64,000 nt of DNA from Luteimonas sp. MC1572 (GTDB lineage Bacteria > Pseudomonadota > Gammaproteobacteria > Xanthomonadales > Xanthomonadaceae). Made by a program: the position numbers and the translations under genes. Below the pieces are notes generated by a model. That model did no database searches. It saw only the letters and a list, made by a program, of their open reading frames with translations, and was not told where the DNA came from. Numbering within the stretch: position 1 is the first letter of the stretch; each line of letters begins with the position of its first letter. Of the stretch, positions 1-64,000 are shown one piece after another. The stretch is taken from the NCBI RefSeq assembly GCF_016615815.1, contig NZ_CP067112.1, positions 558,001 through 622,000 on the forward strand, in the 5' to 3' direction.

Positions 1-331
1 GCTTGGCGCCATACGCGCGCATCAGCTTGCGGCGCTCGATCGAGAACGAATCCGCCATGGTGGCCACGAACTTGTAGCCACGCGCGGCGCAGACCATCGC
101 CAGGGCCACGCCGGTGTTGCCCGAGGTCGCTTCGACCACGGTGTCGCCGGGCTTGAGCACGCCGCGCTTCTCGGCGTCCAGGATGATGGCGATCGCCAGC
201 CGGTCCTTGACCGAGCCGCCGGGATTGAACGATTCGATTTTCGCGTAGATGTCGACGTTGCCAGGCGCGATGCGGTTGAGCCGCACGACCGGAGTGCTGC
301 CGATGGTGTCGAGGATGCTGTCGTGGATCAT
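1..331 (-). CDS. cysK: Cysteine synthase A (O-acetylserine sulfhydrylase), partial
   Basis: Only the N-terminal 110 residues are in the window; the gene runs off the left edge. The family condenses O-acetylserine with sulfide to L-cysteine in the cytoplasm using PLP. The sequence shows the PLP-lysine motif NPGGSVKDR (Lys about residue 42) and the phosphate/substrate loop EATSGNTG. The ATG start is preceded by a CAGGA Shine-Dalgarno element. It is divergent from the efflux operon that starts at 517. The closely related CysM or cystathionine beta-synthase cannot be fully excluded from this fragment, but the [11 protein letters not shown] context fits CysK best. Confidence 0.85.
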
Positions 332-486
332 GGCGTCGTCCTGGAGGGGAGGGGACGGGGCCGGCAGCGCTGGCCCGCGATGCAGCCACAGAGTGCGCCC
401 TAACGCACGGGCGTGCCAGCGGTTGACAGCGACAGCGCGGCCCGCGCGAAAGTCTGATGGCACACGTCCCGGTCATCGGCACCCCG

Positions 487-492
487 TAGAAT
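487..492 (+). promoter_or_regulatory. Candidate -10 box of the RND efflux operon
   Basis: TAGAAT lies about 25-30 bases upstream of the adaptor start. TAnnnT-type -10 boxes recur before many genes of this window. No good -35 is visible at 17 bases. A TTGACA at 423-428 exists but lacks a matching -10. Confidence 0.35.
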
Positions 493-516
493 CCCGCGAT
501 TGACCCACCGTCGTGC

Positions 517-1656
517 GTGAAGATGCCCTGTTCCCCGATTTCCAAGCCGTTCCTGCGCTGGCTGCCGGCCGCGCTCGCACTCGCCCTCGCTGCCTGCGGA
601 GGGCAGGATGCCCCGGCGGCGCGCACCGAGGCCGCCGTCATGGTCACCACGGCGACCGTGGCGATCCGGCCGTTCAACGACCGCATCCGTGCGCTTGCCA
701 CCGTCAATGCGCGTGAATCGGTGGACGTCACCGCCAAGGTCAGCGAGACGGTCGACCGCGTGCATTTCGAGAGCGGCGATGAAGTGGCCGCCGGTGCGCC
801 ACTGGCGACGCTGAGCGGGCAACAGCAGGACGCCGCGCTGGCAGCCGCGCGCGCCACCGCCAACGAGGCCGACCGCCTGTACCGCCGCCAGCAGGAACTC
901 GCCGCGCAGCAGCTCATCGCGCGCGCCTCGCTCGATACCCAGGGCGCCACGCGCGACAGCGCGCGTGCCCAGGTGCGGCAGATCGAAGCCAACCTGCGCG
1001 ACCGCGTGATCCGCGCGCCGTTCGCCGGCGTGCTCGGCATCCGCCGGGTCAGCCCCGGCGCGCTGGTGACGCCCGGTACGGTGATCGCCACGCTGGATGA
1101 CATCGCGCGGGTCCACGTCGACTTCCCGGTGCCCGAGGCGCAGCTTGGGCACGTGGCGGCAGGACAGCGCGTCACCGGCACCAGCAGCGCATGGCCTGGC
1201 CGCGCGTTCGAAGGTGCGGTGAGCATCGTCGATTCGCGCGTCGACGCGGCGACGCGCGCCGTCACCGTGCGCGCCGACTTCGCCAATGCCGAACGCCTGC
1301 TGCGCCCCGGCATGCTGCTGCAGGTGGAGCTGGAGCGACCGTCGCGCGATGCACTGCTGGTCCCCGAGATCGCCATCGTCCAGGTGGGTCGCGACTCGTT
1401 CGTGTATCGGGTGAAGGCGGATGACACCGTCGAGCAGGTCATCGTCGGGATCGGCGCGCGCGACGCCGGCTACGCCGAAGTCACCAGCGGGCTGGCCGCC
1501 GGCGACCGCATCGTCGTCGACGGCACCGGCAAGCTGCGCCCCGGGCTCGCCGTCCGCGAGGCGGCGCCGGCGTCCGCCACGCCGGCACGCGCCGCCGAGC
1601 CCGCTGGATCCACGGAAGCCGGCGATCCCGCCGCCGCGGCACCGGCCGGGACCTAA
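517..1656 (+). CDS. RND efflux periplasmic adaptor subunit (membrane fusion lipoprotein)
   Basis: HlyD/AcrA-type adaptor that would link an inner-membrane RND pump to an outer-membrane channel. The N-terminus has a hydrophobic stretch ending in a lipobox LAAC (Cys about residue 27), so the mature protein is probably lipid-anchored in the periplasm. Barrel-sandwich and beta-barrel regions follow (VDVTAKVSETVDRVHFESGD, then VIRAPFAGVLG around residues 165-175). Length 379 aa is normal. GTG at 517 and ATG at 523 are both possible starts; ATG gives a slightly shorter signal peptide. The pump gene starts 5 bases after the stop, so the two form an operon. No TolC-like gene is nearby. The tail after residue 350 is Ala/Pro-rich and disordered. 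Confidence 0.9.
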   Translation: MKMPCSPISKPFLRWLPAALALALAACGGQDAPAARTEAAVMVTTATVAIRPFNDRIRALATVNARESVDVTAKVSETVDRVHFESGDEVAAGAPLATLSGQQQDAALAAARATANEADRLYRRQQELAAQQLIARASLDTQGATRDSARAQVRQIEANLRDRVIRAPFAGVLGIRRVSPGALVTPGTVIATLDDIARVHVDFPVPEAQLGHVAAGQRVTGTSSAWPGRAFEGAVSIVDSRVDAATRAVTVRADFANAERLLRPGMLLQVELERPSRDALLVPEIAIVQVGRDSFVYRVKADDTVEQVIVGIGARDAGYAEVTSGLAAGDRIVVDGTGKLRPGLAVREAAPASATPARAAEPAGSTEAGDPAAAAPAGT

Positions 1657-1661
1657 GCGCG

Positions 1662-4600
1662 ATGAGCCTGTCCGAACTGTCGATCCGCCGCCCCGTGTTC
1701 GCCACGGTGATGAGCCTGATGCTGATGGTGCTGGGCGTGCTGGCGTTCTCGCGCCTGACCCTGCGCGAGCTGCCGGCGATCGACCCGCCGATCGTCTCGG
1801 TGGATGTCACCTATCCCGGCGCCTCGGCGGCGGTGGTGGAGACGCGCATCACCCAGGTGCTGGAAGACGCGCTGTCCGGCATCGAGGGCATCGAGACCAT
1901 CCAGTCGCGCAGCGTCAACGGGCGCTCCGCGGTGACGCTGGAGTTCACCCTGCAGCGCGACATCGAGGCCGCGGCCAACGACGTGCGCGACGCGATCAGC
2001 GGCGTCGCCGACCGCCTGCCGGACGAAGCCGACCCGCCCGAGGTCGAGAAGGCCGACAGCGATTCGGACACGATCATCTGGCTCAACATGAGCTCCAGCA
2101 AGATGGACACGCTGGAGCTGTCGGACTACGCCGACCGCTACATCGTCGACCGGCTGTCGAGCCTGGACGGCGTGGCCCAGGTGCGCATCGGCGGGCGCCA
2201 GCGCTATGCCATGCGCGTCTGGCTGGACAGCGCGGCGATGGCGGCGCGCGGCATCACCCCGGCCGACGTCGAGACCGTGCTGCGCGCGGAGAACGTGGAG
2301 CTGCCGGCGGGACGCATCGAGTCCGAGACCCGCGACTTCACGCTGCGCGTCGAACGCGGCTACACCGAGCCCAAGGACTTCGCCGCGATCCCGCTGCGCA
2401 AGGGCGACGACGGCTACGTGGTGCGGCTGGGCGATGTGGCCGAGATCGAGCTGGCCTCGGCCGAGCGGCGCGCGTATTACCAAAGCAACGGCGCGCCCAA
2501 CATCGGCCTGGGGATCATCAAGACCTCGACCGCGAACGCGCTGGACGTGACCCGCGCGGCGCGCGCGATGGCAGTCGAGATCCAGAAGTCGCTGCCCGAG
2601 GGCACCGACATCTTCGTGGCCTACGACGACACGGTCTTCATCGAGGAATCGATCAAGCGCGTGTACTGGACGCTGGCCGAAGCGATCGCGCTGGTGCTGC
2701 TGGTCATCTGGCTGTTCCTCGGCAGTTTCCGCGCGGCGCTGATTCCCGCGGTCACGGTGCCGGTGTGCCTGCTGGCGGCGTTCATCCCGCTGCTGCTGTT
2801 CGGCTACTCGATCAACCTGCTGACGCTGCTGGCGCTGGTGCTCGCGATCGGCCTGGTGGTGGACGATGCGATCGTGGTGCTGGAGAACATCCAGCGCCGC
2901 GTCGACCTGGGCGAGCCGCGGCTGGTCGCCTCGGTGCGCGGCACGAAACAGGTGGCGTTCGCGGTGATCGCGACGACCACGGTGCTGGTCGCGGTGTTCC
3001 TGCCGGTCGGGTTCATGGAAGGCAACACCGGGCGCCTGTTCCGCGAGCTGTCGGTGGCGCTGGCCGGCGCGGTGGCGCTGTCGGCGTTCGTGGCGCTCAC
3101 CCTGACGCCGATGATGGCCTCGAAGATGGTCCGGCCGCATTCGGAAGAAAAGTCGAACCCCGTGAACCGCTGGTTCAACCGTCGCCTCGAGGCGGTCAGC
3201 AGTGGCTACCAGCGCCAGCTGCAGCGGCTCGGCGGCATGCGTCCGCGGTCGACGTTGGGCCTGATGCTCGCGGTCATGGCGCTGTGCGTGGGCGCGATCG
3301 TCGGCCTCGGCCAGCTGGTGCCGTCGGAACTCGCACCCGCCGAGGACCGCGGCTCGTTCTTCGTGTCGATCGTCGGCCCCGAGGGCGCGGGCTACGACTA
3401 CACCGTGGAGCAGATCCGCGAGGTGGAGAAGGTGTTCGCCGCACGCGTGGCCGGCGAGGACAACGCCATCCGCCGTTTCAACAGCCGCGTGCCCGGTGGC
3501 TGGGGCGCGGGCGAGGAGATGCACACCGGCAACGTGATCGTGTTCCTCGAGGACTGGGACAAACGCGACCAGTCCACGGCCCAGGTCGCCGAGTCGCTGC
3601 GCACCGAGCTCGACCAGCTCAGCGGCGTGCGCGCGCAGCCGCGCGTCGGCGGTGGCCTGGTGGGCAGCCGCGGGCAGCCGATCCAGCTGGTCCTCGGCGG
3701 GCCGGAATACGCGGAGATCGCGCGCTGGCGCGACCTCGTCATGCAGCGCATGGAAGCCAACCCGGGCATGTTCTCGGTCGACTCGGACTACAAGGAGACG
3801 CGCCCGCAGATGCGCGTCAACATCAACCGCGAGCGCGCCGCCGACCTCGGCATCAGCGTGACCTCGATCGGGCGTGCGCTCGAGACCATGATGGGCAGCC
3901 GCCAGGTCACCACCTTCGTGCAGGAAGGCGAGGAATACGACGTGCTGGTGCAGGCCGGCCGCGCCGGGCGCGCCGCGCCCGCCGACCTCACCGCGATCCA
4001 GGTGCGCACGCGCGACGGCGCGCTGGTGCCGCTGTCCAACGTGGTCACGCTCAGCGAGCTGGCCGAAGCCGGCAGCCTCAACCGCTTCAACCGCATGCGC
4101 GCCATCACCATCACCGCCGGCCTCGCGCCGGGCTACAGCATGGGCGAGGCGCTCACGTTCCTGGACGAGGTGGTGCGCACGGAGCTTCCGGACTACGCGC
4201 AGGTCGACTGGAAGGGCGAGTCGCGCGAGTACCAGAGGGCCGGCGGTGCGGTGCTGCTGACGTTCGCCCTTGCACTGCTGGTGGTGTACCTGGTGCTGGC
4301 GGCGCAGTTCGAGAGCTTCGTACATCCGTTCGTGATCATGCTCACCGTGCCGCTGGGCGTGCTCGGCGCGTTCATCGGGCTTGCCGTGACCGGCGGCACC
4401 TTGAACCTGTTCAGCCAGATCGGCGTGGTGATGCTGGTCGGGCTGGCGGCGAAGAACGGCATCCTGATCGTCGAGTTCGCCAACCAGCTGCGCGACTCCG
4501 GGCGCAGCATCGCCGAGGCGATCGTGGAATCGTCGGTGGTGCGCCTGCGGCCGATCCTGATGACCGCGATCTCGACCATGATGGGCGCGCTGCCGCTGGT

Positions 4601-4805
4601 GCTGGCCGGCGGCCCTGGCTCGGCCAGCCGCGCCACCATCGGCGTGGTGGTGATTGCCGGCGTCGCGTTCTCCACCCTGCTGTCGCTGTACGTGGTGCCG
4701 GCGTTCTACTCGCTGCTGGCGCCGTACACGCGCTCGCCGGATGCCGTCACGCGCCAGCTCGAGCGCGAACAGTCGCAGGTGCCGCCGGTGGGCGGGCACG
4801 CGTGA
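1662..4805 (+). CDS. RND efflux transporter permease (HAE1/AcrB-like)
   Basis: Proton-driven inner-membrane multidrug pump subunit of 1047 aa, the usual AcrB length. The N-terminus MSLSELSIRRPVFATV begins TM1. Two porter-domain halves and twelve membrane segments are apparent. TM4 carries the proton-relay pair in GLVVDDAIVVLENI (about residues 401-402), and TM10-TM12 include the GLAAKNGILIVEFANQLRD signature. It forms a two-gene operon with the lipoprotein adaptor just upstream. The substrate cannot be read from sequence; the set resembles MexF/AcrB-type drug pumps rather than CzcA metal pumps. It presumably uses an outer-membrane channel encoded elsewhere. Confidence 0.93.
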   Translation: MSLSELSIRRPVFATVMSLMLMVLGVLAFSRLTLRELPAIDPPIVSVDVTYPGASAAVVETRITQVLEDALSGIEGIETIQSRSVNGRSAVTLEFTLQRDIEAAANDVRDAISGVADRLPDEADPPEVEKADSDSDTIIWLNMSSSKMDTLELSDYADRYIVDRLSSLDGVAQVRIGGRQRYAMRVWLDSAAMAARGITPADVETVLRAENVELPAGRIESETRDFTLRVERGYTEPKDFAAIPLRKGDDGYVVRLGDVAEIELASAERRAYYQSNGAPNIGLGIIKTSTANALDVTRAARAMAVEIQKSLPEGTDIFVAYDDTVFIEESIKRVYWTLAEAIALVLLVIWLFLGSFRAALIPAVTVPVCLLAAFIPLLLFGYSINLLTLLALVLAIGLVVDDAIVVLENIQRRVDLGEPRLVASVRGTKQVAFAVIATTTVLVAVFLPVGFMEGNTGRLFRELSVALAGAVALSAFVALTLTPMMASKMVRPHSEEKSNPVNRWFNRRLEAVSSGYQRQLQRLGGMRPRSTLGLMLAVMALCVGAIVGLGQLVPSELAPAEDRGSFFVSIVGPEGAGYDYTVEQIREVEKVFAARVAGEDNAIRRFNSRVPGGWGAGEEMHTGNVIVFLEDWDKRDQSTAQVAESLRTELDQLSGVRAQPRVGGGLVGSRGQPIQLVLGGPEYAEIARWRDLVMQRMEANPGMFSVDSDYKETRPQMRVNINRERAADLGISVTSIGRALETMMGSRQVTTFVQEGEEYDVLVQAGRAGRAAPADLTAIQVRTRDGALVPLSNVVTLSELAEAGSLNRFNRMRAITITAGLAPGYSMGEALTFLDEVVRTELPDYAQVDWKGESREYQRAGGAVLLTFALALLVVYLVLAAQFESFVHPFVIMLTVPLGVLGAFIGLAVTGGTLNLFSQIGVVMLVGLAAKNGILIVEFANQLRDSGRSIAEAIVESSVVRLRPILMTAISTMMGALPLVLAGGPGSASRATIGVVVIAGVAFSTLLSLYVVPAFYSLLAPYTRSPDAVTRQLEREQSQVPPVGGHA

Positions 4806-4893
4806 CGGAGCGTTTCGCGATCGACGCGTAATCAGTGAGAATCCCCGGGTGCCCGCTTTCCGGCGGGCCGACAATCGAACCGGGGAGTCGCGA

Positions 4894-6384
<1,491 letters not shown>

Positions 6385-6385
6385 C

Positions 6386-7270
6386 ATGACGAGTCGCTGG
6401 CCTGGCGGGAGCGGACCCCCGGGGCGCAACAGCCCCTGGCGCGCGGAGCCGAAGCCCGGGAAGGGTGGCGGCCCGCGCGAGGAGCGTGCGCCCGCAATCC
6501 CGGCAGCTACCGGCGACGATGCGTCCGCGCCGCCGCCGGAAGCCACCGGCGAGCTGCGCCTTTACGGCTTCAATGCCGTGCAGGCGGCGTTCGCGCGTCG
6601 CCCCGACGCGATCCGCAAGGTCTACCTGGCCGAAGCGATGATCCCGCGCCTGCAGCCGCTGCTGAAATGGTGCGCGGCGCAACGCATCGGCTACCGGATC
6701 GTCGCCGAGGACGACCTGCGCCGGCTGGCCGCAAGCGCCCACCACGAGGGCGTGGTGGCCGACGTGCTGCGTGAGCCGCCGCTGTCGCTGGCCGCGTGGC
6801 TCGAGACGCTGCCTGCCGGTCCGCAGTGCGCGCTGTGGCTGGACGGCGTGGGCAACCCGCACAACCTCGGCGCGATCCTGCGCTCGGCGGCGCATTTCGG
6901 CGTGGCCGGCGTGCTGCTGCCGAAAACCTCGCCGCTGGCGCTGTCCGGTGCCGCCGCGCGCGTCGCCGAAGGCGGGGCCGAGGCGGTGCCGTTCGTGCGC
7001 CTGGGTCGCGACGACAACGCGATCGCGCAACTGCGCGGCGCCGGCTTCGCGCTGGCGGCGACCGTCGTGCGCGGTGGCGATGATGTCTTCAAGGCGACGC
7101 TGCCGCAGCGCCTGGTATTCGTCATCGGTGCGGAAGGCGAGGGCATGTCGCCGGCACTCGCCGCGGCTTGCGACCAGCGCCTGTCGATCGCGGGCACGGC
7201 GGCGGTGGAAAGCCTCAACGTGTCGGCGGCGACCGCGGTGTTGCTGGCACGCTGGTGGCAGTCACGCTGA
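6386..7270 (+). CDS. SpoU/TrmH-family RNA 2'-O-methyltransferase
   Basis: Predicted SAM-dependent ribose methyltransferase of the SPOUT (trefoil-knot) fold. After a low-complexity Gly/Pro/Arg-rich extension (residues 1-55) comes a substrate-binding domain starting at LRLYGFNAVQAAF. The three SpoU motifs follow: GNPHNLGAILRSAAHFG (157-172), VFVIGAEGEGMSPAL (245-258) and the C-terminal LSIAGTAAVESLNVSAAT (266-283). An AGGAG element sits before the ATG. Related genes include rRNA methylase RlmB and tRNA TrmH; the N-terminal domain favours an RlmB-like enzyme, but the precise target cannot be determined, so no symbol is given. Confidence 0.88.
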   Translation: MTSRWPGGSGPPGRNSPWRAEPKPGKGGGPREERAPAIPAATGDDASAPPPEATGELRLYGFNAVQAAFARRPDAIRKVYLAEAMIPRLQPLLKWCAAQRIGYRIVAEDDLRRLAASAHHEGVVADVLREPPLSLAAWLETLPAGPQCALWLDGVGNPHNLGAILRSAAHFGVAGVLLPKTSPLALSGAAARVAEGGAEAVPFVRLGRDDNAIAQLRGAGFALAATVVRGGDDVFKATLPQRLVFVIGAEGEGMSPALAAACDQRLSIAGTAAVESLNVSAATAVLLARWWQSR

Positions 7271-7319
7271 GCCGGCTGCACCGGCGACAGCGCGTTGTCG
7301 CCGGCGCGGGCGGGGCCGA

Positions 7320-8750
7320 TCAGGGCACCCTGGGCGCGCTGCCGAAACCACCCTCCGCCTCGGCTGCGAGGTAGGCCATCACCGCCCATGCCGCGGTGTT
7401 CTGCGCCAGTGCCGCGGGATCGATCTTGTCGAGCGTGTCGTCGGGCGTGTGGTGGTAGTCGAAGTAGTCGCTGCCGTCCTGCCCGAGCCACGCCCACGCT
7501 GCGCCCTGCGCCGCGATCGGGCCTACGTCGGGGCCGGGGCTGCCCTTGTCGGAGCGTTCGATGCCCAGCGGCGCCAGCGCTTCGGCGATGCGCGCCTCGG
7601 CGGCGTCGGCGTGCGCCGGGGCGCCGGTGTTGAAGGCGTAGATGCGGCCGGCGCCGAAGTCGCTTTCGGCCACCAGCTGGTGGCGCGCGATGTCTGCGGC
7701 ATGCGCCGTGGCATAGGCCTTGCCGCCGTGCAGGCCCTGCTCCTCGTTGGCAAAGGCCACCACGCGGATGCTGCGCGCCGGACGCTGCCCGAGGCCCGCG
7801 ATCAGCTTCGCCGCGGCCATGGTGATGCCGATGCCCGCGGCGTCGTCGACGGCGCCTGTGCCCAGGTCCCACGAGTCCAGGTGCGCGCCAAGCAGCACCA
7901 CTTCATCAGGCAGGCTGCGCCCGGTGATCTCGCCGATCACGTTCTGCGAGGTGTATTCGCCGTCCCAGCCGCAGTCCAGCGCCAGGCGCAGGCGCACCGG
8001 GCCGCGAGCCAGCAGGCGGGCGAGCTGGTCGGCGTCGGGCACCGACAGCGCGGCGGCGGGCACCGGTGCCAGGCCGTCGTCGAAGCGGGTGATGCCGGTA
8101 TGCGGGTTGCGGTGCGAATCGGTGCCGGCCGAACGCATCAGGAAGCCCACGGCGCCGGCGCGGATCGCGGCCGAAGGCCCGCGGCTGCGCACGCGTCCGC
8201 CCGGGCCGTAGCCGCTGCCGTCGCGCGCGCGCTCCATGCGGTAGTCGACGAACGCCAGCTTGCCGGCGAGCGAGCCGGCGGGCGCGGCCTCCAGCGCGGC
8301 CAGGTCGGCGAAGCGCACCACCTCGGCATCCACGGTGCCCGCCGGGCTGCCGCCGAGCGCGGTGATGGTGAGCGGCTGCGCGCTGGCGCCCAGAACCTCG
8401 GCGCGCTCGCTGCGCCGCTCCCACTTCGGGAAGGTCACGGGCTCGGTCCAGACGCGGTCATAGCCGAGCTCGGCGAATTTCGCCTTCGCCCACTCCACCG
8501 CGCGCGCGTCGGCCTCGCTGCCAGCCAGGCGCGGACCGATCTCGGTGGTCAACGACTCGGTGATGTCCCACGACAGGGTGCTCTGCAGCGCCTGCGCGCG
8601 CAGCTGTGCGGCGACGGCCATCGCCGCGTCGTCGATACGCGTCGTGGCGGGTGTCGGCACGGGCCCGGTGGTGGCCCCGGCGGGCAGGGCGGTGACCGCG
8701 GTGATGGCCGCGGCGAGCAACAACGGAACCAGGCGCATGGCGCTCCACAT
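7320..8750 (-). CDS. Secreted M28-family metallopeptidase (PA-domain aminopeptidase type)
   Basis: Zinc-dependent exopeptidase predicted to be exported. A signal peptide is visible (MRLVPLLLAAAITAVTALPAGA), with ATG choices at 8750 and 8738; 8738 places the signal peptide at the N-terminus. A protease-associated domain lies about residues 130-250. The catalytic region has LLGAHLDSWDLGTGAVDD (first metal ligands and catalytic Asp), FANEEQGLHGG (general-base Glu pair) and YFDYHHTPDDTLD (last ligands). Length 476 aa matches plasma glutamate carboxypeptidase-like M28 enzymes. It is convergent with the methyltransferase gene, with a 49-base gap. Role: probably peptide scavenging outside the cytoplasm. 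Confidence 0.9.
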   Translation of the reverse strand: MWSAMRLVPLLLAAAITAVTALPAGATTGPVPTPATTRIDDAAMAVAAQLRAQALQSTLSWDITESLTTEIGPRLAGSEADARAVEWAKAKFAELGYDRVWTEPVTFPKWERRSERAEVLGASAQPLTITALGGSPAGTVDAEVVRFADLAALEAAPAGSLAGKLAFVDYRMERARDGSGYGPGGRVRSRGPSAAIRAGAVGFLMRSAGTDSHRNPHTGITRFDDGLAPVPAAALSVPDADQLARLLARGPVRLRLALDCGWDGEYTSQNVIGEITGRSLPDEVVLLGAHLDSWDLGTGAVDDAAGIGITMAAAKLIAGLGQRPARSIRVVAFANEEQGLHGGKAYATAHAADIARHQLVAESDFGAGRIYAFNTGAPAHADAAEARIAEALAPLGIERSDKGSPGPDVGPIAAQGAAWAWLGQDGSDYFDYHHTPDDTLDKIDPAALAQNTAAWAVMAYLAAEAEGGFGSAPRVP

Positions 8751-8831
8751 CGTGAAAACAACAGGGCCACGAGCTTAGCAACCCGTGGCCCCGTGCCGAT
8801 GTGCCGCAGGTACCGGCCTGCGCCGCGCTGG

Positions 8832-9236
8832 CTACCTCTGCAGTGAGTTGCGGATCTCGCGCAGCAGCAGGATCTCCTCGCTCGGCTCCGCCGGCGCGGC
8901 TTCCGGCTTGCGGCTCATGCGGTTGATCGCCTTGACCACCATGAAGATCGCGAACGCGATGATCACGAAGGTGATCAGCGCATTGATGAAATTGCCGATG
9001 CCGATCTGCACCGCGGGCACCACCTCGCCGGCCGCGTCGACCGTGGCGGCTTTCAACGTGATCGCAATGCTGGAGAAGTCGACACCACCGATCAGCAGGC
9101 CGATGGGCGGCATGATCACGTCCTCGACCAGCACGGTCACGATCTTGCCGAACGCCGCGCCGATCACCACGCCGACGGCGAGGTCGATCACGTTGCCGCG
9201 CATCGCGAATTCCTTGAACTCGGACATCATCCCCAT
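8832..9236 (-). CDS. mscL: Large-conductance mechanosensitive channel
   Basis: Homopentameric inner-membrane channel that opens under hypo-osmotic stress and releases solutes. The 134-aa product has the family length. N-terminal [19 protein letters not shown] leads into TM1 with the pore-lining glycine/alanine pattern, TM2 is [19 protein letters not shown], and the C-terminal helix [13 protein letters not shown] follows. The ATG at 9236 has CAGGAG upstream. The frame is open far upstream, but that part overlaps the FAH-family gene in another frame and is not coding. The gene lies 34 bases downstream of the FAH hydrolase gene. Confidence 0.97.
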
Positions 9237-9270
9237 TGCGGTCTCCTGATGGTTACGGCGGGTGCCGCGA

Positions 9271-9987
9271 TCAGGGTACACGCGCCGCGGCGATGCGGCA
9301 GCGCAGCACGATGGCGTCGTCCAGGCGCGCCTCGCATACGTCGCCGGGGTGCAGCGCGGCCACGCCCGCGGGCGTCCCCATGAACACCAGGTCGCCGGCG
9401 CGCAGCGCGTTGAGGCGCGAGAGCTCGTGGAGGATGTCCGGCACGTCCCAGACCAGGTCGGACAGCAGCCCTGCCTGGCGCTCTTCGCCGTTGACGGCGA
9501 GCGACAGCCGGCGCGACGCGAGCTCGCCGATCGCAGCCGCGGGCACCAGTTCGCTGACCGGTGCGGACTCGTCGAAGGCCTTGCCCGTATCCCACGGCAG
9601 CCCGGCCTGCTTGGCCGCGGACTGCAGGTCGCGGCGCGTGAGGTCCAGGCCAACGCCGTAGCCGAACACGAGCTGTGCGGCCTGCTCGCGATCGAGGATG
9701 CCAGGCGGGGCGTCGCGGGCCAGCGCCACCACCAGCTCCACCTCGTGGTGCAGGTCGGCGGTGGCGGGCGGGTAGTGCACCACCTCGCCGGTGACCAGTG
9801 CATCGGCCGGCTTCATGAAGAACACCGGCTGGCCGCGCGTGGCTTTCGAGGCGGCCACCGCGGCGCCCATCTCGCGGGCGTGGTCGGCGAAATTGCGGCC
9901 GACGCAGTACACGCGCCGCACCGGGAAAGTGCCGCCGCCGCGCACGGCCAAGCGCGCCTGGGCAGGCGCGGGAATCACGTCGGTCAT
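9271..9987 (-). CDS. Fumarylacetoacetate hydrolase (FAH)-family protein
   Basis: Single-domain FAH-fold enzyme of 238 aa. Family members hydrolyse or decarboxylate acylpyruvates and related 2-oxo acids with a divalent metal. Visible features are [18 protein letters not shown] near the N-terminus, [10 protein letters not shown], the metal-ligand strand EVELVVAL and [15 protein letters not shown]. The size and the [15 protein letters not shown] motif fit the fumarylpyruvate/acylpyruvate hydrolase (YcgM/FAHD1-like) subgroup more than the larger tyrosine-degradation FAH. The gene is followed by mscL and preceded by a short membrane-protein gene, so context gives no pathway. Confidence 0.88.
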
Positions 9988-10032
9988 GGGATATCCGTCA
10001 GTGGGTGGCGAGCCAGCGGCCGGCGGCCGGGC

Positions 10033-10314
10033 TCAGGCGGGCTTGTCGATCACGCGGTATTCGGCATCCACCACGCGGCCGCCACGGGCCTGTGGCTTGC
10101 CGCGCTGCAGCCAGACCCGGCGTGCCAGCCCGATGGCGAGCATGGCGCCACCGACCACCACGCCCACCGCCAGCAGGACCAGCAGCAATGCCACGCCGAG
10201 CAGCCCGAGCGCCACGCGCAGCAGGGGATGCCTGGGCTTGCGCGGTGCGAACAGGTCGCGGAACTGGCTGGCGTCGAAACGGGCGTGGGCGCTGCGGAAG
10301 GTGCTGTTGATCAT
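10033..10314 (-). CDS. Small membrane protein of unknown function
   Basis: A 93-aa protein I do not recognise. It has a basic N-terminal half with FRDLFAPRKPRHPLLR, then one long or two short membrane segments (about residues 31-62, LRVALGLLGVALLLVLLAVG onward), then a basic linker and a VVDAEYRVIDKP tail. The end, VVDAEYRV, resembles tails seen in small FxsA- or DUF-type membrane proteins, but I cannot place it. It lies upstream of the FAH gene on the same strand and is divergent from the Rieske protein gene. Codon pattern (high GC at third positions) supports real coding. Confidence 0.65.
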   Translation of the reverse strand: MINSTFRSAHARFDASQFRDLFAPRKPRHPLLRVALGLLGVALLLVLLAVGVVVGGAMLAIGLARRVWLQRGKPQARGGRVVDAEYRVIDKPA

Positions 10315-10367
10315 GCGGTAATGCCAGAATGCGATGCGATGAAGATGCGACGAGTATCGGCGGCACG

Positions 10368-10748
10368 ATGTCGAAAGATGTAAGCGAAGCGTTAATCGGA
10401 TCCGCTGCAGGGCACGCCACCGCGCTGCGCACGCTGGCCTCGATCGCGCCAGGCGGCTTTGCCGAGGGCGAGGGCTTGGTGGACGGCGAGATGGATTCGA
10501 TCATCCTCCACCGCGATGACGCCGACGGCGTGCGCGCCTGGCTCAATATCTGCCCGCACGCCGGCCGCCGGCTCGACTGGGCGCCGGGGCAGTTCCTCAA
10601 GGCGAAGGACGGACAGCTGGTGTGCGCGGTGCATGGCGCCACGTTCGAGACCGTCCGCGGCGCATGTACTGCCGGGCCCTGCCGAGGCGAATCGCTGCGC
10701 GCGGTGGCCGTGGTGGTGCGCGACGGCATGGTCCATCTCGCCGACTGA
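10368..10748 (+). CDS. Rieske [2Fe-2S] domain protein
   Basis: Stand-alone Rieske protein of 126 aa. Cluster ligands are visible as CPHAG (C-x-H) and, 17-18 residues later, CAVHGATF (C-x2-H). The protein contains little besides the Rieske fold, so it may act as a small ferredoxin for an oxygenase or as a regulatory/redox subunit. I choose the ATG at 10368 (MSKDVSE); the upstream in-frame ATG at 10329 would add 13 residues without family character. It is convergent with the SLC13 permease gene and divergent from the small membrane-protein gene. No oxygenase partner is adjacent. Confidence 0.85.
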   Translation: MSKDVSEALIGSAAGHATALRTLASIAPGGFAEGEGLVDGEMDSIILHRDDADGVRAWLNICPHAGRRLDWAPGQFLKAKDGQLVCAVHGATFETVRGACTAGPCRGESLRAVAVVVRDGMVHLAD

Positions 10749-10768
10749 GCCGGCGGCGGGACGCGTGG

Positions 10769-12610
10769 TCAGAAGATCAGGTTCACCATCACCACCACCA
10801 CCGCGATGTACGCCAGCGAGAGCGGGGCGCCCACGCGCCACAGGTCGCGCGCGGTGTAGTTGGCGGGGCCGGCGATCATCGACATCACCGGGTTGGACTG
10901 GGTGACCAGGTTGTTGGAGGCCGACAGGGCCACGATCAATGCGAACGCGGTCGGGTCGCCGCCCGCCGCCAGCGCCAGGTTGATCGCCAGCGGCACCATC
11001 ACGATGGTCGCGCCGACGTGGCTGATGACCAGCGAGAACGCCGCCGTCAGCAGCGCGACGGTGAGCTGGATGGTCCACACCGGAAGTCCTTCCGGCAGCT
11101 GTTCGATGGTGTGGCCGGCAATCCACGCCGCGGTGCCGCTGGAGTCCATCGCCCAGCCCAGCGGGATCAGGCAGGCCATCAGGAACACGGTCTTCCAGTT
11201 GATGGCGCTGTAGGCCTCGTCCATCTTCAGCACGCCGCAGACCAGCATGCCGGCCACGCCGGTCATCAGCGCGATCGAAGTGGGAAGCTTCGAGCCCAGC
11301 GCGATCAGCATGGTCACCGCGAAGATCGCCATCGCGATCTTGAACTTGTGCGGGCGCTGCTCGCCCTTCGGATAGTCGGTGACCACCACGAAGTCGCGGT
11401 TGGCCGCGGTCTGCGCCAGGTCCTGCCAGATGCTGTGCAGCACCAGCATGTCGCCGGCGCGCAGCGGCAGGTTGCGGATGTTGTCGCGAAGCACGTCCTT
11501 GTCGCGGTTCACCGCCAGCAGGCTGATGCCGTAGTTCTTGCGCAGCGCGAGCTCGGCCTGGGTCTTGCCGATGAACTTCGACGTTGGCGGAACCACCGCT
11601 TCGGAGATGCCGGCTCGGCTCGGGTTGAACAGGTCCCCGAACTCGCGCAGCCGCGTGGACATGCGCAGCATGTTGTTCTGCGCGAAGTCCGCGACCTGCT
11701 GGCGCGCGCCCATCGCGCCGATCACGCTGCCCACCCAGATGCGCGCGTCGGCCGGCGGCGCCAGCCGCGAATCGTTGCCGGTCTTCAGGGCGAGCAGCAG
11801 CGGCGCGCCGTGCACGGTCTCGGCCTCGCCCAGCGCCATGCCGACCAGCGGGCTGTCGGCGCTGACGGTGAGTTCGAACACGTCGCCCTCGATGCCGTAG
11901 GCGCGGGCGAAGTAACTCTCGGTGCGCGCCGGCGTGACGCTGCCGTCGCCCTTGATGCTGTCGCCAAGCAGGCGATCGCCGAAGAAATGGAAGTAGGCCA
12001 GCGCGATCAGCAGCAGCGCCAGGCCGATCGGCAGCGGCGCGAACATCGGCAGCGGCTCCAGCGTGGCCACGCCGGACGGCAGGTTGGCGTTGGCCGCGAC
12101 CAGCAGGTCGTTCAACAGGATCAGCGGCGAGTTGCCGACCATGGTGAGTGCGCCGCCCATCACGATGGCGGCGGCGATCGGCAGCAGGAAGCGCGACAGG
12201 CCGAGCCCGGTGCGCGACGCCAGCCGGGACGCGACCGGCAGGTACAGCGCCATCACCGACGGGTTCTGCATGAAGGACGAGTTCAGGCCGGCGACCGCCG
12301 ACGTGTACAGCAGCAGCTTCTTCTCGACGCCCTTGGAGCGCCGCAGCAGCCAGGCGGCGAGGCGGTTGAGCGCGCCGGTGCGGTCCAGGCCGGTGCCGAG
12401 GATCATCGTCGCGATGATGCTGATGACCGCGTTGGACGAGAAGCCGTTGAAGATGTCCTCGGGCGCCACCAGTCCGGTCAGGCCGAGTACCACCAGCGCC
12501 ACCAGCGCCACCAGGTCGACGCGCACGCGCTCGAACAGGAACAGCACCATCACCATCGCGACCAGCCCGAGGACGAGCTTCATGTCCGTGGTGAGGGCGA
12601 GGGTTTCCAT
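10769..12610 (-). CDS. SLC13-family permease with TrkA-C domains
   Basis: Large divalent-anion:sodium symporter-like membrane protein of 613 aa. The N-terminal half holds several membrane segments (MKLVLGLVAMVMVLFLFERV, ALVALVVLGLTGLV, FNGFSSNAVISIIATMILGTGL), the middle soluble part (about residues 215-390) contains two RCK/TrkA-C-like domains (DSPLVGMALGEAE; FIGKTQAELALRKNYG), and the C-terminal half is again membrane-embedded with NNLVTQSNPVMSMIAGPANYT. This architecture is known for sulfate or citrate-type carriers of bacteria; substrate unknown. ATG at 12610 is used; MKLVLG at 12583 is an alternative. It lies 9 bases downstream of trmB and is probably cotranscribed with thiS-thiG-trmB. 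Confidence 0.88.
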   Translation of the reverse strand: METLALTTDMKLVLGLVAMVMVLFLFERVRVDLVALVALVVLGLTGLVAPEDIFNGFSSNAVISIIATMILGTGLDRTGALNRLAAWLLRRSKGVEKKLLLYTSAVAGLNSSFMQNPSVMALYLPVASRLASRTGLGLSRFLLPIAAAIVMGGALTMVGNSPLILLNDLLVAANANLPSGVATLEPLPMFAPLPIGLALLLIALAYFHFFGDRLLGDSIKGDGSVTPARTESYFARAYGIEGDVFELTVSADSPLVGMALGEAETVHGAPLLLALKTGNDSRLAPPADARIWVGSVIGAMGARQQVADFAQNNMLRMSTRLREFGDLFNPSRAGISEAVVPPTSKFIGKTQAELALRKNYGISLLAVNRDKDVLRDNIRNLPLRAGDMLVLHSIWQDLAQTAANRDFVVVTDYPKGEQRPHKFKIAMAIFAVTMLIALGSKLPTSIALMTGVAGMLVCGVLKMDEAYSAINWKTVFLMACLIPLGWAMDSSGTAAWIAGHTIEQLPEGLPVWTIQLTVALLTAAFSLVISHVGATIVMVPLAINLALAAGGDPTAFALIVALSASNNLVTQSNPVMSMIAGPANYTARDLWRVGAPLSLAYIAVVVVMVNLIF

Positions 12611-12619
12611 GTGCCGGCG

Positions 12620-13357
12620 TCAGCTCCCGTCCCTGTCGTACAGCAAGTCCCAGACGCCGTGTCCCAGGCGCTGGCCGCGAGTCTCGAAATGGGTCTGCGG
12701 GCGCCACTCCGGACGCGGCACGTGGCCGCGTGGACCGGCGCGGTTGTGCAGTCCCACGGTGGCGTCGAGCACGTCCCACATCTGCTCGGCATAGTCCTGC
12801 CAATCGGTCGCGAGGTGCAAGCGACCGTTGCCCGCAAGCTTGCGCACGAGCAGTGCGGCGAACTCGGGGTTCACCAGGCGACGCTTGTTGTGGCGCTTCT
12901 TGTGCCAGGGGTCGGGAAAGTAGATGCGCACTTCGTCGAGGCTGCCGTCGGCGATCTCGTTCTCGAGCACCTCGACCGCGTCGTGGTGGTAGAGGCGCAC
13001 GTTGCCGTTGCCGTCCCCGGCGAGCGCGTTGAGCAGGCGGCCCACGCCCGGGGCGTGCACCTCGATGCCGATGTGGTCGCGCGCCGGATCGTGGGCCACC
13101 GAGTAGCGCAGCGCCTCGCCGTTGCCGAAGCCGATCTCGAGGATGCGCGGCGCCTTGCGCCCGAACACGGCATCGAAGTCGCGCGGTGCCGCGCTGTAGT
13201 CAAGCCCGAAGCGCGGCCACAGCGCGTCGAACGCGCGCTGCTGTGCCGGCGTGAACCGCCCCTGGCGCAGCACGAAGCTGCGCACGCGGCGGTTGCCGTC
13301 CTCCACGGTGAACGGTTTCGGCGGCGCCTTGGCGCCCGGGCTCGAGAACGGATCCAC
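12620..13357 (-). CDS. trmB: tRNA (guanine-N7)-methyltransferase
   Basis: Methylates G46 in the variable loop of tRNAs using SAM. The 245-aa protein has the SAM motif [12 protein letters not shown], the acidic strand [14 protein letters not shown], and the TrmB signatures [19 protein letters not shown] and [14 protein letters not shown]. The start appears to be a GTG (VDPFSSPG) only 3 bases after the thiG stop, so translation of the two genes is probably coupled. An N-terminal ~25-residue basic extension precedes the conserved [13 protein letters not shown]. Confidence 0.95.
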
Positions 13358-13360
13358 CGG

Positions 13361-14161
13361 TCAGCCGACGAGGCCGTCGACCGGCGACGAGGCGCTGGCG
13401 TAGCGCTTGCGCGGGATGCGCCCGGCGAGGAACGCGTGGCGCCCGGCCTCGACGGCCAGGCGCATCGCCGTGGCCATGCGCACCGGTTCGCGCGCGCCGG
13501 CGATGGCGGTGTTCATCAGCACGCCATGGCAGCCGAGTTCCATGGCGATCGCGGCATCGGACGCGGTGCCCACCCCGGCGTCGACGATGATCGGCACCTT
13601 GGCGTTCTCGACGATCTCCAGCAGGTTCCAGCGGTTCTGGATGCCGAGACCCGAGCCGATCGGTGCGGCCAGCGGCATCACCGCCACGCAGCCGATTTCC
13701 TCCAGGCGCTTGGCCAGGATCGGGTCGTCGCTGGTGTAGACCATCACGTCGAAGCCGTCGGCGACCAGCTGTTCGGCGGCCTTGAGCGTCTGCACCACGT
13801 CAGGGAACAGCGTGCGCTGGTCGCCCAGCACCTCGAGTTTGGTGAGGTTGTGGCCGTCGAGCAGCTCGCGCGCCAGGCGGCAGGTGCGCACCGCCTCTTC
13901 GGCGGTGTAGCAGCCGGCGGTGTTGGGCAGGATGGTGTAGCGGTCGGGCGGCAGCACGTCGAGCAGGTTCGGCTCGCCGGGCGACTGCCCGATGTTCGTG
14001 CGGCGGATGGCGACGGTGACGATTTCCGCGGCGGCGGCCTCGGTGGCGCGACGCGTCTCGTCGAGGTCGACGAACTTGCCGGTGCCGGTGAGCAGGCGTG
14101 AGCGGTAGCGCTTGCCGGCGATGACGAGGGCGTCGTCGCCAAAAGTGTCTGGGCTTGTCAT
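13361..14161 (-). CDS. thiG: Thiazole synthase
   Basis: Forms the thiazole phosphate moiety of thiamin from deoxyxylulose 5-phosphate, dehydroglycine and ThiS thiocarboxylate. The 266-aa TIM-barrel protein shows the N-terminal [15 protein letters not shown], the [12 protein letters not shown] motif and the phosphate-binding C-terminal stretches [19 protein letters not shown] and [11 protein letters not shown]. The ATG at 14161 is chosen over a longer start at 14179. ThiS is encoded 28 bases upstream and trmB 3 bases downstream. No TPP riboswitch is visible ahead of thiS. Confidence 0.97.
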
Positions 14162-14189
14162 CGCCGCATTATCGCGCAACTGCGGCGGC

Positions 14190-14390
14190 TTAGCCTCCGC
14201 CCAGCGCGTGCACGACCTCGACGCGGTCGCCGGCCTCCAGCAGGTGCGTGGGGTGCAGGCTGCGCGGCACGATCTCGCCGTTCACCTCCACCGCGACCTT
14301 GCGGCCGGCGAGTGCTTCGCGTTCGAGGAGTTCCAGCACCGTGGCCGGGCCGGGCAGTGCGCAGGGGGCGCCGTTCAACAGGATGTCCAT
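14190..14390 (-). CDS. thiS: Sulfur carrier protein ThiS
   Basis: Ubiquitin-like sulfur carrier for thiazole synthesis, 66 aa. It ends in the diagnostic diglycine (VVHALGGG) whose C-terminus is adenylated and thiocarboxylated, and starts [13 protein letters not shown] with the beta-grasp pattern; [13 protein letters not shown] is the typical central strand. The adjacent thiG confirms the identification. The gene is divergent from the GDSL autotransporter. Confidence 0.95.
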
Positions 14391-14542
14391 GGCGCCATTG
14401 TCGCCAAGAGTGGCCCTGAATGCATGTCCCGCACCGCGCCGTGCGGCGTTGCAGCTTGAGCCGGAACCGCCGTTCATGGAACGATGCGCGCCCTTTGCCG
14501 ATTCCCACGGGCCTCGGCACGCCACGTCCTCCGGAGGACTCC

Positions 14543-16378
14543 ATGTCGCTGACCCGCCCCGCCCGCACCGTCCTCGCCGCTGCGCTCGCCCTGGCGGCGT
14601 TGCCCGCCCTTGCACACGACCAGCCGTTCTCGCAGACCGTGTTCTTCGGCGACAGCCTGACCGACGCCGGCTACTTCCGGCCGCTGCTGCCCGCCAACGT
14701 GCAGGCCGTGACCGGCCAGTTCACCACCAACCCGGGCCTGGTCTGGTCGCAGTGGCTGGCCGATTTCTACGGCACCAGCGCAGGCGCCAATGGCAACGGA
14801 CAGAGCGGCAGCAACTACGCGGCAGGCGGCGCCCGCAACGGCGTGGACGTGACCGGCGCGCTCGGCTTCATCCCGTCGCTGGCCACCCAGACCAACCGCT
14901 ACCTTGCCGCCAATGGCGGGCGCGCCGATCCGAACGCCCTGTACACGGTGTGGGGTGGCGCCAACGACCTGTTCGCCGTGGCCGCAAACCCCGGCAATGC
15001 CCAGGCGATCATCGGCGGCGCGGTCGCCGCGCAGGTCGGCATCATCGGCACGCTGCAGGCGGCGGGTGCGCGCTACATCCTGGTACCCACCATCCCCGAC
15101 CTCGGCCTGACCCCCGCGCAGCGTGCGCAGGGGCCCGCCGCGCAGGCGCAGGGCACCGCGCTGGCAACGATGTACAACGATGCGCTGTTCTCCACGCTCG
15201 CGGCCAACAACCTGAGCGTGATCCCGGTCGACAGCTTCAATTTCCTGCGCGAAGTGGTCGCCAACCCGGCCATGTTCGGCATCAGCAATGTCACCGGCAC
15301 CGCGTGCATGCCGCAGATCACCGCGCAGTCGCTGACCTGCAACCCGACCAGCCTGGTCAGCCCGGATGCGCCCAACAGCTACCTGTTCGCCGACGGCGTG
15401 CATCCGGCCAGCGGCGCGCACCGCGCGATCGCCGACCTCGCTGTCGCCGCGATCGAAGGCCCGCGCCAGATGGCCGTGCTGCCGCATTCGGCCGCCGGCA
15501 CCGGCCGCAACCGCGCGGAGCGCGTGGCGGCGCAGATCGGCGTGAAGCCCGAGGGCGACGGCAGCCGCTGGTGGACCGACCTGCGCGGCGACTTCCAGCG
15601 CTACGGCCACGGTGACCATTACGACGGCACCGGCCCGGCGCTGACGGTGGGGCTGGACTGGACGCGCGGCAACCTGGTGTATGGCGCGTTCGCGGGCTAC
15701 GGCGCGCAGGGCAACGACTGGGGCGGCCGCCGCGGCGAGTGGGACCAGTCCGAAGCCAGCCTGGGCGGGTTTGCCGGCTGGTTCGGCGAGTCCGGCGCCT
15801 GGGTCAACGGCCAGCTCAGCTACACGCGCATCGATTTCGACATCGAGCGCCAGGTGCCGCTCGGCCCGGCGCTGCGCACGCACACGGCGTCGACCGATGG
15901 CAGCAACCTCACGCTCGCCGTGCACGGCGGCTGGGAATTCGGCGAAGGCGCGCTGCGCCACGGCCCGGTGCTGGGCGTGACCGCGCAGCGCATCGACATC
16001 GACGGTTTCGCCGAAAGCGACCCCGGCCTGTCGACCTCGCTGGCGTACCCCGACCAGTCGTTCGATTCGCTGGTCGGCAGCGCCGGGTGGCAGGTCTCCT
16101 ACGCGATCACCAACCACCTGCAGCCGTATGCGCGCTTCACCGTGGACCGCGAGTTCGAAGACGCCGCGGCCCAGGCGTTCGCGCGCTCGCAGTCGATCGC
16201 CGGTTCGCTGGCGTATGCCGTGCCCGGCGTGGACTACGACCAGAGTTACAGCACGCTGACATTCGGTGCGCGCACGCAACTGTTCGGCCTCGATGCCAAC
16301 ATCGGCAGCAGCCTGAACATCGGCCAGAAGGGCGGCAAGCACGCGATGGTGTTCGCCACGGTCGGCGCGGGCTTCTGA
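14543..16378 (+). CDS. GDSL esterase/lipase autotransporter (EstA-like)
   Basis: Type Va autotransporter with an esterase passenger displayed on the outer membrane. The start ATG follows CCGGAGGA. A signal peptide (residues 1-24, ending ALAHD) precedes the SGNH-hydrolase passenger: FFGDSLTDAG (catalytic Ser 38), WGGANDLF (Asn 141) and DGVHPASGAH (Asp 284, His 287). A beta-barrel translocator fills about residues 340-611 with alternating aromatic strands and a terminal Phe. Length 611 aa fits EstA of Pseudomonas and related lipases of xanthomonads. A GC hairpin follows the stop. The function is hydrolysis of short- to medium-chain esters at the cell surface. Confidence 0.93.
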   Translation: MSLTRPARTVLAAALALAALPALAHDQPFSQTVFFGDSLTDAGYFRPLLPANVQAVTGQFTTNPGLVWSQWLADFYGTSAGANGNGQSGSNYAAGGARNGVDVTGALGFIPSLATQTNRYLAANGGRADPNALYTVWGGANDLFAVAANPGNAQAIIGGAVAAQVGIIGTLQAAGARYILVPTIPDLGLTPAQRAQGPAAQAQGTALATMYNDALFSTLAANNLSVIPVDSFNFLREVVANPAMFGISNVTGTACMPQITAQSLTCNPTSLVSPDAPNSYLFADGVHPASGAHRAIADLAVAAIEGPRQMAVLPHSAAGTGRNRAERVAAQIGVKPEGDGSRWWTDLRGDFQRYGHGDHYDGTGPALTVGLDWTRGNLVYGAFAGYGAQGNDWGGRRGEWDQSEASLGGFAGWFGESGAWVNGQLSYTRIDFDIERQVPLGPALRTHTASTDGSNLTLAVHGGWEFGEGALRHGPVLGVTAQRIDIDGFAESDPGLSTSLAYPDQSFDSLVGSAGWQVSYAITNHLQPYARFTVDREFEDAAAQAFARSQSIAGSLAYAVPGVDYDQSYSTLTFGARTQLFGLDANIGSSLNIGQKGGKHAMVFATVGAGF

Positions 16379-16392
16379 GCAACCGGCTCCAT

Positions 16393-16415
16393 GCCGCGCG
16401 GCCATGTCGCGCGGC
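16393..16415 (+). terminator. Hairpin after the autotransporter gene
   Basis: GCCGCGCG (16393-16400) pairs perfectly with CGCGCGGC (16408-16415) around a 7-base loop, followed by GTT only. It is a weak or Rho-assisted terminator candidate between the autotransporter and the tRNA gene. Confidence 0.5.
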
Positions 16416-16416
16416 G

Positions 16417-16446
16417 TTGCCAATGACGCGACCGGAGTCCTAGACT
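16417..16446 (+). promoter_or_regulatory. tRNA-Gly promoter
   Basis: TTGCCA (16417-16422), an 18-base spacer and TAGACT (16441-16446) lie directly upstream of the tRNA; the predicted start falls a few bases before the mature 5' end. GGGCGCCCT just after the -10 box resembles the GC-rich discriminator of stringently controlled stable-RNA promoters. Confidence 0.6.
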
Positions 16447-16455
16447 GGGCGCCCT

Positions 16456-16529
16456 GCGGGTGTAGCTCAATGGCAGAGCTGTTGCTTCCCAAGCAACTGA
16501 CGAGGGTTCGATTCCCTTCACCCGCTCCA
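16456..16529 (+). tRNA. tRNA-Gly (anticodon CCC)
   Basis: A complete 74-nt cloverleaf including an encoded CCA. Acceptor arms are GCGGGTG and CACCCGC, D arm GCTC/GAGC, anticodon stem GTTGC/GCAAC with loop TTCCCAA (anticodon CCC), and T arm GAGGG-TTCGATT-CCCTT with one G-T wobble. The tRNA reads GGG codons. It sits alone between the autotransporter gene and rimK. Confidence 0.96.
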
Positions 16530-16567
16530 ATCCCGCGCTCCAGTCCCGGGCCGCTCCGGCCACCCCC

Positions 16568-17500
16568 ATGAAATTCGCCATCCTTTCGCGCAACGGCAAG
16601 CTGTACTCGACGCGCAGGCTGGTCGAGGCCGCGCGCCTGCGCGGCCACAGCGTGCGCGTGCTCGATCCGCTGCGCTGCTACATGCGCATCGGCGTGGACG
16701 GCTTCACCATGCACTACAAGGGCCGGCCGCTGGCCGGTTACGGCGCGGTGATCCCGCGCATCGGCACCTCGATCAACCGCTACGGCAACGCCGTACTGCA
16801 CCAGTTCGAACTGATGGGCTGCCACACGCCCAATCCGTCGGCCGCCAACATGGCCGCGCGCGACAAGCTGCGCTGCCACCAGCTGCTGGCGGCCAAGGGC
16901 ATCGACATGCCGGTCACCGTGTTCGGCGACAACCCGGACGACACCGTCGACCTGCTCGCCATGCTCGGCCCGCCGCCGCACGTCATCAAGCTCAACGAAG
17001 GCACCCAGGGTGCGGGCGTGATGCTTACCGAGAAGCCGTCGGCCTCGCGCAGCGTGGTCGAGGCGCTGCGTGGCCTGTACGCGAACTTCCTGGTGCAGGA
17101 ATTCATCGCCGAGGCCGAGGGCGCCGACCTGCGCTGCTTCGTGGTGGGCAACGAGGTGGTCGCGGCCATGCGCCGCCAGGCGCCCGTCGGCGACTTCCGC
17201 GCCAACCTGCACCGCGGCGGCGAGGCCGAGGCGGTCGAGGTCACCGCCGAGCAGGCCGACGTGGCGGTGCGTGCCGCGCAGGGGCTGGGACTTGGGGTGG
17301 CCGGGGTGGACCTGGTGCTGTCGGCACGCGGCCCGCTGGTGCTCGAGGTCAACGCCTCGCCGGGCCTCGAAGGCATCGAACGTTCCAGTGGTGTTGATGT
17401 CGCGGGTCGGATCATCGAATTCGTTGCAGCAGCGGCGGCCTCGGACCGGCCTGCGCCTTCGCCACGCCGCCGTCCGAAGGGTCATTTAACGGAAGCTTAG
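16568..17500 (+). CDS. rimK: Ribosomal protein S6-glutamate ligase RimK
   Basis: ATP-grasp ligase that adds glutamate residues to the C-terminus of ribosomal protein S6. The 310-aa protein starts [21 protein letters not shown], has [20 protein letters not shown], the ATP-grasp loop [30 protein letters not shown] and the metal-binding end [14 protein letters not shown]. These are RimK hallmarks and the length equals that of the E. coli enzyme plus a short basic tail. Its stop codon lies inside a series of TTAACG repeats that probably belong to the promoter of the following two-component system. Confidence 0.95.
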
Positions 17501-17541
17501 CGGATGGTTTAACGCCTCTTTAATCGCGCCGCGGGTAGCGT
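17486..17541 (+). promoter_or_regulatory. Candidate OmpR/PhoP-type operator and promoter
   Basis: Four direct repeats TTAACG, TTAGCG, TTAACG and TTAATC start at 17486, 17497, 17509 and 17520, spaced 11, 12 and 11 bases, the helical periodicity typical of OmpR/PhoB/PhoP-family sites. The inner pair reads GGTTTA-N5-TCTTTA, close to the PhoP box. A TAGCGT -10 candidate (17536-17541) lies 13 bases further. The repeats begin inside rimK and precede a leader that leads to an OmpR-family regulator gene. Confidence 0.5.
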
Positions 17542-17547
17542 GGGCTG

Positions 17548-17658
17548 GCCAGAATCCTTGTGCGTGCGTTGGATACCTCCAGTCGTCAGTCGTGGATCGC
17601 GGTCATTGGGGCAACACAGTTCGGCCCGGGCAATCTCCTTGCCCGGGCTGTTTTCTTT
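17548..17658 (+). ncRNA. Possible leader RNA or small RNA ahead of the two-component genes
   Basis: From the predicted start near 17548 a roughly 110-base non-coding stretch ends in a strong terminator-like hairpin (17624-17658). I see no convincing small gene in it. It could be a free small RNA controlled by the upstream repeats or an attenuated leader of the response regulator gene, which begins 128 bases after the hairpin. No known RNA family was recognised. Confidence 0.35.
17624..17658 (+). terminator. Intrinsic terminator
   Basis: Ten-base-pair stem GCCCGGGCAA (17624-17633) with TTGCCCGGGC (17639-17648), loop TCTCC, then TGTTTTCTTT. It ends either the rimK transcript or a separate short transcript before the response regulator gene. 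Confidence 0.8.
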
Positions 17659-17786
17659 CCCGCGGCGGCACGGCCGACGCGCGGGGTTCACGCTTCCCTG
17701 TGCAAGAATCCGGGTCCCAGCGCCGCTGCCCCGGGAACGCCCACGCATCCGGGCGGTCGAAGCACAGCCCAGTACAGGACCCACGC

Positions 17787-18470
17787 ATGCGCATCCTCGT
17801 GATCGAAGACAACCAGGACATCGCCGCCAATCTCGGCGACTACCTCGAGGACCGCGGGCATACGGTCGATTTCGCCGCCGACGGCGTCACCGGCCTGCAT
17901 CTGGCGGTGGTGCACGATTTCGACGCGGTGGTGCTCGACCTCAACCTGCCGGGCATGGACGGGCTGGAGGTCTGCCGCAAGCTGCGCAACGAGGCGCGCA
18001 AGCAGACCCCGGTGCTGATGCTCACCGCCCGCGACACGCTCGACAACAAGCTGGCCGGCTTCGATTCGGGCGCCGACGACTACCTGGTCAAGCCGTTCGC
18101 GCTGCAGGAGGTCGAGGTGCGCCTGAACGCGCTGGCGCGCCGCGGCAAGGGCGTGCAGACGCGCGTGCTCGACGTCGCCGACCTGGAATACAACCTCGAT
18201 ACTCTCGAAGTCCGTCGCGGCGGCAAGCTGCTGCAGCTCAACCCCACCGCGCTGAAGATCCTGCAGTCGCTGATGGAGGCCGCGCCGGCGGTGGTCACCC
18301 GCCAGGAGCTGGAGACCCGTGTCTGGGGCGAGGAGCTTCCGGATTCGGACAGCCTGCGCGTGCACATCCACGGCCTGCGCGCGGTGATCGACAAGCCGTT
18401 CCCCACCCAGCTGGTGCAGACGCGCCACGGCATCGGCTACCGGATCGCCGCGCCCGATGTCGCAACCTGA
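17787..18470 (+). CDS. OmpR-family response regulator
   Basis: Two-domain DNA-binding regulator of 227 aa. The receiver domain has acidic residues in VIEDNQD, the phosphoacceptor Asp 51 in VLDLNLPGMDG, Thr in MLTARD and Lys in DDYLVKPFA. The winged-helix output domain (about residues 128-222) ends TRHGIGYRIA. The ATG at 17787 is chosen because the receiver fold starts there. It overlaps the kinase gene by 14 bases, so the pair is cotranslated. The sequence resembles the PhoP/ColR-type regulators of xanthomonads, but I cannot tell which, so no symbol is given. Confidence 0.93.
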   Translation: MRILVIEDNQDIAANLGDYLEDRGHTVDFAADGVTGLHLAVVHDFDAVVLDLNLPGMDGLEVCRKLRNEARKQTPVLMLTARDTLDNKLAGFDSGADDYLVKPFALQEVEVRLNALARRGKGVQTRVLDVADLEYNLDTLEVRRGGKLLQLNPTALKILQSLMEAAPAVVTRQELETRVWGEELPDSDSLRVHIHGLRAVIDKPFPTQLVQTRHGIGYRIAAPDVAT

Positions 18471-19806
18471 GGGCGCCGTACAGGCGCCGGCGGCGGGCGG
18501 TCCGCGGCGCTATCGCCGCCGCCTGCGCAGCCGCATCATCCTGTCGTTCGCGCTGCTCGGGCTGGCGCTGACGGCGATGTTCGCGATCGCCGCCGCCTAC
18601 GTCGGCGCGGTGGTCGAAGACCAGGCGGTCGGCAGCGTGCTGAAGAGCAACGTCGACGAATACGCGCAGCGCTTCTACGTCGACCGCTCCGCCGAATGGG
18701 CGCCGCTCAGCAACGTGCGCGCCATCGTCTACGGGCCCGGCAAGCTGCAGAACGTGCCGCCGGACTGGGCCGAACTCGAGACCGGCGTGTACAACATCAC
18801 CGGCGAGGAGGGCGGCGAGTCCTTCGTCTACCGCCTGGTGGTGAAGAAGGATGCCGACTACTGGTTCTTCCTCGCCCAGGACATGACCAACACCGCCGAG
18901 GTGCGCGCGCGGATCAAGCTGATCCTGATCGCCGCGGTGATCGCGTTCACCATCCTGGCCGGACTGATCGGCTGGTGGTCGGCGTCGCGGGTGATGCGGC
19001 CGGTGTCGGAGCTGGCGAACCGGCTCAACGTGTCCGGCGACAGCGCGCGGCCCGGGCCGCTGGCGCCGCACTTTCCCGATGACGAGGTCGGCGAACTCGC
19101 CACCGCGCTCGACGACTACGCTGCGCGCCTCACCGAGGTCGTGCAGCGCGACCGCGAGTTCAATGCCGACGTCAGCCACGAGCTGCGCACGCCGCTGGCG
19201 GTGATCCGCGGCGCGATCGAACTGCTGCTGTCACGCCCTGACCTGGACGACAAGACCCGGGCGCGCCTGCAGCGCATCCAGCGCGCCGAGCAGCAGTGCA
19301 CCGACCTGATCAGCGCCCTGCTGCTGCTGTCGCGCGCCGAGCGCGGCCACGGCACCACCGATGTCTGCCGCGTCGCCGAGCAACTGCTCGATGCGCACCG
19401 CGCGCAGCTCGGCGGCAAGGACCTGGTGCTGCGGCTTGAGGGCGGGCCGGGGCGCCTGGTGGTCGACGCACCCGAGTCCGCGGTGTCGGTGGCGCTGGGC
19501 AACCTGATCGGCAACGCCATCAAGTACACCAACTCCGGCGAGGTGGTCGCGCGGCTGCACGACGACGCGATCGACGTCATCGATTCCGGCCCCGGCCTCA
19601 GCGCCGAGGATGCGGCACGGCTGTTCGAGCGCGGCTACCGCGGCAGCCATGCCGAACACACGCACGGCGGCGGCATCGGTCTTTCGATCGTGCGCCGCCT
19701 GTGCCGGCTCTATGGCTGGCAGGTGCGGGTGGTGCCGGGCGCGGAGCGCGGCGTGGTCGCCACGCTGCGCTTCAGCGACGACAGCGGCGAGGACGCCCGC
19801 GCCTGA
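18457..19806 (+). CDS. Sensor histidine kinase
   Basis: Inner-membrane kinase of 449 aa partnered with the overlapping response regulator. TM1 (about 27-51) and TM2 (about 153-174) enclose a roughly 100-residue periplasmic sensor region with several aromatic and acidic residues. A HAMP segment follows, then the H-box FNADVSHELRTPLAVIRG (His 241), N-box NLIGNAIKYTNSG, and G-box residues in DSGPGLSAEDAARLFERGYRG and HGGGIGLSIVRRLC. The signal is unknown; the acidic periplasmic domain is compatible with cation or membrane-stress sensing as in PhoQ/ColS, which is inference only. Confidence 0.93.
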   Translation: MSQPEGAVQAPAAGGPRRYRRRLRSRIILSFALLGLALTAMFAIAAAYVGAVVEDQAVGSVLKSNVDEYAQRFYVDRSAEWAPLSNVRAIVYGPGKLQNVPPDWAELETGVYNITGEEGGESFVYRLVVKKDADYWFFLAQDMTNTAEVRARIKLILIAAVIAFTILAGLIGWWSASRVMRPVSELANRLNVSGDSARPGPLAPHFPDDEVGELATALDDYAARLTEVVQRDREFNADVSHELRTPLAVIRGAIELLLSRPDLDDKTRARLQRIQRAEQQCTDLISALLLLSRAERGHGTTDVCRVAEQLLDAHRAQLGGKDLVLRLEGGPGRLVVDAPESAVSVALGNLIGNAIKYTNSGEVVARLHDDAIDVIDSGPGLSAEDAARLFERGYRGSHAEHTHGGGIGLSIVRRLCRLYGWQVRVVPGAERGVVATLRFSDDSGEDARA

Positions 19807-19824
19807 GTGCGCCCACGCCGTGGC

Positions 19825-20745
19825 TCAGGACTGCAGCGGCTGCAGCCAGCCGTGGCGGTCCGGGGTGCGGCCGTCGAACAGGCCGAAGAACAGCTCCTGC
19901 AGGCGCAGCGTGACCGGGCCGGCGCGACCGGCACCGATCTGGCGGCCGTCGACCGAGCGGATGGGGGTGATTTCGGCGGCGGTGCCGCACATGAACAGCT
20001 CGTCGCACAGGTACAGGTATTCGCGCGGCAGGTCGCGTTCGATCACCTCGATGCCGGCATCGCGCGCCAGGCGGATGATCGAGTCGCGGGTGATGCCGTT
20101 GAGCAGCGCGGCGCTCACCGGGGTGGTGTGCAGCGCGCCGTCGAACACCAGGAACAGGTTCTCGCCGGCGCCCTCGCTCAGCAGCCCGGTGGACGCCAGC
20201 GCGATGCCTTCGCCGAAGCCGAGACGCCGCGCCTCGCGCGCCACCAGCTGCCCGGACAGGTAGTTGCCGCCGGCCTTGGCACCGGCCGGAATGGTGTTGG
20301 GCGCGAAGCGCTGCCAGCTGGACACGCAGGCATCGATGCCCTCGGTGAGCGCGCCCTCGCCGAGGTAGGGACCCATGTGCCAGGCGGCGACCGCGACGTC
20401 GATCGGCGTTTCCGCCGACAGGCCGAACCCGCCCAGCCCGCGCCACGCCACCGGGCGCAGGTAGGCGCGCTCCAGATTGTTGCGGTTGATCACCTCGTGG
20501 CAGGCGGCGTTGATCTCGTCGGCGGTGTAGGGGATGGCCATCTCGTAGATCCGTGCCGACGCGTGCAGGCGGCGGGTGTGGTCGTTCAGGCGGAAGATCG
20601 CCGTACCCGACGGCGTGCTGTACGCGCGGATGCCTTCGAACACCGACGAGCCGTAGTGCAGGGCGTGCGACATGACGTGGGTGGTGGCGTCGGCCCAGCG
20701 CTTGATGGCGCCGTTCTGCCAGATCCATTCGGGGTACTGCTGCAT
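19825..20745 (-). CDS. ilvE: Branched-chain amino-acid aminotransferase
   Basis: PLP-dependent class IV transaminase that makes or degrades leucine, isoleucine and valine. From the ATG at 20745 it is 306 aa, close to E. coli IlvE; this start has GGAG seven bases upstream, whereas a longer start at 20775 has none. Signatures: HVMSHALHYGSSVFEGIRAY near the N-terminus, the lysine-containing AKAGGNYLSGQLVAREA, GAGENLFLV and CGTAAEITPIRSVDGR. The gene is convergent with the kinase gene, with an 18-base gap. Confidence 0.95.
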   Translation of the reverse strand: MQQYPEWIWQNGAIKRWADATTHVMSHALHYGSSVFEGIRAYSTPSGTAIFRLNDHTRRLHASARIYEMAIPYTADEINAACHEVINRNNLERAYLRPVAWRGLGGFGLSAETPIDVAVAAWHMGPYLGEGALTEGIDACVSSWQRFAPNTIPAGAKAGGNYLSGQLVAREARRLGFGEGIALASTGLLSEGAGENLFLVFDGALHTTPVSAALLNGITRDSIIRLARDAGIEVIERDLPREYLYLCDELFMCGTAAEITPIRSVDGRQIGAGRAGPVTLRLQELFFGLFDGRTPDRHGWLQPLQS

Positions 20746-20803
20746 GCCGCTGCTCCGCTGCGCTTGGGCGTTCATTTTGCCGCAAACCCGCGGCGTGGCG
20801 CGC

Positions 20804-21469
20804 TCACAGCGTCACCCACCAGCAGTCCATGTGCCGGCGCAGCCCGAACGTGGTGCGCGATGGCGTGATGCCGTCCGCCAGCACCTGGTCGATGCGCAGC
20901 GCCACCGGGCGTTGCGGGGCGCGCAGCGTGGCGTGGTCGGCCGCGAGGCGCGCCGCTTCGGCCGCGGCCGCGTCGGCGGACGTGCCGGACAGCGACCAGC
21001 CGGTCGCGGCCGGACCGGTGCCGGCGTGCGCCATCGTCGCGGGGTCGGCCACGACCACGGTTTCGGCCGGCCGCAGCGCGGTGATGTTGAGCAGCGGGCG
21101 GCGGACGATGGCATCGAGGCGGTCGATCGTGGCGTTGCCGCCGCGGGTGGAATGGCCGGGCCAGTGGTAGCTGGCCGCGAGGCGGTTGGTGTCGCCGGAT
21201 TCGATGGCGGTGGTCACCTCGAACACCAGGTCCTGCAGGCGACGCGAACAGCCGCCGCGGTAGCGTGTGCCGGGCGCCGCCGCGCCTGCGGCCGGTGCGA
21301 TGTTCTCGGTCGCGCCGAAGGCGGCGCAGGGGCGGTCGCTGTAGAGCGTGCCGCCGTCTTCGGTGGTGCAGCGGTGCACCTGCGCGATGGCCGGGAGCGT
21401 GGGGCCCAGCGCCAGGACGAAGGCGACGGACAGCGCGCCGGCGGCCACGCGTTGGATCGGATACGACAT
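20804..21469 (-). CDS. Secreted protein with DUF4124-like N-terminus
   Basis: A 221-aa exported protein with a signal peptide (AAGALSVAFVLALGPTLPAIA). The mature start QVHRCTTEDGGTLYSDRPC is the pattern of DUF4124 proteins, which are small periplasmic proteins of unknown function. Two further cysteines (GGCSRRLQ and MDCWWVTL) may pair in disulfides. The remainder is Ala-rich and not recognised. It lies directly upstream of ilvE on the same strand but 58 bases away, so a shared transcript is possible. Confidence 0.75.
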   Translation of the reverse strand: MSYPIQRVAAGALSVAFVLALGPTLPAIAQVHRCTTEDGGTLYSDRPCAAFGATENIAPAAGAAAPGTRYRGGCSRRLQDLVFEVTTAIESGDTNRLAASYHWPGHSTRGGNATIDRLDAIVRRPLLNITALRPAETVVVADPATMAHAGTGPAATGWSLSGTSADAAAAEAARLAADHATLRAPQRPVALRIDQVLADGITPSRTTFGLRRHMDCWWVTL

Positions 21470-21555
21470 GCCCCAAGCCTACCGCCGCCGCGGCCCGCGC
21501 CGATAGCGCAGGAGGTCACGGAGCGGTGCGCGACGTCTTGCGCGTCGCCTGCCGT

Positions 21556-22377
21556 TCAGGCCATGGCGTCGAGGACGGCCAGCGTGGGCCGCGCCAGGTT
21601 GAGCGTATAGAAATGCAGCGATGGCGCGCCGCCGTCCACCAGCCGCCGGCACAGGTCGGCGACGAAGTCCGCGCCCAGCGCGCGCACGCTCTCGGCGTCG
21701 TCGCCATAGGCCACCATGCGCTTGGCCAGCCAGCGCGGGATCTCCGCGCCGCAGGATTCCGAGAAGCGCCGCAGCTGGCTGAAGTTCGAGATCGGCATGA
21801 TGCCGGCCGCCACCGGCACCTCCACGCCCAGCTTGCGCACCGCATCGACGAAGCGGAAGTAGGCATCGGCGTTGTAGAAATACTGGCTGATCGCGCCGTC
21901 GGCGCCGGCATCGACCTTGGCCTTGAAGTGGCGCAGGTCGGCCAGCGCATCCTCGGCCTGCGGGTGGGTCTCCGGATAGCAGGCGACGTCGACGCGGAAA
22001 TGGTCGCCGTGCTCGGCGCGGATGAACTCCACCAGGTCCGACGCATAGCGAAGGTCGCCGGGATGGCCCATGCCCGAAGGCAGGTCACCGCGCAGCGCGA
22101 CGATGCGGCGGCAGCCGGCGCTCCGGTACTCGACAAGCAGTGCGGCGATTTCATCGCGGGTGCCGCCGACGCAGGACAGGTGCGGCGCCGCGTCGAAGCC
22201 CTGCGCCAGCAGCCCGCGGATGGTGTCGCCGGTGTAGCTCAACGTGGAGCCGCCGGCACCGAACGTGCAGGACACGTATTCCGGCGCATGCGGCGCGAGC
22301 CTGGCGGCGGTGCGTTCGAGCTGCGCGCGCTGCTCGTCGTTCTTCGGCGGGTAGAACTCGAAGCTGATCGGGGTCAT
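21556..22377 (-). CDS. metF: 5,10-methylenetetrahydrofolate reductase
   Basis: FAD enzyme that reduces methylene-THF to methyl-THF for methionine synthesis. The 273-aa protein starts ISFEFYPPKNDEQR, the family opening, with CTFGAGGST, ALRGDLPSG and GADGAISQYFYNADAYFRFVD. ATG at 22377 is preceded by GGAG; a longer start at 22395 adds six residues. A TACACT -10 candidate lies upstream (22405-22410). Together with ahcY and metK in the same window it serves the methionine/SAM cycle, but it is not in an operon with them. Confidence 0.95.
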   Translation of the reverse strand: MTPISFEFYPPKNDEQRAQLERTAARLAPHAPEYVSCTFGAGGSTLSYTGDTIRGLLAQGFDAAPHLSCVGGTRDEIAALLVEYRSAGCRRIVALRGDLPSGMGHPGDLRYASDLVEFIRAEHGDHFRVDVACYPETHPQAEDALADLRHFKAKVDAGADGAISQYFYNADAYFRFVDAVRKLGVEVPVAAGIMPISNFSQLRRFSESCGAEIPRWLAKRMVAYGDDAESVRALGADFVADLCRRLVDGGAPSLHFYTLNLARPTLAVLDAMA

Positions 22378-22469
22378 CGAAAACCGCTCCGGCAAGGATG
22401 GCGGAGTGTATCTCTATATCGCGATGGATGGTAAGACCGCGCCGGCGGACGTGCATCGCGCACGCGGCA

Positions 22470-23354
22470 TCAGCCGGTCGCCGCTGCCGGGTGGTGGCGA
22501 TGGGGCAGCAGCGCCCAGCGCGGATCCTCATGGCGTGTCCCGGCGGCCAGCCACTCGCGGGTCGCCGCTTCGGCCCGGGCGATCAGCGTGGCGGTCTGCG
22601 AGAAATCGTAGGCATGGACGGCGAGCGGACACAGCGGCGGGATGACGACCAGCTCGCAGCGGTCGGCGAACCGGTCGATGTCCGCAAGCAGCTGGCGCAT
22701 CGCCAGAAGGTTCAGCGCATGCAGGGCCATGGCGAGCGCGCCCGGCGGCGGTGCCGGCAGCGCGCAGGAGGATCCGGTCGGGAGCACGAACATCTTCGTG
22801 GCGCCCAGCGCCAGCGCCGCGGCGATCGGTGTGTTGCTGGCGATGCCGCCGTCCATCAGCGCGCGCGCGGCGATGGTGACCGGCGGGAAGACCGCCGGTA
22901 GTGCCGTGCTCGCCTGCAGCGCCGCAGTGGCGTCGCCCGAGGACAGCACCACCTCGGTGCCGTCGAGCACGTCGGTGGCGACGACGTGGCACGGCAGGCG
23001 CGTGTCCTCCAGCCGTTGGCAGGGAAGCCCGGATCCGATCAGTGCGCGCAGCCGGTCCGGTCGGGCGAGGTGATCGCGCCGGCCCAACAGGCCCAGGGCC
23101 ATGCCACGCAGCGTCAACGGGAAGATGTCGACGCGGCGCAGCCGCAGCCAGATGCGTTCAAGCCGTGCGATGCCAGCCTCGCCGGGGTCGGCCGCATAGC
23201 AGGCGCCATTGAGCGCGCCCACCGACGCCCCGACCACGAAGTCGGGCACCACGCCGTGTTGCGCCAGCGCCTGGAGCATGCCCACCTGCACCGCGCCGAG
23301 GCTGCCGCCGCCGGCGAGCACGAACGCGGTCTTCGCGGCGGGCTGCGGGTTCAT
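22470..23354 (-). CDS. Patatin-like phospholipase family protein
   Basis: Predicted lipid acyl hydrolase of 294 aa with a Ser-Asp dyad. It shows the oxyanion-hole loop [18 protein letters not shown], the nucleophile motif GASVGALNG (Ser about residue 44) and the Asp motif DGGIASNTP. No signal peptide is present; a RssA-like cytoplasmic or peripheral enzyme is likely. The ATG overlaps the TGA of the Rieske-FAD oxidoreductase gene (ATGA), so the two are translationally coupled and probably serve one response. Substrate unknown. Confidence 0.9.
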
Positions 23355-24907
23355 GCGCTTTCCGGATGCGCGACGTGCCCGCGGCCGGCGTGTTCCCGGC
23401 GCCGCAGCCCGGCCTCGATGGTGAGGTTCTCCAGATCGCGGCCGACCGACGCCGCGGCGATGAGCTCGTCGCCGCGGTAGTAGCGCGCGGTGAAGTTTCG
23501 CCGCGCGGGTTCGCCGTCGATGCGGATGCCGTCCCAGCCCTGCGCGACCCCGGTGAAGCGCAGGTCCACGCCCTGGTGGTGGGTCCAGAAGAACGGCACG
23601 TCGGTGAACGCGTGCATGCCGCCGAGCATGTTCGTCGCCGCCACCTGGCCCTGCCGCTGCGCGTGCACCCAGTGCTCGACGCGGATGTGGCCGCCGCCAT
23701 GCGGATAGCGCGCGACGTCGCCGGCAGCGTGGATGCCGGCGACCGAAGTCCGCAGGCACGCATCCACCACGATGCCGTCCTTGACGTTGATCCCGGCGTC
23801 CGCGGCGAGCCGGGTGCGCGGCGAGACGCCGACGCCCACCACCACGACGTCGGCATGGATCCGGCGGCCGTCCTCCAGGATGATCGCGCGGCCGTCGAAA
23901 GCTTTTGCGCCGGCGCGCAGGTGGAACACGACGCCCTGCTCGCGATGCAGGCCGACGATGAATCCGCCGACCACGGGTCCGAGGGCGCGCCCCATCGGCA
24001 CCGCCTCCGGCGCGATCACGTGCACCTCCAGTCCACGCGTACGCAGCGCGCCGGCGGCCTCCAGGCCGATGAAGCCGGCGCCGATGAACGCGACCGACGA
24101 CGCATCCGCGCACGCGGCGATGATCGCGCGCGCATCCGCCAGGGAACGCAGGGCGAACACCTTCGGATGATCGAACCCGGGCAGGGACAGCCGCCGCGGC
24201 TCCGCGCCGGTGGCGATGAGCAGGGCGTCCCAGGCGACGCGTTCGCCGGTGGCGGTCAGCACATGGCGTGCCCGGATGTCGATCGCCGCCACGTCGCAGC
24301 CCAGCCGCAGGTCGATGGCGTGCCTCGCGTAGAAGTCGGGCCCCTGCAGCGGGATCCAGTCCTCGGACGCCGTGCCCGCCAGGTAGTCCTTGGACAGGTT
24401 GGGCCGATCGCATGGCGCGGCGTCGTCGGCGCTCAGCACCGACAGCGCGCCTGCAAACCCGAGGCCGCGCAGGCGTTCGGCCGCGGCGAATCCCGCGGCG
24501 CCGCCGCCGATGATCACGATGCGTCCGGGCTGCCCGCGCGGCGCGGACGGTGGCGGGAGCGCGGTGGTGTCCTGCGCGCGGACGAACACCATGCCGCCCA
24601 CGATCTCCGTGTGCCATCTCGGCAGCGCCGCGAATGCGGGCGCGCGCAGCACGGCGCCGGTGCGCAGGCTGAAGCAGGCGTGGTGCCAGGGGCAGTGGAC
24701 TTCGCCATCCACTGCGAGCCCTTCGCCCAGGGGGGCGCCGTAGTGGCTGCAGCTGCCGCCGACCGCATGCACGCCGTCCTCGAACCGCGACAGCAGGACC
24801 GGCGCACCATCGACGTGGCCGGCGAGCATGCCGCCGTCGGGAACGCTGGCCAATGGAACGCCCCTGGCCAGGTCGGGGCCGGGGGGTGGGGTATCGGTCT
24901 GTGCCAT
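23351..24907 (-). CDS. Rieske-FAD pyridine nucleotide-disulfide oxidoreductase (AIF3/ferredoxin-reductase-like)
   Basis: A 518-aa fusion. N-terminal Rieske domain (residues 15-110) with ligands C53/H55 in [10 protein letters not shown] and C72/H75 in HCPWHHACF, followed by a FAD/NAD(P)H oxidoreductase with [18 protein letters not shown] (FAD), [16 protein letters not shown] (NAD(P)) and AAGDVARYP (FAD ribityl/flavin), then a C-terminal reductase domain. The architecture is that of AIFM3-type proteins and oxygenase ferredoxin reductases. Start ATG at 24907 has CAGGAG upstream. It heads an operon with the patatin gene and is divergent from folE; a sigma-E-like promoter candidate lies upstream. 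Likely an electron-transfer or redox-stress enzyme; partner unknown. Confidence 0.9.
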
Positions 24908-24962
24908 CTCGTGCGACTCCTGTGGCGCGGCCGCGAGTGCATGGTCACCCTGCGCGCAGGCA

Positions 24963-24991
24963 TTGGATGCAGGCGGGCACGTGCAGGTTCC
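24963..24991 (-). promoter_or_regulatory. Sigma-E-like promoter candidate for the oxidoreductase-patatin operon
   Basis: On the minus strand GGAACC (complement of 24986-24991) is followed after 18 bases by TCCAA (complement of 24963-24967), fitting the ECF -35 GGAACY and -10 TCnAA pattern. The start would lie about 50 bases before the oxidoreductase ATG. A matching element points the other way toward folE. Confidence 0.5.
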
Positions 24992-25023
24992 TGCCCGGCG
25001 TCGTGTCCCGATCGGCGGCCGCG

Positions 25024-25052
25024 GGAACCTCGGGCGCACTGCTGCATCTGTA
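25024..25052 (+). promoter_or_regulatory. Sigma-E-like promoter candidate for the folE-ECF operon
   Basis: GGAACC (25024-25029), a 17-base spacer and TCTGTA (25047-25052) lie about 20 bases ahead of the folE Shine-Dalgarno/ATG region. The -35 hexamer and its following T are identical to those of the divergent promoter candidate at 24963-24991. The downstream operon encodes an ECF sigma factor, so autoregulation is the simple reading. Confidence 0.5.
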
Positions 25053-25078
25053 GTGGTGCCCTGACTGGAGACCACGCC

Positions 25079-25729
25079 ATGCTTGACGCCCGCCGGCCAC
25101 TCGTCGAATGCATCCCGCCACCTTCGCCCTTGCCATCGGTGCCCCATCCCGAACCCGGCGATGCCCGCCCAAGCCGGCAGGACGCGGAGGCCGCGGTGCG
25201 CACCCTGATCCGCTGGGCCGGTGACACGCCCGCGCGCGAAGGGCTCGAGGACACGCCGGCGCGCGTGGTGCGCGCGTACGAGGAGTGGTTTGGTGGCTAC
25301 GCGCTCGATCCCGGGCGGATCCTCGGGCGCAGCTTCGACCCCGCCGGCTATGACGACATGGTGCTGCTGCGCGACATCCCCGTGCGCTCGGTGTGCGAGC
25401 ACCACATGGCGGCGATCCGCGGCGTGGCCCACGTGGCGTACCTGCCGGACCAGCGCGTCGTCGGCATTTCCAAGCTCGCGCGCCTGGTCGACGCCTACGC
25501 CCGGCGCCTGCAGATCCAGGAGCGACTGACCGCCGAGATCGCCGAAACGCTGCAGCAGGTGCTGCGGCCGCGCGGCGTCGCGGTGGTCATCCGCGCCACG
25601 CACGACTGCATCGCATCGCGCGGGATCGGCATGCAGGGCGTGGCGATGGTGACGCGGCACACGCTGGGGCAGTTCGCGCAGGAGCCCTGGCGGCGCGACG
25701 TGCTCGCGGTATTGTCGGGGACACCATGA
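25079..25729 (+). CDS. folE: GTP cyclohydrolase I
   Basis: Zinc enzyme that converts GTP to dihydroneopterin triphosphate, first step of folate/tetrahydropterin synthesis. The 216-aa protein has a variable Pro-rich first 32 residues, then the core. Zinc ligands are Cys 106 and His 109 in SVCEHHM and Cys 177 in [23 protein letters not shown] and QIQERL are family signatures. ATG at 25079 has TGGAG upstream. The stop overlaps the ECF sigma factor start (ATGA). An operon with a sigma factor is unusual for a housekeeping folE, so this may be a condition-specific copy; whether the genome has another folE cannot be seen here. Confidence 0.93.
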
Positions 25730-26433
25730 TCCGTTCCGACCATTCCCCGGCCCGTGACTACGCAGCGCTGGACGAGGCTGCCTTGGTCCACGAGGTGCTG
25801 CATGGCGATCGCGAAGCGTTCCGCCACGTCATGCAGCGCAGCAACCAGCGCCTGTTCCGCGTGGCGCGGGCGGTCCTCAACGATGAAGCGGAGGCCGAGG
25901 ACGTGGTCCAGGAGGCCTATGTGCACGCATACGAAAAACTCACCGCGTTCCGCGGCGACGCGTCGCTGCTCACCTGGCTGACGCGGATCGTGCTCAACGA
26001 AGCCTACGGCCGGCTGCGCCGGCGACGCCCAACGGTCGATGTCGACCGGGTCGACGCGGCGGCGCCGGAGGCCAACCGCGTGCTCGCGTTTCCTTCGAAG
26101 TTCGGCAGCGAGGATCCCGCCGCGGCCGCCGCGCGCGCGCAGATCCGCAGGGTGGTGGAACACGCCATCGAACAGCTGCCCGAGCCCTTCCGCGTCGTGT
26201 TCATCATGCGCGAGCTCGAAGAGTGTTCCGTCGAAGAGACCGCGCAGGCCCTGGACCTGCGCGCGGAGACCGTGAAGACGCGCCTGCACCGTGCGCGCCG
26301 GCTGTTGCGCACGGCATTGCACGACACGCTGTCGGCAACCCTGTCCGATGCATTCCCCTTCCTGGGGCCGCGCTGCGATCGCATGACCGCCACGGTATTG
26401 GCTCGGCTGGACGCGGGCACTGCATCGAAATAG
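25726..26433 (+). CDS. ECF-type RNA polymerase sigma factor
   Basis: A 235-aa extracytoplasmic-function sigma factor. Region 2 is [20 protein letters not shown] onward (about residues 40-90) and region 4 is [20 protein letters not shown] through [13 protein letters not shown] (about 150-195), joined by a linker. A 35-residue C-terminal tail with [12 protein letters not shown] contains a lone Cys and recurs in some ECF proteins I cannot name precisely. No anti-sigma gene follows; the next gene is ahcY on the other strand beyond a hairpin. Its ATG overlaps the folE stop. GGAACC promoter candidates in front of folE and the divergent operon suggest autoregulation. Confidence 0.9.
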
Positions 26434-26460
26434 CGAGCTGACGTCGTCGCCGCCAAACAG

Positions 26461-26484
26461 AACGGGCGCCTCGCGGCGCCCGTT
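26461..26484. terminator. Bidirectional hairpin between ECF gene and ahcY
   Basis: Perfect 10-bp stem AACGGGCGCC/GGCGCCCGTT with loop TCGC. No long T-tract on the plus strand; on the minus strand CTGTTTGG follows. It probably separates the two convergent transcripts. Confidence 0.65.
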
Positions 26485-26510
26485 GCTGCTGCATCGATCG
26501 GCGCGGCCGA

Positions 26511-27974
<1,464 letters not shown>

Positions 27975-28030
27975 GCGGAAGCTCCGGTTTCTGCTCCCTG
28001 TCCCGCTCGGGGAGAGGGTGGGTGGGGAAC

Positions 28031-28100
28031 CGGGCGCCGTTGGGGTGTATTCCGCCGAGCCTGGCCGTGCTGGTTCCACGGTCGCAGCGCCCCTCGGCGG
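28031..28100 (-). promoter_or_regulatory. SAH riboswitch (ahcY leader)
   Basis: On the minus strand the leader reads GCCGAGGGGCGCTGCGACC, a short variable stem-loop (CCGTGG...CCAGCACGG), CCAGGCTCGGC, a spacer, and AACGGCGCCC. GCCGAG (complement of 28093-28098) pairs with CTCGGC (complement of 28054-28059) as P1, and GGGCGC pairs with GCGCCC as the pseudoknot-like helix. These match, in order, the conserved segments of the S-adenosylhomocysteine riboswitch class known before ahcY in gamma- and betaproteobacteria. Binding of SAH is expected to turn expression on. Confidence 0.92.
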
Positions 28101-28108
28101 AGCCGCGG

Positions 28109-28114
28109 ATTATA
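28109..28114 (-). promoter_or_regulatory. -10 box of the ahcY promoter
   Basis: TATAAT on the minus strand (complement of 28109-28114), a perfect -10 hexamer. The start would be near 28102, just at the 5' edge of the riboswitch P1 helix. The -35 at 17 bases is weak. Confidence 0.6.
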
Positions 28115-28192
28115 TCTCCATGACCCTCGCCACGGTACGGGCGCCTCGGGGCGGGCTAGGCTGGTGGGTCGCATCTGTACAGGATCCCCGCA

Positions 28193-30715
28193 TTGGCCAC
28201 ACTCGCCCTCAGGCATCTCGCCGCTCCATTGCTGGTCGCTACGCTGCTGTGGGCACCCGTGCCCGCCGACGCGCGCGACACCCCGGTTGCCGCGGCAGCC
28301 GCCGCCGAATCGGGCTACCGCCTGCCCCCGCCGGCGCTGCGCGCGCTGGTCGACGCGCCGCAGGCACCGCGGCTGTCGCTGTCGCCACGGCGCGACCTGA
28401 TCGCCTACATGCAGGTGCCGTCGCTGCCGGGCATCGACGTGGTGGCCCAGCCGGAGCTCAGGCTCGGCGGGCTGCGCATCCATCCGCGCACCCATTCCTC
28501 CAGCGCCTTCAGCTTCGTCGACGACCTCTGGCTGCAGGCAGTGGATGGCGGTGCGGAGCGCCGCATTGCCGGCCTTCCGCAGCCGCTGGCGCTGGCCGCG
28601 ATGCAGTGGTCGCCCGACCAGCGCCATATCGCCTTCAGCCACGTCGACACGCGCGCCGGGCGCGTGGAGCTGTGGCTGGTCGACGTGGCCGCGGGCCGTG
28701 CACGGCGGCTGACCGAACAGGCGCTTGGCACGGTGGTCGGTGAAGGCTTCGACTGGCTGCCGGGCGGGTCCGGCCTGCTCGCCACGCTGCGGCCGCAGGA
28801 GCAGGGCGCGGCGCCCGCCAGCGACGGCGTGCCGCGCGGCCCGAGCATCCAGGAAACCGACGGCGGTGGCCGCGTGCAGAGCCTGCGCACCTACCAGGAC
28901 CTGTTGCGCAATCCGCAGGACACCGAGGTGTTCGCGCACTACATGACCACGCAACTGGCGCGCGTCGGGCTCGACGGTCGCGTGACGCCGATCGCCGCGC
29001 CGGGCATGCACGTCGGCGCCGCGGTCTCACCCGACGGACGCCATCTGCTGCGCCAGCGCATCGAACGCCCGTTCTCGTACCTGGTGCCGTATTCGCGCTT
29101 CCCGCGCCGGATCGACGTGATCGACCTTGATGGTCGCCTGCTGCACACCGTGGCCACGCTGCCGCTGGTCGAAGGCCTGCCCACCGGCAACGACGCGGTG
29201 GCTCCGGGCGTGCGCCGCATCGCATGGCGCGCCGACGCGCCCGCGACCCTGGTCTGGGCGGAGGCGCAGGACGGCGGTGATCCCGCCCGCGCGGCCGCGG
29301 TGCGCGACCGCGTGTTCGCCCACGCGGCGCCGTTCAAGGGCAAGCCGCAGGTGCTGGCCGACCTGTCGATGCGCTATGCCGGCGTGCACTGGGGCAGCGG
29401 CGACCTGGCGCTGCTCACCGAGTCCTGGTGGAAGAGCCGCCAGCTGCGCGAATGGCGGCTGGCGCCGGATGCCGGAAGCGCGCCGGTGCTGCTGCGCGAG
29501 GGTTCGCGCGAAGACCGCTACGCCGACCCGGGTGAGCCGGTGACGCATGCGGACGCGCGCGGATTCCAGCGGCTGCTGACCACCGCGGATGGCGAAGGCA
29601 TCTACCGCATCGGCGAAGGGGCCTCGCCAGAAGGCGACCGTCCGTTCCTCGATCGCCAGCAACTCGGCGTTCGCGCCGGCACGGAGCGCCTGTTCCAGTC
29701 GGAAGCGCCGGGGTACGAGGTGCCGATCGCGGTGCTCGACGCCGCGGGCGCGCGCATCCTGACCACGCGCGAGTCGCCGACATCGCCGCCCAACGTGCAC
29801 CTGCGCGCGCTCGGCAACGGCGCGGCGCCGGTTGCGCTGACCGACATCGCGCATCCCACGCCGGAACTGCGCGATGTCAGCAAGGAGCAGATCCGCTACA
29901 CCCGCGCCGACGGCGTGGAGATGACCGCCAACCTGTACCTGCCGCCGGGCTACCAGGCCGATCGCGACGGTCCGCTGCCGATGCTGGCCTGGGCCTACCC
30001 GCGCGAGTTCAAGTCCGCCGATGCCGCGGGCCAGGTCACCGGTTCGCCGTACCGCTTCAACCGCATCAGCTACTGGGGGCCGCTGGCCTACCTGGCGCAG
30101 GGCTATGCGGTGCTCGACGGTCCGACCATGCCGATCGTCGGCGAGGGCGACGCCGAGCCCAACGACAGCTACATCGCCCAGCTGGTGGCCAGCGCCCAGG
30201 CCGCGGTGGATGAAGTGGTGAAGCGTGGCGTGGCCGACCGCGACCGCATCGCCATCGGCGGACATTCGTACGGTGCGTTCATGACCGCCAACCTGCTGGC
30301 GCATTCGGACCTGTTCCGCGCCGGCATCGCGCGCAGCGGCGCCTACAACCGCTCGCTCACGCCGTTCGGCTTCCAGGCCGAGGAGCGCAGCTACTGGCAG
30401 GCCACCGCCACCTACCAGGCGATGTCGCCGTTCGACCACGCCGACCGCATCGACGAGCCGGTGCTGATCATCCACGGCGAGCAGGACAACAACTCCGGCA
30501 CCTTCCCGATGCAGAGCGAGCGGCTGTTCTCGGCGATCAAGGGGCTCGGTGGCCAGGCGCGGCTGGTGATGCTGCCCAACGAGTCGCACGGCTACCGGGC
30601 GCGCGAGTCGATCCTGCACATGCTGGCGGAGACCAATGACTGGCTGGAGACGTACGTGCGCAACGCGCCGCCGCGTTCGGCGGGGAGCGAAGTGGAGGCT
30701 GCGGCAAGTCCGTAA
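28193..30715 (+). CDS. S9-family prolyl oligopeptidase-like serine peptidase, exported
   Basis: An 840-aa exported peptidase. The start is a TTG after ACAGGA; a signal peptide (ALRHLAAPLLVATLLWAPVPADA) follows. A beta-propeller-like domain covers about residues 60-570, and an alpha/beta-hydrolase domain covers the C-terminus with nucleophile motif IGGHSYGAFM (Ser about 692), Asp in HGEQDNNSG and His in PNESHGYRARE. The family cleaves short peptides, often after Ala, Pro or Gly (dipeptidyl peptidase or glutamyl endopeptidase-like). The gene is divergent from ahcY. Downstream lie unusual inverted repeats and a shared terminator with metK. Confidence 0.9.
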   Translation: MATLALRHLAAPLLVATLLWAPVPADARDTPVAAAAAAESGYRLPPPALRALVDAPQAPRLSLSPRRDLIAYMQVPSLPGIDVVAQPELRLGGLRIHPRTHSSSAFSFVDDLWLQAVDGGAERRIAGLPQPLALAAMQWSPDQRHIAFSHVDTRAGRVELWLVDVAAGRARRLTEQALGTVVGEGFDWLPGGSGLLATLRPQEQGAAPASDGVPRGPSIQETDGGGRVQSLRTYQDLLRNPQDTEVFAHYMTTQLARVGLDGRVTPIAAPGMHVGAAVSPDGRHLLRQRIERPFSYLVPYSRFPRRIDVIDLDGRLLHTVATLPLVEGLPTGNDAVAPGVRRIAWRADAPATLVWAEAQDGGDPARAAAVRDRVFAHAAPFKGKPQVLADLSMRYAGVHWGSGDLALLTESWWKSRQLREWRLAPDAGSAPVLLREGSREDRYADPGEPVTHADARGFQRLLTTADGEGIYRIGEGASPEGDRPFLDRQQLGVRAGTERLFQSEAPGYEVPIAVLDAAGARILTTRESPTSPPNVHLRALGNGAAPVALTDIAHPTPELRDVSKEQIRYTRADGVEMTANLYLPPGYQADRDGPLPMLAWAYPREFKSADAAGQVTGSPYRFNRISYWGPLAYLAQGYAVLDGPTMPIVGEGDAEPNDSYIAQLVASAQAAVDEVVKRGVADRDRIAIGGHSYGAFMTANLLAHSDLFRAGIARSGAYNRSLTPFGFQAEERSYWQATATYQAMSPFDHADRIDEPVLIIHGEQDNNSGTFPMQSERLFSAIKGLGGQARLVMLPNESHGYRARESILHMLAETNDWLETYVRNAPPRSAGSEVEAAASP

Positions 30716-30731
30716 CGAGACCTGCCCTGTG

Positions 30732-30822
30732 GTGGCCGGGAGGCCGTCGCGGCTCATGTCCCCCGGATCCGCTTGCGACGGATGCCTCCTCCTTGACTTC
30801 CCCGCGACGGCCTCCCGGCCAC
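30732..30822. repeat. Nested inverted-repeat element, copy A
   Basis: Perfect 21-bp outer arms (30732-30752 and 30802-30822) enclose CTCATGTCCCCCGG (30753-30766), a small ATCCG/CGGAT hairpin (30767-30783) and GCCTCCTCCTTGACTTC (30784-30800). The inner flanks recur, inverted, in copy B, while the outer arms and the small hairpin differ in sequence. No open frame is supported here. It is a structured intergenic element of a type I do not recognise. Confidence 0.85.
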
Positions 30823-30921
30823 TTCGGGGCTTAGTGCTCGCCGCGGGTAGCGCAAGCATTCGCGAGACCGGGCTTTGGGCTGTGAGCTGTGTGCTCCCGG
30901 GCCAACGCGTAAGCCGGCACA

Positions 30922-31017
30922 CCGGGTGCCAAGGCCCTTGAGGGCGAAGTCAAGGAGGAGGCGATGGCCGCAGGCCATCGCCGGGGGACATGAGTCCTCA
31001 AGGGCCTTGGCATCCGG
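30922..31017. repeat. Nested inverted-repeat element, copy B (inverted)
   Basis: Outer arms of 22 bp (30922-30943 and 30996-31017) pair with one mismatch. Inside are GAAGTCAAGGAGGAGGC (30946-30962), an 8-bp hairpin CGATGGCC-GCA-GGCCATCG (30962-30980) and CCGGGGGACATGAG (30981-30994). The two flanks are the exact reverse complements of those in copy A. The roughly 100 bases between the copies (30823-30921) show no gene. This stretch from 30716 to 31091 is otherwise non-coding. Confidence 0.85.
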
Positions 31018-31035
31018 CGCCGGGGAGAGGAACCG

Positions 31036-31068
31036 AAAAAAGAACGGGCCGCGATTGCGGCCCGTTTT
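31036..31068. terminator. Bidirectional terminator between S9 peptidase and metK
   Basis: Ten-bp stem AACGGGCCGC (31043-31052) with GCGGCCCGTT (31057-31066), GATT loop, an A-tract before it and TTTT after it. It can end both the metK transcript (minus) and the peptidase transcript (plus). Confidence 0.88.
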
Positions 31069-31091
31069 CCTGTCGCACGCGTTGTCGCGGA

Positions 31092-32303
31092 TTACTTCAG
31101 CTTCGCGGCCCGGCGCAGTTCGTCCGCCTTGTCGGTCTTCTCCCAGGAGAACGCCGTGGCCTTCTGCAGCTTGCCGTCGGGGCCGGTGTAGCTGACTTCC
31201 TGCGGCTTGCGGCCGAAGTGGCCGTAGCTGGCGGTGCGCTGGTAGATCGGGTGGATCAGGTCGAGCATCTTGATGATGCCGTACGGGCGCAGGTCGAAGT
31301 GCTTGCGGATCAGCTTCTCGATCACGTCGTCGCCGACCTTGCCGGTGCCGAACGTGGTCACCGAGATCGAGGTCGGCTCGGCCACGCCGATGGCGTAGCT
31401 CAGCTGCACTTCGCAGCGGTCCGACAGGCCCGCGGCCACGACGTTCTTGGCGACATAGCGCGCGGCGTACGCGGCCGAGCGGTCGACCTTGGACGGATCC
31501 TTGCCCGAGAACGCGCCGCCGCCGTGGCGGGCCCAGCCGCCGTAGGTGTCGACGATGATCTTGCGGCCGGTCAGGCCGCAGTCGCCCACCGGGCCGCCGA
31601 TCTCGAAGCGGCCGGTCGGGTTAATGTGGAACTTGGTGCCCTTGTGCAGCCACTTGGCCGGCAGCACCGGCTTCAGGATCTCCTCGCGCACGGCTTCGAT
31701 CAGGTCCTTCTGCTTGATGCCCGGCGCGTGCTGGGTCGACAGCACCACGGCGTCGATCGCCGTCGCCTTGCCATCGTCATAGCGCAGGGTGACCTGGCTC
31801 TTGGCGTCGGGGCGCAGCCACGGCAGCGGCGAGTTCTTCTTCTTGCGGATCTTGGCCTGCTGCTCGACCAGGCGGTGCGACAGGTGGATCGCCGCCGGCA
31901 TGAAGCTGTCGGTCTCGTTGGTGGCGTAGCCGAACATCAGGCCCTGGTCGCCGGCACCCATTTCCTCGGGCTTCTTGCGGTCCACGCCCTGCGCGATGTG
32001 CGGGCTCTGCTTGCCGATCAGGTTCAGCACGCCGCAGGTGGCGCCGTCGAAGCCGACGTCGCTGGAGTCGTAGCCGATGTCCAGGATCACCTTGCGGGTC
32101 AGCGCTTCCAGGTCGATCCACGCGGTGGTGGTGATCTCGCCGGCCACGATGGCCACGCCGGTCTTGACCATCGTCTCGCAGGCGACGCGGGCGCCCTTGT
32201 CCTGGCCGATGATGGCGTCGAGGACCGCGTCGGAAATCTGGTCGGCGATCTTGTCGGGATGGCCTTCGGAGACCGATTCGGAGGTGAACAGGGTGCTCGA
32301 CAT
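31092..32303 (-). CDS. metK: S-adenosylmethionine synthetase
   Basis: Makes SAM from methionine and ATP. The 403-aa protein starts [21 protein letters not shown] (family opening), with [12 protein letters not shown] (ATP loop region) and the phosphate-binding [22 protein letters not shown] at 32303 is preceded by AAGGGA. No SAM riboswitch is evident in the 120-base upstream region. The gene is divergent from the YdjM-like hydrolase gene. Confidence 0.98.
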
Positions 32304-32425
32304 CGCTTATATCCCTTGATTCGGATGAAAAGATGGCCGGCATGATACACGCCGGAAGCGTCCGCGGCATTCTGCCGGCATGTCGGGCGACGAGGTCAAG
32401 CCTGTTGCGCTGCTAGCATCCGGCA

Positions 32426-33499
32426 ATGGATTCGCTGACCCAGATCGTTCTTGGCGCCGCTGTCGCTGCCGCCGTCGCGCCTGCGCGCCACCGTCGCGCG
32501 GCGCTGCTTGCCGGCGCCGCGCTCGGCACCTTGCCGGACCTCGACTCGCTGCCGATCGCGCTGCTCACCGACGATCCGGTCGCACTGATGACCCTGCACC
32601 GCGGCGCCAGCCATTCGCTGTTCATCCTGCCGCTGCTGGGCTGGGCGATCTGGGCGTTGTTCAAGCACCGCGGCGGCCGCGTGGCGGAGTCACCGGCGCG
32701 CTGGTTCTGGGCGATGCAGCTGGCGCTGGTCACCCATCCATTGCTGGATGCCTTCACCGTGTACGGCACGCAGCTGCTGTGGCCACTGGCGACGCCCCCG
32801 GTGATGTGGTCGAGCGTGTTCATCATCGACCCGCTGTATACGGTCTGGTTGCTGCTGGCCTGCGTCGCGGCGTTCTTCCTGCGCGAGCGCGCGGCGGCGC
32901 AGCGCGCGCTGGTCGCCGGGCTGGTGCTGAGCACCGCCTACCTCGGCTGGTCGCTGGCCGCCAAGGCGATGGTCGAACGCGAAGCCGACCGCGCGCTTGC
33001 GGCGATGGGCCTGGGCGACGCACCGCGCTTCTCGGTGCCGATGCCGTTCACCACGCTGCTGTGGCGGGTGGTGGCGATGACGCCGTCGGGCTATGTCGAA
33101 GGCTTCCGTTCGCTGGCCGCGGATGACGGCGCGATGCGCTTCGAAGGACATGCTTCCAACGTGCAGGCGCTGGCCGAGGCGTCGCATATCCCGGCCGTGG
33201 CGCGACTCGCCTGGTTCAACCACGGCTTCATGCGCGCGCGCGACGTCGACGGCGAGCTGGTGCTCAGCGACCTGCGCATGGGCAACGACCCTGACTACTT
33301 CTTCAACTTCGCCGTCGCGCGCCGTGGCAGTCCCTGGCATGCCATCCCGCCGCGCCAGCTGCGCGCGCCGCGGGATCTGGGTGGCACCTGGGGCGCCACG
33401 TGGCAGCGCATCTGGCAGGACCCCGGCGCGTGCGCGCCGCCGTGTCAGGCCGCTTCGTACAGCGAGGGCGTGCTCCCAGCGGACAGCGCGTCGAAGTAG
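32426..33499 (+). CDS. YdjM-family membrane-bound metal-dependent hydrolase
   Basis: A 357-aa membrane protein of the LexA-regulated YdjM/DUF457 type. The N-terminus MDSLTQIVLGAAVAAAVAPA, LGTLPDLDSLPI and HRGASHSLFILPLLGWA carry the conserved Asp and His residues; VTHPLLDAFTVYGTQLLWP follows. Four to five membrane segments are followed by a soluble C-terminal half. A TAGCAT -10 candidate (32414-32419) would place the transcription start on the ATG itself, giving a leaderless mRNA. The 3' end overlaps the convergent dusB by 55 bases. Biological role is unknown. Confidence 0.88.
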   Translation: MDSLTQIVLGAAVAAAVAPARHRRAALLAGAALGTLPDLDSLPIALLTDDPVALMTLHRGASHSLFILPLLGWAIWALFKHRGGRVAESPARWFWAMQLALVTHPLLDAFTVYGTQLLWPLATPPVMWSSVFIIDPLYTVWLLLACVAAFFLRERAAAQRALVAGLVLSTAYLGWSLAAKAMVEREADRALAAMGLGDAPRFSVPMPFTTLLWRVVAMTPSGYVEGFRSLAADDGAMRFEGHASNVQALAEASHIPAVARLAWFNHGFMRARDVDGELVLSDLRMGNDPDYFFNFAVARRGSPWHAIPPRQLRAPRDLGGTWGATWQRIWQDPGACAPPCQAASYSEGVLPADSASK

Positions 33500-34443
33500 T
33501 CGCGCGTCAGCGCCAGCTGCGCGGCTGCGGTCTCGGCGCGGTTCACCACAGCGCGGAAGGCGGCGTTCTCCGGGCGGTCCTTGGCATACCAGCCGAGGTG
33601 CTTGCGCGCGATGCGCACGCCCGACGGCTCGCCGTAGAAGGCATGCAGGGCTTCGAGGTGGCCGATGAGGATGCGGCCGACCTCGGCCAACGTGGGTGGC
33701 GGAAGATGTTCGCCGGTCGCCAGGAAATGCGCGATCTCGCGGAAGATCCACGGCCGGCCCTGCGCCGCGCGCCCGACCATCACCGCATCGCATCCGGTGT
33801 GCGCGAGGACCGCGGCGGCCTTTTCAGGGGAGTCGATATCGCCATTGGCCAGCACTGGAATGGCCAGCCGCGACTTCACCTCGGCGATGGTGTCGTACTC
33901 GGCGGTGCCGGTGTATTGCTGGTCACGGGTGCGCCCGTGCACGGCGAGCGCGGCGATGCCGGCGTCCTCGGCGATGCGCGCGATGGCCACGGCGTTGCGC
34001 TGGCCCGCGGCCCAGCCGGTGCGGATCTTCAGCGTCACCGGCACGTCGACCGCGGCGACCACGGCCGCGAGGATGCGCGCCACCAGCGCCTCGTCACGCA
34101 TCAACGCGGAGCCGGCCCAGGCGTTGCACACCTTCTTCGCCGGGCAGCCCATGTTGATGTCGATGATCTGCGCGCCGTGGTCGACGTTGTAGCGCGCGGC
34201 GTCGGCCAGCTGCGCGGGTTCGGTGCCGGCGATCTGCACGCCGACCGGATCCGGCTCGCCGGCGTGGTCCATGCGCCGCAGAGATTTTTCCGTGCTCCAG
34301 AAGCGCGGGTCGGAGATGGTCATCTCCGACATCGCCAGGCCCGCGCCCAGGCGCTTGCAGAGCAGCCGGAACGGCTTGTCGGTGACCCCCGCCATCGGCG
34401 CCAGGACCACGTTCGGGGCGATGCTGTAGGGCCCGATGCGCAT
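33445..34443 (-). CDS. dusB: tRNA-dihydrouridine synthase B
   Basis: FMN enzyme that reduces uridines in tRNA to dihydrouridine. The 332-aa protein starts MRIGPYSIAPNVVLAPMAGV, with IIDINMGCPAKKVCNAWAGS (active-site Cys about residue 105), VTLKIRTGW, ALAVHGRTRDQQYTG and VLANGDIDS. MRIGPY plus the GCPAKKV motif fits DusB rather than DusA or DusC. The ATG at 34443 is used; the frame is open farther upstream but overlaps the ribokinase gene. No fis gene follows, unlike in enterobacteria. Confidence 0.94.
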   Translation of the reverse strand: MRIGPYSIAPNVVLAPMAGVTDKPFRLLCKRLGAGLAMSEMTISDPRFWSTEKSLRRMDHAGEPDPVGVQIAGTEPAQLADAARYNVDHGAQIIDINMGCPAKKVCNAWAGSALMRDEALVARILAAVVAAVDVPVTLKIRTGWAAGQRNAVAIARIAEDAGIAALAVHGRTRDQQYTGTAEYDTIAEVKSRLAIPVLANGDIDSPEKAAAVLAHTGCDAVMVGRAAQGRPWIFREIAHFLATGEHLPPPTLAEVGRILIGHLEALHAFYGEPSGVRIARKHLGWYAKDRPENAAFRAVVNRAETAAAQLALTRDYFDALSAGSTPSLYEAA

Positions 34444-34496
34444 GCGGGCATTGTCGCCGATTGCCGCCGCGGCGGCAGGCGCGCGCTCGTGTGCGT

Positions 34497-35450
34497 TCAG
34501 GCGTCCGCGGGCAGGCGCGGCATGGCCGATGCCGCGCCCGGGAGGCGGGTGGCCTCGCCGGCGTAGCGACAGGCGAAGGCCACGTGGGCGGCGAACGGCG
34601 TCGCGGCGCCACGCGCCAGCGATGCCGCCAACGCGCCGTTGAACGCGTCGCCGGCGCCGGTGGTGTCGACCACCTCGACGCGCGTGGCGGGGCAACGGTA
34701 GAAGGCCAGCGCGTCGCCACGCAGCTGGTCTTCGCGGTGCGAGACGAAGGCGCCGGCGGCGCCCAGCGTGACCACCACGGTGCCGCGCGGCAGCAGCGCG
34801 CGGCACAGGCGATGGAGCTGCGCGTCGTCGCTGCGCACCACCGCGTCGGCGTCGATGTCGTCGTCGCAGTGGCGGGCGAGCAGGGCGGCGAACTCGGTCT
34901 CGTTCGGCGTCAGCACATCGGCCGCCGCCAGCAGTTCGCGTGGCGCCGATACATTCGCCGGCGCGGGGTTGAGCAGGGTGGTGGCGCGCGCCGCGCGTGC
35001 GATGCGCAGCGCTTCGAGCACGCTGTCGACCGGGGACTCCAGCTGCGCCAGCACCACCGCGGCGGCCGCGATCGCCGCGCCCTGCGCGGAGACGAACGCG
35101 GCCGAAAGCTCGCCGTTGGCGCCGGCGCCGATGACGATGCTGTTGCGGCCATCGCGGTCGACGTAGATGCCGGCGGTGCCGGTAGGCGCAGCCGCGTGTT
35201 GTGCGCGCAGGTCGATGCCGTCGCCGGCGGCCAGGCCGCGCGCGAGCGCGCCGCCCGGATCGTCGCCGAGCGCGCAGATGAAGGTGGTGGCTGCGCCGGC
35301 GCGCGCGCTGGCCGTGGCCTGGTTGAATCCCTTGCCGCCTGGGCCGCTGGCGTAGGCGCCGGCGCGGGTCTCGCCCGGCCTCGGCAGGGCGTCGCAGGTC
35401 CAGACGTGGTCGACGTTGAACGAGCCGACGACGACGACGACGCTCGCCAC
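34497..35450 (-). CDS. rbsK: Ribokinase (PfkB family)
   Basis: Phosphorylates ribose with ATP; 317 aa. Family motifs are VVVGSFNVDHVW at the start, SGPGGKGFNQATASARAGA (substrate glycines) and the C-terminal VVDTTGAGDAFNGALAASLA with the catalytic Asp. The stop-to-start gap to the upstream nucleoside transporter gene is 10 bases, so the two form an operon. Nucleoside import followed by ribose phosphorylation suggests use of ribose from nucleosides; another PfkB substrate such as a nucleoside is possible. Confidence is higher for PfkB family than for exact substrate. Confidence 0.85.
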   Translation of the reverse strand: MASVVVVVGSFNVDHVWTCDALPRPGETRAGAYASGPGGKGFNQATASARAGAATTFICALGDDPGGALARGLAAGDGIDLRAQHAAAPTGTAGIYVDRDGRNSIVIGAGANGELSAAFVSAQGAAIAAAAVVLAQLESPVDSVLEALRIARAARATTLLNPAPANVSAPRELLAAADVLTPNETEFAALLARHCDDDIDADAVVRSDDAQLHRLCRALLPRGTVVVTLGAAGAFVSHREDQLRGDALAFYRCPATRVEVVDTTGAGDAFNGALAASLARGAATPFAAHVAFACRYAGEATRLPGAASAMPRLPADA

Positions 35451-35460
35451 GGCCGCGTCC

Positions 35461-36759
35461 TCAGGCGCCGATGTGGGTCAGCACGCCGGCGATCGTGGCG
35501 GTCATGAGCGTGGCCACCGTGCCGCCGAGCACCGCGCGCAGGCCGAACCGCGCCAGGTCGTGGCGGCGATCCGGGGCCAGGCCGCCGATGCCGCCGATCT
35601 GGATCGCGATCGAGCTGAAGTTGGCGAAGCCGCACAGCGCGTAGGTCGCGATCAGCCGGCCTTCGCCGCTGAGCGAAACGCCTTCGACGCGGCCGTTGAC
35701 GATGTCGGCGAGCTGCAGGTAGGCGACGAACTCGTTGATCACCACCTTCTGTCCGATCAGCGAGCCGACGGTGCCGGCATCGGCCCACGGCACGCCGATC
35801 AGCCAGGCCACCGGCGCCAGCACGTAGCCGAAGATCGCCGCCAGGTCGGTCGGCTTGCCGATCGCGCCCTGCAGGCCGGTGATCTCGCCGATCCAGGTGA
35901 GCGGGGCATTGATCATCGCGATCAGGGCGATGAAGGCGAGCAGCATCGCGCCGATGTTGAGCGCCAGCTTCAGGCCGTCGCCCGCGCCAGCGGCGGCGGC
36001 GTCGATGACGTTGCTGGTGGTCTTCTCGACCTCCATCTTCACCGTGCCGCGGGTCAGCGGCTCGCCGGTCTCGGGGATCAGGATCTTGGCGATCACCAGC
36101 GTGGCCGGTGCGGCCATGATGGATGCCGCGAGCAGGTGCTTGGCGTAGAACGCCTGCTGCGCCGGGTCGCCCGCGCCGAGCATGCCCACGTAGGCCGCGA
36201 GCACGCCGCCGGCGATGTGCGCCATGCCGCCGATCATCATGGTGATCAGCTCGGACTCGGTCATACGCGAGATGTAGGGGCGCACGGTAAGCGGCGCCTC
36301 GGTCTGGCCGATGAACACGCTGGCGCAGACGCTGGTGGTCTCGGCGCCCGACACGCGCATCACCTTGGTGATGGCCAGCGCCATGATGCGGACGACGAAC
36401 TGCATGATGCCGAGGTGGTACATCACCGCCATCAGCGAGGCGAAGAAGATGATCGTCGGCAGCACCTGGAAGGCGAAGATGAAGCCGTAGGTCTGGGTGT
36501 CCATCAGGCTGCCGAAGATGAAGGCGGAGCCGGCGTTCACGAAGCCGAGGACACGCACGAACAGCTGGCCGAGCCAGTCGAAGACCTCGCGCCCGCCCGG
36601 TACCAGCAGCACGAGCGCGGCGAACGCGATCTGCAGCGTCACGCCGGTCACCACCAGTTTCCAGTCGACCCGTCCGCGGTTGTTGGAAAACAGCCAGGTG
36701 ACCGCGATCAGCACGACCAGTCCGAACAGGCCGAAGCCGATGCGCGACAATACTTCCAT
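35461..36759 (-). CDS. Concentrative nucleoside transporter (CNT/NupC family)
   Basis: Inner-membrane proton- or sodium-coupled nucleoside importer of 432 aa with about ten membrane segments. Signatures include FIFAFQVLPTIIFFASLMAV, ETTSVCASVFIGQTEAPLTV (substrate loop) and YALCGFANFSSIAIQIGGIG. It is cotranscribed with the ribokinase gene 10 bases downstream. The gene lacks a nearby nucleoside phosphorylase or hydrolase. Confidence 0.92.
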   Translation of the reverse strand: MEVLSRIGFGLFGLVVLIAVTWLFSNNRGRVDWKLVVTGVTLQIAFAALVLLVPGGREVFDWLGQLFVRVLGFVNAGSAFIFGSLMDTQTYGFIFAFQVLPTIIFFASLMAVMYHLGIMQFVVRIMALAITKVMRVSGAETTSVCASVFIGQTEAPLTVRPYISRMTESELITMMIGGMAHIAGGVLAAYVGMLGAGDPAQQAFYAKHLLAASIMAAPATLVIAKILIPETGEPLTRGTVKMEVEKTTSNVIDAAAAGAGDGLKLALNIGAMLLAFIALIAMINAPLTWIGEITGLQGAIGKPTDLAAIFGYVLAPVAWLIGVPWADAGTVGSLIGQKVVINEFVAYLQLADIVNGRVEGVSLSGEGRLIATYALCGFANFSSIAIQIGGIGGLAPDRRHDLARFGLRAVLGGTVATLMTATIAGVLTHIGA

Positions 36760-36839
36760 CCTGACCCCGTTCCCCGGACAGCCGCGGGTGCGCGGCGACG
36801 GGGCAGACTAGTGCACGCCGGCGGTGCCGGCAACCGCGG

Positions 36840-37976
36840 TCACGCGTCGCGGGCGGCGATACGGTTGCCGCCGGCGGCCTTGGCCTGCTTGAGCCGGCGG
36901 TCGGCGCAGCCCAGCAGCGCGGACGTGTTGCCGCCGTCGTGCGGCCACGCAGCCAGCCCGGCGCTGAACGTGAACGCGAAGGCGTCGGAGCCGCGCTCCG
37001 GCAGGAACGGGCGCTCCGCCAGGTCACGCCGCAGGCGGTCGAGGCGCTCCCAGGCGCTGCCCACCGGGCACTGCAACACGATCACGAATTCCTGGCCGCC
37101 GATCCGCGCGAGGTGTTCGTCGGCGGCCAGGACGCCGCTCATCGTCGCGGCGATGTGGCGCAGGGCGCGATCGCCCACCTGCGGCCCGGCCTCGTCGTTG
37201 ACGCGCTTGAAGCGGTCGATGTCCAGCAGCACCAGCGTCAGCGACGCGCCCGCGTTGCGTGCGGTGGCGAACACGTGGGGCATGCGCTGCAGCAGCCACG
37301 AGCGGTTGGGCAGGCCGGTCAGGCCGTCGTGCCCGGACAGTTCGACCAGCCGCTGCATGCGGTGGACCAGGGTGGCCGCCAGGCCGGTGGCGAGCACCAG
37401 CAGCGCCATCCGCGAGACCTGTCCGCCGATGCCGACCGCACCGTGTTCCGGCGACAGCAGCGCGTCGTGCACCGGCGCGGTGGCCAGCAGCACCCCCACC
37501 AGCACCGCGTACTGCACGATCGCCAGCGCGCCGACGAACAGCGTCACGCGCCCGTTGTTGCGCAGTGCCGTGAACCAGATGGCGATGAGGTAGAAGCACC
37601 AGGCCACCACGGTGTGGAGGCCGGCCATGGGGTCATCGAGCGCCAGCAGCACGAGCGCCGCGGTGGTCAGGGTCACGTCCCAGGCGCCGGTGGCGTAGGG
37701 CAGCCACGGCCAGCGGCGCGCGTGCCGCGCCAGCGCAAGCCACAGCATCGCCATGGCATTGGCGAGCACGGCCGCGCCGAGTCCAAGCAGGACCTGTGGC
37801 GTACCGGCCCCGGTGATCGCCGCCACCAGCGGCAGCAGCAGGATCAGCGCCGACAGCACCGCGCGTACCTTGGCCACCAGGCGCTCACCCGATGCGCCGA
37901 GTTCGCGCATGAGTTCGTCCGGCGGCGCCAGCAGGCGCTGCAGCGTGTCGCGGATCCGGCCTTCACTGGCGTGCAT
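36840..37976 (-). CDS. Membrane GGDEF-domain protein with a GGQEF site
   Basis: A 378-aa protein with about six membrane segments (residues 37-208) and a C-terminal GGDEF domain (about 213-375). The domain opens normally (GHDGLTGLPNRSWLLQRM; DIDRFKRVND), but the signature reads ARIGGQEFVIV, residues 293-297, with Gln in place of the Asp/Glu needed in active diguanylate cyclases. No RxxD inhibitory site is seen five residues before it. The enzyme may be inactive or altered. It is convergent with nothing; the aldo/keto reductase is divergent. Confidence 0.88.
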   Translation of the reverse strand: MHASEGRIRDTLQRLLAPPDELMRELGASGERLVAKVRAVLSALILLLPLVAAITGAGTPQVLLGLGAAVLANAMAMLWLALARHARRWPWLPYATGAWDVTLTTAALVLLALDDPMAGLHTVVAWCFYLIAIWFTALRNNGRVTLFVGALAIVQYAVLVGVLLATAPVHDALLSPEHGAVGIGGQVSRMALLVLATGLAATLVHRMQRLVELSGHDGLTGLPNRSWLLQRMPHVFATARNAGASLTLVLLDIDRFKRVNDEAGPQVGDRALRHIAATMSGVLAADEHLARIGGQEFVIVLQCPVGSAWERLDRLRRDLAERPFLPERGSDAFAFTFSAGLAAWPHDGGNTSALLGCADRRLKQAKAAGGNRIAARDA

Positions 37977-38062
37977 CGGTCTGTGTCCCCACGTCCGGCC
38001 CGCAGGATAGCGCGCCGCGCCGCGCGTACACTGCGGCGCTCGACAAGGACTGGAGCAGGCGG

Positions 38063-39037
38063 GTGGACTACCGAAGGCTTGGCGCGTCCGGACTGGCGCT
38101 GTCGGCGCTGTCGCTGGGCGCGTGGACGACGTTCGGTTCCGGCATCGGACGTGGTGCGGCGCGGGACCTGGTGGCCGCCGCCTGGGACCACGGCATCAAC
38201 TTCTTCGACAACGCCGAGGGCTACGCCAACGGCGAGGCCGAGCGCGTGATGGGCGATGTGATCGCCGACCTGCGCCTGCCGCGCGACGGGTTCGCGGTAT
38301 CGAGCAAGGTGATGTTCGGATCCGCCGCCGATCCGCTGCCCATGCAGCGCGGGCTGTCGCGCAAGCACGTGCACGACGCATGCCATGGCGCGCTCAGGCG
38401 CCTGCGCGTCGATTACCTCGACCTTTATTTCTGCCATCGCCCGGATCCCGATGTGCCCGTGGCGGAGACGGTCGCGGCGATGGACGCGCTGATCCGCCAG
38501 GGCAAGGTGCTGTACTGGGGGACGTCGGAGTGGCCGGCCGCGCTGGTGCGCGAGGCGCATGCGGTAGCGCGTGCCCACCACTGGCACCCGCCTTCCATGG
38601 AGCAGCCGCAGTACAACCTGCTGCACCGCCGCCGCGTGGAGCTGGAGTACGCACCGCTGTACGCCGAGTTCGGCATGGGCACCACGGTGTGGTCGCCGCT
38701 CGCCTCGGGGCTGCTGACCGGAAAGTATGGCGCCGGCATCCCGGCGGACAGTCGGCTGGGGCGCGATGCCGACCTGGCGCGGATGGTCATCGAGGGCGAG
38801 GAAGGCGAGGGTGATCGAGTCGCGCGTGCGCAGCGGTTCGCAGCGCTCGCCGCGGAGCTGGGCGTGGCGCCAGCCGCGCTGGCGATCGCCTGGTGCCTGC
38901 GCAACCCGCACGTGTCCACGGTGCTGCTGGGGGCGAGCCGGGTTGCGCAGCTGCTCGAGAACCTGGGTGCACTGGCACTGGCCCGTGAACTCGACGACGC
39001 CGCGTTCGCGCGTGCCGAGGCGGTCACCGCGCGCTGA
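38063..39037 (+). CDS. Aldo/keto reductase (potassium-channel beta-subunit-like)
   Basis: NADPH-dependent oxidoreductase with a TIM-barrel fold, 324 aa. The GTG start gives MDYRRLGASGLALSALSLGAW, the usual opening; catalytic residues lie in FFDNAEGYANGEAE (Asp, Tyr), VSSKVMFG (Lys) and YLDLYFCHRPDPDVP (His). YWGTSEWPAALVREA and WSPLASGLLTGKYG are typical of the AKR6/YghZ (K+ channel beta-like) group. A TACACT -10 candidate is at 38027-38032. Physiological substrate unknown, likely aldehydes such as methylglyoxal. Confidence 0.92.
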   Translation: MDYRRLGASGLALSALSLGAWTTFGSGIGRGAARDLVAAAWDHGINFFDNAEGYANGEAERVMGDVIADLRLPRDGFAVSSKVMFGSAADPLPMQRGLSRKHVHDACHGALRRLRVDYLDLYFCHRPDPDVPVAETVAAMDALIRQGKVLYWGTSEWPAALVREAHAVARAHHWHPPSMEQPQYNLLHRRRVELEYAPLYAEFGMGTTVWSPLASGLLTGKYGAGIPADSRLGRDADLARMVIEGEEGEGDRVARAQRFAALAAELGVAPAALAIAWCLRNPHVSTVLLGASRVAQLLENLGALALARELDDAAFARAEAVTAR

Positions 39038-39045
39038 TCTTCCTG

Positions 39046-39076
39046 TTGACACGCAAATGAGAATCATTAGCATTGC
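39046..39076 (+). promoter_or_regulatory. Fur box overlapping the hemP promoter
   Basis: TTGACA (39046-39051) and TAGCAT (39068-39073) with a 16-base spacer form the promoter. Over it lies a palindromic GCAAATGAGAATCATTAGC (39053-39071) that continues ATTGC, matching the 19-bp Fur consensus GATAATGATAATCATTATC at most positions. Iron-loaded Fur would block this promoter. Confidence 0.88.
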
Positions 39077-39103
39077 TGGCTCACATCGCGACGGAGCCCT
39101 GCA

Positions 39104-39307
39104 ATGCTTGCCTCCCAGTACGAGCCCAACACGTCCCAGGTCGTGGACACGCTGTCCGCGCACGCGCCGTATGCCGCACCCATGGCAATACAGTCGCTCG
39201 AAAGCGTGCAACTGCTGCATGGCCAGCGCGAAGTGCTGATCCGCCATGGCAACGAGGTCTATCGCCTGCGCCACACCCGCAACGACAAGCTGATCCTCAC
39301 CAAGTAA
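39104..39307 (+). CDS. hemP: Hemin uptake protein HemP
   Basis: A 67-aa member of the HemP/HmuP family. The C-terminal core [20 protein letters not shown] and the end [12 protein letters not shown] are characteristic. The N-terminal 30 residues are variable. It lies downstream of a clear Fur box, so it is predicted to be induced by iron limitation. HemP usually sits with a heme receptor or hmu transport genes, but here the next gene encodes an SPFH protein with its own promoter, so this is an orphan hemP. HmuP has been linked to activation of heme-receptor expression; the role here is inference. Confidence 0.9.
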
Positions 39308-39335
39308 GGGTCACAGGTGGTCTCCAGGCGCCGTC

Positions 39336-39341
39336 TATACT
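39336..39341 (+). promoter_or_regulatory. -10 box before the SPFH gene
   Basis: TATACT, 5 of 6 matches to consensus, about 29 bases ahead of the SPFH start codon. It shows that the SPFH-NfeD pair need not depend on the hemP promoter. Confidence 0.45.
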
Positions 39342-39369
39342 CCAGATCAACAACTGGGGAGTGTGTGCA

Positions 39370-40332
39370 ATGGCTGGAGGGACCTTCATCGCCGCGGTAC
39401 TGGCGGTCGCGTTCATCGTCTTCTTCTTCAAGATGGTCCGCATCGTGCCGCAGGGCTTCGAGTGGACGGTCGAGCGCTTCGGCAAGTACACGCACACGCT
39501 GTCGCCGGGCCTGCACCTGCTGATCCCGGTGATGCAGGCGATCGGCCGCAAGGTCAACGTGATGGAACAGGTTCTCGATGTGCCATCCCAGGAGGTCATC
39601 ACCAAGGACAACGCCGTGGTGAAGGTCGATGGCGTGGTGTTCTTCCAGGTGCTCGATGCCGCCAAGGCCGCTTATGAGGTGTCCAACCTCGAGGTCGCCA
39701 CGATCGCGCTGGTGCAGACCAACATCCGCACCGTGATCGGCTCGATGGACCTCGACGAGTCGCTGTCCAACCGCGAGACCATCAATGCGCAGCTGCTCAA
39801 TGTGGTCGACCACGCCACCAACCCCTGGGGCATCAAGGTCACCCGCATCGAGATCCGCGACATCCAGCCGCCCCGTGACCTGATCGATTCCATGGGCCGG
39901 CAGATGAAGGCCGAGCGCGACCGGCGCGCCGTGATCCTGGAAGCCGAAGGCCATCGCAGCTCGGCGATCCTGCGCGCCGAGGGCGAGAAGCAGGCGGCGA
40001 TCCTGCAGGCCGAGGGCGAGCGCGAGGCTGCCTACCGCGAGGCCGAGGCGCGCGAGCGCCTGGCCGAGGCGGAGGCCAAGGCCACCGAGATGGTGTCCAA
40101 CGCGATCGCCGCCGGCGACGTGCAGGCGATCAACTACTTCATCGCGCAGAAGTACGTGGAGGCGTTCCGCGAGCTCGCCACCGCGCCCAACGCCAAGTTC
40201 GTGATGATGCCGATGGAGACCAGCGGGATCATCGGCTCGATCGCCGGCATCGCCGAACTGGGCAAGGAGGCGCTGGGCAAGCAGCAGGTCGATACGCGTG
40301 CGCGGATCGACGCCAAGCGCGGCGGGGCCTGA
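39370..40332 (+). CDS. SPFH-domain membrane protein (stomatin/paraslipin, QmcA-like)
   Basis: A 320-aa prohibitin/stomatin-family protein with one N-terminal membrane anchor ([18 protein letters not shown]), a SPFH domain ([37 protein letters not shown]) and a coiled-coil region rich in EAEG/AEGE repeats (about residues 195-250), then [16 protein letters not shown] at 39370 has GGGGAG upstream. The NfeD gene follows after 3 bases, the classic SPFH-NfeD pairing that organises membrane microdomains and works with FtsH/HflKC-type proteolysis. Function here is inferred from that pairing. Confidence 0.93.
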
Positions 40333-40335
40333 GCC

Positions 40336-40776
40336 ATGCGCTGGGCTGCCGATGCCACCGTCTGGGCCGCGATCGCGCTGGTGCTGATTGCCGCCGAGAC
40401 CCTCATGCCGGGCGCGTTCCTGCTGTGGATGGGCATCGCCGCGGCGCTGGTCTGGCTGGTCGTGCTGCTGGTGCCGGGACTTAGCGTCCTGGCCCAGGTG
40501 ATCCTGTTCGTCGCGCTCAGCGTGGTCGCGGTGCTGGCGTACCGGAAATGGTTCCGCCGTCGCGAGCGCCCGAGCGACCGCCCGCTGCTCAACCGGCGCG
40601 CCGACCAGCTGGTCGGCCGCGTGGTGCCGCTCGACCACGCCATCGTCGGTGGCCGCGGGCGGGTCAAGATCGACGATGCCTACTGGGTCGTCCGCGGCGT
40701 TGAGCTGCCCGCGGGCACGATGGTGCGGGTGGTCGGCAGCGACGGAATGGTGCTCGAGGTGCTGCTGGCGGAGTGA
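40336..40776 (+). CDS. NfeD-family membrane protein (short form)
   Basis: A 146-aa protein with two or three membrane segments ([55 protein letters not shown]) and a C-terminal OB-fold domain ([20 protein letters not shown] to [15 protein letters not shown]). This is the short NfeD1b type (YbbK-like) that accompanies SPFH proteins; it has no ClpP-like protease domain. It is translated right after the SPFH gene. Confidence 0.92.
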
Positions 40777-40795
40777 ACTATCCAGCCGGGGCGGG

Positions 40796-40801
40796 GATAA
40801 T
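40796..40801 (+). promoter_or_regulatory. -10 box of gcvT
   Basis: GATAAT, 5 of 6 matches, 28 bases ahead of the gcvT ATG and just after the NfeD stop. No glycine riboswitch is present between it and the gene. Confidence 0.4.
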
Positions 40802-40828
40802 GGCCGACCACTGTCCAGGAGCCGCGCC

Positions 40829-41929
<1,101 letters not shown>

Positions 41930-41950
41930 TGCGCGCACGCCCGGCTTCGC

Positions 41951-41956
41951 TAAACT
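41951..41956 (+). promoter_or_regulatory. -10 candidate of gcvH
   Basis: TAAACT lies 43-48 bases ahead of the gcvH ATG, inside the gcvT-gcvH gap. It matches the -10 consensus at 5 of 6 positions and may give gcvH independent expression. Confidence 0.4.
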
Positions 41957-41998
41957 AGCCCCCCATTCCCCTGTCACGCCGCATCCGGAGTACTAGCC

Positions 41999-42391
41999 AT
42001 GACCGATATCCCAGGCGACCTCATGTTCATGAAGTCCCACGAATGGACCCGCATCGAGGGCGACGGCAAGGTGACCGTCGGCATCTCGGATCATGCCCAG
42101 GGCCTGCTCGGTGACCTGGTGTACGTCGATCTTCCGGGTGTCGGTGACCGTGCCGAAGCCGGTACCGCCGCGGCGGTGGTCGAGTCGGTGAAGGCGGCGT
42201 CCGATGTGTATGCGCCGGTGTCGGGCACCATCGTCGCGGTCAACACCGCGTTGGCCGACAAGCCCGAGACCATCAACGAGGATGCGTTCGGAGAAGGCTG
42301 GCTGTTCGTGATCGAGATGGACGAGCCGGAGCAGCTCAAGGAGCTGCTCGGCCCCGACGAGTACGCAGAGCTGATCGAAGCCGACGAGTAA
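41999..42391 (+). CDS. gcvH: Glycine cleavage system H protein
   Basis: Lipoyl carrier protein of 130 aa. The lipoylation lysine is Lys 65 in [18 protein letters not shown]; the N-terminal [20 protein letters not shown] and [11 protein letters not shown] are family-typical. It shuttles the aminomethyl group between the P, T and L proteins. A strong terminator follows at 42443-42470. Confidence 0.97.
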
Positions 42392-42442
42392 CGGTTGTCC
42401 ACGGCGCGCCGGCGGCATGCCGGCGATGCCAGGTCGACACAG

Positions 42443-42470
42443 CGCCGGGCGATCGCCCGGCGTTTTTTTT
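42443..42470 (+). terminator. Intrinsic terminator after gcvH
   Basis: CGCCGGGCGA paired with TCGCCCGGCG (42443-42462) followed by eight T residues. A textbook Rho-independent terminator. Confidence 0.93.
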
Positions 42471-42813
42471 GGCTCTCGCAGGTCGCCGGACGCGGCAGGA
42501 AGTTTGCGCACTTTGGCGCAATCGGACATCCGCGCTACCTCGCACGGCGATCAGGGTAGGTGCGCGTGCACGCCGCGTTCACCCGTGTCACTGCGCTGCC
42601 CGATGGCAGGTCCGTATCGCACGCGTTCCCCGCGCAGGGTCGGGCGACACTCTTGAGTCAATCGCAATAGCGCTTAAAACAAGTGCTTTCGTGACAGCAC
42701 GATGCATGCGTCAACTCCGCGCGACGGGAACGACATGGTCCCGGCTGCAGCTTGTCGGCCTCGCGCCTTCCCTCGGCGCGGTGCGTTCGCCTGATGCGGC
42801 CGCGATCAGGGTG
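42471..42813. other. Intergenic stretch without a recognised gene
   Basis: About 340 bases between the gcvH terminator and the next promoter. The short open frames across it have no start context or protein character I trust. It is somewhat more AT-rich near 42655-42700 (CAATAGCGCTTAAAACAAG), where a regulatory site could lie, but I see no defined motif. Confidence 0.4.
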
Positions 42814-42842
42814 TTGACAGCGAAAAAAACCGTGATTAGGTT
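42814..42842 (+). promoter_or_regulatory. Promoter of the candidate small RNA
   Basis: A perfect TTGACA -35 (42814-42819), 17-base A-rich spacer and TAGGTT (42837-42842), a weaker -10. Predicted start near 42849. Confidence 0.5.
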
Positions 42843-42848
42843 TCGCCA

Positions 42849-43020
42849 CAACAACAGTTGGCCACATCAGCGAGTGAGTGCGAACCCGGCGACAACATGC
42901 AACACAACACAGTCCTCCGCCCGCAAGGATGTCATGGTGGACTCAGGAGTTGTCTCCCTCGCGAAACCTCCAGGTGGGCAACGACACGCGACCCGCGGCG
43001 CCAAGCGCAGCGGGTTTTTT
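42849..43020 (+). ncRNA. Candidate small RNA or leader upstream of the histone-like gene
   Basis: A roughly 170-base transcript is predicted between the TTGACA promoter and a terminator at 42992-43020. Its first half is rich in CAACA repeats (ACAACAACAG, CAACACAACACAG) and likely single-stranded; the second half has several GGA motifs (AAGGATG, GTGGACT, CAGGAGTTG). No open frame with a ribosome-binding site and normal codon use fits. It might act alone or be the attenuated leader of the lysine-rich protein gene. It does not resemble 6S, tmRNA, SRP or RNase P RNA. Confidence 0.45.
42992..43020 (+). terminator. Intrinsic terminator of the candidate small RNA
   Basis: CCCGC/GCGGG, a G-A mismatch, then GCGC/GCGC around a CAA loop, followed by six T residues (43015-43020). 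Confidence 0.8.
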
Positions 43021-43108
43021 CGTGTCGCGCCAACAGCTTTCGATGCGACGGGACGACATGTCCACGTCGCGGGACCGGGCCAGCGATGGCCGGTCGATGT
43101 GATCCGTC

Positions 43109-43158
43109 CCGACGCGCCAAGCGCGTCGGCGGTTGACCGCGGGTCCGATACCCGCGGT
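43109..43158 (+). repeat. Two tandem hairpins before the histone-like gene
   Basis: CCGACGCG-CCAAG-CGCGTCGG (43109-43129) and ACCGCGGGT-CCGAT-ACCCGCGGT (43136-43158) are both perfect stems. The 11-mer GCGCCAAGCGC at 43114-43124 is the same as in the terminator hairpin at 42998-43008. The hairpins lie in the probable 5' leader of the lysine-rich gene and lack T-tracts, so they may be protein- or supercoil-responsive elements or remnants of duplication. Confidence 0.6.
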
Positions 43159-43214
43159 GTGTTTCGTACTGGGCAGTAGTACCTGCAAGACCCACTGACG
43201 AGGAGAGCCATCTC

Positions 43215-43748
43215 ATGGCCACGAAGAAAGTCGCGAAGAAGAAAACCGCCAAGAAGGCGACCAAGAAGGCCGTCCGCAAGGCGGCACCGGCGCGCAAGGC
43301 TGCCAAGAAGGTCGCGAAGAAGGTCGCCAAGAAGAAGGTAGCCAAGAAGGTCGCCAAGAAGACCGCGAAGAAGGCCACCAGGAAGGTCGCCAAGAAGGCC
43401 ACCAAGAAGACCGCCAAGAAGGCAGTGAAGAAGACCGCGAAGAAGGCCGCCAAGAAGACCGCCAAGAAGGCGGTGAAGAAGACGGCGAAGAAGGCCGCCA
43501 AGAAGACCGCCAAGAAGGCGGTGAAGAAGACCGCCAAGAAGGCGGCCAAGAAGACGGCGAAGAAGGCCACCAGGAAGACCGCGAAGAAGGCGGCGACCAA
43601 GGTTGCCAAGCGCCCGGCCAAGAAGGCGGCGAAGAAGGCACCTGCAAAGAAGGCCGCGAAGAAGGCCAGCACCAAGAAGGCGAAGCCGGCCCGCAAGGCC
43701 AAAGCTCCGGTTGTCGCGATCCCCGCGGCGCCCGCGCCCCTGATGTAA
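43215..43748 (+). CDS. Lysine/alanine-rich histone H1-like protein (AlgP-like)
   Basis: A 177-aa basic protein made almost only of Lys, Ala, Thr, Val and a few Arg and Pro. It consists of repeated AKKxAKK units such as KKAVKKTAKKAAKKTAKKAV, resembling the C-terminal tail of eukaryotic histone H1 and the bacterial AlgP and histone-like proteins of Pseudomonas and Bordetella. A short non-repetitive end reads KAPVVAIPAAPAPLM. GAGGAGAG precedes the ATG. Expected role: nucleoid binding or condensation through charge. A terminator follows at 43774. The internal repeats may vary in number between strains. Confidence 0.92.
   Translation: MATKKVAKKKTAKKATKKAVRKAAPARKAAKKVAKKVAKKKVAKKVAKKTAKKATRKVAKKATKKTAKKAVKKTAKKAAKKTAKKAVKKTAKKAAKKTAKKAVKKTAKKAAKKTAKKATRKTAKKAATKVAKRPAKKAAKKAPAKKAAKKASTKKAKPARKAKAPVVAIPAAPAPLM
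43420..43560 (+). repeat. In-frame DNA repeats in the histone-like gene
   Basis: About 48-base units encoding KKAVKKTAKKAAKKTA repeat with only silent changes (AAGACGGCG versus AAGACCGCC and similar). Such arrays can expand or contract by slippage or recombination, changing protein length without frameshift. Confidence 0.75.
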
Positions 43749-43773
43749 GCAATCCGATTGTCGTAAGACGCGA

Positions 43774-43809
43774 CCCCTCTCCCGTAGCCCAGGCGGGGGA
43801 GGGGTTTTT
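43774..43809 (+). terminator. Intrinsic terminator after the histone-like gene
   Basis: CCCCTCTCCC pairs with GGGGGAGGGG (one wobble or bulge) over an 11-base loop, followed by TTTTT. It lies between convergent genes. Confidence 0.85.
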
Positions 43810-43852
43810 CATTTGCGGGGTGTGGCGGAGCGCGCTGCGCCGGTGCCGCGCC

Positions 43853-45265
43853 TTATTCGGGGCGGGCGACCGATGCCGCCGCGCCGCCACTGCCGGGACG
43901 CACGTCCCCAGTCGCAGCGTGAGGCTGCGCGGGCCTGCCGGTGTCGGTCGCCGCCTGCAGCAGTTCGTCCACCGCCTCGAAGTCGACGTCCAGCCAGCGC
44001 TGCGGCGCCAGCCCGATGGCGCTGTCGAGGATCGTCGGCAGCAGCCCCGATGGCACGCTGCTGTCGCTGTTCCACAGCAGCACCACGCCGAGGTCGCGCT
44101 CGGGAATCATCGCCATCAGTCCGCGGTAACCCTGCACGGCGCCACCGTGGAAGACCACGCGATGGCCGGAATAGTCGTAGACCCGCCAGCCGAGCGCGTA
44201 GCCGGCTTCGTTCAGGCGCTGGCGCCGCCATGACGAACTGCGCAGTTCGCCGGGCGTGGACACCAGCGACTGCTGCAGCGTGGCAAGCAGCGGCGCCGGC
44301 AGCACGTCGGGGCGCCGCCCGGATTGCGCGAGCAGCCATTGCGCCATGTCGCTGATGCTGGCGTTGACGCCCGCAGCCGGCGCGACGCGATAGTAGGTGG
44401 GCTTGGGTGTGAGCGAAGTCCAGCCGCCGCCGGCGCGCACGTGCGGGCGTGCCCAGCGCGGGCTCGCCTGGATGCCTTCGAGGCCGTAGCTGGCATCGTT
44501 CATGCCCAACGGCTTGAAGATCCGCCCGGCCACCGCTTCGCTGAAGAACTGGCCGGTGGCACCGAACACCACGTCGCCGACCAGGCTGAAGGCGATGTTC
44601 TGGTAGCTGTAACAGTCACCGACGCCGCAGGTCATCGGCGCGCTGGCCAGCTGCTGCACCAGGGTGCGGTAGTCGGCATTGCGCTCGAGGTCGCGGTCGA
44701 AGGTGTTGCGGCCGAGGCCGACACGATGGCTCAGCACGTCCGCCACGGTGAGCTGGCTTGCCGCCTGCGGATCGGAGAACCGCAGCGACGGCATGTAGTC
44801 GGCCACGTGGCTGTCCCAGCGCAGCGCACCCTCGGCGACCAGCAGCCCGGTGACGGTGCCGGCAAAGGCCTTGGACAGCGAGGCCAGGCGGAACACGGTA
44901 TGTGCGTCGACCGGTTCGGCGGCGCGCACGTCGGTGATCCCATAGCCGCGCGCGCTCAGCACCTTGCCGTCGTGGACGATCGCCATCGCCAGGCCCGGCA
45001 CGCGCTGGTTGGCGACGATCGCCTGCGCCATCGCCTCGAAGCGGGCGACGTCGAAATCGGTGGCCAGCGGCATCGCCTTGACGCCGGGCGGGAGCAGCGG
45101 CGCGACGTTGTTGGCCACCGCGGTCGTGGTGGGTGTGGTGGCGGGCGGCGAGGCCGCGTTCCAGGCCAGTGGTTGTGCGGCCGAACCCACTGCGACCGGG
45201 ACCAGTGCGGCGAGCAGGCCGGCCCCGGCGATCAGTCGGCGCGGGCTGCGTGCTATGCCTTTCAT
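43853..45265 (-). CDS. Exported serine hydrolase (class C beta-lactamase/penicillin-binding-protein-like)
   Basis: A 470-aa protein with a signal peptide (RLIAGAGLLAALVPVAVGSA). The beta-lactamase-family motifs are present: SLSK (Ser 129, Lys 132), YQN in CYSYQNIAFSL and HGG in VVFHGGAVQGY. ATG at 45265 gives the best signal peptide; longer starts add no family sequence. The group includes esterases, D-aminopeptidases and AmpC-like enzymes; the FHGG rather than KTG motif favours a peptidase or esterase over a true beta-lactamase. Periplasmic location is expected. It is divergent from the lemA gene. Confidence 0.9.
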   Translation of the reverse strand: MKGIARSPRRLIAGAGLLAALVPVAVGSAAQPLAWNAASPPATTPTTTAVANNVAPLLPPGVKAMPLATDFDVARFEAMAQAIVANQRVPGLAMAIVHDGKVLSARGYGITDVRAAEPVDAHTVFRLASLSKAFAGTVTGLLVAEGALRWDSHVADYMPSLRFSDPQAASQLTVADVLSHRVGLGRNTFDRDLERNADYRTLVQQLASAPMTCGVGDCYSYQNIAFSLVGDVVFGATGQFFSEAVAGRIFKPLGMNDASYGLEGIQASPRWARPHVRAGGGWTSLTPKPTYYRVAPAAGVNASISDMAQWLLAQSGRRPDVLPAPLLATLQQSLVSTPGELRSSSWRRQRLNEAGYALGWRVYDYSGHRVVFHGGAVQGYRGLMAMIPERDLGVVLLWNSDSSVPSGLLPTILDSAIGLAPQRWLDVDFEAVDELLQAATDTGRPAQPHAATGDVRPGSGGAAASVARPE

Positions 45266-45348
45266 CGGGCGAATCCCCTGCGTATGCTGCGACGGCAGGC
45301 CGATCATATTCGCCTGCTTCCGCGATTGCATGAACAAGGGGAGCTTTG

Positions 45349-45951
45349 ATGTCCAGCTTGCTGATCCTGCTGGTAATTGTCGGCCTGGTCGTGGTCGCGC
45401 TGATGTGGGGCGTGGGCATCTACAACGGCCTGATCGCGGCCCGCAACGCCTTCAAGAACGCCTTCGCGCAGATCGATGTCCAGCTGCAGCGCCGCTTCGA
45501 CCTGATCCCCAACCTGGTGGAGACCGCCAAGGGCTACCTGACGCATGAGCGCGAGACGCTGGAAGCGGTGATCGCGGCGCGTGGCGCGGCAGTGTCGGGG
45601 CTCGCGGCGGCCAAGGCCAATCCCGGCGACGCGGCGGCGATGGCCGAGCTGGCGCAGTCGCAGGGCGCGCTGAACGGCGCGCTTGGTCGCCTGCTGATGG
45701 TCGCCGAGGCCTACCCGGACCTCAAGGCCAACCAGAACATGATGCAGCTCACCGAAGAGCTGACGTCGACCGAGAACCGCGTCGCCTTCGCGCGCCAGGC
45801 CTTCAACGATTCGGTGATGGCCTACAACAACAGGCGCGAGGTGTTCCCGTCCAACATCCTGGCCGGGATGTTCAACTTCCAGCACGCGGCGCTGCTCGAG
45901 ATCCCGGCCGACAAGGCCGAGGTCCGCGAGGCGCCGAAGGTCCAGTTCTGA
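45349..45951 (+). CDS. LemA family protein
   Basis: A 200-aa protein with one N-terminal membrane segment (LLILLVIVGLVVVALMWGVG) and the LemA helical domain: YNGLIAARNAFKNAFAQIDV, RRFDLIPNLVETAKGYLTHE and ENRVAFARQAFNDSVMAYNN. ATG at 45349 follows GGGGAG. It is 6 bases upstream of an M48 peptidase gene; the LemA-M48 pairing is common in proteobacteria and suggests a membrane quality-control or protease partnership. Confidence 0.95.
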   Translation: MSSLLILLVIVGLVVVALMWGVGIYNGLIAARNAFKNAFAQIDVQLQRRFDLIPNLVETAKGYLTHERETLEAVIAARGAAVSGLAAAKANPGDAAAMAELAQSQGALNGALGRLLMVAEAYPDLKANQNMMQLTEELTSTENRVAFARQAFNDSVMAYNNRREVFPSNILAGMFNFQHAALLEIPADKAEVREAPKVQF

Positions 45952-45957
45952 CGCGGG

Positions 45958-47841
45958 ATGAACTTCTTCGAGCAGCAGGCCCGGGCCAGGCGCACCAGTA
46001 GCCGCCTGGTCATCCTGTTCGCGCTGGCAGTGGCCGGCATCGTGCTGGCCGTCGATCTGGCGGTGCTCGTGTTCTTCGGCGCGCACTGGGGCGTGCTGGG
46101 GTTCACCACCCTGGCGACGCTGGCGGTGATCGGTCTCGGTTCGCTGTACCGGATGGCGTCGCTGCGCGGCGGGGGAGACGCGGTCGCGCTGCAGTTCGGT
46201 GGCGTGCCCGTGCCGGAGGACACCAGCGACCGCAACCTCAGGCGGCTGCGCAACGTGGTCGAGGAGATCGCGATCGCCTCCGGCGTGCCGGTCCCCAAGC
46301 TCTACGTGCTCGAGGACGAAACGGCGATCAACGCCTTCGCCGCCGGCTACTCGCCGTCCGACGCCGCGATCGCGGTCACGCGCGGTGCGCTCGACCGCCT
46401 CAACCGCGACGAGCTTCAGGGCGTCATCGCGCATGAGTTCAGCCACGTGCTCAACGGCGACATGCGCCTCAGCATCCGCCTGATCGGCGTGCTGTTCGGC
46501 ATCCTCATGATCAGCCTGATCGGCCGCAAGATCCTGTGGCTCGGTGGCGGCCGCAGCCGCAACGGCGCCGCGATCATGGTCGCCGCGCTGGTGGCGCTGG
46601 CGGTCGGCAGCATCGGCCTGCTGTTCGGCCGCATGATCAAGGCCAGCGTCAGCCGCACGCGCGAACGCCTGGCCGATGCCTCGGCGGTGCAGTTCACGCG
46701 CCAGACCTCCGGCCTCGCCGGTGCGCTGAAGAAGATCGCCGGGCTGCCGGCCGGCGCGCGCCTCAACGACCGCGCCGACGCCGAGGAGGCCAGCCACATG
46801 CTGTTCGGTGACGGCGTGGGGTTGAGCGGACTGTTCGCCACGCATCCGCCGCTGCTCGAGCGGATCCAGGCGCTGGAGCCGTCGTTCCGCGCCGACCAGC
46901 TCGAACACCTGCGCGCGCAGTGGATGGTCGCGCCGCCGTCGGGGCTGGAAGAAGACGTGCGGCTGGGCTTCGACAGCCAGGCCGGTGGGCTTCCGGCGCG
47001 CGACGCGCGCATCAACATCACCCCGCCCATGGTGGCCGCCCAGGTCGCCAACCCCGAGCCCGGCGACTACCTGCGCGCCGACGCGATCGCGCGCAGCCTG
47101 CCGGCGCCGCTGCGCGCGCTGGCGCAGTCGCGCGAAACCGTGGTGCCGCTGCTGATCGGGCTGCTGCTCGATGCCGATGACACGATCCGCACGCGCCAGG
47201 CCACCGAGGCCAGCGCGCGCCTGGGCCACGTCGTGGCCGATGCCGCCATGGCGCTGCAGCGCGGCGAGCTGGCCGGCCTGCACCCGATGTTGCGCCTGCC
47301 GCTGGCCGCGATCGCCTTCCCCGTGCTGCGCCGCAGGCCGCGCCCGGAGCTGGAGTCGATCCTCGATACCGTGCACGCCATGGTCCACTGCGATGGACGC
47401 GTGTCGCTGTTCGAATACTGCATGGCGCGACTGCTCGAAGTGCAGCTGCGCGAGTCCCTGGATCCGCGCCGCCACGCGCGCTTCGGCCGCCGCAAGCCGG
47501 ACAGCCTGCGCGAGGAGTTCGCCACGCTGCTCGCGGTTGTCGCGCAGGCCGGCAATCCCGACGATCGCGCCGAGGCCCAGCGCGCCTATCTCGCCGGCCT
47601 GCAGCGCGTGCTGCCGCGTGACCACCTGCCGTACGCGCCACCGGCCGATGGCGTGCTGGCCCTGGATGACGTCTGGCCGGCGCTGGACGGACTGGAGCCG
47701 CTTGCCAAGCAGATGATGGTCGAGGCGGTGACCGCGGCGGCCAGCCACGATGGCCGCATCTCGGTGGCCGAGGCGGAGCTGCTGCGCACGATCTGCGCGG
47801 TGCTGCACTGCCCGCTGCCACCGATGCTCGAGCACGGCTGA
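45958..47841 (+). CDS. M48-family membrane metallopeptidase with long C-terminal extension
   Basis: A 627-aa inner-membrane zinc protease. Two membrane segments near the N-terminus (about 18-60), the M48 zinc motif VIAHEFSHVLNGDMR (HEFSH about 159-163), two further segments (LIGVLFGILMISLIG; AAIMVAALVALAVGS) and RTRERLADASAVQFT with the third ligand region. After about residue 330 there is a 300-residue extension with two acidic patches, VHCDGRVSLFEYCMARLLEV and HDGRISVAEAELLRTICAVL, similar to TerB-like domains. This extension is unlike HtpX (about 290 aa). It follows lemA in an operon. Confidence 0.92.
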   Translation: MNFFEQQARARRTSSRLVILFALAVAGIVLAVDLAVLVFFGAHWGVLGFTTLATLAVIGLGSLYRMASLRGGGDAVALQFGGVPVPEDTSDRNLRRLRNVVEEIAIASGVPVPKLYVLEDETAINAFAAGYSPSDAAIAVTRGALDRLNRDELQGVIAHEFSHVLNGDMRLSIRLIGVLFGILMISLIGRKILWLGGGRSRNGAAIMVAALVALAVGSIGLLFGRMIKASVSRTRERLADASAVQFTRQTSGLAGALKKIAGLPAGARLNDRADAEEASHMLFGDGVGLSGLFATHPPLLERIQALEPSFRADQLEHLRAQWMVAPPSGLEEDVRLGFDSQAGGLPARDARINITPPMVAAQVANPEPGDYLRADAIARSLPAPLRALAQSRETVVPLLIGLLLDADDTIRTRQATEASARLGHVVADAAMALQRGELAGLHPMLRLPLAAIAFPVLRRRPRPELESILDTVHAMVHCDGRVSLFEYCMARLLEVQLRESLDPRRHARFGRRKPDSLREEFATLLAVVAQAGNPDDRAEAQRAYLAGLQRVLPRDHLPYAPPADGVLALDDVWPALDGLEPLAKQMMVEAVTAAASHDGRISVAEAELLRTICAVLHCPLPPMLEHG

Positions 47842-47867
47842 GCGATCCGCCAGATGGCAGCACAACA

Positions 47868-49229
47868 ATGAGCAAGGTGACGGCCGGGGACACCCGGCGG
47901 TTTGGGCGTTTCCGCGCCGAGCTGGGAGCATCGCCGCAGCTGTGGTGGGCGATGCTGTATTTCTTCTGCCTGCTCTGCGGCTACTACGTGCTGCGCCCGG
48001 TGCGCGACGCCATGGGATCGTCCGCCGATGCGGCGGCGGTGTTCCCGCGCGGACTGATCGCGCTTGGCGAACGGCACGGCTTCGCGGTCGGCGACTTCAC
48101 CCTGCAGCTGCTGTTCACCGCCACGTTCATCGCGATGGTCCTGCTGCAGCCGCTGTACGGCGCGCTGGTGTCGCGCTTCCCGCGCCGCGTGTTCCTGCCG
48201 GCGGTGTACCTGGTCTTCATCGGCTGCCTGCTCGGATTCTGGTGGGCGTTCGACAGCGGCGCCGCCGGTCGTGGCGCGCTGTTCTTCGTCTGGGTGGCGG
48301 TGTTCAACCTGTTCGCGGTCACGGTGTTCTGGAGCTTCATGGCCGACGTGTTCGACAACGCACACGCCAAGCAGGTCTACGGCTACATCGGTGCCGGCGG
48401 CACGGTGGGCGCGCTGCTCGGTCCGGCGATCACCCGGGTACTGGTGGAGCCGGTGGGCGTGGCCAACCTGCTGCTGGTCTCCGCCGGCTTCCTCTGCGTG
48501 TGCCTGTTGTGCATCTACAAGCTGCGGCCGTGGGCGAAGCGGCGCGAGCAGGCGCAGGGCAACGGCGACGGCCGGCCGATGGGCGGGTCCGTGCTCGCCG
48601 GCCTGCGCCTGGTCTGGCAGCGTCCGCTGCTGCGCGCGCTGGCCGTGCTGATGTTCTTCGGGGTCGGCGTGGGCACGATCCTCTACAACGAGCAGGCGGC
48701 GATCGCGCGCGCCGCGTTCGCGACCGCCGAGGCGCGCACCGCGTACTACTCGATGATCGACGGCGCGATCAACCTGCTGACCATCCTGGTGCAGCTGCTG
48801 TTGACCCGGTTCCTGCTGCAGCGCTACGGCATCGCACCGCTGCTGCTTCTGCCGGCGCTGGCGATCGTGCTGGGTTTCGCGCTGCTGTCGGCGTCGCCGC
48901 TGCCGGTGCTGGTGGCGATGGTGCAGATCGTCACCCGGGCGAGCGAGTTCTCGCTCGCCAAGCCGGCACGGGAGACCGTGTACACGCGCGTCGACCGCGA
49001 GGAGCGCTACAAGGCGAAGGCGGTGATCGACACGGCGATCTACCGGGGCGGTGACCTGACCTTCGTCTGGGCGCACAAGGCGCTGTCGGCGCTGGGGTCG
49101 CACGTGGTGTTCATGGCCGGCCTGGGCATCGCCCTGGGCATGACCTACGGCGCATGGCGCGTGGTGCGCGCCGAGCGCAGTCTCCCGCAGGACACCCGCG
49201 TGGAGCCCGAGCATGGCAAGTCGACGTGA
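47868..49229 (+). CDS. MFS/ADP-ATP-translocase-like membrane transporter
   Basis: A 453-aa protein with about twelve membrane segments. It starts WWAMLYFFCLLCGYYVLRPV RDAMG, a pattern shared by NTT-type ATP/ADP antiporters and an MFS subgroup of proteobacteria, with YGYIGAGGTVGALLGPAIT in the middle. The substrate is unknown. Its gene ends 17 bases inside the next gene. A weak ribosome site precedes the ATG, so translation may be coupled to the peptidase gene 26 bases upstream. Confidence 0.82.
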   Translation: MSKVTAGDTRRFGRFRAELGASPQLWWAMLYFFCLLCGYYVLRPVRDAMGSSADAAAVFPRGLIALGERHGFAVGDFTLQLLFTATFIAMVLLQPLYGALVSRFPRRVFLPAVYLVFIGCLLGFWWAFDSGAAGRGALFFVWVAVFNLFAVTVFWSFMADVFDNAHAKQVYGYIGAGGTVGALLGPAITRVLVEPVGVANLLLVSAGFLCVCLLCIYKLRPWAKRREQAQGNGDGRPMGGSVLAGLRLVWQRPLLRALAVLMFFGVGVGTILYNEQAAIARAAFATAEARTAYYSMIDGAINLLTILVQLLLTRFLLQRYGIAPLLLLPALAIVLGFALLSASPLPVLVAMVQIVTRASEFSLAKPARETVYTRVDREERYKAKAVIDTAIYRGGDLTFVWAHKALSALGSHVVFMAGLGIALGMTYGAWRVVRAERSLPQDTRVEPEHGKST

Positions 49230-50397
49230 ACTGTTGAAGGCAGGCCTGGCCTGTGCCGTAGCCGCCGCCTTGCCGGCGTGCGCGCGTACCGCGGCCAGGG
49301 ATGCCGCGCCCGCCGGCGGCACGCCGCTGAAGATCCTGGTGCTGGGTGGGACAGGCTTCCTCGGCCCGCATTTCGTCGCCGCCGCACGTGCGCGCGGCCA
49401 TGCGCTGACCCTGTTCAATCGCGGCAAGAGCAACCCGGGCCGTTTCGAGGGTGAAGAGTTCGCCGATATCGAACAGCTGCGCGGCGACCGCAAGGTCGAC
49501 CTGTCGGCGCTTGGCGACACGCGCCGCTGGGACGCGGTACTCGACACTTCGGCCTACATACCGGGCGACGTCACGCGGTCGGCGCGACTGCTGGCGAAGC
49601 GGGTGGACCGCTACCTGGTCGTCTCTTCGATCTCGGTGTACGCGAAGACCGACACGCCGGGGCAGGGCGAAGACGCGCCGCTGGCGACGCTCGCCGACCC
49701 GACGGTGACCGAAGTGAGCGGTGAGACCTACGGCGCGCTGAAGGCGTTGTGCGAGCGCGCAGCGGAAGCCGAGCTGCCGGGCCGCACGATGGTGGTGCGC
49801 CCCGGCCTGATCGTCGGTCCCGGCGACACCACCGATCGTTTCACTTACTGGCCGGCGCGCGCCGATCGCGGCGGCGAAATCCTCGCGCCGGGTTCGACCG
49901 ACGATCCGACGCAGTTCATCGACGTGCGCGACCTGGCCGATTTCCTGCTGCTGGCGCTCGAGCAGCGCCACACGGGCATCGTCAACGCCGACGCGCCCGC
50001 GGGTTCGATCACCATGGGCCGGCTGCTGGCGACCTGCCAGGAGGTATCGCGTCGCATGAACACCATCCAGTGCGTGCGCGCGCCGTGTCCGCAGCCGCCG
50101 GGCCACGATTCGACGCTGACCTGGGTGGCGGCCGAATTCCTCGAGGCGCAGGGCGTGTCCGCCTGGCAGGACATGCCGGCGTGGATTCCCGCGGAAGGCG
50201 ACTACGCCGGTTTCGGACGCATCAGCACGGCACGCGCGCAGGCGCTGGGATTGCGCACGCGTCCGCTGGACGACACGGTGGCCGCGACACTGGAGTACTG
50301 GCACTCGCTGCCGGACGAGCGCAAGGCGCAGCCCAAGGCCGGGCTGTCGCCGCAACGCGAGGCCGAGGTACTCCAGGCTTGGCACGCACACCGCTGA
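49213..50397 (+). CDS. Tat-exported NAD-dependent epimerase/dehydratase (SDR)
   Basis: A 394-aa extended short-chain dehydrogenase/epimerase-like protein. N-terminal MASRRELLKAGLACAVAAAL is a twin-arginine signal, and PACARTA resembles a lipobox, so the protein is probably exported folded, perhaps as a lipoprotein. The NAD-binding motif is LVLGGTGFLGPHFVAAA; VSSISVYAKTDTPG and ETYGALKALCERA hold the Ser-Tyr-x3-Lys pattern (YGALK). Exported SDRs are uncommon. The gene overlaps the transporter gene by 17 bases. Confidence 0.88.
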   Translation: MASRRELLKAGLACAVAAALPACARTAARDAAPAGGTPLKILVLGGTGFLGPHFVAAARARGHALTLFNRGKSNPGRFEGEEFADIEQLRGDRKVDLSALGDTRRWDAVLDTSAYIPGDVTRSARLLAKRVDRYLVVSSISVYAKTDTPGQGEDAPLATLADPTVTEVSGETYGALKALCERAAEAELPGRTMVVRPGLIVGPGDTTDRFTYWPARADRGGEILAPGSTDDPTQFIDVRDLADFLLLALEQRHTGIVNADAPAGSITMGRLLATCQEVSRRMNTIQCVRAPCPQPPGHDSTLTWVAAEFLEAQGVSAWQDMPAWIPAEGDYAGFGRISTARAQALGLRTRPLDDTVAATLEYWHSLPDERKAQPKAGLSPQREAEVLQAWHAHR

Positions 50398-50406
50398 GGC
50401 GCGCGC

Positions 50407-50892
50407 TCAGGGATTCGGCGCGCCCATCGGGCGTGGCGAAAGCCACATCGAGATCCGCGCACGGAATACCGGGTCGCCCGCGGCATCGCTGACCACCACG
50501 TCCACCGGCAGCGCATAGCCCTGGTCCGCGCCCACCACCGGCTGCGCCGGTGTTGCCACCGCGCGCATCGTGCCCACCGCCTTCTTCAGGTATTCCACCT
50601 GCATGCCCTTGGGAATCCAGCGCATCGATGGCGGCAGGCTGGCGTCGGTCACCAGCCCGCCGCTGAGTTCGGCGAGGTTGCAAAGCGCGATCGCGTGCAC
50701 GGTGTCGATGTGGTTGCTCACGCGCCGGCGGTGGCGCAACGTCGCTTCACAGCGACCGGGCTCGAGGCGTTCCACCAGCGGCGAGATGCTGGCGAAGTAG
50801 GGCGCCTTCAGGCACACCAGGCGCGAGAACAGCCAGCGCCCGCCCGGCCAGCGGCTGAAGCGGCGATGCAGCGCGATGAGGCGGTTTTGCAT
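50407..50892 (-). CDS. Hotdog-fold protein (DUF4442/thioesterase-like)
   Basis: A 161-aa protein with hotdog-fold character: RRRVSNHIDTVHAIALCNLAELSGG resembles the catalytic helix of DUF4442 thioesterases, followed by WIPKGMQVEYLKKAVGTMRA. It lies 53 bases downstream of fadE on the same strand, which suggests a role in acyl-CoA metabolism such as thioester hydrolysis. It is convergent with the SDR gene, with a 9-base gap. Confidence 0.8.
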   Translation of the reverse strand: MQNRLIALHRRFSRWPGGRWLFSRLVCLKAPYFASISPLVERLEPGRCEATLRHRRRVSNHIDTVHAIALCNLAELSGGLVTDASLPPSMRWIPKGMQVEYLKKAVGTMRAVATPAQPVVGADQGYALPVDVVVSDAAGDPVFRARISMWLSPRPMGAPNP

Positions 50893-50945
50893 GCGCGTCT
50901 CCCGCGCCTGCGACGTTGCGCAGGCGCGACGGGGCTGTTGCTGCG

Positions 50946-53420
50946 TCAGGCGGCTTCGCGCGATGACGCCGGCTGCGAGGCGTCGCGATAGGTCGCCGCG
51001 CGCAGCTCATGGACGTCGAAGTCGTCGACGGTGATCGCGTCGAGCGTCAGCTCGCGCAACTCCTCCAGCTGGGTGCGCTCTTCGGCACTGATCCAGCCCT
51101 CGCGCACGCCCTCGTCGAGCTGGGACGCGAAGTCCAGCGCCTCGATGCCCTTGTTCTTCAGGGCCTTGAGGAACTTGCGCTCCACCGGTTCGGCCGCGAC
51201 CGCCGCCGCGAGGCTCGCATTGATGCGGCCCGCGGGGTTGTTCTCGCAGGGCGTGGTGAACACGCCGTGCGCGATGCGGTCGCGCGCCTCGTTGGGCGTC
51301 ATCAGCAGCGCGGCGACGCGATGGCCGAGGCGGTCGCCGGGCGCTTCGGCGCGACGGCCGAGCGGGAAGATCAGCGCCCACATCAGCCAGCCCACCGGGC
51401 GGATCGGGAAGTTGCGCAGCGCGGCCGACAGCGCGGTCTCGATCTGGTGGATGCTGTCGTGGAAGGCCCACGCGAGCAGCGGCTGGTCGGCCACCGGCGC
51501 GCCATCGTCGTGGTAGCGCTTGAGCATCGCGCTGGTCATGTACAGGTGGCTGAGCACGTCGCCCAGGCGCCCGGACAGCGACTCCTTGAACTTGAGCTTG
51601 CCGCCCAGCATCAGCATCGAAACGTCGGCCATCAGCGCGAGGTTGGCTGAGTGGCGATCGAGCTTGCGGAAGAAACGCCGCGTGTAGTCGTCGCCCGGCG
51701 CCTTGCCGAAGCGCGCCGCGGTCACCCCGTACCACAGCGAGCGCACGGCATTGGAGATCGCGAAGCCGACATGGCCGAACAGGCTGCGGTCGAACGCGTC
51801 CAGCCCGGCCTGCACGTCGGGATCCTGAGCCGCCTTCATTTCCTTCATCACCCAAGGATGGCAGAGGATCGCGCCCTGGCCGAAGATCAACAGGCTGCGC
51901 GTCATGATGTTGGCGCCTTCCACCGTGATCGCGATCGGCGACGCCTGCCAGGAGCGGCCGGCGAAGTTGCGCGGGCCGAGGATGATGCCCTTGCCGCCGA
52001 TCACGTCCATGACGTCCTTGGCAACCTGGCGGCCCATTTCGGTGCAGTGGTACTTGGCGATTGCCGACGGCACCGCGGGCACGTCGCCGCGGTCGACTGC
52101 CGCCGCCGTCGCCTGCGAGAGCGCGCTGATCGCATAGGCCTTGCCACCGATGCGTGCGAGCGCCTCCTCCACGCCCTCGAAGCGGCCGATCGACAGGCCG
52201 AACTGCTTGCGGATGCGCGCATAGGCGCCGGTGGTGATCGCGCCCATCTTGGCGCCGCCACTGGCGGTGGACGGCAGCGTGATCGAGCGGCCGATCGACA
52301 GGCACTCGCTGAGCATGCGCCAGCCCTCGCCGAAGCCGTTTTCCTCGCCGATGATCTGGCTGAGCGGCACGAACACGTCCTTGCCGCGGAGCGGGCCGTT
52401 CTGGAACGGCGAGTTGAGCGGGAAGTGGCGACGGCCGATTTCCATGCCTTCGACGTCGCGCGGCACCAGCGCCAGGGTGATGCCGATATCGCGGGTGTCG
52501 CCGAGCAGCCCGTCCGGGTCGTACATGCGGAACGCCAGGCCGATCAGCGTGGCGACCGGTGCCAGCGTGATGTAGCGCTTGTCGAAGGTGAGCCTGACGC
52601 CGAGCACCTGCGCGCCGCCCCAATCGCCCTTGCAGACGATGCCGAAATCGGGAATCGAGGTGGCGTCCGAGCCCGCGAACGGCCCGGTCAGGCCGAAGCA
52701 CGGGACTTCGGTGCCGTCGGCAAGGCGCGGCAGGTAGTAATCCTTCTGCTGCTCGGTGCCGTAATGCATGAGCAGCTCGCCGGGACCGAGCGAATTGGGC
52801 ACGCCGACGGTGGAGCTGACCACCGACGAGATCGAGGAGACCTTCTGGATGACCTTGTGGTGGGCGAGCGCCGAGAAGCCGAGGCCGCCGTAGGCCTTGG
52901 GAATGATCATGCCGAAGAACCTGTTGGCCTTGATGAACTGCCACAGCTCCGGCGACAGGTCGGCATCGACGTGGGTGATCTGCCAGTCGTTGGTCATCCG
53001 GCACAGCTCTTCCACCGGCCCGTCGAGGAACGCCTGCTCCTCGGCGGTCAGCTGCGGCTTCGGCTGCGACAGCAACATGTCCCACGCCGGCTTGCCCGAA
53101 AACAGTTCGCCTTCGAACCCGACCGAGCCCGACTCCAGCGCGATGCGCTCGGTCTGCGACAGCGGCGGCAGGATCCTGCGATAGAACTTCAGCGCGGGTG
53201 CCGTGATGAACGGCTTGCGGATCTGCGGCACCAGCAGCGGTACCGCGACCAGGGCCAGCAGAAGCGCTGCGATCACCGTCGCTGCGGTGCTGGCGCCGAG
53301 CAGGGCGCAGGCCACCAGTCCGGCGGCGGTGATCGCCACCCAGGTGGCGAGGCGCAGGCGGTGATAGGCGGCAATGGCGCCGGCCAGAAGCAGGACCAGG
53401 AACGGTGCGAGGATACTCAT
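50946..53420 (-). CDS. fadE: Acyl-CoA dehydrogenase FadE
   Basis: First step of fatty-acid beta-oxidation. The 824-aa length is that of E. coli FadE, larger than normal acyl-CoA dehydrogenases. Residues 1-60 are hydrophobic and probably a membrane anchor (MSILAPFLVLLLAGAIAAYH; WVAITAAGLVACALLG), followed by the FAD dehydrogenase core (AYGGLGFSALAHHKVIQKVS; CFGLTGPFAGSDATSI; VMDVIGGKGIILGPRNFAG) and the FadE-specific C-terminal domain. ATG at 53420 is chosen because the membrane anchor begins there. A divergent TetR-family regulator and a palindromic operator over the -10 box lie upstream. Confidence 0.95.
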   Translation of the reverse strand: MSILAPFLVLLLAGAIAAYHRLRLATWVAITAAGLVACALLGASTAATVIAALLLALVAVPLLVPQIRKPFITAPALKFYRRILPPLSQTERIALESGSVGFEGELFSGKPAWDMLLSQPKPQLTAEEQAFLDGPVEELCRMTNDWQITHVDADLSPELWQFIKANRFFGMIIPKAYGGLGFSALAHHKVIQKVSSISSVVSSTVGVPNSLGPGELLMHYGTEQQKDYYLPRLADGTEVPCFGLTGPFAGSDATSIPDFGIVCKGDWGGAQVLGVRLTFDKRYITLAPVATLIGLAFRMYDPDGLLGDTRDIGITLALVPRDVEGMEIGRRHFPLNSPFQNGPLRGKDVFVPLSQIIGEENGFGEGWRMLSECLSIGRSITLPSTASGGAKMGAITTGAYARIRKQFGLSIGRFEGVEEALARIGGKAYAISALSQATAAAVDRGDVPAVPSAIAKYHCTEMGRQVAKDVMDVIGGKGIILGPRNFAGRSWQASPIAITVEGANIMTRSLLIFGQGAILCHPWVMKEMKAAQDPDVQAGLDAFDRSLFGHVGFAISNAVRSLWYGVTAARFGKAPGDDYTRRFFRKLDRHSANLALMADVSMLMLGGKLKFKESLSGRLGDVLSHLYMTSAMLKRYHDDGAPVADQPLLAWAFHDSIHQIETALSAALRNFPIRPVGWLMWALIFPLGRRAEAPGDRLGHRVAALLMTPNEARDRIAHGVFTTPCENNPAGRINASLAAAVAAEPVERKFLKALKNKGIEALDFASQLDEGVREGWISAEERTQLEELRELTLDAITVDDFDVHELRAATYRDASQPASSREAA

Positions 53421-53503
53421 GGCGTGGGCTCCGCGAGCGCGTGGCTCGCCTGGGGTCGGGACGAGGCCAGTGTGCACCGGCCATGACGGCGCCGGAACAT
53501 TGA

Positions 53504-53521
53504 CCATACTTTGCAGTATGG
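53504..53521. promoter_or_regulatory. TetR-type operator between fadE and its divergent regulator
   Basis: CCATACT-TTGC-AGTATGG, an 18-base palindrome with 7-base arms and a 4-base centre. It covers the predicted fadE -10 box (CATACT, complement of 53515-53520). A related half GTATGGATAC occurs at 53577-53586 just before the regulator start. Confidence 0.75.
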
Positions 53522-53544
53522 ACACTGCCGCGAGCGCGTGTCAA
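53515..53544 (-). promoter_or_regulatory. fadE promoter
   Basis: On the minus strand TTGACA (complement of 53539-53544), an 18-base spacer and CATACT (complement of 53515-53520). The -10 lies inside the palindrome, so regulator binding would block polymerase. Confidence 0.55.
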
Positions 53545-53594
53545 CGCGTCTGCAGATACTGTTCCGCACCCGGGCGTATGGATACACTCGGAGG

Positions 53595-54176
53595 ATGGAC
53601 AGCCCCCCCGCAAAGACCGAACGCACCCGCCTCAGCGCCGATGACTGGGCGGAAGCCGCGCTCGACATGATCGCCGAGCAGGGAGTGTCCGCCGTGGCGG
53701 TCGAGCCGCTGGCGCGCCGCCTGGGCGTTACGAAAGGCAGTTTCTACTGGCATTTCCCGTCCCGCGACGCGTTGCTGCAGGCGGCACTGGAACGCTGGGA
53801 GGCGGTCGAACAGGAAGACGTGTTCGGCAAGCTCGAAGCGGTGCCTGACCCCCGCGCACGGCTGCGCGCGCTGTTCCAGCTGGTGGCGCACGAGTTCAAG
53901 TCGCACGTGGTCTACAGCGCGCTGCTGAAGTCGCTCGACCATCCCGCGGTGCAGCCGGTGATCAACCGCGTCTCCGCGCGCCGCCTGGAATACCTGACCG
54001 CGTCGTTCCGCCAGACTGGGCTCGGCCGCAACGAAGCACGCCATCGCGCACGCCTGACCTATGCGGCCTACGTCGGCTTCCTGCAGCTCAACCTGCAGTT
54101 GCAGCAGCCGCGCATGCCGCAGGACGAGTTCGAGGACTACGTGGAACACCTTGCCAGGACGCTGGTACCGGGCTGA
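53595..54176 (+). CDS. TetR/AcrR-family transcriptional regulator
   Basis: A 193-aa one-component repressor. The helix-turn-helix region is AALDMIAEQGVSAVAVEPLA onward to RLGVTKGSFYWHFPSRDALL (about residues 16-60), with a helical ligand-binding C-terminal domain. GGAGG lies immediately before the ATG, an unusually short spacing; weak translation is likely. It is divergent from fadE, with the palindrome at 53504-53521 between them, so it probably represses fadE and responds to an acyl-CoA or fatty acid. That ligand is inference. Confidence 0.9.
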   Translation: MDSPPAKTERTRLSADDWAEAALDMIAEQGVSAVAVEPLARRLGVTKGSFYWHFPSRDALLQAALERWEAVEQEDVFGKLEAVPDPRARLRALFQLVAHEFKSHVVYSALLKSLDHPAVQPVINRVSARRLEYLTASFRQTGLGRNEARHRARLTYAAYVGFLQLNLQLQQPRMPQDEFEDYVEHLARTLVPG

Positions 54177-54244
54177 GGTACGTATTCGCCGCGCGCGCGG
54201 TGGACGATGCGGCACTGCGGCACGCGTCACCCGCTTCCGACGGC

Positions 54245-54250
54245 TAAAAT
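54245..54250 (+). promoter_or_regulatory. -10 box of pckG
   Basis: TAAAAT (5 of 6 to consensus) 44 bases ahead of the pckG ATG. The -35 is weak. Confidence 0.45.
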
Positions 54251-54293
54251 GCGCGGTCTTTCCAGTACTGGCGCAGCCCGGAGTCGCAAGCCA

Positions 54294-56141
54294 ATGAACG
54301 CAGTTCCCCAGCAGGCCAAGGCGCCTATCTCAGGTTCCCGTCTGGCCGTGCTGCAGCAGTGGGTCGACGACATGGCCGCGCTCACCCGTCCCGACCGCGT
54401 GCACTGGTGCGATGGCAGCGAAGCCGAGCGCGACGCGCTGGTGGCCGGAATGCTCGCCGATGGCACCCTGCTGGAACTCGACCAGGACAGCCACCCCGGC
54501 TGCGTGCTGCACCGCTCGCACCCGGAAGACGTGGCCCGCGTGGAGCACCTCACGTTCGTCTGCCACCAGGACGAGGCCGATGCCGGCCCGAACAACCACT
54601 GGATGGCCCCGGCCGAGGCGCATGCCAAGGTCGACGCCCTGTTCGACGGCTGCATGCGCGGGCGCACGATGTACGTGGTGCCGTACTGCATGGGCCCGAT
54701 CGATTCGCCGCTGGCGCGCTGCGGCGTGGAGCTCACCGACTCGCCGTACGTGGTCGTCAACATGCGGATGATGACGCGCATGGGCGCCGCCGCGCTGGCG
54801 CGCATCGAGCGCGAGGGCAGCGAGCGGGCTGCGCGTGGCGAGCAGGGCGACATCTTCGTACGCGGCCTGCACTCCACCGGCGAGCTCGACCCGGCGCGCC
54901 GCTACATCATGCATTTCCCCGAAGAGCTCGCGATCAAGTCCTACGGCTCCGGCTACGGCGGCAACGCCCTGCTCGGCAAGAAGTGCCATGCGCTGCGCAT
55001 CGCCTCGCACCAGGCGCGCAACGAAGGCTGGCTGGCGGAGCACATGCTGATCGTCGGCATCGAGAATCCCGCGGGCGAAGTGCATTACATCGCCGCCGCG
55101 TTCCCCAGCGCCTGCGGCAAGACCAACCTGGCGATGCTGGTCCCGCCCGAGGCCTATCGAGAAAAAGGCTGGAAGGTGTGGACGGTCGGCGACGACATCT
55201 GCTGGATGCGGCCTGGCGAGGACGGACGGCTGTGGGCGATCAATCCCGAAGCCGGCTACTTCGGCGTGGCCCCGGGCACGTCGGAAAAGTCGAATCCCAA
55301 CGCCCTGGCCAGCCTCCAGCACGACACCATTTTCACCAATGTCGCGGTCACCGCTGACAACCAGCCGTGGTGGGAGGGCCTGGACGATCGCGTGCCGGCG
55401 CTCGACTGGCAGGGGCGTCCCTACGAGCCCGCGAACGGACCGGCCGCGCACCCGAACTCACGCTTCACGGTAAGCGCGAAGCAGTGCCCGAGCTGGTCGC
55501 CGCACGCGGAGGATGCGCAGGGCGTGCCGATCAGTGCCATCGTCTTCGGCGGTCGCCGCGCCTCGCTCGTGCCGCTGGTGTTCGAGGCCCGCGACTGGGC
55601 GCATGGCGTGCTGGTCGGTGCATCGATGGGCTCCGAGACCACCGCCGCGGCCACCGGGCAGGTGGGCGTGATGCGCCGCGACCCGATGGCGATGAAGCCC
55701 TTCTGCGGCTACAACTTCGCCGACTATTTCGCGCACTGGCTGTCGTTCGACACGCCGGGTGCGAAGCTGCCGAAGGTGTTCCACGTCAACTGGTTCCGCA
55801 AGGACGCCGATGGCCGCTTCATGTGGCCGGGCTTCGGAGAGAACATGCGGGTCCTGGAGTGGATCGTCGCGCGAGTGGAAGGACGGGCCGATGCGGAAGA
55901 CACGGCCATCGGTCGCTTGCCGCTGGCGCAGGGCCACGCGTTCGCGGGCGTCGGCGTCGACGCCGACACGATGCATGAGTTGCTCGCGGTCGACCGCGCC
56001 GGTTGGCGGGAGGAGATGCGAACGATCGGCGACTTCCTCGCGACGTTCGGCGAGCGCATGCCGCCGCGGCTGACTGCAGCGCACCAGGAAACCGTGTCGA
56101 GGCTGGAGCCGGCTGGCCCGCGGGGCGCGCCAGCGCCATGA
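54294..56141 (+). CDS. pckG: Phosphoenolpyruvate carboxykinase (GTP)
   Basis: Gluconeogenic enzyme that makes PEP from oxaloacetate using GTP. The 615-aa protein has the family signatures YVVPYCMGPIDSPL, the P-loop AAFPSACGKTNLAML with the catalytic Cys, WTVGDDICWM and NPNALASLQHDTIFTNVA. ATG at 54294 is the start of family similarity. Xanthomonads use this GTP-type rather than the ATP-type enzyme. The stop overlaps the start of the next gene (ATGA). Confidence 0.97.
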   Translation: MNAVPQQAKAPISGSRLAVLQQWVDDMAALTRPDRVHWCDGSEAERDALVAGMLADGTLLELDQDSHPGCVLHRSHPEDVARVEHLTFVCHQDEADAGPNNHWMAPAEAHAKVDALFDGCMRGRTMYVVPYCMGPIDSPLARCGVELTDSPYVVVNMRMMTRMGAAALARIEREGSERAARGEQGDIFVRGLHSTGELDPARRYIMHFPEELAIKSYGSGYGGNALLGKKCHALRIASHQARNEGWLAEHMLIVGIENPAGEVHYIAAAFPSACGKTNLAMLVPPEAYREKGWKVWTVGDDICWMRPGEDGRLWAINPEAGYFGVAPGTSEKSNPNALASLQHDTIFTNVAVTADNQPWWEGLDDRVPALDWQGRPYEPANGPAAHPNSRFTVSAKQCPSWSPHAEDAQGVPISAIVFGGRRASLVPLVFEARDWAHGVLVGASMGSETTAAATGQVGVMRRDPMAMKPFCGYNFADYFAHWLSFDTPGAKLPKVFHVNWFRKDADGRFMWPGFGENMRVLEWIVARVEGRADAEDTAIGRLPLAQGHAFAGVGVDADTMHELLAVDRAGWREEMRTIGDFLATFGERMPPRLTAAHQETVSRLEPAGPRGAPAP

Positions 56142-57175
56142 TCGAACCCGCTGCTCCGCAGTCCCGGCCGTCGCCGGACCTGTCGGATGCCCGCTGGTTC
56201 CCGGTCGACCTGCACGTGCCCGAGCGCAGCTTCGGGTTCCTCCCGCTGGACGTGGCGTGCCTCGAGGATGCCGTGTTCCTGGACAGTCGCATCCCTGCGC
56301 CGCTCGGCGAGGCCCTCGCCGTGCGTGCCGACACGTTGCCGCGTCCGGCTGTGGCGCCCGCGCTGGCGTGGTTGTTCCACACGTCGTTCTGTTGTTCGAC
56401 CCTGCTGGCGAGGGCGCTGCATGTCCCGCCGTATTCGACGTCCCTGAAGGAGCCGCTGGTATTGCGTCGCCTGGCGGACGCCCGTCATGCGGGGTGGCCG
56501 CTGGACGGACTGCTCGAGGCATCGGTCGCACTGCTGTCGCGGCCCTGGTTCCCGGGCGCCGCGGTGGTCGTGAAACCGACACACGCCGCACTGAACGTCG
56601 CCGAAGACCTCATGGCGAGCGCGCCCGCAAGCCGCGGCATCGTGCTGACGTCGTCGCTCGAGGATTTCGTGGTCTCGAACCTCAAGAAGACCACGGAGAC
56701 CCGGCTCAAGATCCCGGAGCTCGCGGAACGCGCCCTGCGTGCGGGAGGCCTGGCGTCGCGCCTGCCCGCCGCCGCGCTGCAGCCTCCCGATCTCTCGGCG
56801 GCGGCCACGCTGCAGTGGGCCGCGCAGCGCGACCTCTGCACGCGGGTCCTCGACACCCGTGGCGAACAGTTGCGGGTGCTGGATGCGTCCGCCTTCCTTG
56901 CCGACGTCGCGGGCGTCGCATTGCGCTGCAACGCATGGTTGCGGCTGGGGATACCGCCGGACCTGCTGGCGGGCCGCGTCGAACGCGTCGTGCGCCAGAA
57001 TGCCAAGGCCGTGGCCCATGGCTACGGGCCGGACCGCCGCCGCCGGGATGCCGCGGCGCTGCGCCAGGCACACGAGCGGGAAGTCGGGCAGGCCTTGGAC
57101 TGGTTCCAGCGCTTCGTCCGCCCTGCGCTGGCAGACGAAGCGTGGGCACTCGAGGCCCACCATCGCGCAATATAG
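56138..57175 (+). CDS. Sulfotransferase-like protein of unknown function
   Basis: A 345-aa protein whose start overlaps the pckG stop. The segment WLFHTSFCCSTLLARALHV (about residues 70-88) has the layout of the PAPS 5'-phosphosulfate loop (HRSGTTLL in true sulfotransferases), and a later VVVKPTHAALN and TSSLEDFVVSNLKKTTETR would match the beta-strand and 3'-phosphate region. The canonical Arg and Gly of the loop are absent, so the enzyme could be divergent or use another nucleotide. The next gene encodes a clear TPR-sulfotransferase, which supports a relation. Confidence 0.6.
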   Translation: MIEPAAPQSRPSPDLSDARWFPVDLHVPERSFGFLPLDVACLEDAVFLDSRIPAPLGEALAVRADTLPRPAVAPALAWLFHTSFCCSTLLARALHVPPYSTSLKEPLVLRRLADARHAGWPLDGLLEASVALLSRPWFPGAAVVVKPTHAALNVAEDLMASAPASRGIVLTSSLEDFVVSNLKKTTETRLKIPELAERALRAGGLASRLPAAALQPPDLSAAATLQWAAQRDLCTRVLDTRGEQLRVLDASAFLADVAGVALRCNAWLRLGIPPDLLAGRVERVVRQNAKAVAHGYGPDRRRRDAAALRQAHEREVGQALDWFQRFVRPALADEAWALEAHHRAI

Positions 57176-57237
57176 GCGGTTGATGGCCGCTGCCAGCACG
57201 GCATCGCGCCGCCCATGACCACCTGCAGGAGATGCCC

Positions 57238-58806
57238 TTGATACCCGACCAGCTCTGGTTGCGCGCGGAGGCGGCTGCCGACCGCAAGGAGTTCGCTGCG
57301 GCCGAGGCGTTGTACCGCGAGGCGCTCAGTGCGCAGCCCACGCATGCCGCGTCACTGATCGGTCTGTCCACGATGCTGACGCGGCGTCGCGCACACCGGG
57401 ACGCCCATGCGGCGGCGTTGCGCGCGTTCGATGCCCGGCCCGTGCAGCCGCCGCTGGTCTATGCCGTGGCGCAACGGCTGCGCTACTTCCACGAGTTCCG
57501 CCGCTTGACCGAGTGCCTGGCCTGGCCCGAATTCGCCGACGGCGCGCCTGCGGACGTACTGGCGCGCGCGGCCGTCATGCTGAGCTCCATCGGCGCCCAC
57601 CAGCAGGCAAGCGATCTTGTCGAGCGCGGCCTGGAGCGCACGCCCGACAATGCGGCGCTGCTCCATGTCTGGGGGAACTTCCAGGTTTTTCGCGGTGACC
57701 CCGACGCCGCCGAACCGCACTACGAAGCGTCGCTGCGCAAGGATCCGCTGTTGTTCCAGAACGCGCTGATGCTCGCCAACATGCGGACCCAGACGCCAGA
57801 GCGCAATCATGTCCCCAGGCTGCGGCAGCAACTCTCCCAGGCGCGGCCGGGCGGCCCAGGCGAGGTCTACCTTGCCTACGCCCTGTTCAAGGAGCTGCAC
57901 GACCTGAAGGACCATGCGGGCGCCTGGGCCGCGCTGCAGCGGGCCTGCCGAACGAAGCGCGGGCAGGTGAACTACAAACTGGACGACGACTCGCGGCTGG
58001 TCGCGAACCTGGAGGGGATCTGCACCCCCGCGTTCCTGGCGGAAACCAGCGCGATCGAGCAGCCTGCCGTGCCGATCTTCATCGTCGGTATGCATCGCTC
58101 GGGGACCACCCTGCTGGAACGCATGCTCGCCGGCCACCGCGACGTCGGCGATGCCGGTGAAACGTCCGCGTTCCATGCACAGATGGAACTCGCCACGGAT
58201 ATCGCCTCGCCTGCCGGGCCGAACGCGGACTTCGTGCGGGCCGCCGCAGGGGTCGGGTTCGATGACGTGGCGCGGGGCTATGCCGAGAGCGCGCGCTGGT
58301 TGTCGCGCGGGCGCCCATGGTTCACCGAGAAACTGCCGCAGAACTTCTTCAACGTCGGGTTCATCGCGAAGGCACTGCCACAGGCGCGGTTCCTGCATCT
58401 GGTCCGCGACCCGGTGGACACCTGCTTCTCCAACCTGCGCACCTTGTTCTCCGGCGCGGCGCTTTACTCGTATGACCAGGCGGAGCTCGCGGGCTTCTAC
58501 CTGCTGTACCGCCGCATGATGGCCCACTGGCACGACGTGCTGCCCGGTCGCGTGCTCGATGTGTCCTACGACGCCCTCGTCGAACAGCCGGAGGCGATGG
58601 CCAGGCGCGTGGCCGCGCATTGTGGCCTGGTGTTCGAGCCGGCGATGGTCGACATCGAGCGCAGCACCGGCGTGGTGTCCACTCCGAGCGCGAACGTTGC
58701 CCGGCAAGGGTTCCGGCGCGACCGTGGCCGGGCATGGACGCCATATGCGCGCGAACTGCAGCCGTTGGTTGACGCACTTGCGGACGGTGGTTGCCAGAGC
58801 GCCTGA
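57238..58806 (+). CDS. TPR-repeat sulfotransferase family protein
   Basis: About 522 aa. The N-terminal 200 residues form TPR-like helical pairs (AAADRKEFAAAEALYREALS; AALLHVWGNFQVFRGDPDAA). The C-terminal half is a sulfotransferase with PAPS loop VGMHRSGTTLLERMLAGH (His-Arg-Ser about residues 286-288) and the 3'-phosphate region FLHLVRDPVDTCFSN. TTG at 57238 has AGGAG six bases upstream; an ATG at 57232 abuts the same AGGAG and is the less likely start. Family members transfer sulfate to sugars or tyrosine in exported products. It sits 62 bases after a sulfotransferase-like gene and is convergent with a TonB-dependent receptor. Confidence 0.88.
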   Translation: MIPDQLWLRAEAAADRKEFAAAEALYREALSAQPTHAASLIGLSTMLTRRRAHRDAHAAALRAFDARPVQPPLVYAVAQRLRYFHEFRRLTECLAWPEFADGAPADVLARAAVMLSSIGAHQQASDLVERGLERTPDNAALLHVWGNFQVFRGDPDAAEPHYEASLRKDPLLFQNALMLANMRTQTPERNHVPRLRQQLSQARPGGPGEVYLAYALFKELHDLKDHAGAWAALQRACRTKRGQVNYKLDDDSRLVANLEGICTPAFLAETSAIEQPAVPIFIVGMHRSGTTLLERMLAGHRDVGDAGETSAFHAQMELATDIASPAGPNADFVRAAAGVGFDDVARGYAESARWLSRGRPWFTEKLPQNFFNVGFIAKALPQARFLHLVRDPVDTCFSNLRTLFSGAALYSYDQAELAGFYLLYRRMMAHWHDVLPGRVLDVSYDALVEQPEAMARRVAAHCGLVFEPAMVDIERSTGVVSTPSANVARQGFRRDRGRAWTPYARELQPLVDALADGGCQSA

Positions 58807-58831
58807 AGCGGCTGTCCCGACGACGATCCAC

Positions 58832-58861
58832 AAAAAACTACGGCCCCGTGAGGGGCCGTAG
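58832..58861 (-). terminator. Terminator of the TonB-dependent receptor gene
   Basis: CTACGGCCCC (58838-58847) and GGGGCCGTAG (58852-58861) form a 10-bp stem; on the minus strand TTTTTTG follows. It may also serve the convergent sulfotransferase gene. Confidence 0.88.
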
Positions 58862-58887
58862 TCGATTTCAAACCAGCGGTGAAACGA

Positions 58888-61785
58888 TCAGAAGCGCTGG
58901 TTGTACTGCAGGTAGAAGAACCGGCCGCCGATCTCGTACTGCGGATCGAAGCTGTTGGCGAAGGCCGTGTAGGCCAGCGGCGGGGTCTTGTCGGCCAGGT
59001 TGTTCACGCCCAGGGTGATCTTGGCGTTCCACGGAGCGTTCCAGTAGACGGTCGCATCATGATAGATGCGGCTGCCGATCTGGTTCTGCGAGCCCGCCTG
59101 GTTGATGCCGTCGACGTCGGTGATGGCGTCATTGCAGAGCTCGCCAAAGCCGTAGTCGTTGTAATAGAACGGGCAATCCTCTTCCTGGCGCGAGTAGTAG
59201 CGCGTGAACAGCGTCGCGCCCATGTCGCCCATTTCCCAGCGCGTCATGAGGTTGCTGCGGATGCGCCAGTTGTTGTCGCGGTCGAAGTATTCGCCCACCA
59301 CGCTGCCGCCGTCATCCTGGTCGATGTCGCCGTCGGCATCGTTGTCCGTCTTGAAGCTGGACATGTACGTGGTGTCCCACGTGAACGAGAACTTGCCCCA
59401 TGCGGTTTCCGGCATGCGGTAGTTCAGCGTGAGGTCCCAGCCTTCGACTTCGGCGGCGCCGACGTTCAGGCCGCCCGACAGCAGCGTGTCGATGTTGCCG
59501 CCAGCAGAGCGGGTGTAGTTGCAGAACGCGCTGATGCCTTCCTCGATGCACTGGTCGAGGATGAACTGGCCGCTGAACGACGTGATGGTGTTCTCGAGAT
59601 CGATCTTCCACCAGTCGAGCGACACGTCGAAGCCTTCGATCATGCCCGGGTTCCACACCATGCCCAGGGTCTTGGTGACCGAGGTCTCCGGCATCAGCTC
59701 GGTGTTGCCACCCACGCTGATGCGGATCTGCGTGTTGCCCTGGTCATACCCACCGACCGGGACGCCCTGCGCATGGCAGCGCGCCTGCTGTTCGGGGGTC
59801 AGCTGGTTGTACACGCCGCCGAACGTGGTCGAGCAGGGGTCCGAGATGCTCGGGAACGAATCCGAGACGCCCTGGAACAGCTCGGCGATGGACGGACCGC
59901 GGAAGCCCTGGGCCCAGTTGCCGCGGACCAGCAGGTCCTCGATCGGCTGCCACTTGAAGCCGAAGCTCGAGTTGACCGTGTCACCGAAGTTGCTGTAATC
60001 CGACACGCGCGAGGCGAGGTTGAATTCCAGCAGGTCGGCGAACGGCAGGTCGGACAGCACCGGGATCGCGAGCTCGACGTAGGCCTCGTCGACCTTGTAG
60101 GCACCATTGGTGGCGGTACGCGCGTTGCCCGTGGTGTTGCCGGAGTTGATCAGCGCGTCCGGCTGGTCGAAGCCAGACTCTTCGCGGTGCTCGAGGCCCG
60201 CAGCGATCGCGACGGTGCCGCCCTGCAGGTCGAACAGCTCCATCGAGCCGTTGACGTAGTACTGCTTCATCTTGTAGCCGAACTCGTCATGCGCGACGAA
60301 GCTCGAGAACGCGAGCATCTCCGGCGTGATCGAACCCTGCGCACCGAGGAGGTTCATCGGCACGCAACCGGCGATGACCGCGCCACCCGGGGCAGTCACG
60401 CAGACCGGAATGCCGTTGCGGAGCTCGGACGGGCCGAGCGCCTGGCGAAGAGCCGGGATGTTGAACAGGCCGTTGGTGGTGTCGTTCTGGTCGTTGCGGG
60501 CGTAGTTGAAGCCGGCATCCCAGGTGATGAACTTGCCCCAACGCTCCAGGCTGCCTTCCAGGCCGCCGTTGAAGCCGAAGGTGTCGACGTTCTGGGCGAA
60601 CGAGCGGCCACCGGTCTCGTTGGCGCGACGCTGGATGCGGCTCACCGGCTCGCCGAACGGGTTGTACAGGCTGAACTCGCTGATGCTGACGGTACGCGCC
60701 TGCACGCCGGCGCCAGGGCCGGTGCCGAGGACGATCGGCATCGCGGCGAGCAGCTGCTCGGAGCGACGGTTGTTGTAGGTCGCGGTGACGAACGCCGACG
60801 TGTTGTCGGTGAGCGCCAGGCTGGCGCGACCGAAGATCGACTTGCGCTCCTGCGGCGTGACCAGGTAGTTCAGCGGGGCGAAGTTGTAGGCATCGGTACC
60901 GGCGTAGTTGCGCCAGTTGGTGCCGGACTGGCCGGGGTCGTAGGTGAACTGGCCACCGGTGCCGTTCGGACGCGTTTCCGTGACCGAGCACGCGCCGCTG
61001 ATCGGGTTGATCACGCCGGTACAGATCGCGAAACGGCCGTTCGGGGTGGTCGAGCTGCCGAGCAGGTTGCCGGTCTTGTAGTAGGGCTCGGCGGATTCGG
61101 GGCGGTCGCCCGCCATCACGGGCTCTTCCTTGACGTAGCCGACGCCGAACATCGCGGTGAAGCGATCATCGGAGGTGCCGATGGTCAGGTCGTACGACTC
61201 GCGGAAGCCGTCGCCCTTGTCGTAGCCACCGAGGAACGCATTGCCTTCGGCACCCTGGAAATCGGTGCGCAGGATCAGGTTGACCACGCCGGCGATCGCG
61301 TCGGAGCCGTAGATCGACGACGCGCCGGCCTTCAGGACTTCGATGCGCTCGACCGCGGCGGTCGGAATGGTGTTGAGGTCGACCGCGCCACCCAGGCCGG
61401 TGCCGCCAACCCAGCGACGGCCGTTGACCAGCACCAGGGTGCGGGCCGAGCCGAGGTTGCGCAGGCTGACGCGGGTCTCGCCGTTGCCGCCGTTGTTGAA
61501 CGTGCTGTTGAGCGCCGAGCCGTTGGCGGACAGGTTCTGGATCACGTCGCCGACCGAGGTCAGGCCCTGGGCCTGGATCTCTTCGCGGCTGAGGGTGAAG
61601 ACCGGCTGCGAGGTCTCGACTTCGGTGCGCTTGATGCGCGAGCCGGTCACTTCGATGCGGTCAAGCGTTGTGGTCTGGTCGGTGGCGTCCTGGGCATATG
61701 CGATGCCAGTGCCCGCGAGGGCCGTGGCGCCCGTTGCGATCGCGAAAGTAATCGCGTCGCGGAGCCTTGTGGTCTTAAGGGTCAT
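58888..61785 (-). CDS. TonB-dependent outer-membrane receptor
   Basis: A 965-aa energised outer-membrane transporter. The signal peptide is [20 protein letters not shown] before AYAQDA. A TonB box-like [15 protein letters not shown] is followed by the plug ([49 protein letters not shown]) and a 22-strand barrel ending in FYLQYNQRF, the C-terminal aromatic needed for assembly. No N-terminal STN signalling domain. The start at 61785 has GGAGAGAG upstream. Ligand unknown; this group in xanthomonads often handles peptides or carbohydrates. A terminator follows at 58832. Confidence 0.94.
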
Positions 61786-61875
61786 CTCTCTCTCTCCAAG
61801 TGAGTCTTGGGTAAATCCCATGGGAACCCCACCGGTGACGTCAAGGAGACGCCAATGCCAGCAAGGCCGGGACCG

Positions 61876-61903
61876 ATAGTAGTCCCGACGGAGAGAAAAT
61901 TAA
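61876..61903 (-). promoter_or_regulatory. Promoter candidate of the TonB-dependent receptor
   Basis: On the minus strand TTAATT (complement of 61898-61903), 16-base spacer and TACTAT (complement of 61876-61881), within a GGGAC/GTCCC inverted repeat around the -10. Start would be about 85 bases before the ATG. The AT-rich TTTTAACAACACTTTAATTT block just upstream stands out against the GC-rich background. Confidence 0.4.
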
Positions 61904-61957
61904 AGTGTTGTTAAAAGCCGAGTGCTTCGTTGCAGGAAGCGTAATGAAATCAGGCGC

Positions 61958-62809
61958 TTAGAGATCCTGCTCGTAGCGCACATAGGGCACTGTGCCCTCG
62001 TCTTCACGCCCGTCGATGGTCGGGGTAAAGGGATTCTTGCCGCGGGTCACGAGGTTGTCCGCGCCCACGGTGAGCTGGCCGCTCCACGGCGTGCGCCAGG
62101 TGAGGCCGAGGCCGAGGCCTTCCCACTTCGGCTGGCCGGGCGTGTCGACCACGTGACCGACGATGTTGGCTCCGAAGCGGCCGAAACCGCCGCCGATGCT
62201 CAGGGTTCGCGACGTCCACTGGTCCGACAGGCCGAGGCTCGTGGCTTCGGCGGGAGTCATCAGGGTGGCCTTTGCCATGGTGCCGGCAATCGACACCACG
62301 CCCTCGCGGCCGATGTTGCGCTGTGCAAACACCGTCAGGTCGTTGACATCGATCTTGCTGGCGCCGACGCGGGTTCCGGGGCTGAGCCAGCCGGGCAGGG
62401 TGCCGGTGCCAGTGCCCGCGGTCAGGCCGACCCGGCTGTTGCCGGCATTGAACGCGGCGGTTCCACTGGCGCGACGGCTTTCACCGTCGCCAAAGCTGGC
62501 CAGCATGCAATTGTTGGCCAGGTTGCCGAGCGCGCTTGCCAGGCCGGTTTCGCGGTCGCAGAACACGCCCAGCGAGTTCCCGGCTTCGATGCCGAACGCG
62601 GCGTCCAGCGTGCTGTCGCCGAAGCGCAGCCGTGATCCCGCCTCGTTGTTGGTGGGCTCGAGCAGCAACACCGCCTCGACCTTGCCGCTGGACTGGTTCC
62701 AGACCGGAAGCACCGCCTGGTCGCGCTTGGACGACTGGGCATGCGCGCCAGCCGCCACGCCGAAGGCGAGCAGCAGGGACAGCGACAGTTGTGCAATGCG
62801 CAGCTTCAT
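61958..62809 (-). CDS. Secreted protein of unknown function, probable beta-barrel
   Basis: A 283-aa exported protein with signal peptide LSLSLLLAFGVAAGAHAQ. The mature part is Gly/Asn/Ser/Thr-rich with alternating hydrophobics and ends YVRYEQDL. Four-residue runs such as LGLGLTWRTPW and LSIGGGFGRFGANIVG suggest beta strands of an outer-membrane protein. I do not recognise the family. It lies upstream of the TonB-dependent receptor gene on the same strand, 172 bases away, with its own promoter candidate. Confidence 0.8.
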   Translation of the reverse strand: MKLRIAQLSLSLLLAFGVAAGAHAQSSKRDQAVLPVWNQSSGKVEAVLLLEPTNNEAGSRLRFGDSTLDAAFGIEAGNSLGVFCDRETGLASALGNLANNCMLASFGDGESRRASGTAAFNAGNSRVGLTAGTGTGTLPGWLSPGTRVGASKIDVNDLTVFAQRNIGREGVVSIAGTMAKATLMTPAEATSLGLSDQWTSRTLSIGGGFGRFGANIVGHVVDTPGQPKWEGLGLGLTWRTPWSGQLTVGADNLVTRGKNPFTPTIDGREDEGTVPYVRYEQDL

Positions 62810-62863
62810 GGCCCGCTTTCGACCCCTAATTCCGGGCGGAAGTTCCCTGCCCGTTCAAGCCGG

Positions 62864-62892
62864 ACTCTAGTGGATTTATGTTTCCTTAACAA
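62864..62892 (-). promoter_or_regulatory. Promoter of the unknown secreted protein gene
   Basis: On the minus strand TTGTTA (complement of 62887-62892), an exact 17-base A-rich spacer and TAGAGT (complement of 62864-62869). Predicted start about 50 bases before the ATG at 62809. Confidence 0.55.
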
Positions 62893-62915
62893 TCCCCTGA
62901 ATACCGCGCCACGTC

Positions 62916-63812
62916 TCATTGCAGACGGGGCGGGGCATCCATTGGGCGCCTGTCTTCCGTGAAGATCGCGTGTATTCCGGCCGTGTCAAACGTATAGGCC
63001 TGGCCACAGAACTCGCAACGCACCGAGGCGACGCCATCGGCCAACGCGGCTTCGGCTTCGACCCGCCCGAGGGAGGCGAGCATGGCCTCCACCCGCCCGC
63101 GCGAGCATGAGCAGGCGAACTCCAACGGCCTGCCACCCACGATCTGCGGATCTTCCTCGTGGAACAGGCGGTGCAGGAGCTCGGCGACGCCGGTCTCGAG
63201 GAGTTCCCCGGCGCGCAGGGTGGCGAAAAGTGCGCTGGCCCGGTCCCAGCCGTCGACGTCGGCGACGCTGTCGCCCGGCAGCTTCTGCAGCATGAGTCCC
63301 ACGGCGGCGTCACTGTCGGCGGCCAGCAGGAGACGCGTCGGCAACTGCTCGGACTGCACGAAGTACGCCTCGAAGGCGGCCGAGAGGTCGGCCGCATCCA
63401 GAGACACCAGGCTCTGGTAGCGCACCGGCTCGCGGTCGCCGATACCCGGGTTCTCGATGGTGATCGCCAGGAGCGCGTCCTCGCCGATGGCATGCAGGCC
63501 GGCGATGTCACCCGCGCCGTCAGCCACGCGGGCGATCCCGCGCAGCGTGCCGGCGGCAGTGCACTCGGCGAACAGCGTGCGCAGCCCGGCGGTGCCGCGC
63601 AGCTGCACGGAAAGCCGCCCGTCGACCTTGGTGTGCCCGGTGAACAGCGCCGAGGCCGCGGCGGATTCGCCCAGCATGGCGCGCACCATCGGTGGGTAGT
63701 CGTCGCTCGAGGCGATCGACTGCCAGGTGGCATCGAGGTGCACGTGCACGCCGCGCACGCCGGCGCGCGGCAGGAGGAAACGGGTGAGATGGTCGCGGTC
63801 TGGATGGGTCAT
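62916..63812 (-). CDS. hslO: Hsp33 redox-regulated chaperonin
   Basis: Cytoplasmic chaperone activated by oxidation. The 298-aa protein has the C-terminal zinc-switch cysteines as CSC (in EFACSCSRGRVEAML) and CEFC (in SVRCEFCGQAYTFD); oxidation releases zinc and turns the chaperone on. The N-terminal substrate-binding domain includes YPPMVRAMLGESAAASALF. ATG at 63812 is clear. It is divergent from the last gene of the window. Confidence 0.95.
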   Translation of the reverse strand: MTHPDRDHLTRFLLPRAGVRGVHVHLDATWQSIASSDDYPPMVRAMLGESAAASALFTGHTKVDGRLSVQLRGTAGLRTLFAECTAAGTLRGIARVADGAGDIAGLHAIGEDALLAITIENPGIGDREPVRYQSLVSLDAADLSAAFEAYFVQSEQLPTRLLLAADSDAAVGLMLQKLPGDSVADVDGWDRASALFATLRAGELLETGVAELLHRLFHEEDPQIVGGRPLEFACSCSRGRVEAMLASLGRVEAEAALADGVASVRCEFCGQAYTFDTAGIHAIFTEDRRPMDAPPRLQ

Positions 63813-63890
63813 GGGGGTTCCGGTGCATTGCCGGGCGTGGTCGGGGGCGGATAATCGCCGGTTCCGGCCCGCTGCGGGAGACCGGGGGAG

Positions 63891-64000
63891 ATGGGGATGA
63901 TCGCTTCGCGTGACAAGGACAGGCTGTCACCGCCACCGACGGAGCCGGCGCGGCGCCGCAGCCGCTGGCACTGGCTGTGGAAGTTGCCGCTCCTGCTGGT
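63891..64000 (+). CDS. N-terminus of a membrane protein, partial
   Basis: Only 36 residues are present; the gene leaves the right edge. The sequence begins MGMIASRDKDRLSPPPTEPA, continues with a basic RRRSRWHWLWK stretch and enters a hydrophobic run (LPLLLV), the pattern of a type II membrane protein anchor such as a penicillin-binding protein or AsmA-like protein. GGGGGAG precedes the ATG at 63891; ATG at 63897 is an alternative. Identity cannot be decided. Confidence 0.55.
   Translation, partial: MGMIASRDKDRLSPPPTEPARRRSRWHWLWKLPLLL

What the first reader, a model, noticed from the sequence alone, without database searches (positions are those of the whole stretch)
30732..31017. Two inverted nested-hairpin elements with identical flanks but different stems
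Copy A (30732-30822) and copy B (30922-31017, opposite orientation) share exactly the same inner flanks (CTCATGTCCCCCGG and CCTCCTCCTTGACTTC), yet their outer arms (21 and 22 bp) and inner hairpins (5 and 8 bp) have unrelated sequences that still pair. Conserved unpaired parts with varying but paired stems is the signature of a structured RNA or of a mobile DNA element recognised by shape. The pair together could form a large cruciform after the S9 peptidase gene.
Basis: seen in the sequence. Interest (0 to 1): 0.76.

Follow-up and report, generated by a model that had tools for sequence, protein, structure and literature searches.

The report
Inverted double-hairpin mobile repeat family
The two hairpins are one worn copy of a mobile repeat found in bacteria of two groups, in which a short central motif hardly changes while the stems change freely but keep pairing, and the pattern of changes shows that one particular strand folds by itself to do the job.

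Summary
Window 30724-31017 is one copy of a unit of about 290 bp: two nested hairpins facing each other, with the same inner flanks and unrelated stems. The genome holds 17 long copies and 40 exact core hairpins, against 0 for the reversed pattern. The family occurs in Luteimonas, Thermomonas, Stenotrophomonas, Lysobacter and many Burkholderiales. In 77 divergent hairpins 24 of 25 stem pairs show double compensatory change and 94.0% of cells pair, against 37-45% when slid. Stem mismatches are one-sided: on the strand reading TCAAGGAGGAGG..CCGGGGGACAT they are G.U 150 times and A.C 13 times. So that strand folds alone, as RNA or ssDNA, not as a cruciform. In L. terricola and L. padinae the unit rides inside a MITE with ISL3-type ends and, where readable, 8-bp A/T duplications. 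Units sit 3' of genes. No Rfam match in the stretches searched. Closest in print: BRE (PMC3110155), identity likely but untested. Best reading: a REP-like non-autonomous mobile element read single-stranded by an unknown factor; an RNA role is not excluded.

The parts
30724..30752 (.). Hairpin A, left outer arm
   Evidence: pairs with 30802-30830, 29 nt, 90%
30753..30766 (+). Hairpin A, 5' core CTCATGTCCCCCGG (pyrimidine-rich on +; the purine-core strand is -)
   Evidence: invariant or nearly so across species
30767..30783 (.). Hairpin A, inner hairpin ATCCG..CGGAT
30785..30800 (+). Hairpin A, 3' core CCTCCTCCTTGACTTC
30802..30830 (.). Hairpin A, right outer arm
30831..30921 (.). Spacer between the two hairpins, partly conserved among copies
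30922..30943 (.). Hairpin B, left outer arm
   Evidence: pairs with 30996-31017, 22 nt, 95%
30946..30961 (-). Hairpin B, core GAAGTCAAGGAGGAGG (as read on +; same core as A in opposite orientation; the purine-core strand is +)
30960..30982 (.). Hairpin B, inner hairpin GGCGATGGCC-GCA-GGCCATCGCC
30981..30994 (-). Hairpin B, core CCGGGGGACATGAG (as read on +)
   Evidence: I5: 100% complementary to 30753-30766
30996..31017 (.). Hairpin B, right outer arm
31023..31034 (-). Probable worn right end of the ISL3-type MITE, GGGAGAGGAACC (intact form in L. terricola GGGAGATGAACC), next to the A-run of the metK terminator; no left end recognised
   Evidence: by eye; inference
31043..31066 (-). Terminator-like hairpin of metK; host, not part of the unit
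   Evidence: (I4)

Best explanation
The pair is one old copy of a family of non-autonomous mobile repeats. Shown: the unit is two nested hairpins in inverted orientation; the internal-loop core is nearly fixed across two bacterial orders; the stems are free in sequence but must pair, and pair best when read as the purine-core strand. Inferred: a trans-acting protein recognises that strand when single-stranded (ssDNA during replication or transposition, or RNA) by its shape plus the purine core, much as TnpA-REP recognises the bulged REP hairpin; because the two hairpins are inverted, each DNA strand carries exactly one active hairpin at its 3' side. In L. terricola and L. padinae the unit was spread as cargo of an ISL3-family MITE landing in A/T runs next to terminators (shown by ends and by the duplications that can be read); the window copy is probably a worn relic of that kind (inferred).
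For: Copy number: 17 long copies, 40 exact hairpins, 77 in L. terricola, 72 in Variovorax IB41 and 54 in Stenotrophomonas Ste86; reversed-pattern controls 0 of 1, 0 of 9 (13), 0 of 369 (64), 0 of 24 (66) and 0 of 200 (86) genomes. Mobility: the window copy is present at the same locus in G013 and absent from the same S9 peptidase-metK junction in G019; of 30 window-genome query loci (28 distinct places) 4 have a long match among 20 fetched L. terricola loci (these hold only part of that genome's 77 hairpins). Inverted layout: 54 of 59 neighbouring pairs converge. Structure. Strand: the same 77 hairpins give 94.0% standard pairs as purine strand against 86.9% as the other strand, and further pair types exceed the shuffles only on the purine strand; G.U 150 against A.C 13, 71 hairpins against 3; within six genomes 43 against 15 distinct changes, p 3e-4. 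Core: in 58 of 61 pairs both hairpins share the same core class despite unrelated stems, as one shared factor would give. ISL3 ends: an ISL3 IS with an open 414-aa frame in G046 (L248) has nearly identical ends; duplications 8/8 in L240 and L048, 7/8 in L246, L234 and L133 (by eye).
Against: No gene for the recognising factor was found linked to the unit (118 loci clustered, 9 representatives identified; Y1 loci). Outside Lysobacteraceae I saw no ISL3 ends, and other ends appear (Variovorax TTCAGGGCG), so one mobilising enzyme does not explain all. A Variovorax empty site (L307/L350) shows no target duplication. Most L. terricola duplications cannot be resolved because of A/T runs, and L229 shows none. 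G000 and G013 have no PF01610 hit, so no source transposase is left there. In the window genome alone the strand bias is weak (10 against 4 changes; 29 against 20 by the cruder count); G608 (5 against 4) and G424 (5 against 3) are weak too. One of the five covariation measures, pairs with a change on both sides, is only modestly above shuffles (24 against 21.6, reached by 12 of 500).
Confidence: 0.5

Rival explanations
1. Structured RNA element: the purine-core hairpin works as RNA (a 3' UTR element or small RNA bound by a conserved RNA-binding protein); the inverted pair guarantees one active hairpin whichever strand is transcribed. Mobility only spreads it.
For: G.U tolerance on one strand; internal-loop variation typical of RNA: GAA/UUC pairs replaced by GAA/UGA tandem G.A (59 and 55 of 150), and an A.G to G.A swap in the core (5 swapped, 3 half-swapped, 107 unswapped, 7 unresolved of 122); units lie 3' of genes; BRE, a possible relative, gives an RNA of about 80 nt on Northern blots (PMC3110155, passages read).
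Against: Solo hairpins show no clear orientation towards the neighbouring gene (own gene calls); no Rfam match in the window stretch or in 18 loci; no expression data here; G.T and tandem G.A also occur in folded ssDNA (recalled).
Confidence: 0.27
2. A REP/RAYT system: the hairpins are long atypical REPs moved by a REP-associated tyrosine transposase acting in trans.
For: Same logic (strand-specific hairpin with a conserved bulge, inverted pairs). Y1_Tnp in 27 of 32 carrier genomes against 7 of 16 non-carriers, Fisher p 0.006. Four are RAYT-like and stand near a glutamate-synthase-like gene; three were scored.
Against: No GT[AG]G or CGTC tag at a fixed offset (at most 6 of 86). None of 57 Y1 loci examined holds a hairpin (one regex hit in L411 is coding sequence); 3 further Y1 places had no locus. 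Five carriers lack Y1_Tnp (G000, G013, G046, G608, G624). The co-occurrence is confounded by taxon: within Luteimonas 7 of 10 against 7 of 16, p 0.25. Two of the 27 are marginal (G001 as carrier, one match at E 9e-4; G423 as Y1 holder, E 9.6e-4), and five further genomes (G041-G045) were not tested for the hairpin. NCBIfam REP_Tyr_transpos scores 46-50 against a cut-off of 80 for the three domain pieces tested.
Confidence: 0.15
3. Plain ISL3-family MITE: the hairpins are only incidental interior sequence of a MITE.
For: ISL3-type ends and 8-bp duplications in L. terricola and L. padinae.
Against: The core is kept and the stems co-vary in Burkholderiales, where I saw no such ends (by eye, and the output was cut); in the window genome the hairpin part is conserved while the ends are mostly gone.
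Confidence: 0.05
4. A double-stranded cruciform, or a bidirectional terminator, recognised by shape.
For: Inverted symmetry of the unit; frequent position between converging genes.
Against: One-sided wobble; in window 30650-31150 the only terminator-like match is the metK one.
Confidence: 0.03

Closest known systems
REP / BIME / REPIN repeats with RAYT (TnpA-REP) transposases (PMC2817692 and PMC8266576: passages read; PMC3733652: start of abstract in a listing and two reference-list passages; PMC3116915: listing only)
   Same: Intergenic, multi-copy, non-autonomous, inverted doublets, stems species-specific, strand-specific hairpin with a bulge.
   Different: About 90 nt nested hairpin with a core of about 20 nt kept across two orders; no GTAG/CGTC tag; no linked RAYT found; spacer mostly about 50-110 bp.
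BRE, Beta-proteobacterial repeat element (Hot et al. 2011, PMC3110155: section 14 read whole, other passages)
   Same: 75-91 bp, 69% GC, mostly intergenic, multi-copy, found by way of an RNAz screen, in Rhodoferax ferrireducens, Polaromonas, Delftia, Acidovorax and Bordetella; our family is also in Rhodoferax (one record named R. ferrireducens) and Polaromonas.
   Different: The text that I read gives no sequence, secondary structure, inverted pairs or Gammaproteobacteria; it reports tandem arrays with few bases between copies. Identity could not be tested (sequences are in figure 6 and supplements; supplement look-ups capped at 0).
ISL3-family MITEs
   Same: In L. terricola and L. padinae: ends like GGTTCATCTCCCAACT / GGTTCTTCTCCCAACT, 8-bp A/T target duplications where readable, position at terminator A/T runs.
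   Different: The hairpin unit occurs without visible ends of this kind in Burkholderiales.

Membership tests
REP/RAYT (REPIN) | GT(A/G)G or CGTC tag at the foot of the palindrome | tested here: not met
   at most 6 of 86 hairpins at any fixed offset
REP/RAYT (REPIN) | 20-50 nt palindrome | tested here: not met
   full hairpins of about 83-115 nt
REP/RAYT (REPIN) | Cognate Y1 transposase in the genome, usually flanked by the repeat | tested here: inconclusive
   27 of 32 carriers have Y1_Tnp, 5 do not; 0 of 57 Y1 loci examined hold a hairpin
REP/RAYT (REPIN) | Inverted doublets in intergenic space | tested here: met
   54 of 59 neighbouring pairs converge; context
ISL3-family MITE (L. terricola, L. 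padinae copies) | Terminal inverted repeats shared with a transposase-bearing IS | tested here: met
   L248 ISL3 IS, PF01610 E 1.5e-69, nearly identical ends; the IS is in another Luteimonas genome, G046
ISL3-family MITE (L. terricola, L. padinae copies) | 8-bp A/T-rich target duplication (family hallmark recalled, not from a call) | tested here: met
   8/8 in L240 and L048, 7/8 in L246, L234, L133; most others not resolvable, L229 none (by eye)
ISL3-family MITE (window copy) | Both ends present | tested here: not met
   only a worn right end at 31023-31034
BRE | BRE consensus sequence | not testable with these tools
   sequences only in figure 6 and supplements of PMC3110155
Rfam RNA family | Match at gathering score | tested here: not met
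   window 30500-31300 and 18 of 118 loci: none on the hairpins

The most novel reading that the evidence does not exclude
A new class of mobile structured single-stranded nucleic acid shared by Lysobacteraceae and Burkholderiales: a purine-rich internal loop built on G.A pairs, held between freely varying stems, carried as an inverted pair so that either strand delivers exactly one active copy, and read by one conserved trans-acting factor that is still unidentified. Different transposition ends (ISL3-type in Luteimonas, others elsewhere) have carried the same module.
Probability: 0.35. Interest if true: 0.8.

Novelty: new variant of a known kind. Interest (0 to 1): 0.6.

Why it matters
Short intergenic repeats are usually described by sequence. 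Here the stems are nearly free and only shape plus a short core is kept, and the one-sided wobble names the strand that folds. That gives a handle to fish out the recognising protein, links repeats of two bacterial orders, and may give BRE, described in 2011 without a proposed function, a testable structure.

Tried and rejected
A permissive regular expression with pairing filters gave noise and was dropped. A first gene caller called wrong strands (window S9 peptidase on -) and was discarded; one search retrained it on window genes. Neighbouring proteins of 118 loci were clustered and 9 representatives identified: ABC, LysR, histidine kinase, short-chain dehydrogenase, RuBisCO, acyltransferase, GGDEF, response regulator, TctC; no transposase among them. 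Rfam weak hits on the window were all far below gathering scores. Viral contigs: 0. Plasmids: none for the window unit, three Variovorax megaplasmids for the Variovorax unit. Papers searched for the core letters: one aptamer paper and four papers that by title are unrelated. 'Not described' is limited to these searches of an open-access library. Large-cruciform and terminator readings rejected. A wrong-frame coordinate failed and was corrected.

Full report
What is there. The stretch is intergenic, between the S9 peptidase gene (28193-30715 +) and metK (31092-32303 -), which converge. It holds hairpin A (30724-30830) and hairpin B (30922-31017). Each is an outer stem, an internal loop whose two sides read CTCATGTCCCCCGG and CCTCCTCCTTGACTTC, and an inner hairpin; B is the same core in opposite orientation with unrelated stems. 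Both fold with z of -7.0 to -9.7 against shuffles on either strand.

A repeat family. In the window's genome 17 matches cover nearly the whole 306-bp query (E at most 1.4e-58), with fragments besides. In all 17 one outer stem is of type I (GTGGCCGGGAGGCC-like) and one of type II (GTGCCAAGGCCC-like), facing each other; in L015 and L017 the type II stem holds a type I inner hairpin, so the parts recombine. The core pattern has 40 exact matches and the reversed pattern none. Of 41 genomes searched, own included, 9 have a match, all in the same genus, of which 25 were searched. Distribution is patchy: 3 of 369 genomes of the class, own included, all in the window's family, and 6 of 200 genomes of the order of a Variovorax, that one included. 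Exact matches per genome in 24 carriers behind loci (21 with names shown) run from 1 to 72. The reversed-pattern control was 0 in every one of these genome scans.

Layout. Of 59 neighbouring hairpins closer than 700 bp, 54 converge; start-to-start distance is 134-252 bp in 55 of 59. Two genomes with a single exact match (G449, G497) still hold an inverted pair when the pattern is relaxed (L360, L361).

Structure under selection. In 77 hairpins from divergent genomes RNAalifold finds 24 pairs, 23 of them with changes on both sides. On a model-fitted alignment of 145 distinct hairpins 96.2% of cells pair, against 59.9% in shuffles and 38-42% when slid. The core is nearly fixed; the first pair of the inner stem is G-C in all 145. 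Caveat: most loci were fetched by the core, so core conservation is partly by construction; partner hairpins and BLAST-found genus members are less biased.

Which strand. On the pyrimidine strand, mismatches flanked by pairs in the outer stems of 87 divergent hairpins are C.A or A.C 150 times and G.T or T.G 13 times; 71 hairpins lean one way and 3 the other. C.A on one strand is G.U on the other. A further 152 are other mismatches or gaps, 97 of them C.T or T.C, which are G.A on the purine strand. The same 77 hairpins pair 94.0% when read as the purine strand and 86.9% as the pyrimidine strand. Within six genomes (144 of 157 fetched hairpins used) changes from the local consensus give 43 G.U against 15 A.C distinct position-changes, p 3e-4; the window genome alone gives 10 against 4, G608 5 against 4, G424 5 against 3. 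A and B expose opposite chromosomal strands, so replication or transcription bias should cancel (inference). Hence the selected form is the purine strand folded alone, as RNA or ssDNA; these data do not separate the two.

Inside the core. Two classes alternate beside the loop: GAA/UUC (ordinary pairs) and GAA/UGA (tandem G.A), 59 and 55 of 150; both hairpins of a unit share the class in 58 of 61 pairs. The central C..T is swapped to T..C in 5 hairpins and half-swapped in 3, against 107 unswapped and 7 unresolved of 122; in the model-fitted alignment the figures are 3, 3 and 144 of 150. On the purine strand this is A.G to G.A. Counts are small.

Mobility. The window copy is present at the same locus in G013 and absent in G019, which has the same S9 peptidase-metK junction with only a terminator. 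Of 30 window-genome query loci (28 distinct places) 4 had a match over 400 bp among 20 fetched L. terricola loci, which are only part of that genome's copies. In L. terricola the unit lies in a MITE with ends GGTTCATCTCCCAACT / GGTTCTTCTCCCAACT beside terminator A/T runs; L. padinae has a 467-bp form. An ISL3-family IS in G046 (L248, 1309 bp, open frame of 414 aa, PF01610 E 1.5e-69) has nearly identical ends. Target duplications are 8/8 in L240 and L048 and 7/8 in three more; L229 shows none and most others are unresolvable. Neither G000 nor G013 has a PF01610 hit. In Variovorax the ends read TTCAGGGCG. Seven comparisons were made with other Variovorax genomes: two sites share the unit (L339, L348), one lacks it without a clear target duplication (L350), and others hold unrelated sequence (L354), a shortened form (L349) or remnants with the hairpins largely deleted (L344, L347).

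Context. By a gene caller trained here on window genes, pairs between divergent genes are 1 of 46 (loci), 0 of 17 (window genome) and 0 of 19 (L. terricola), against 100 of 387, 7 of 20 and 4 of 12 gaps without a unit in the same loci; converging 16 of 46, 9 of 17 and 11 of 19 against 38 of 387, 2 of 20 and 0 of 12. Pairs at a locus edge were left out (10 and 1).

Transposase question. None of 57 Y1_Tnp loci examined holds a hairpin. Y1_Tnp occurs in 27 of 32 carriers and 7 of 16 non-carriers (p 0.006), but the groups differ in taxa; within Luteimonas p is 0.25. No GTAG or CGTC tag. So it works like a REP in several ways, but membership fails on tag and size and is open on the enzyme.

Literature. 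REP papers describe 20-50 nt palindromes with a GTAG tag and strand-specific TnpA-REP action (PMC8266576, passages). BRE (PMC3110155, section 14 and passages) matches in length, GC, intergenic position and hosts, and one BRE copy is seen as an RNA of about 80 nt; its sequence is not in the text that I read, so identity is a lead and not a test.

Noticed in passing
L060, L077, L093, L103, L155, L162, L163: Seven loci have, right after CCTCCTCCTTGA of a hairpin, a conserved extra small hairpin TTGGCAAAACCCCAAG; the same motif stands without the hairpin core in L168, so it may be a separate tiny mobile hairpin.
   Followed up: partly
L262 and L268 (G046): In L262 one end of an ISL3-family IS abuts the core of a hairpin (TCGTAAGTAAAG next to the IS end), and the locus holds three hairpins with a duplicated stretch; in L268 an identical IS lies about 110 bp past a hairpin.
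   Followed up: partly
G043, loci L254, L264, L269, L271, L274, L275: Six short ISL3 remnants that match only the last 28-29 positions of the transposase profile, likely another MITE family.
   Followed up: no
L407, L408, L409, L411: In three Variovorax genomes and one unnamed carrier (G418) a RAYT-like Y1 gene stands near a gene with the DACGVGF motif; in L411 that gene is GATase_2, E 3.4e-117, glutamate-synthase-like. It looks like a stably placed, perhaps domesticated transposase.
   Followed up: partly
L072, L085, L112, L123, L128, L155: In six loci a unit lies close to a gene of one protein cluster, of which the L085 member is RuBisCO large chain by Pfam; the named ones are Rhodoferax, Polaromonas and Ideonella among others.
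   Followed up: no
L119, L154, L091: Short tandem arrays of units or half-units.
   Followed up: no
Variovorax megaplasmids NZ_CP070344, NZ_CP138514, NZ_CP138516: Carry copies of the Variovorax unit with no feature annotated under the match.
   Followed up: no
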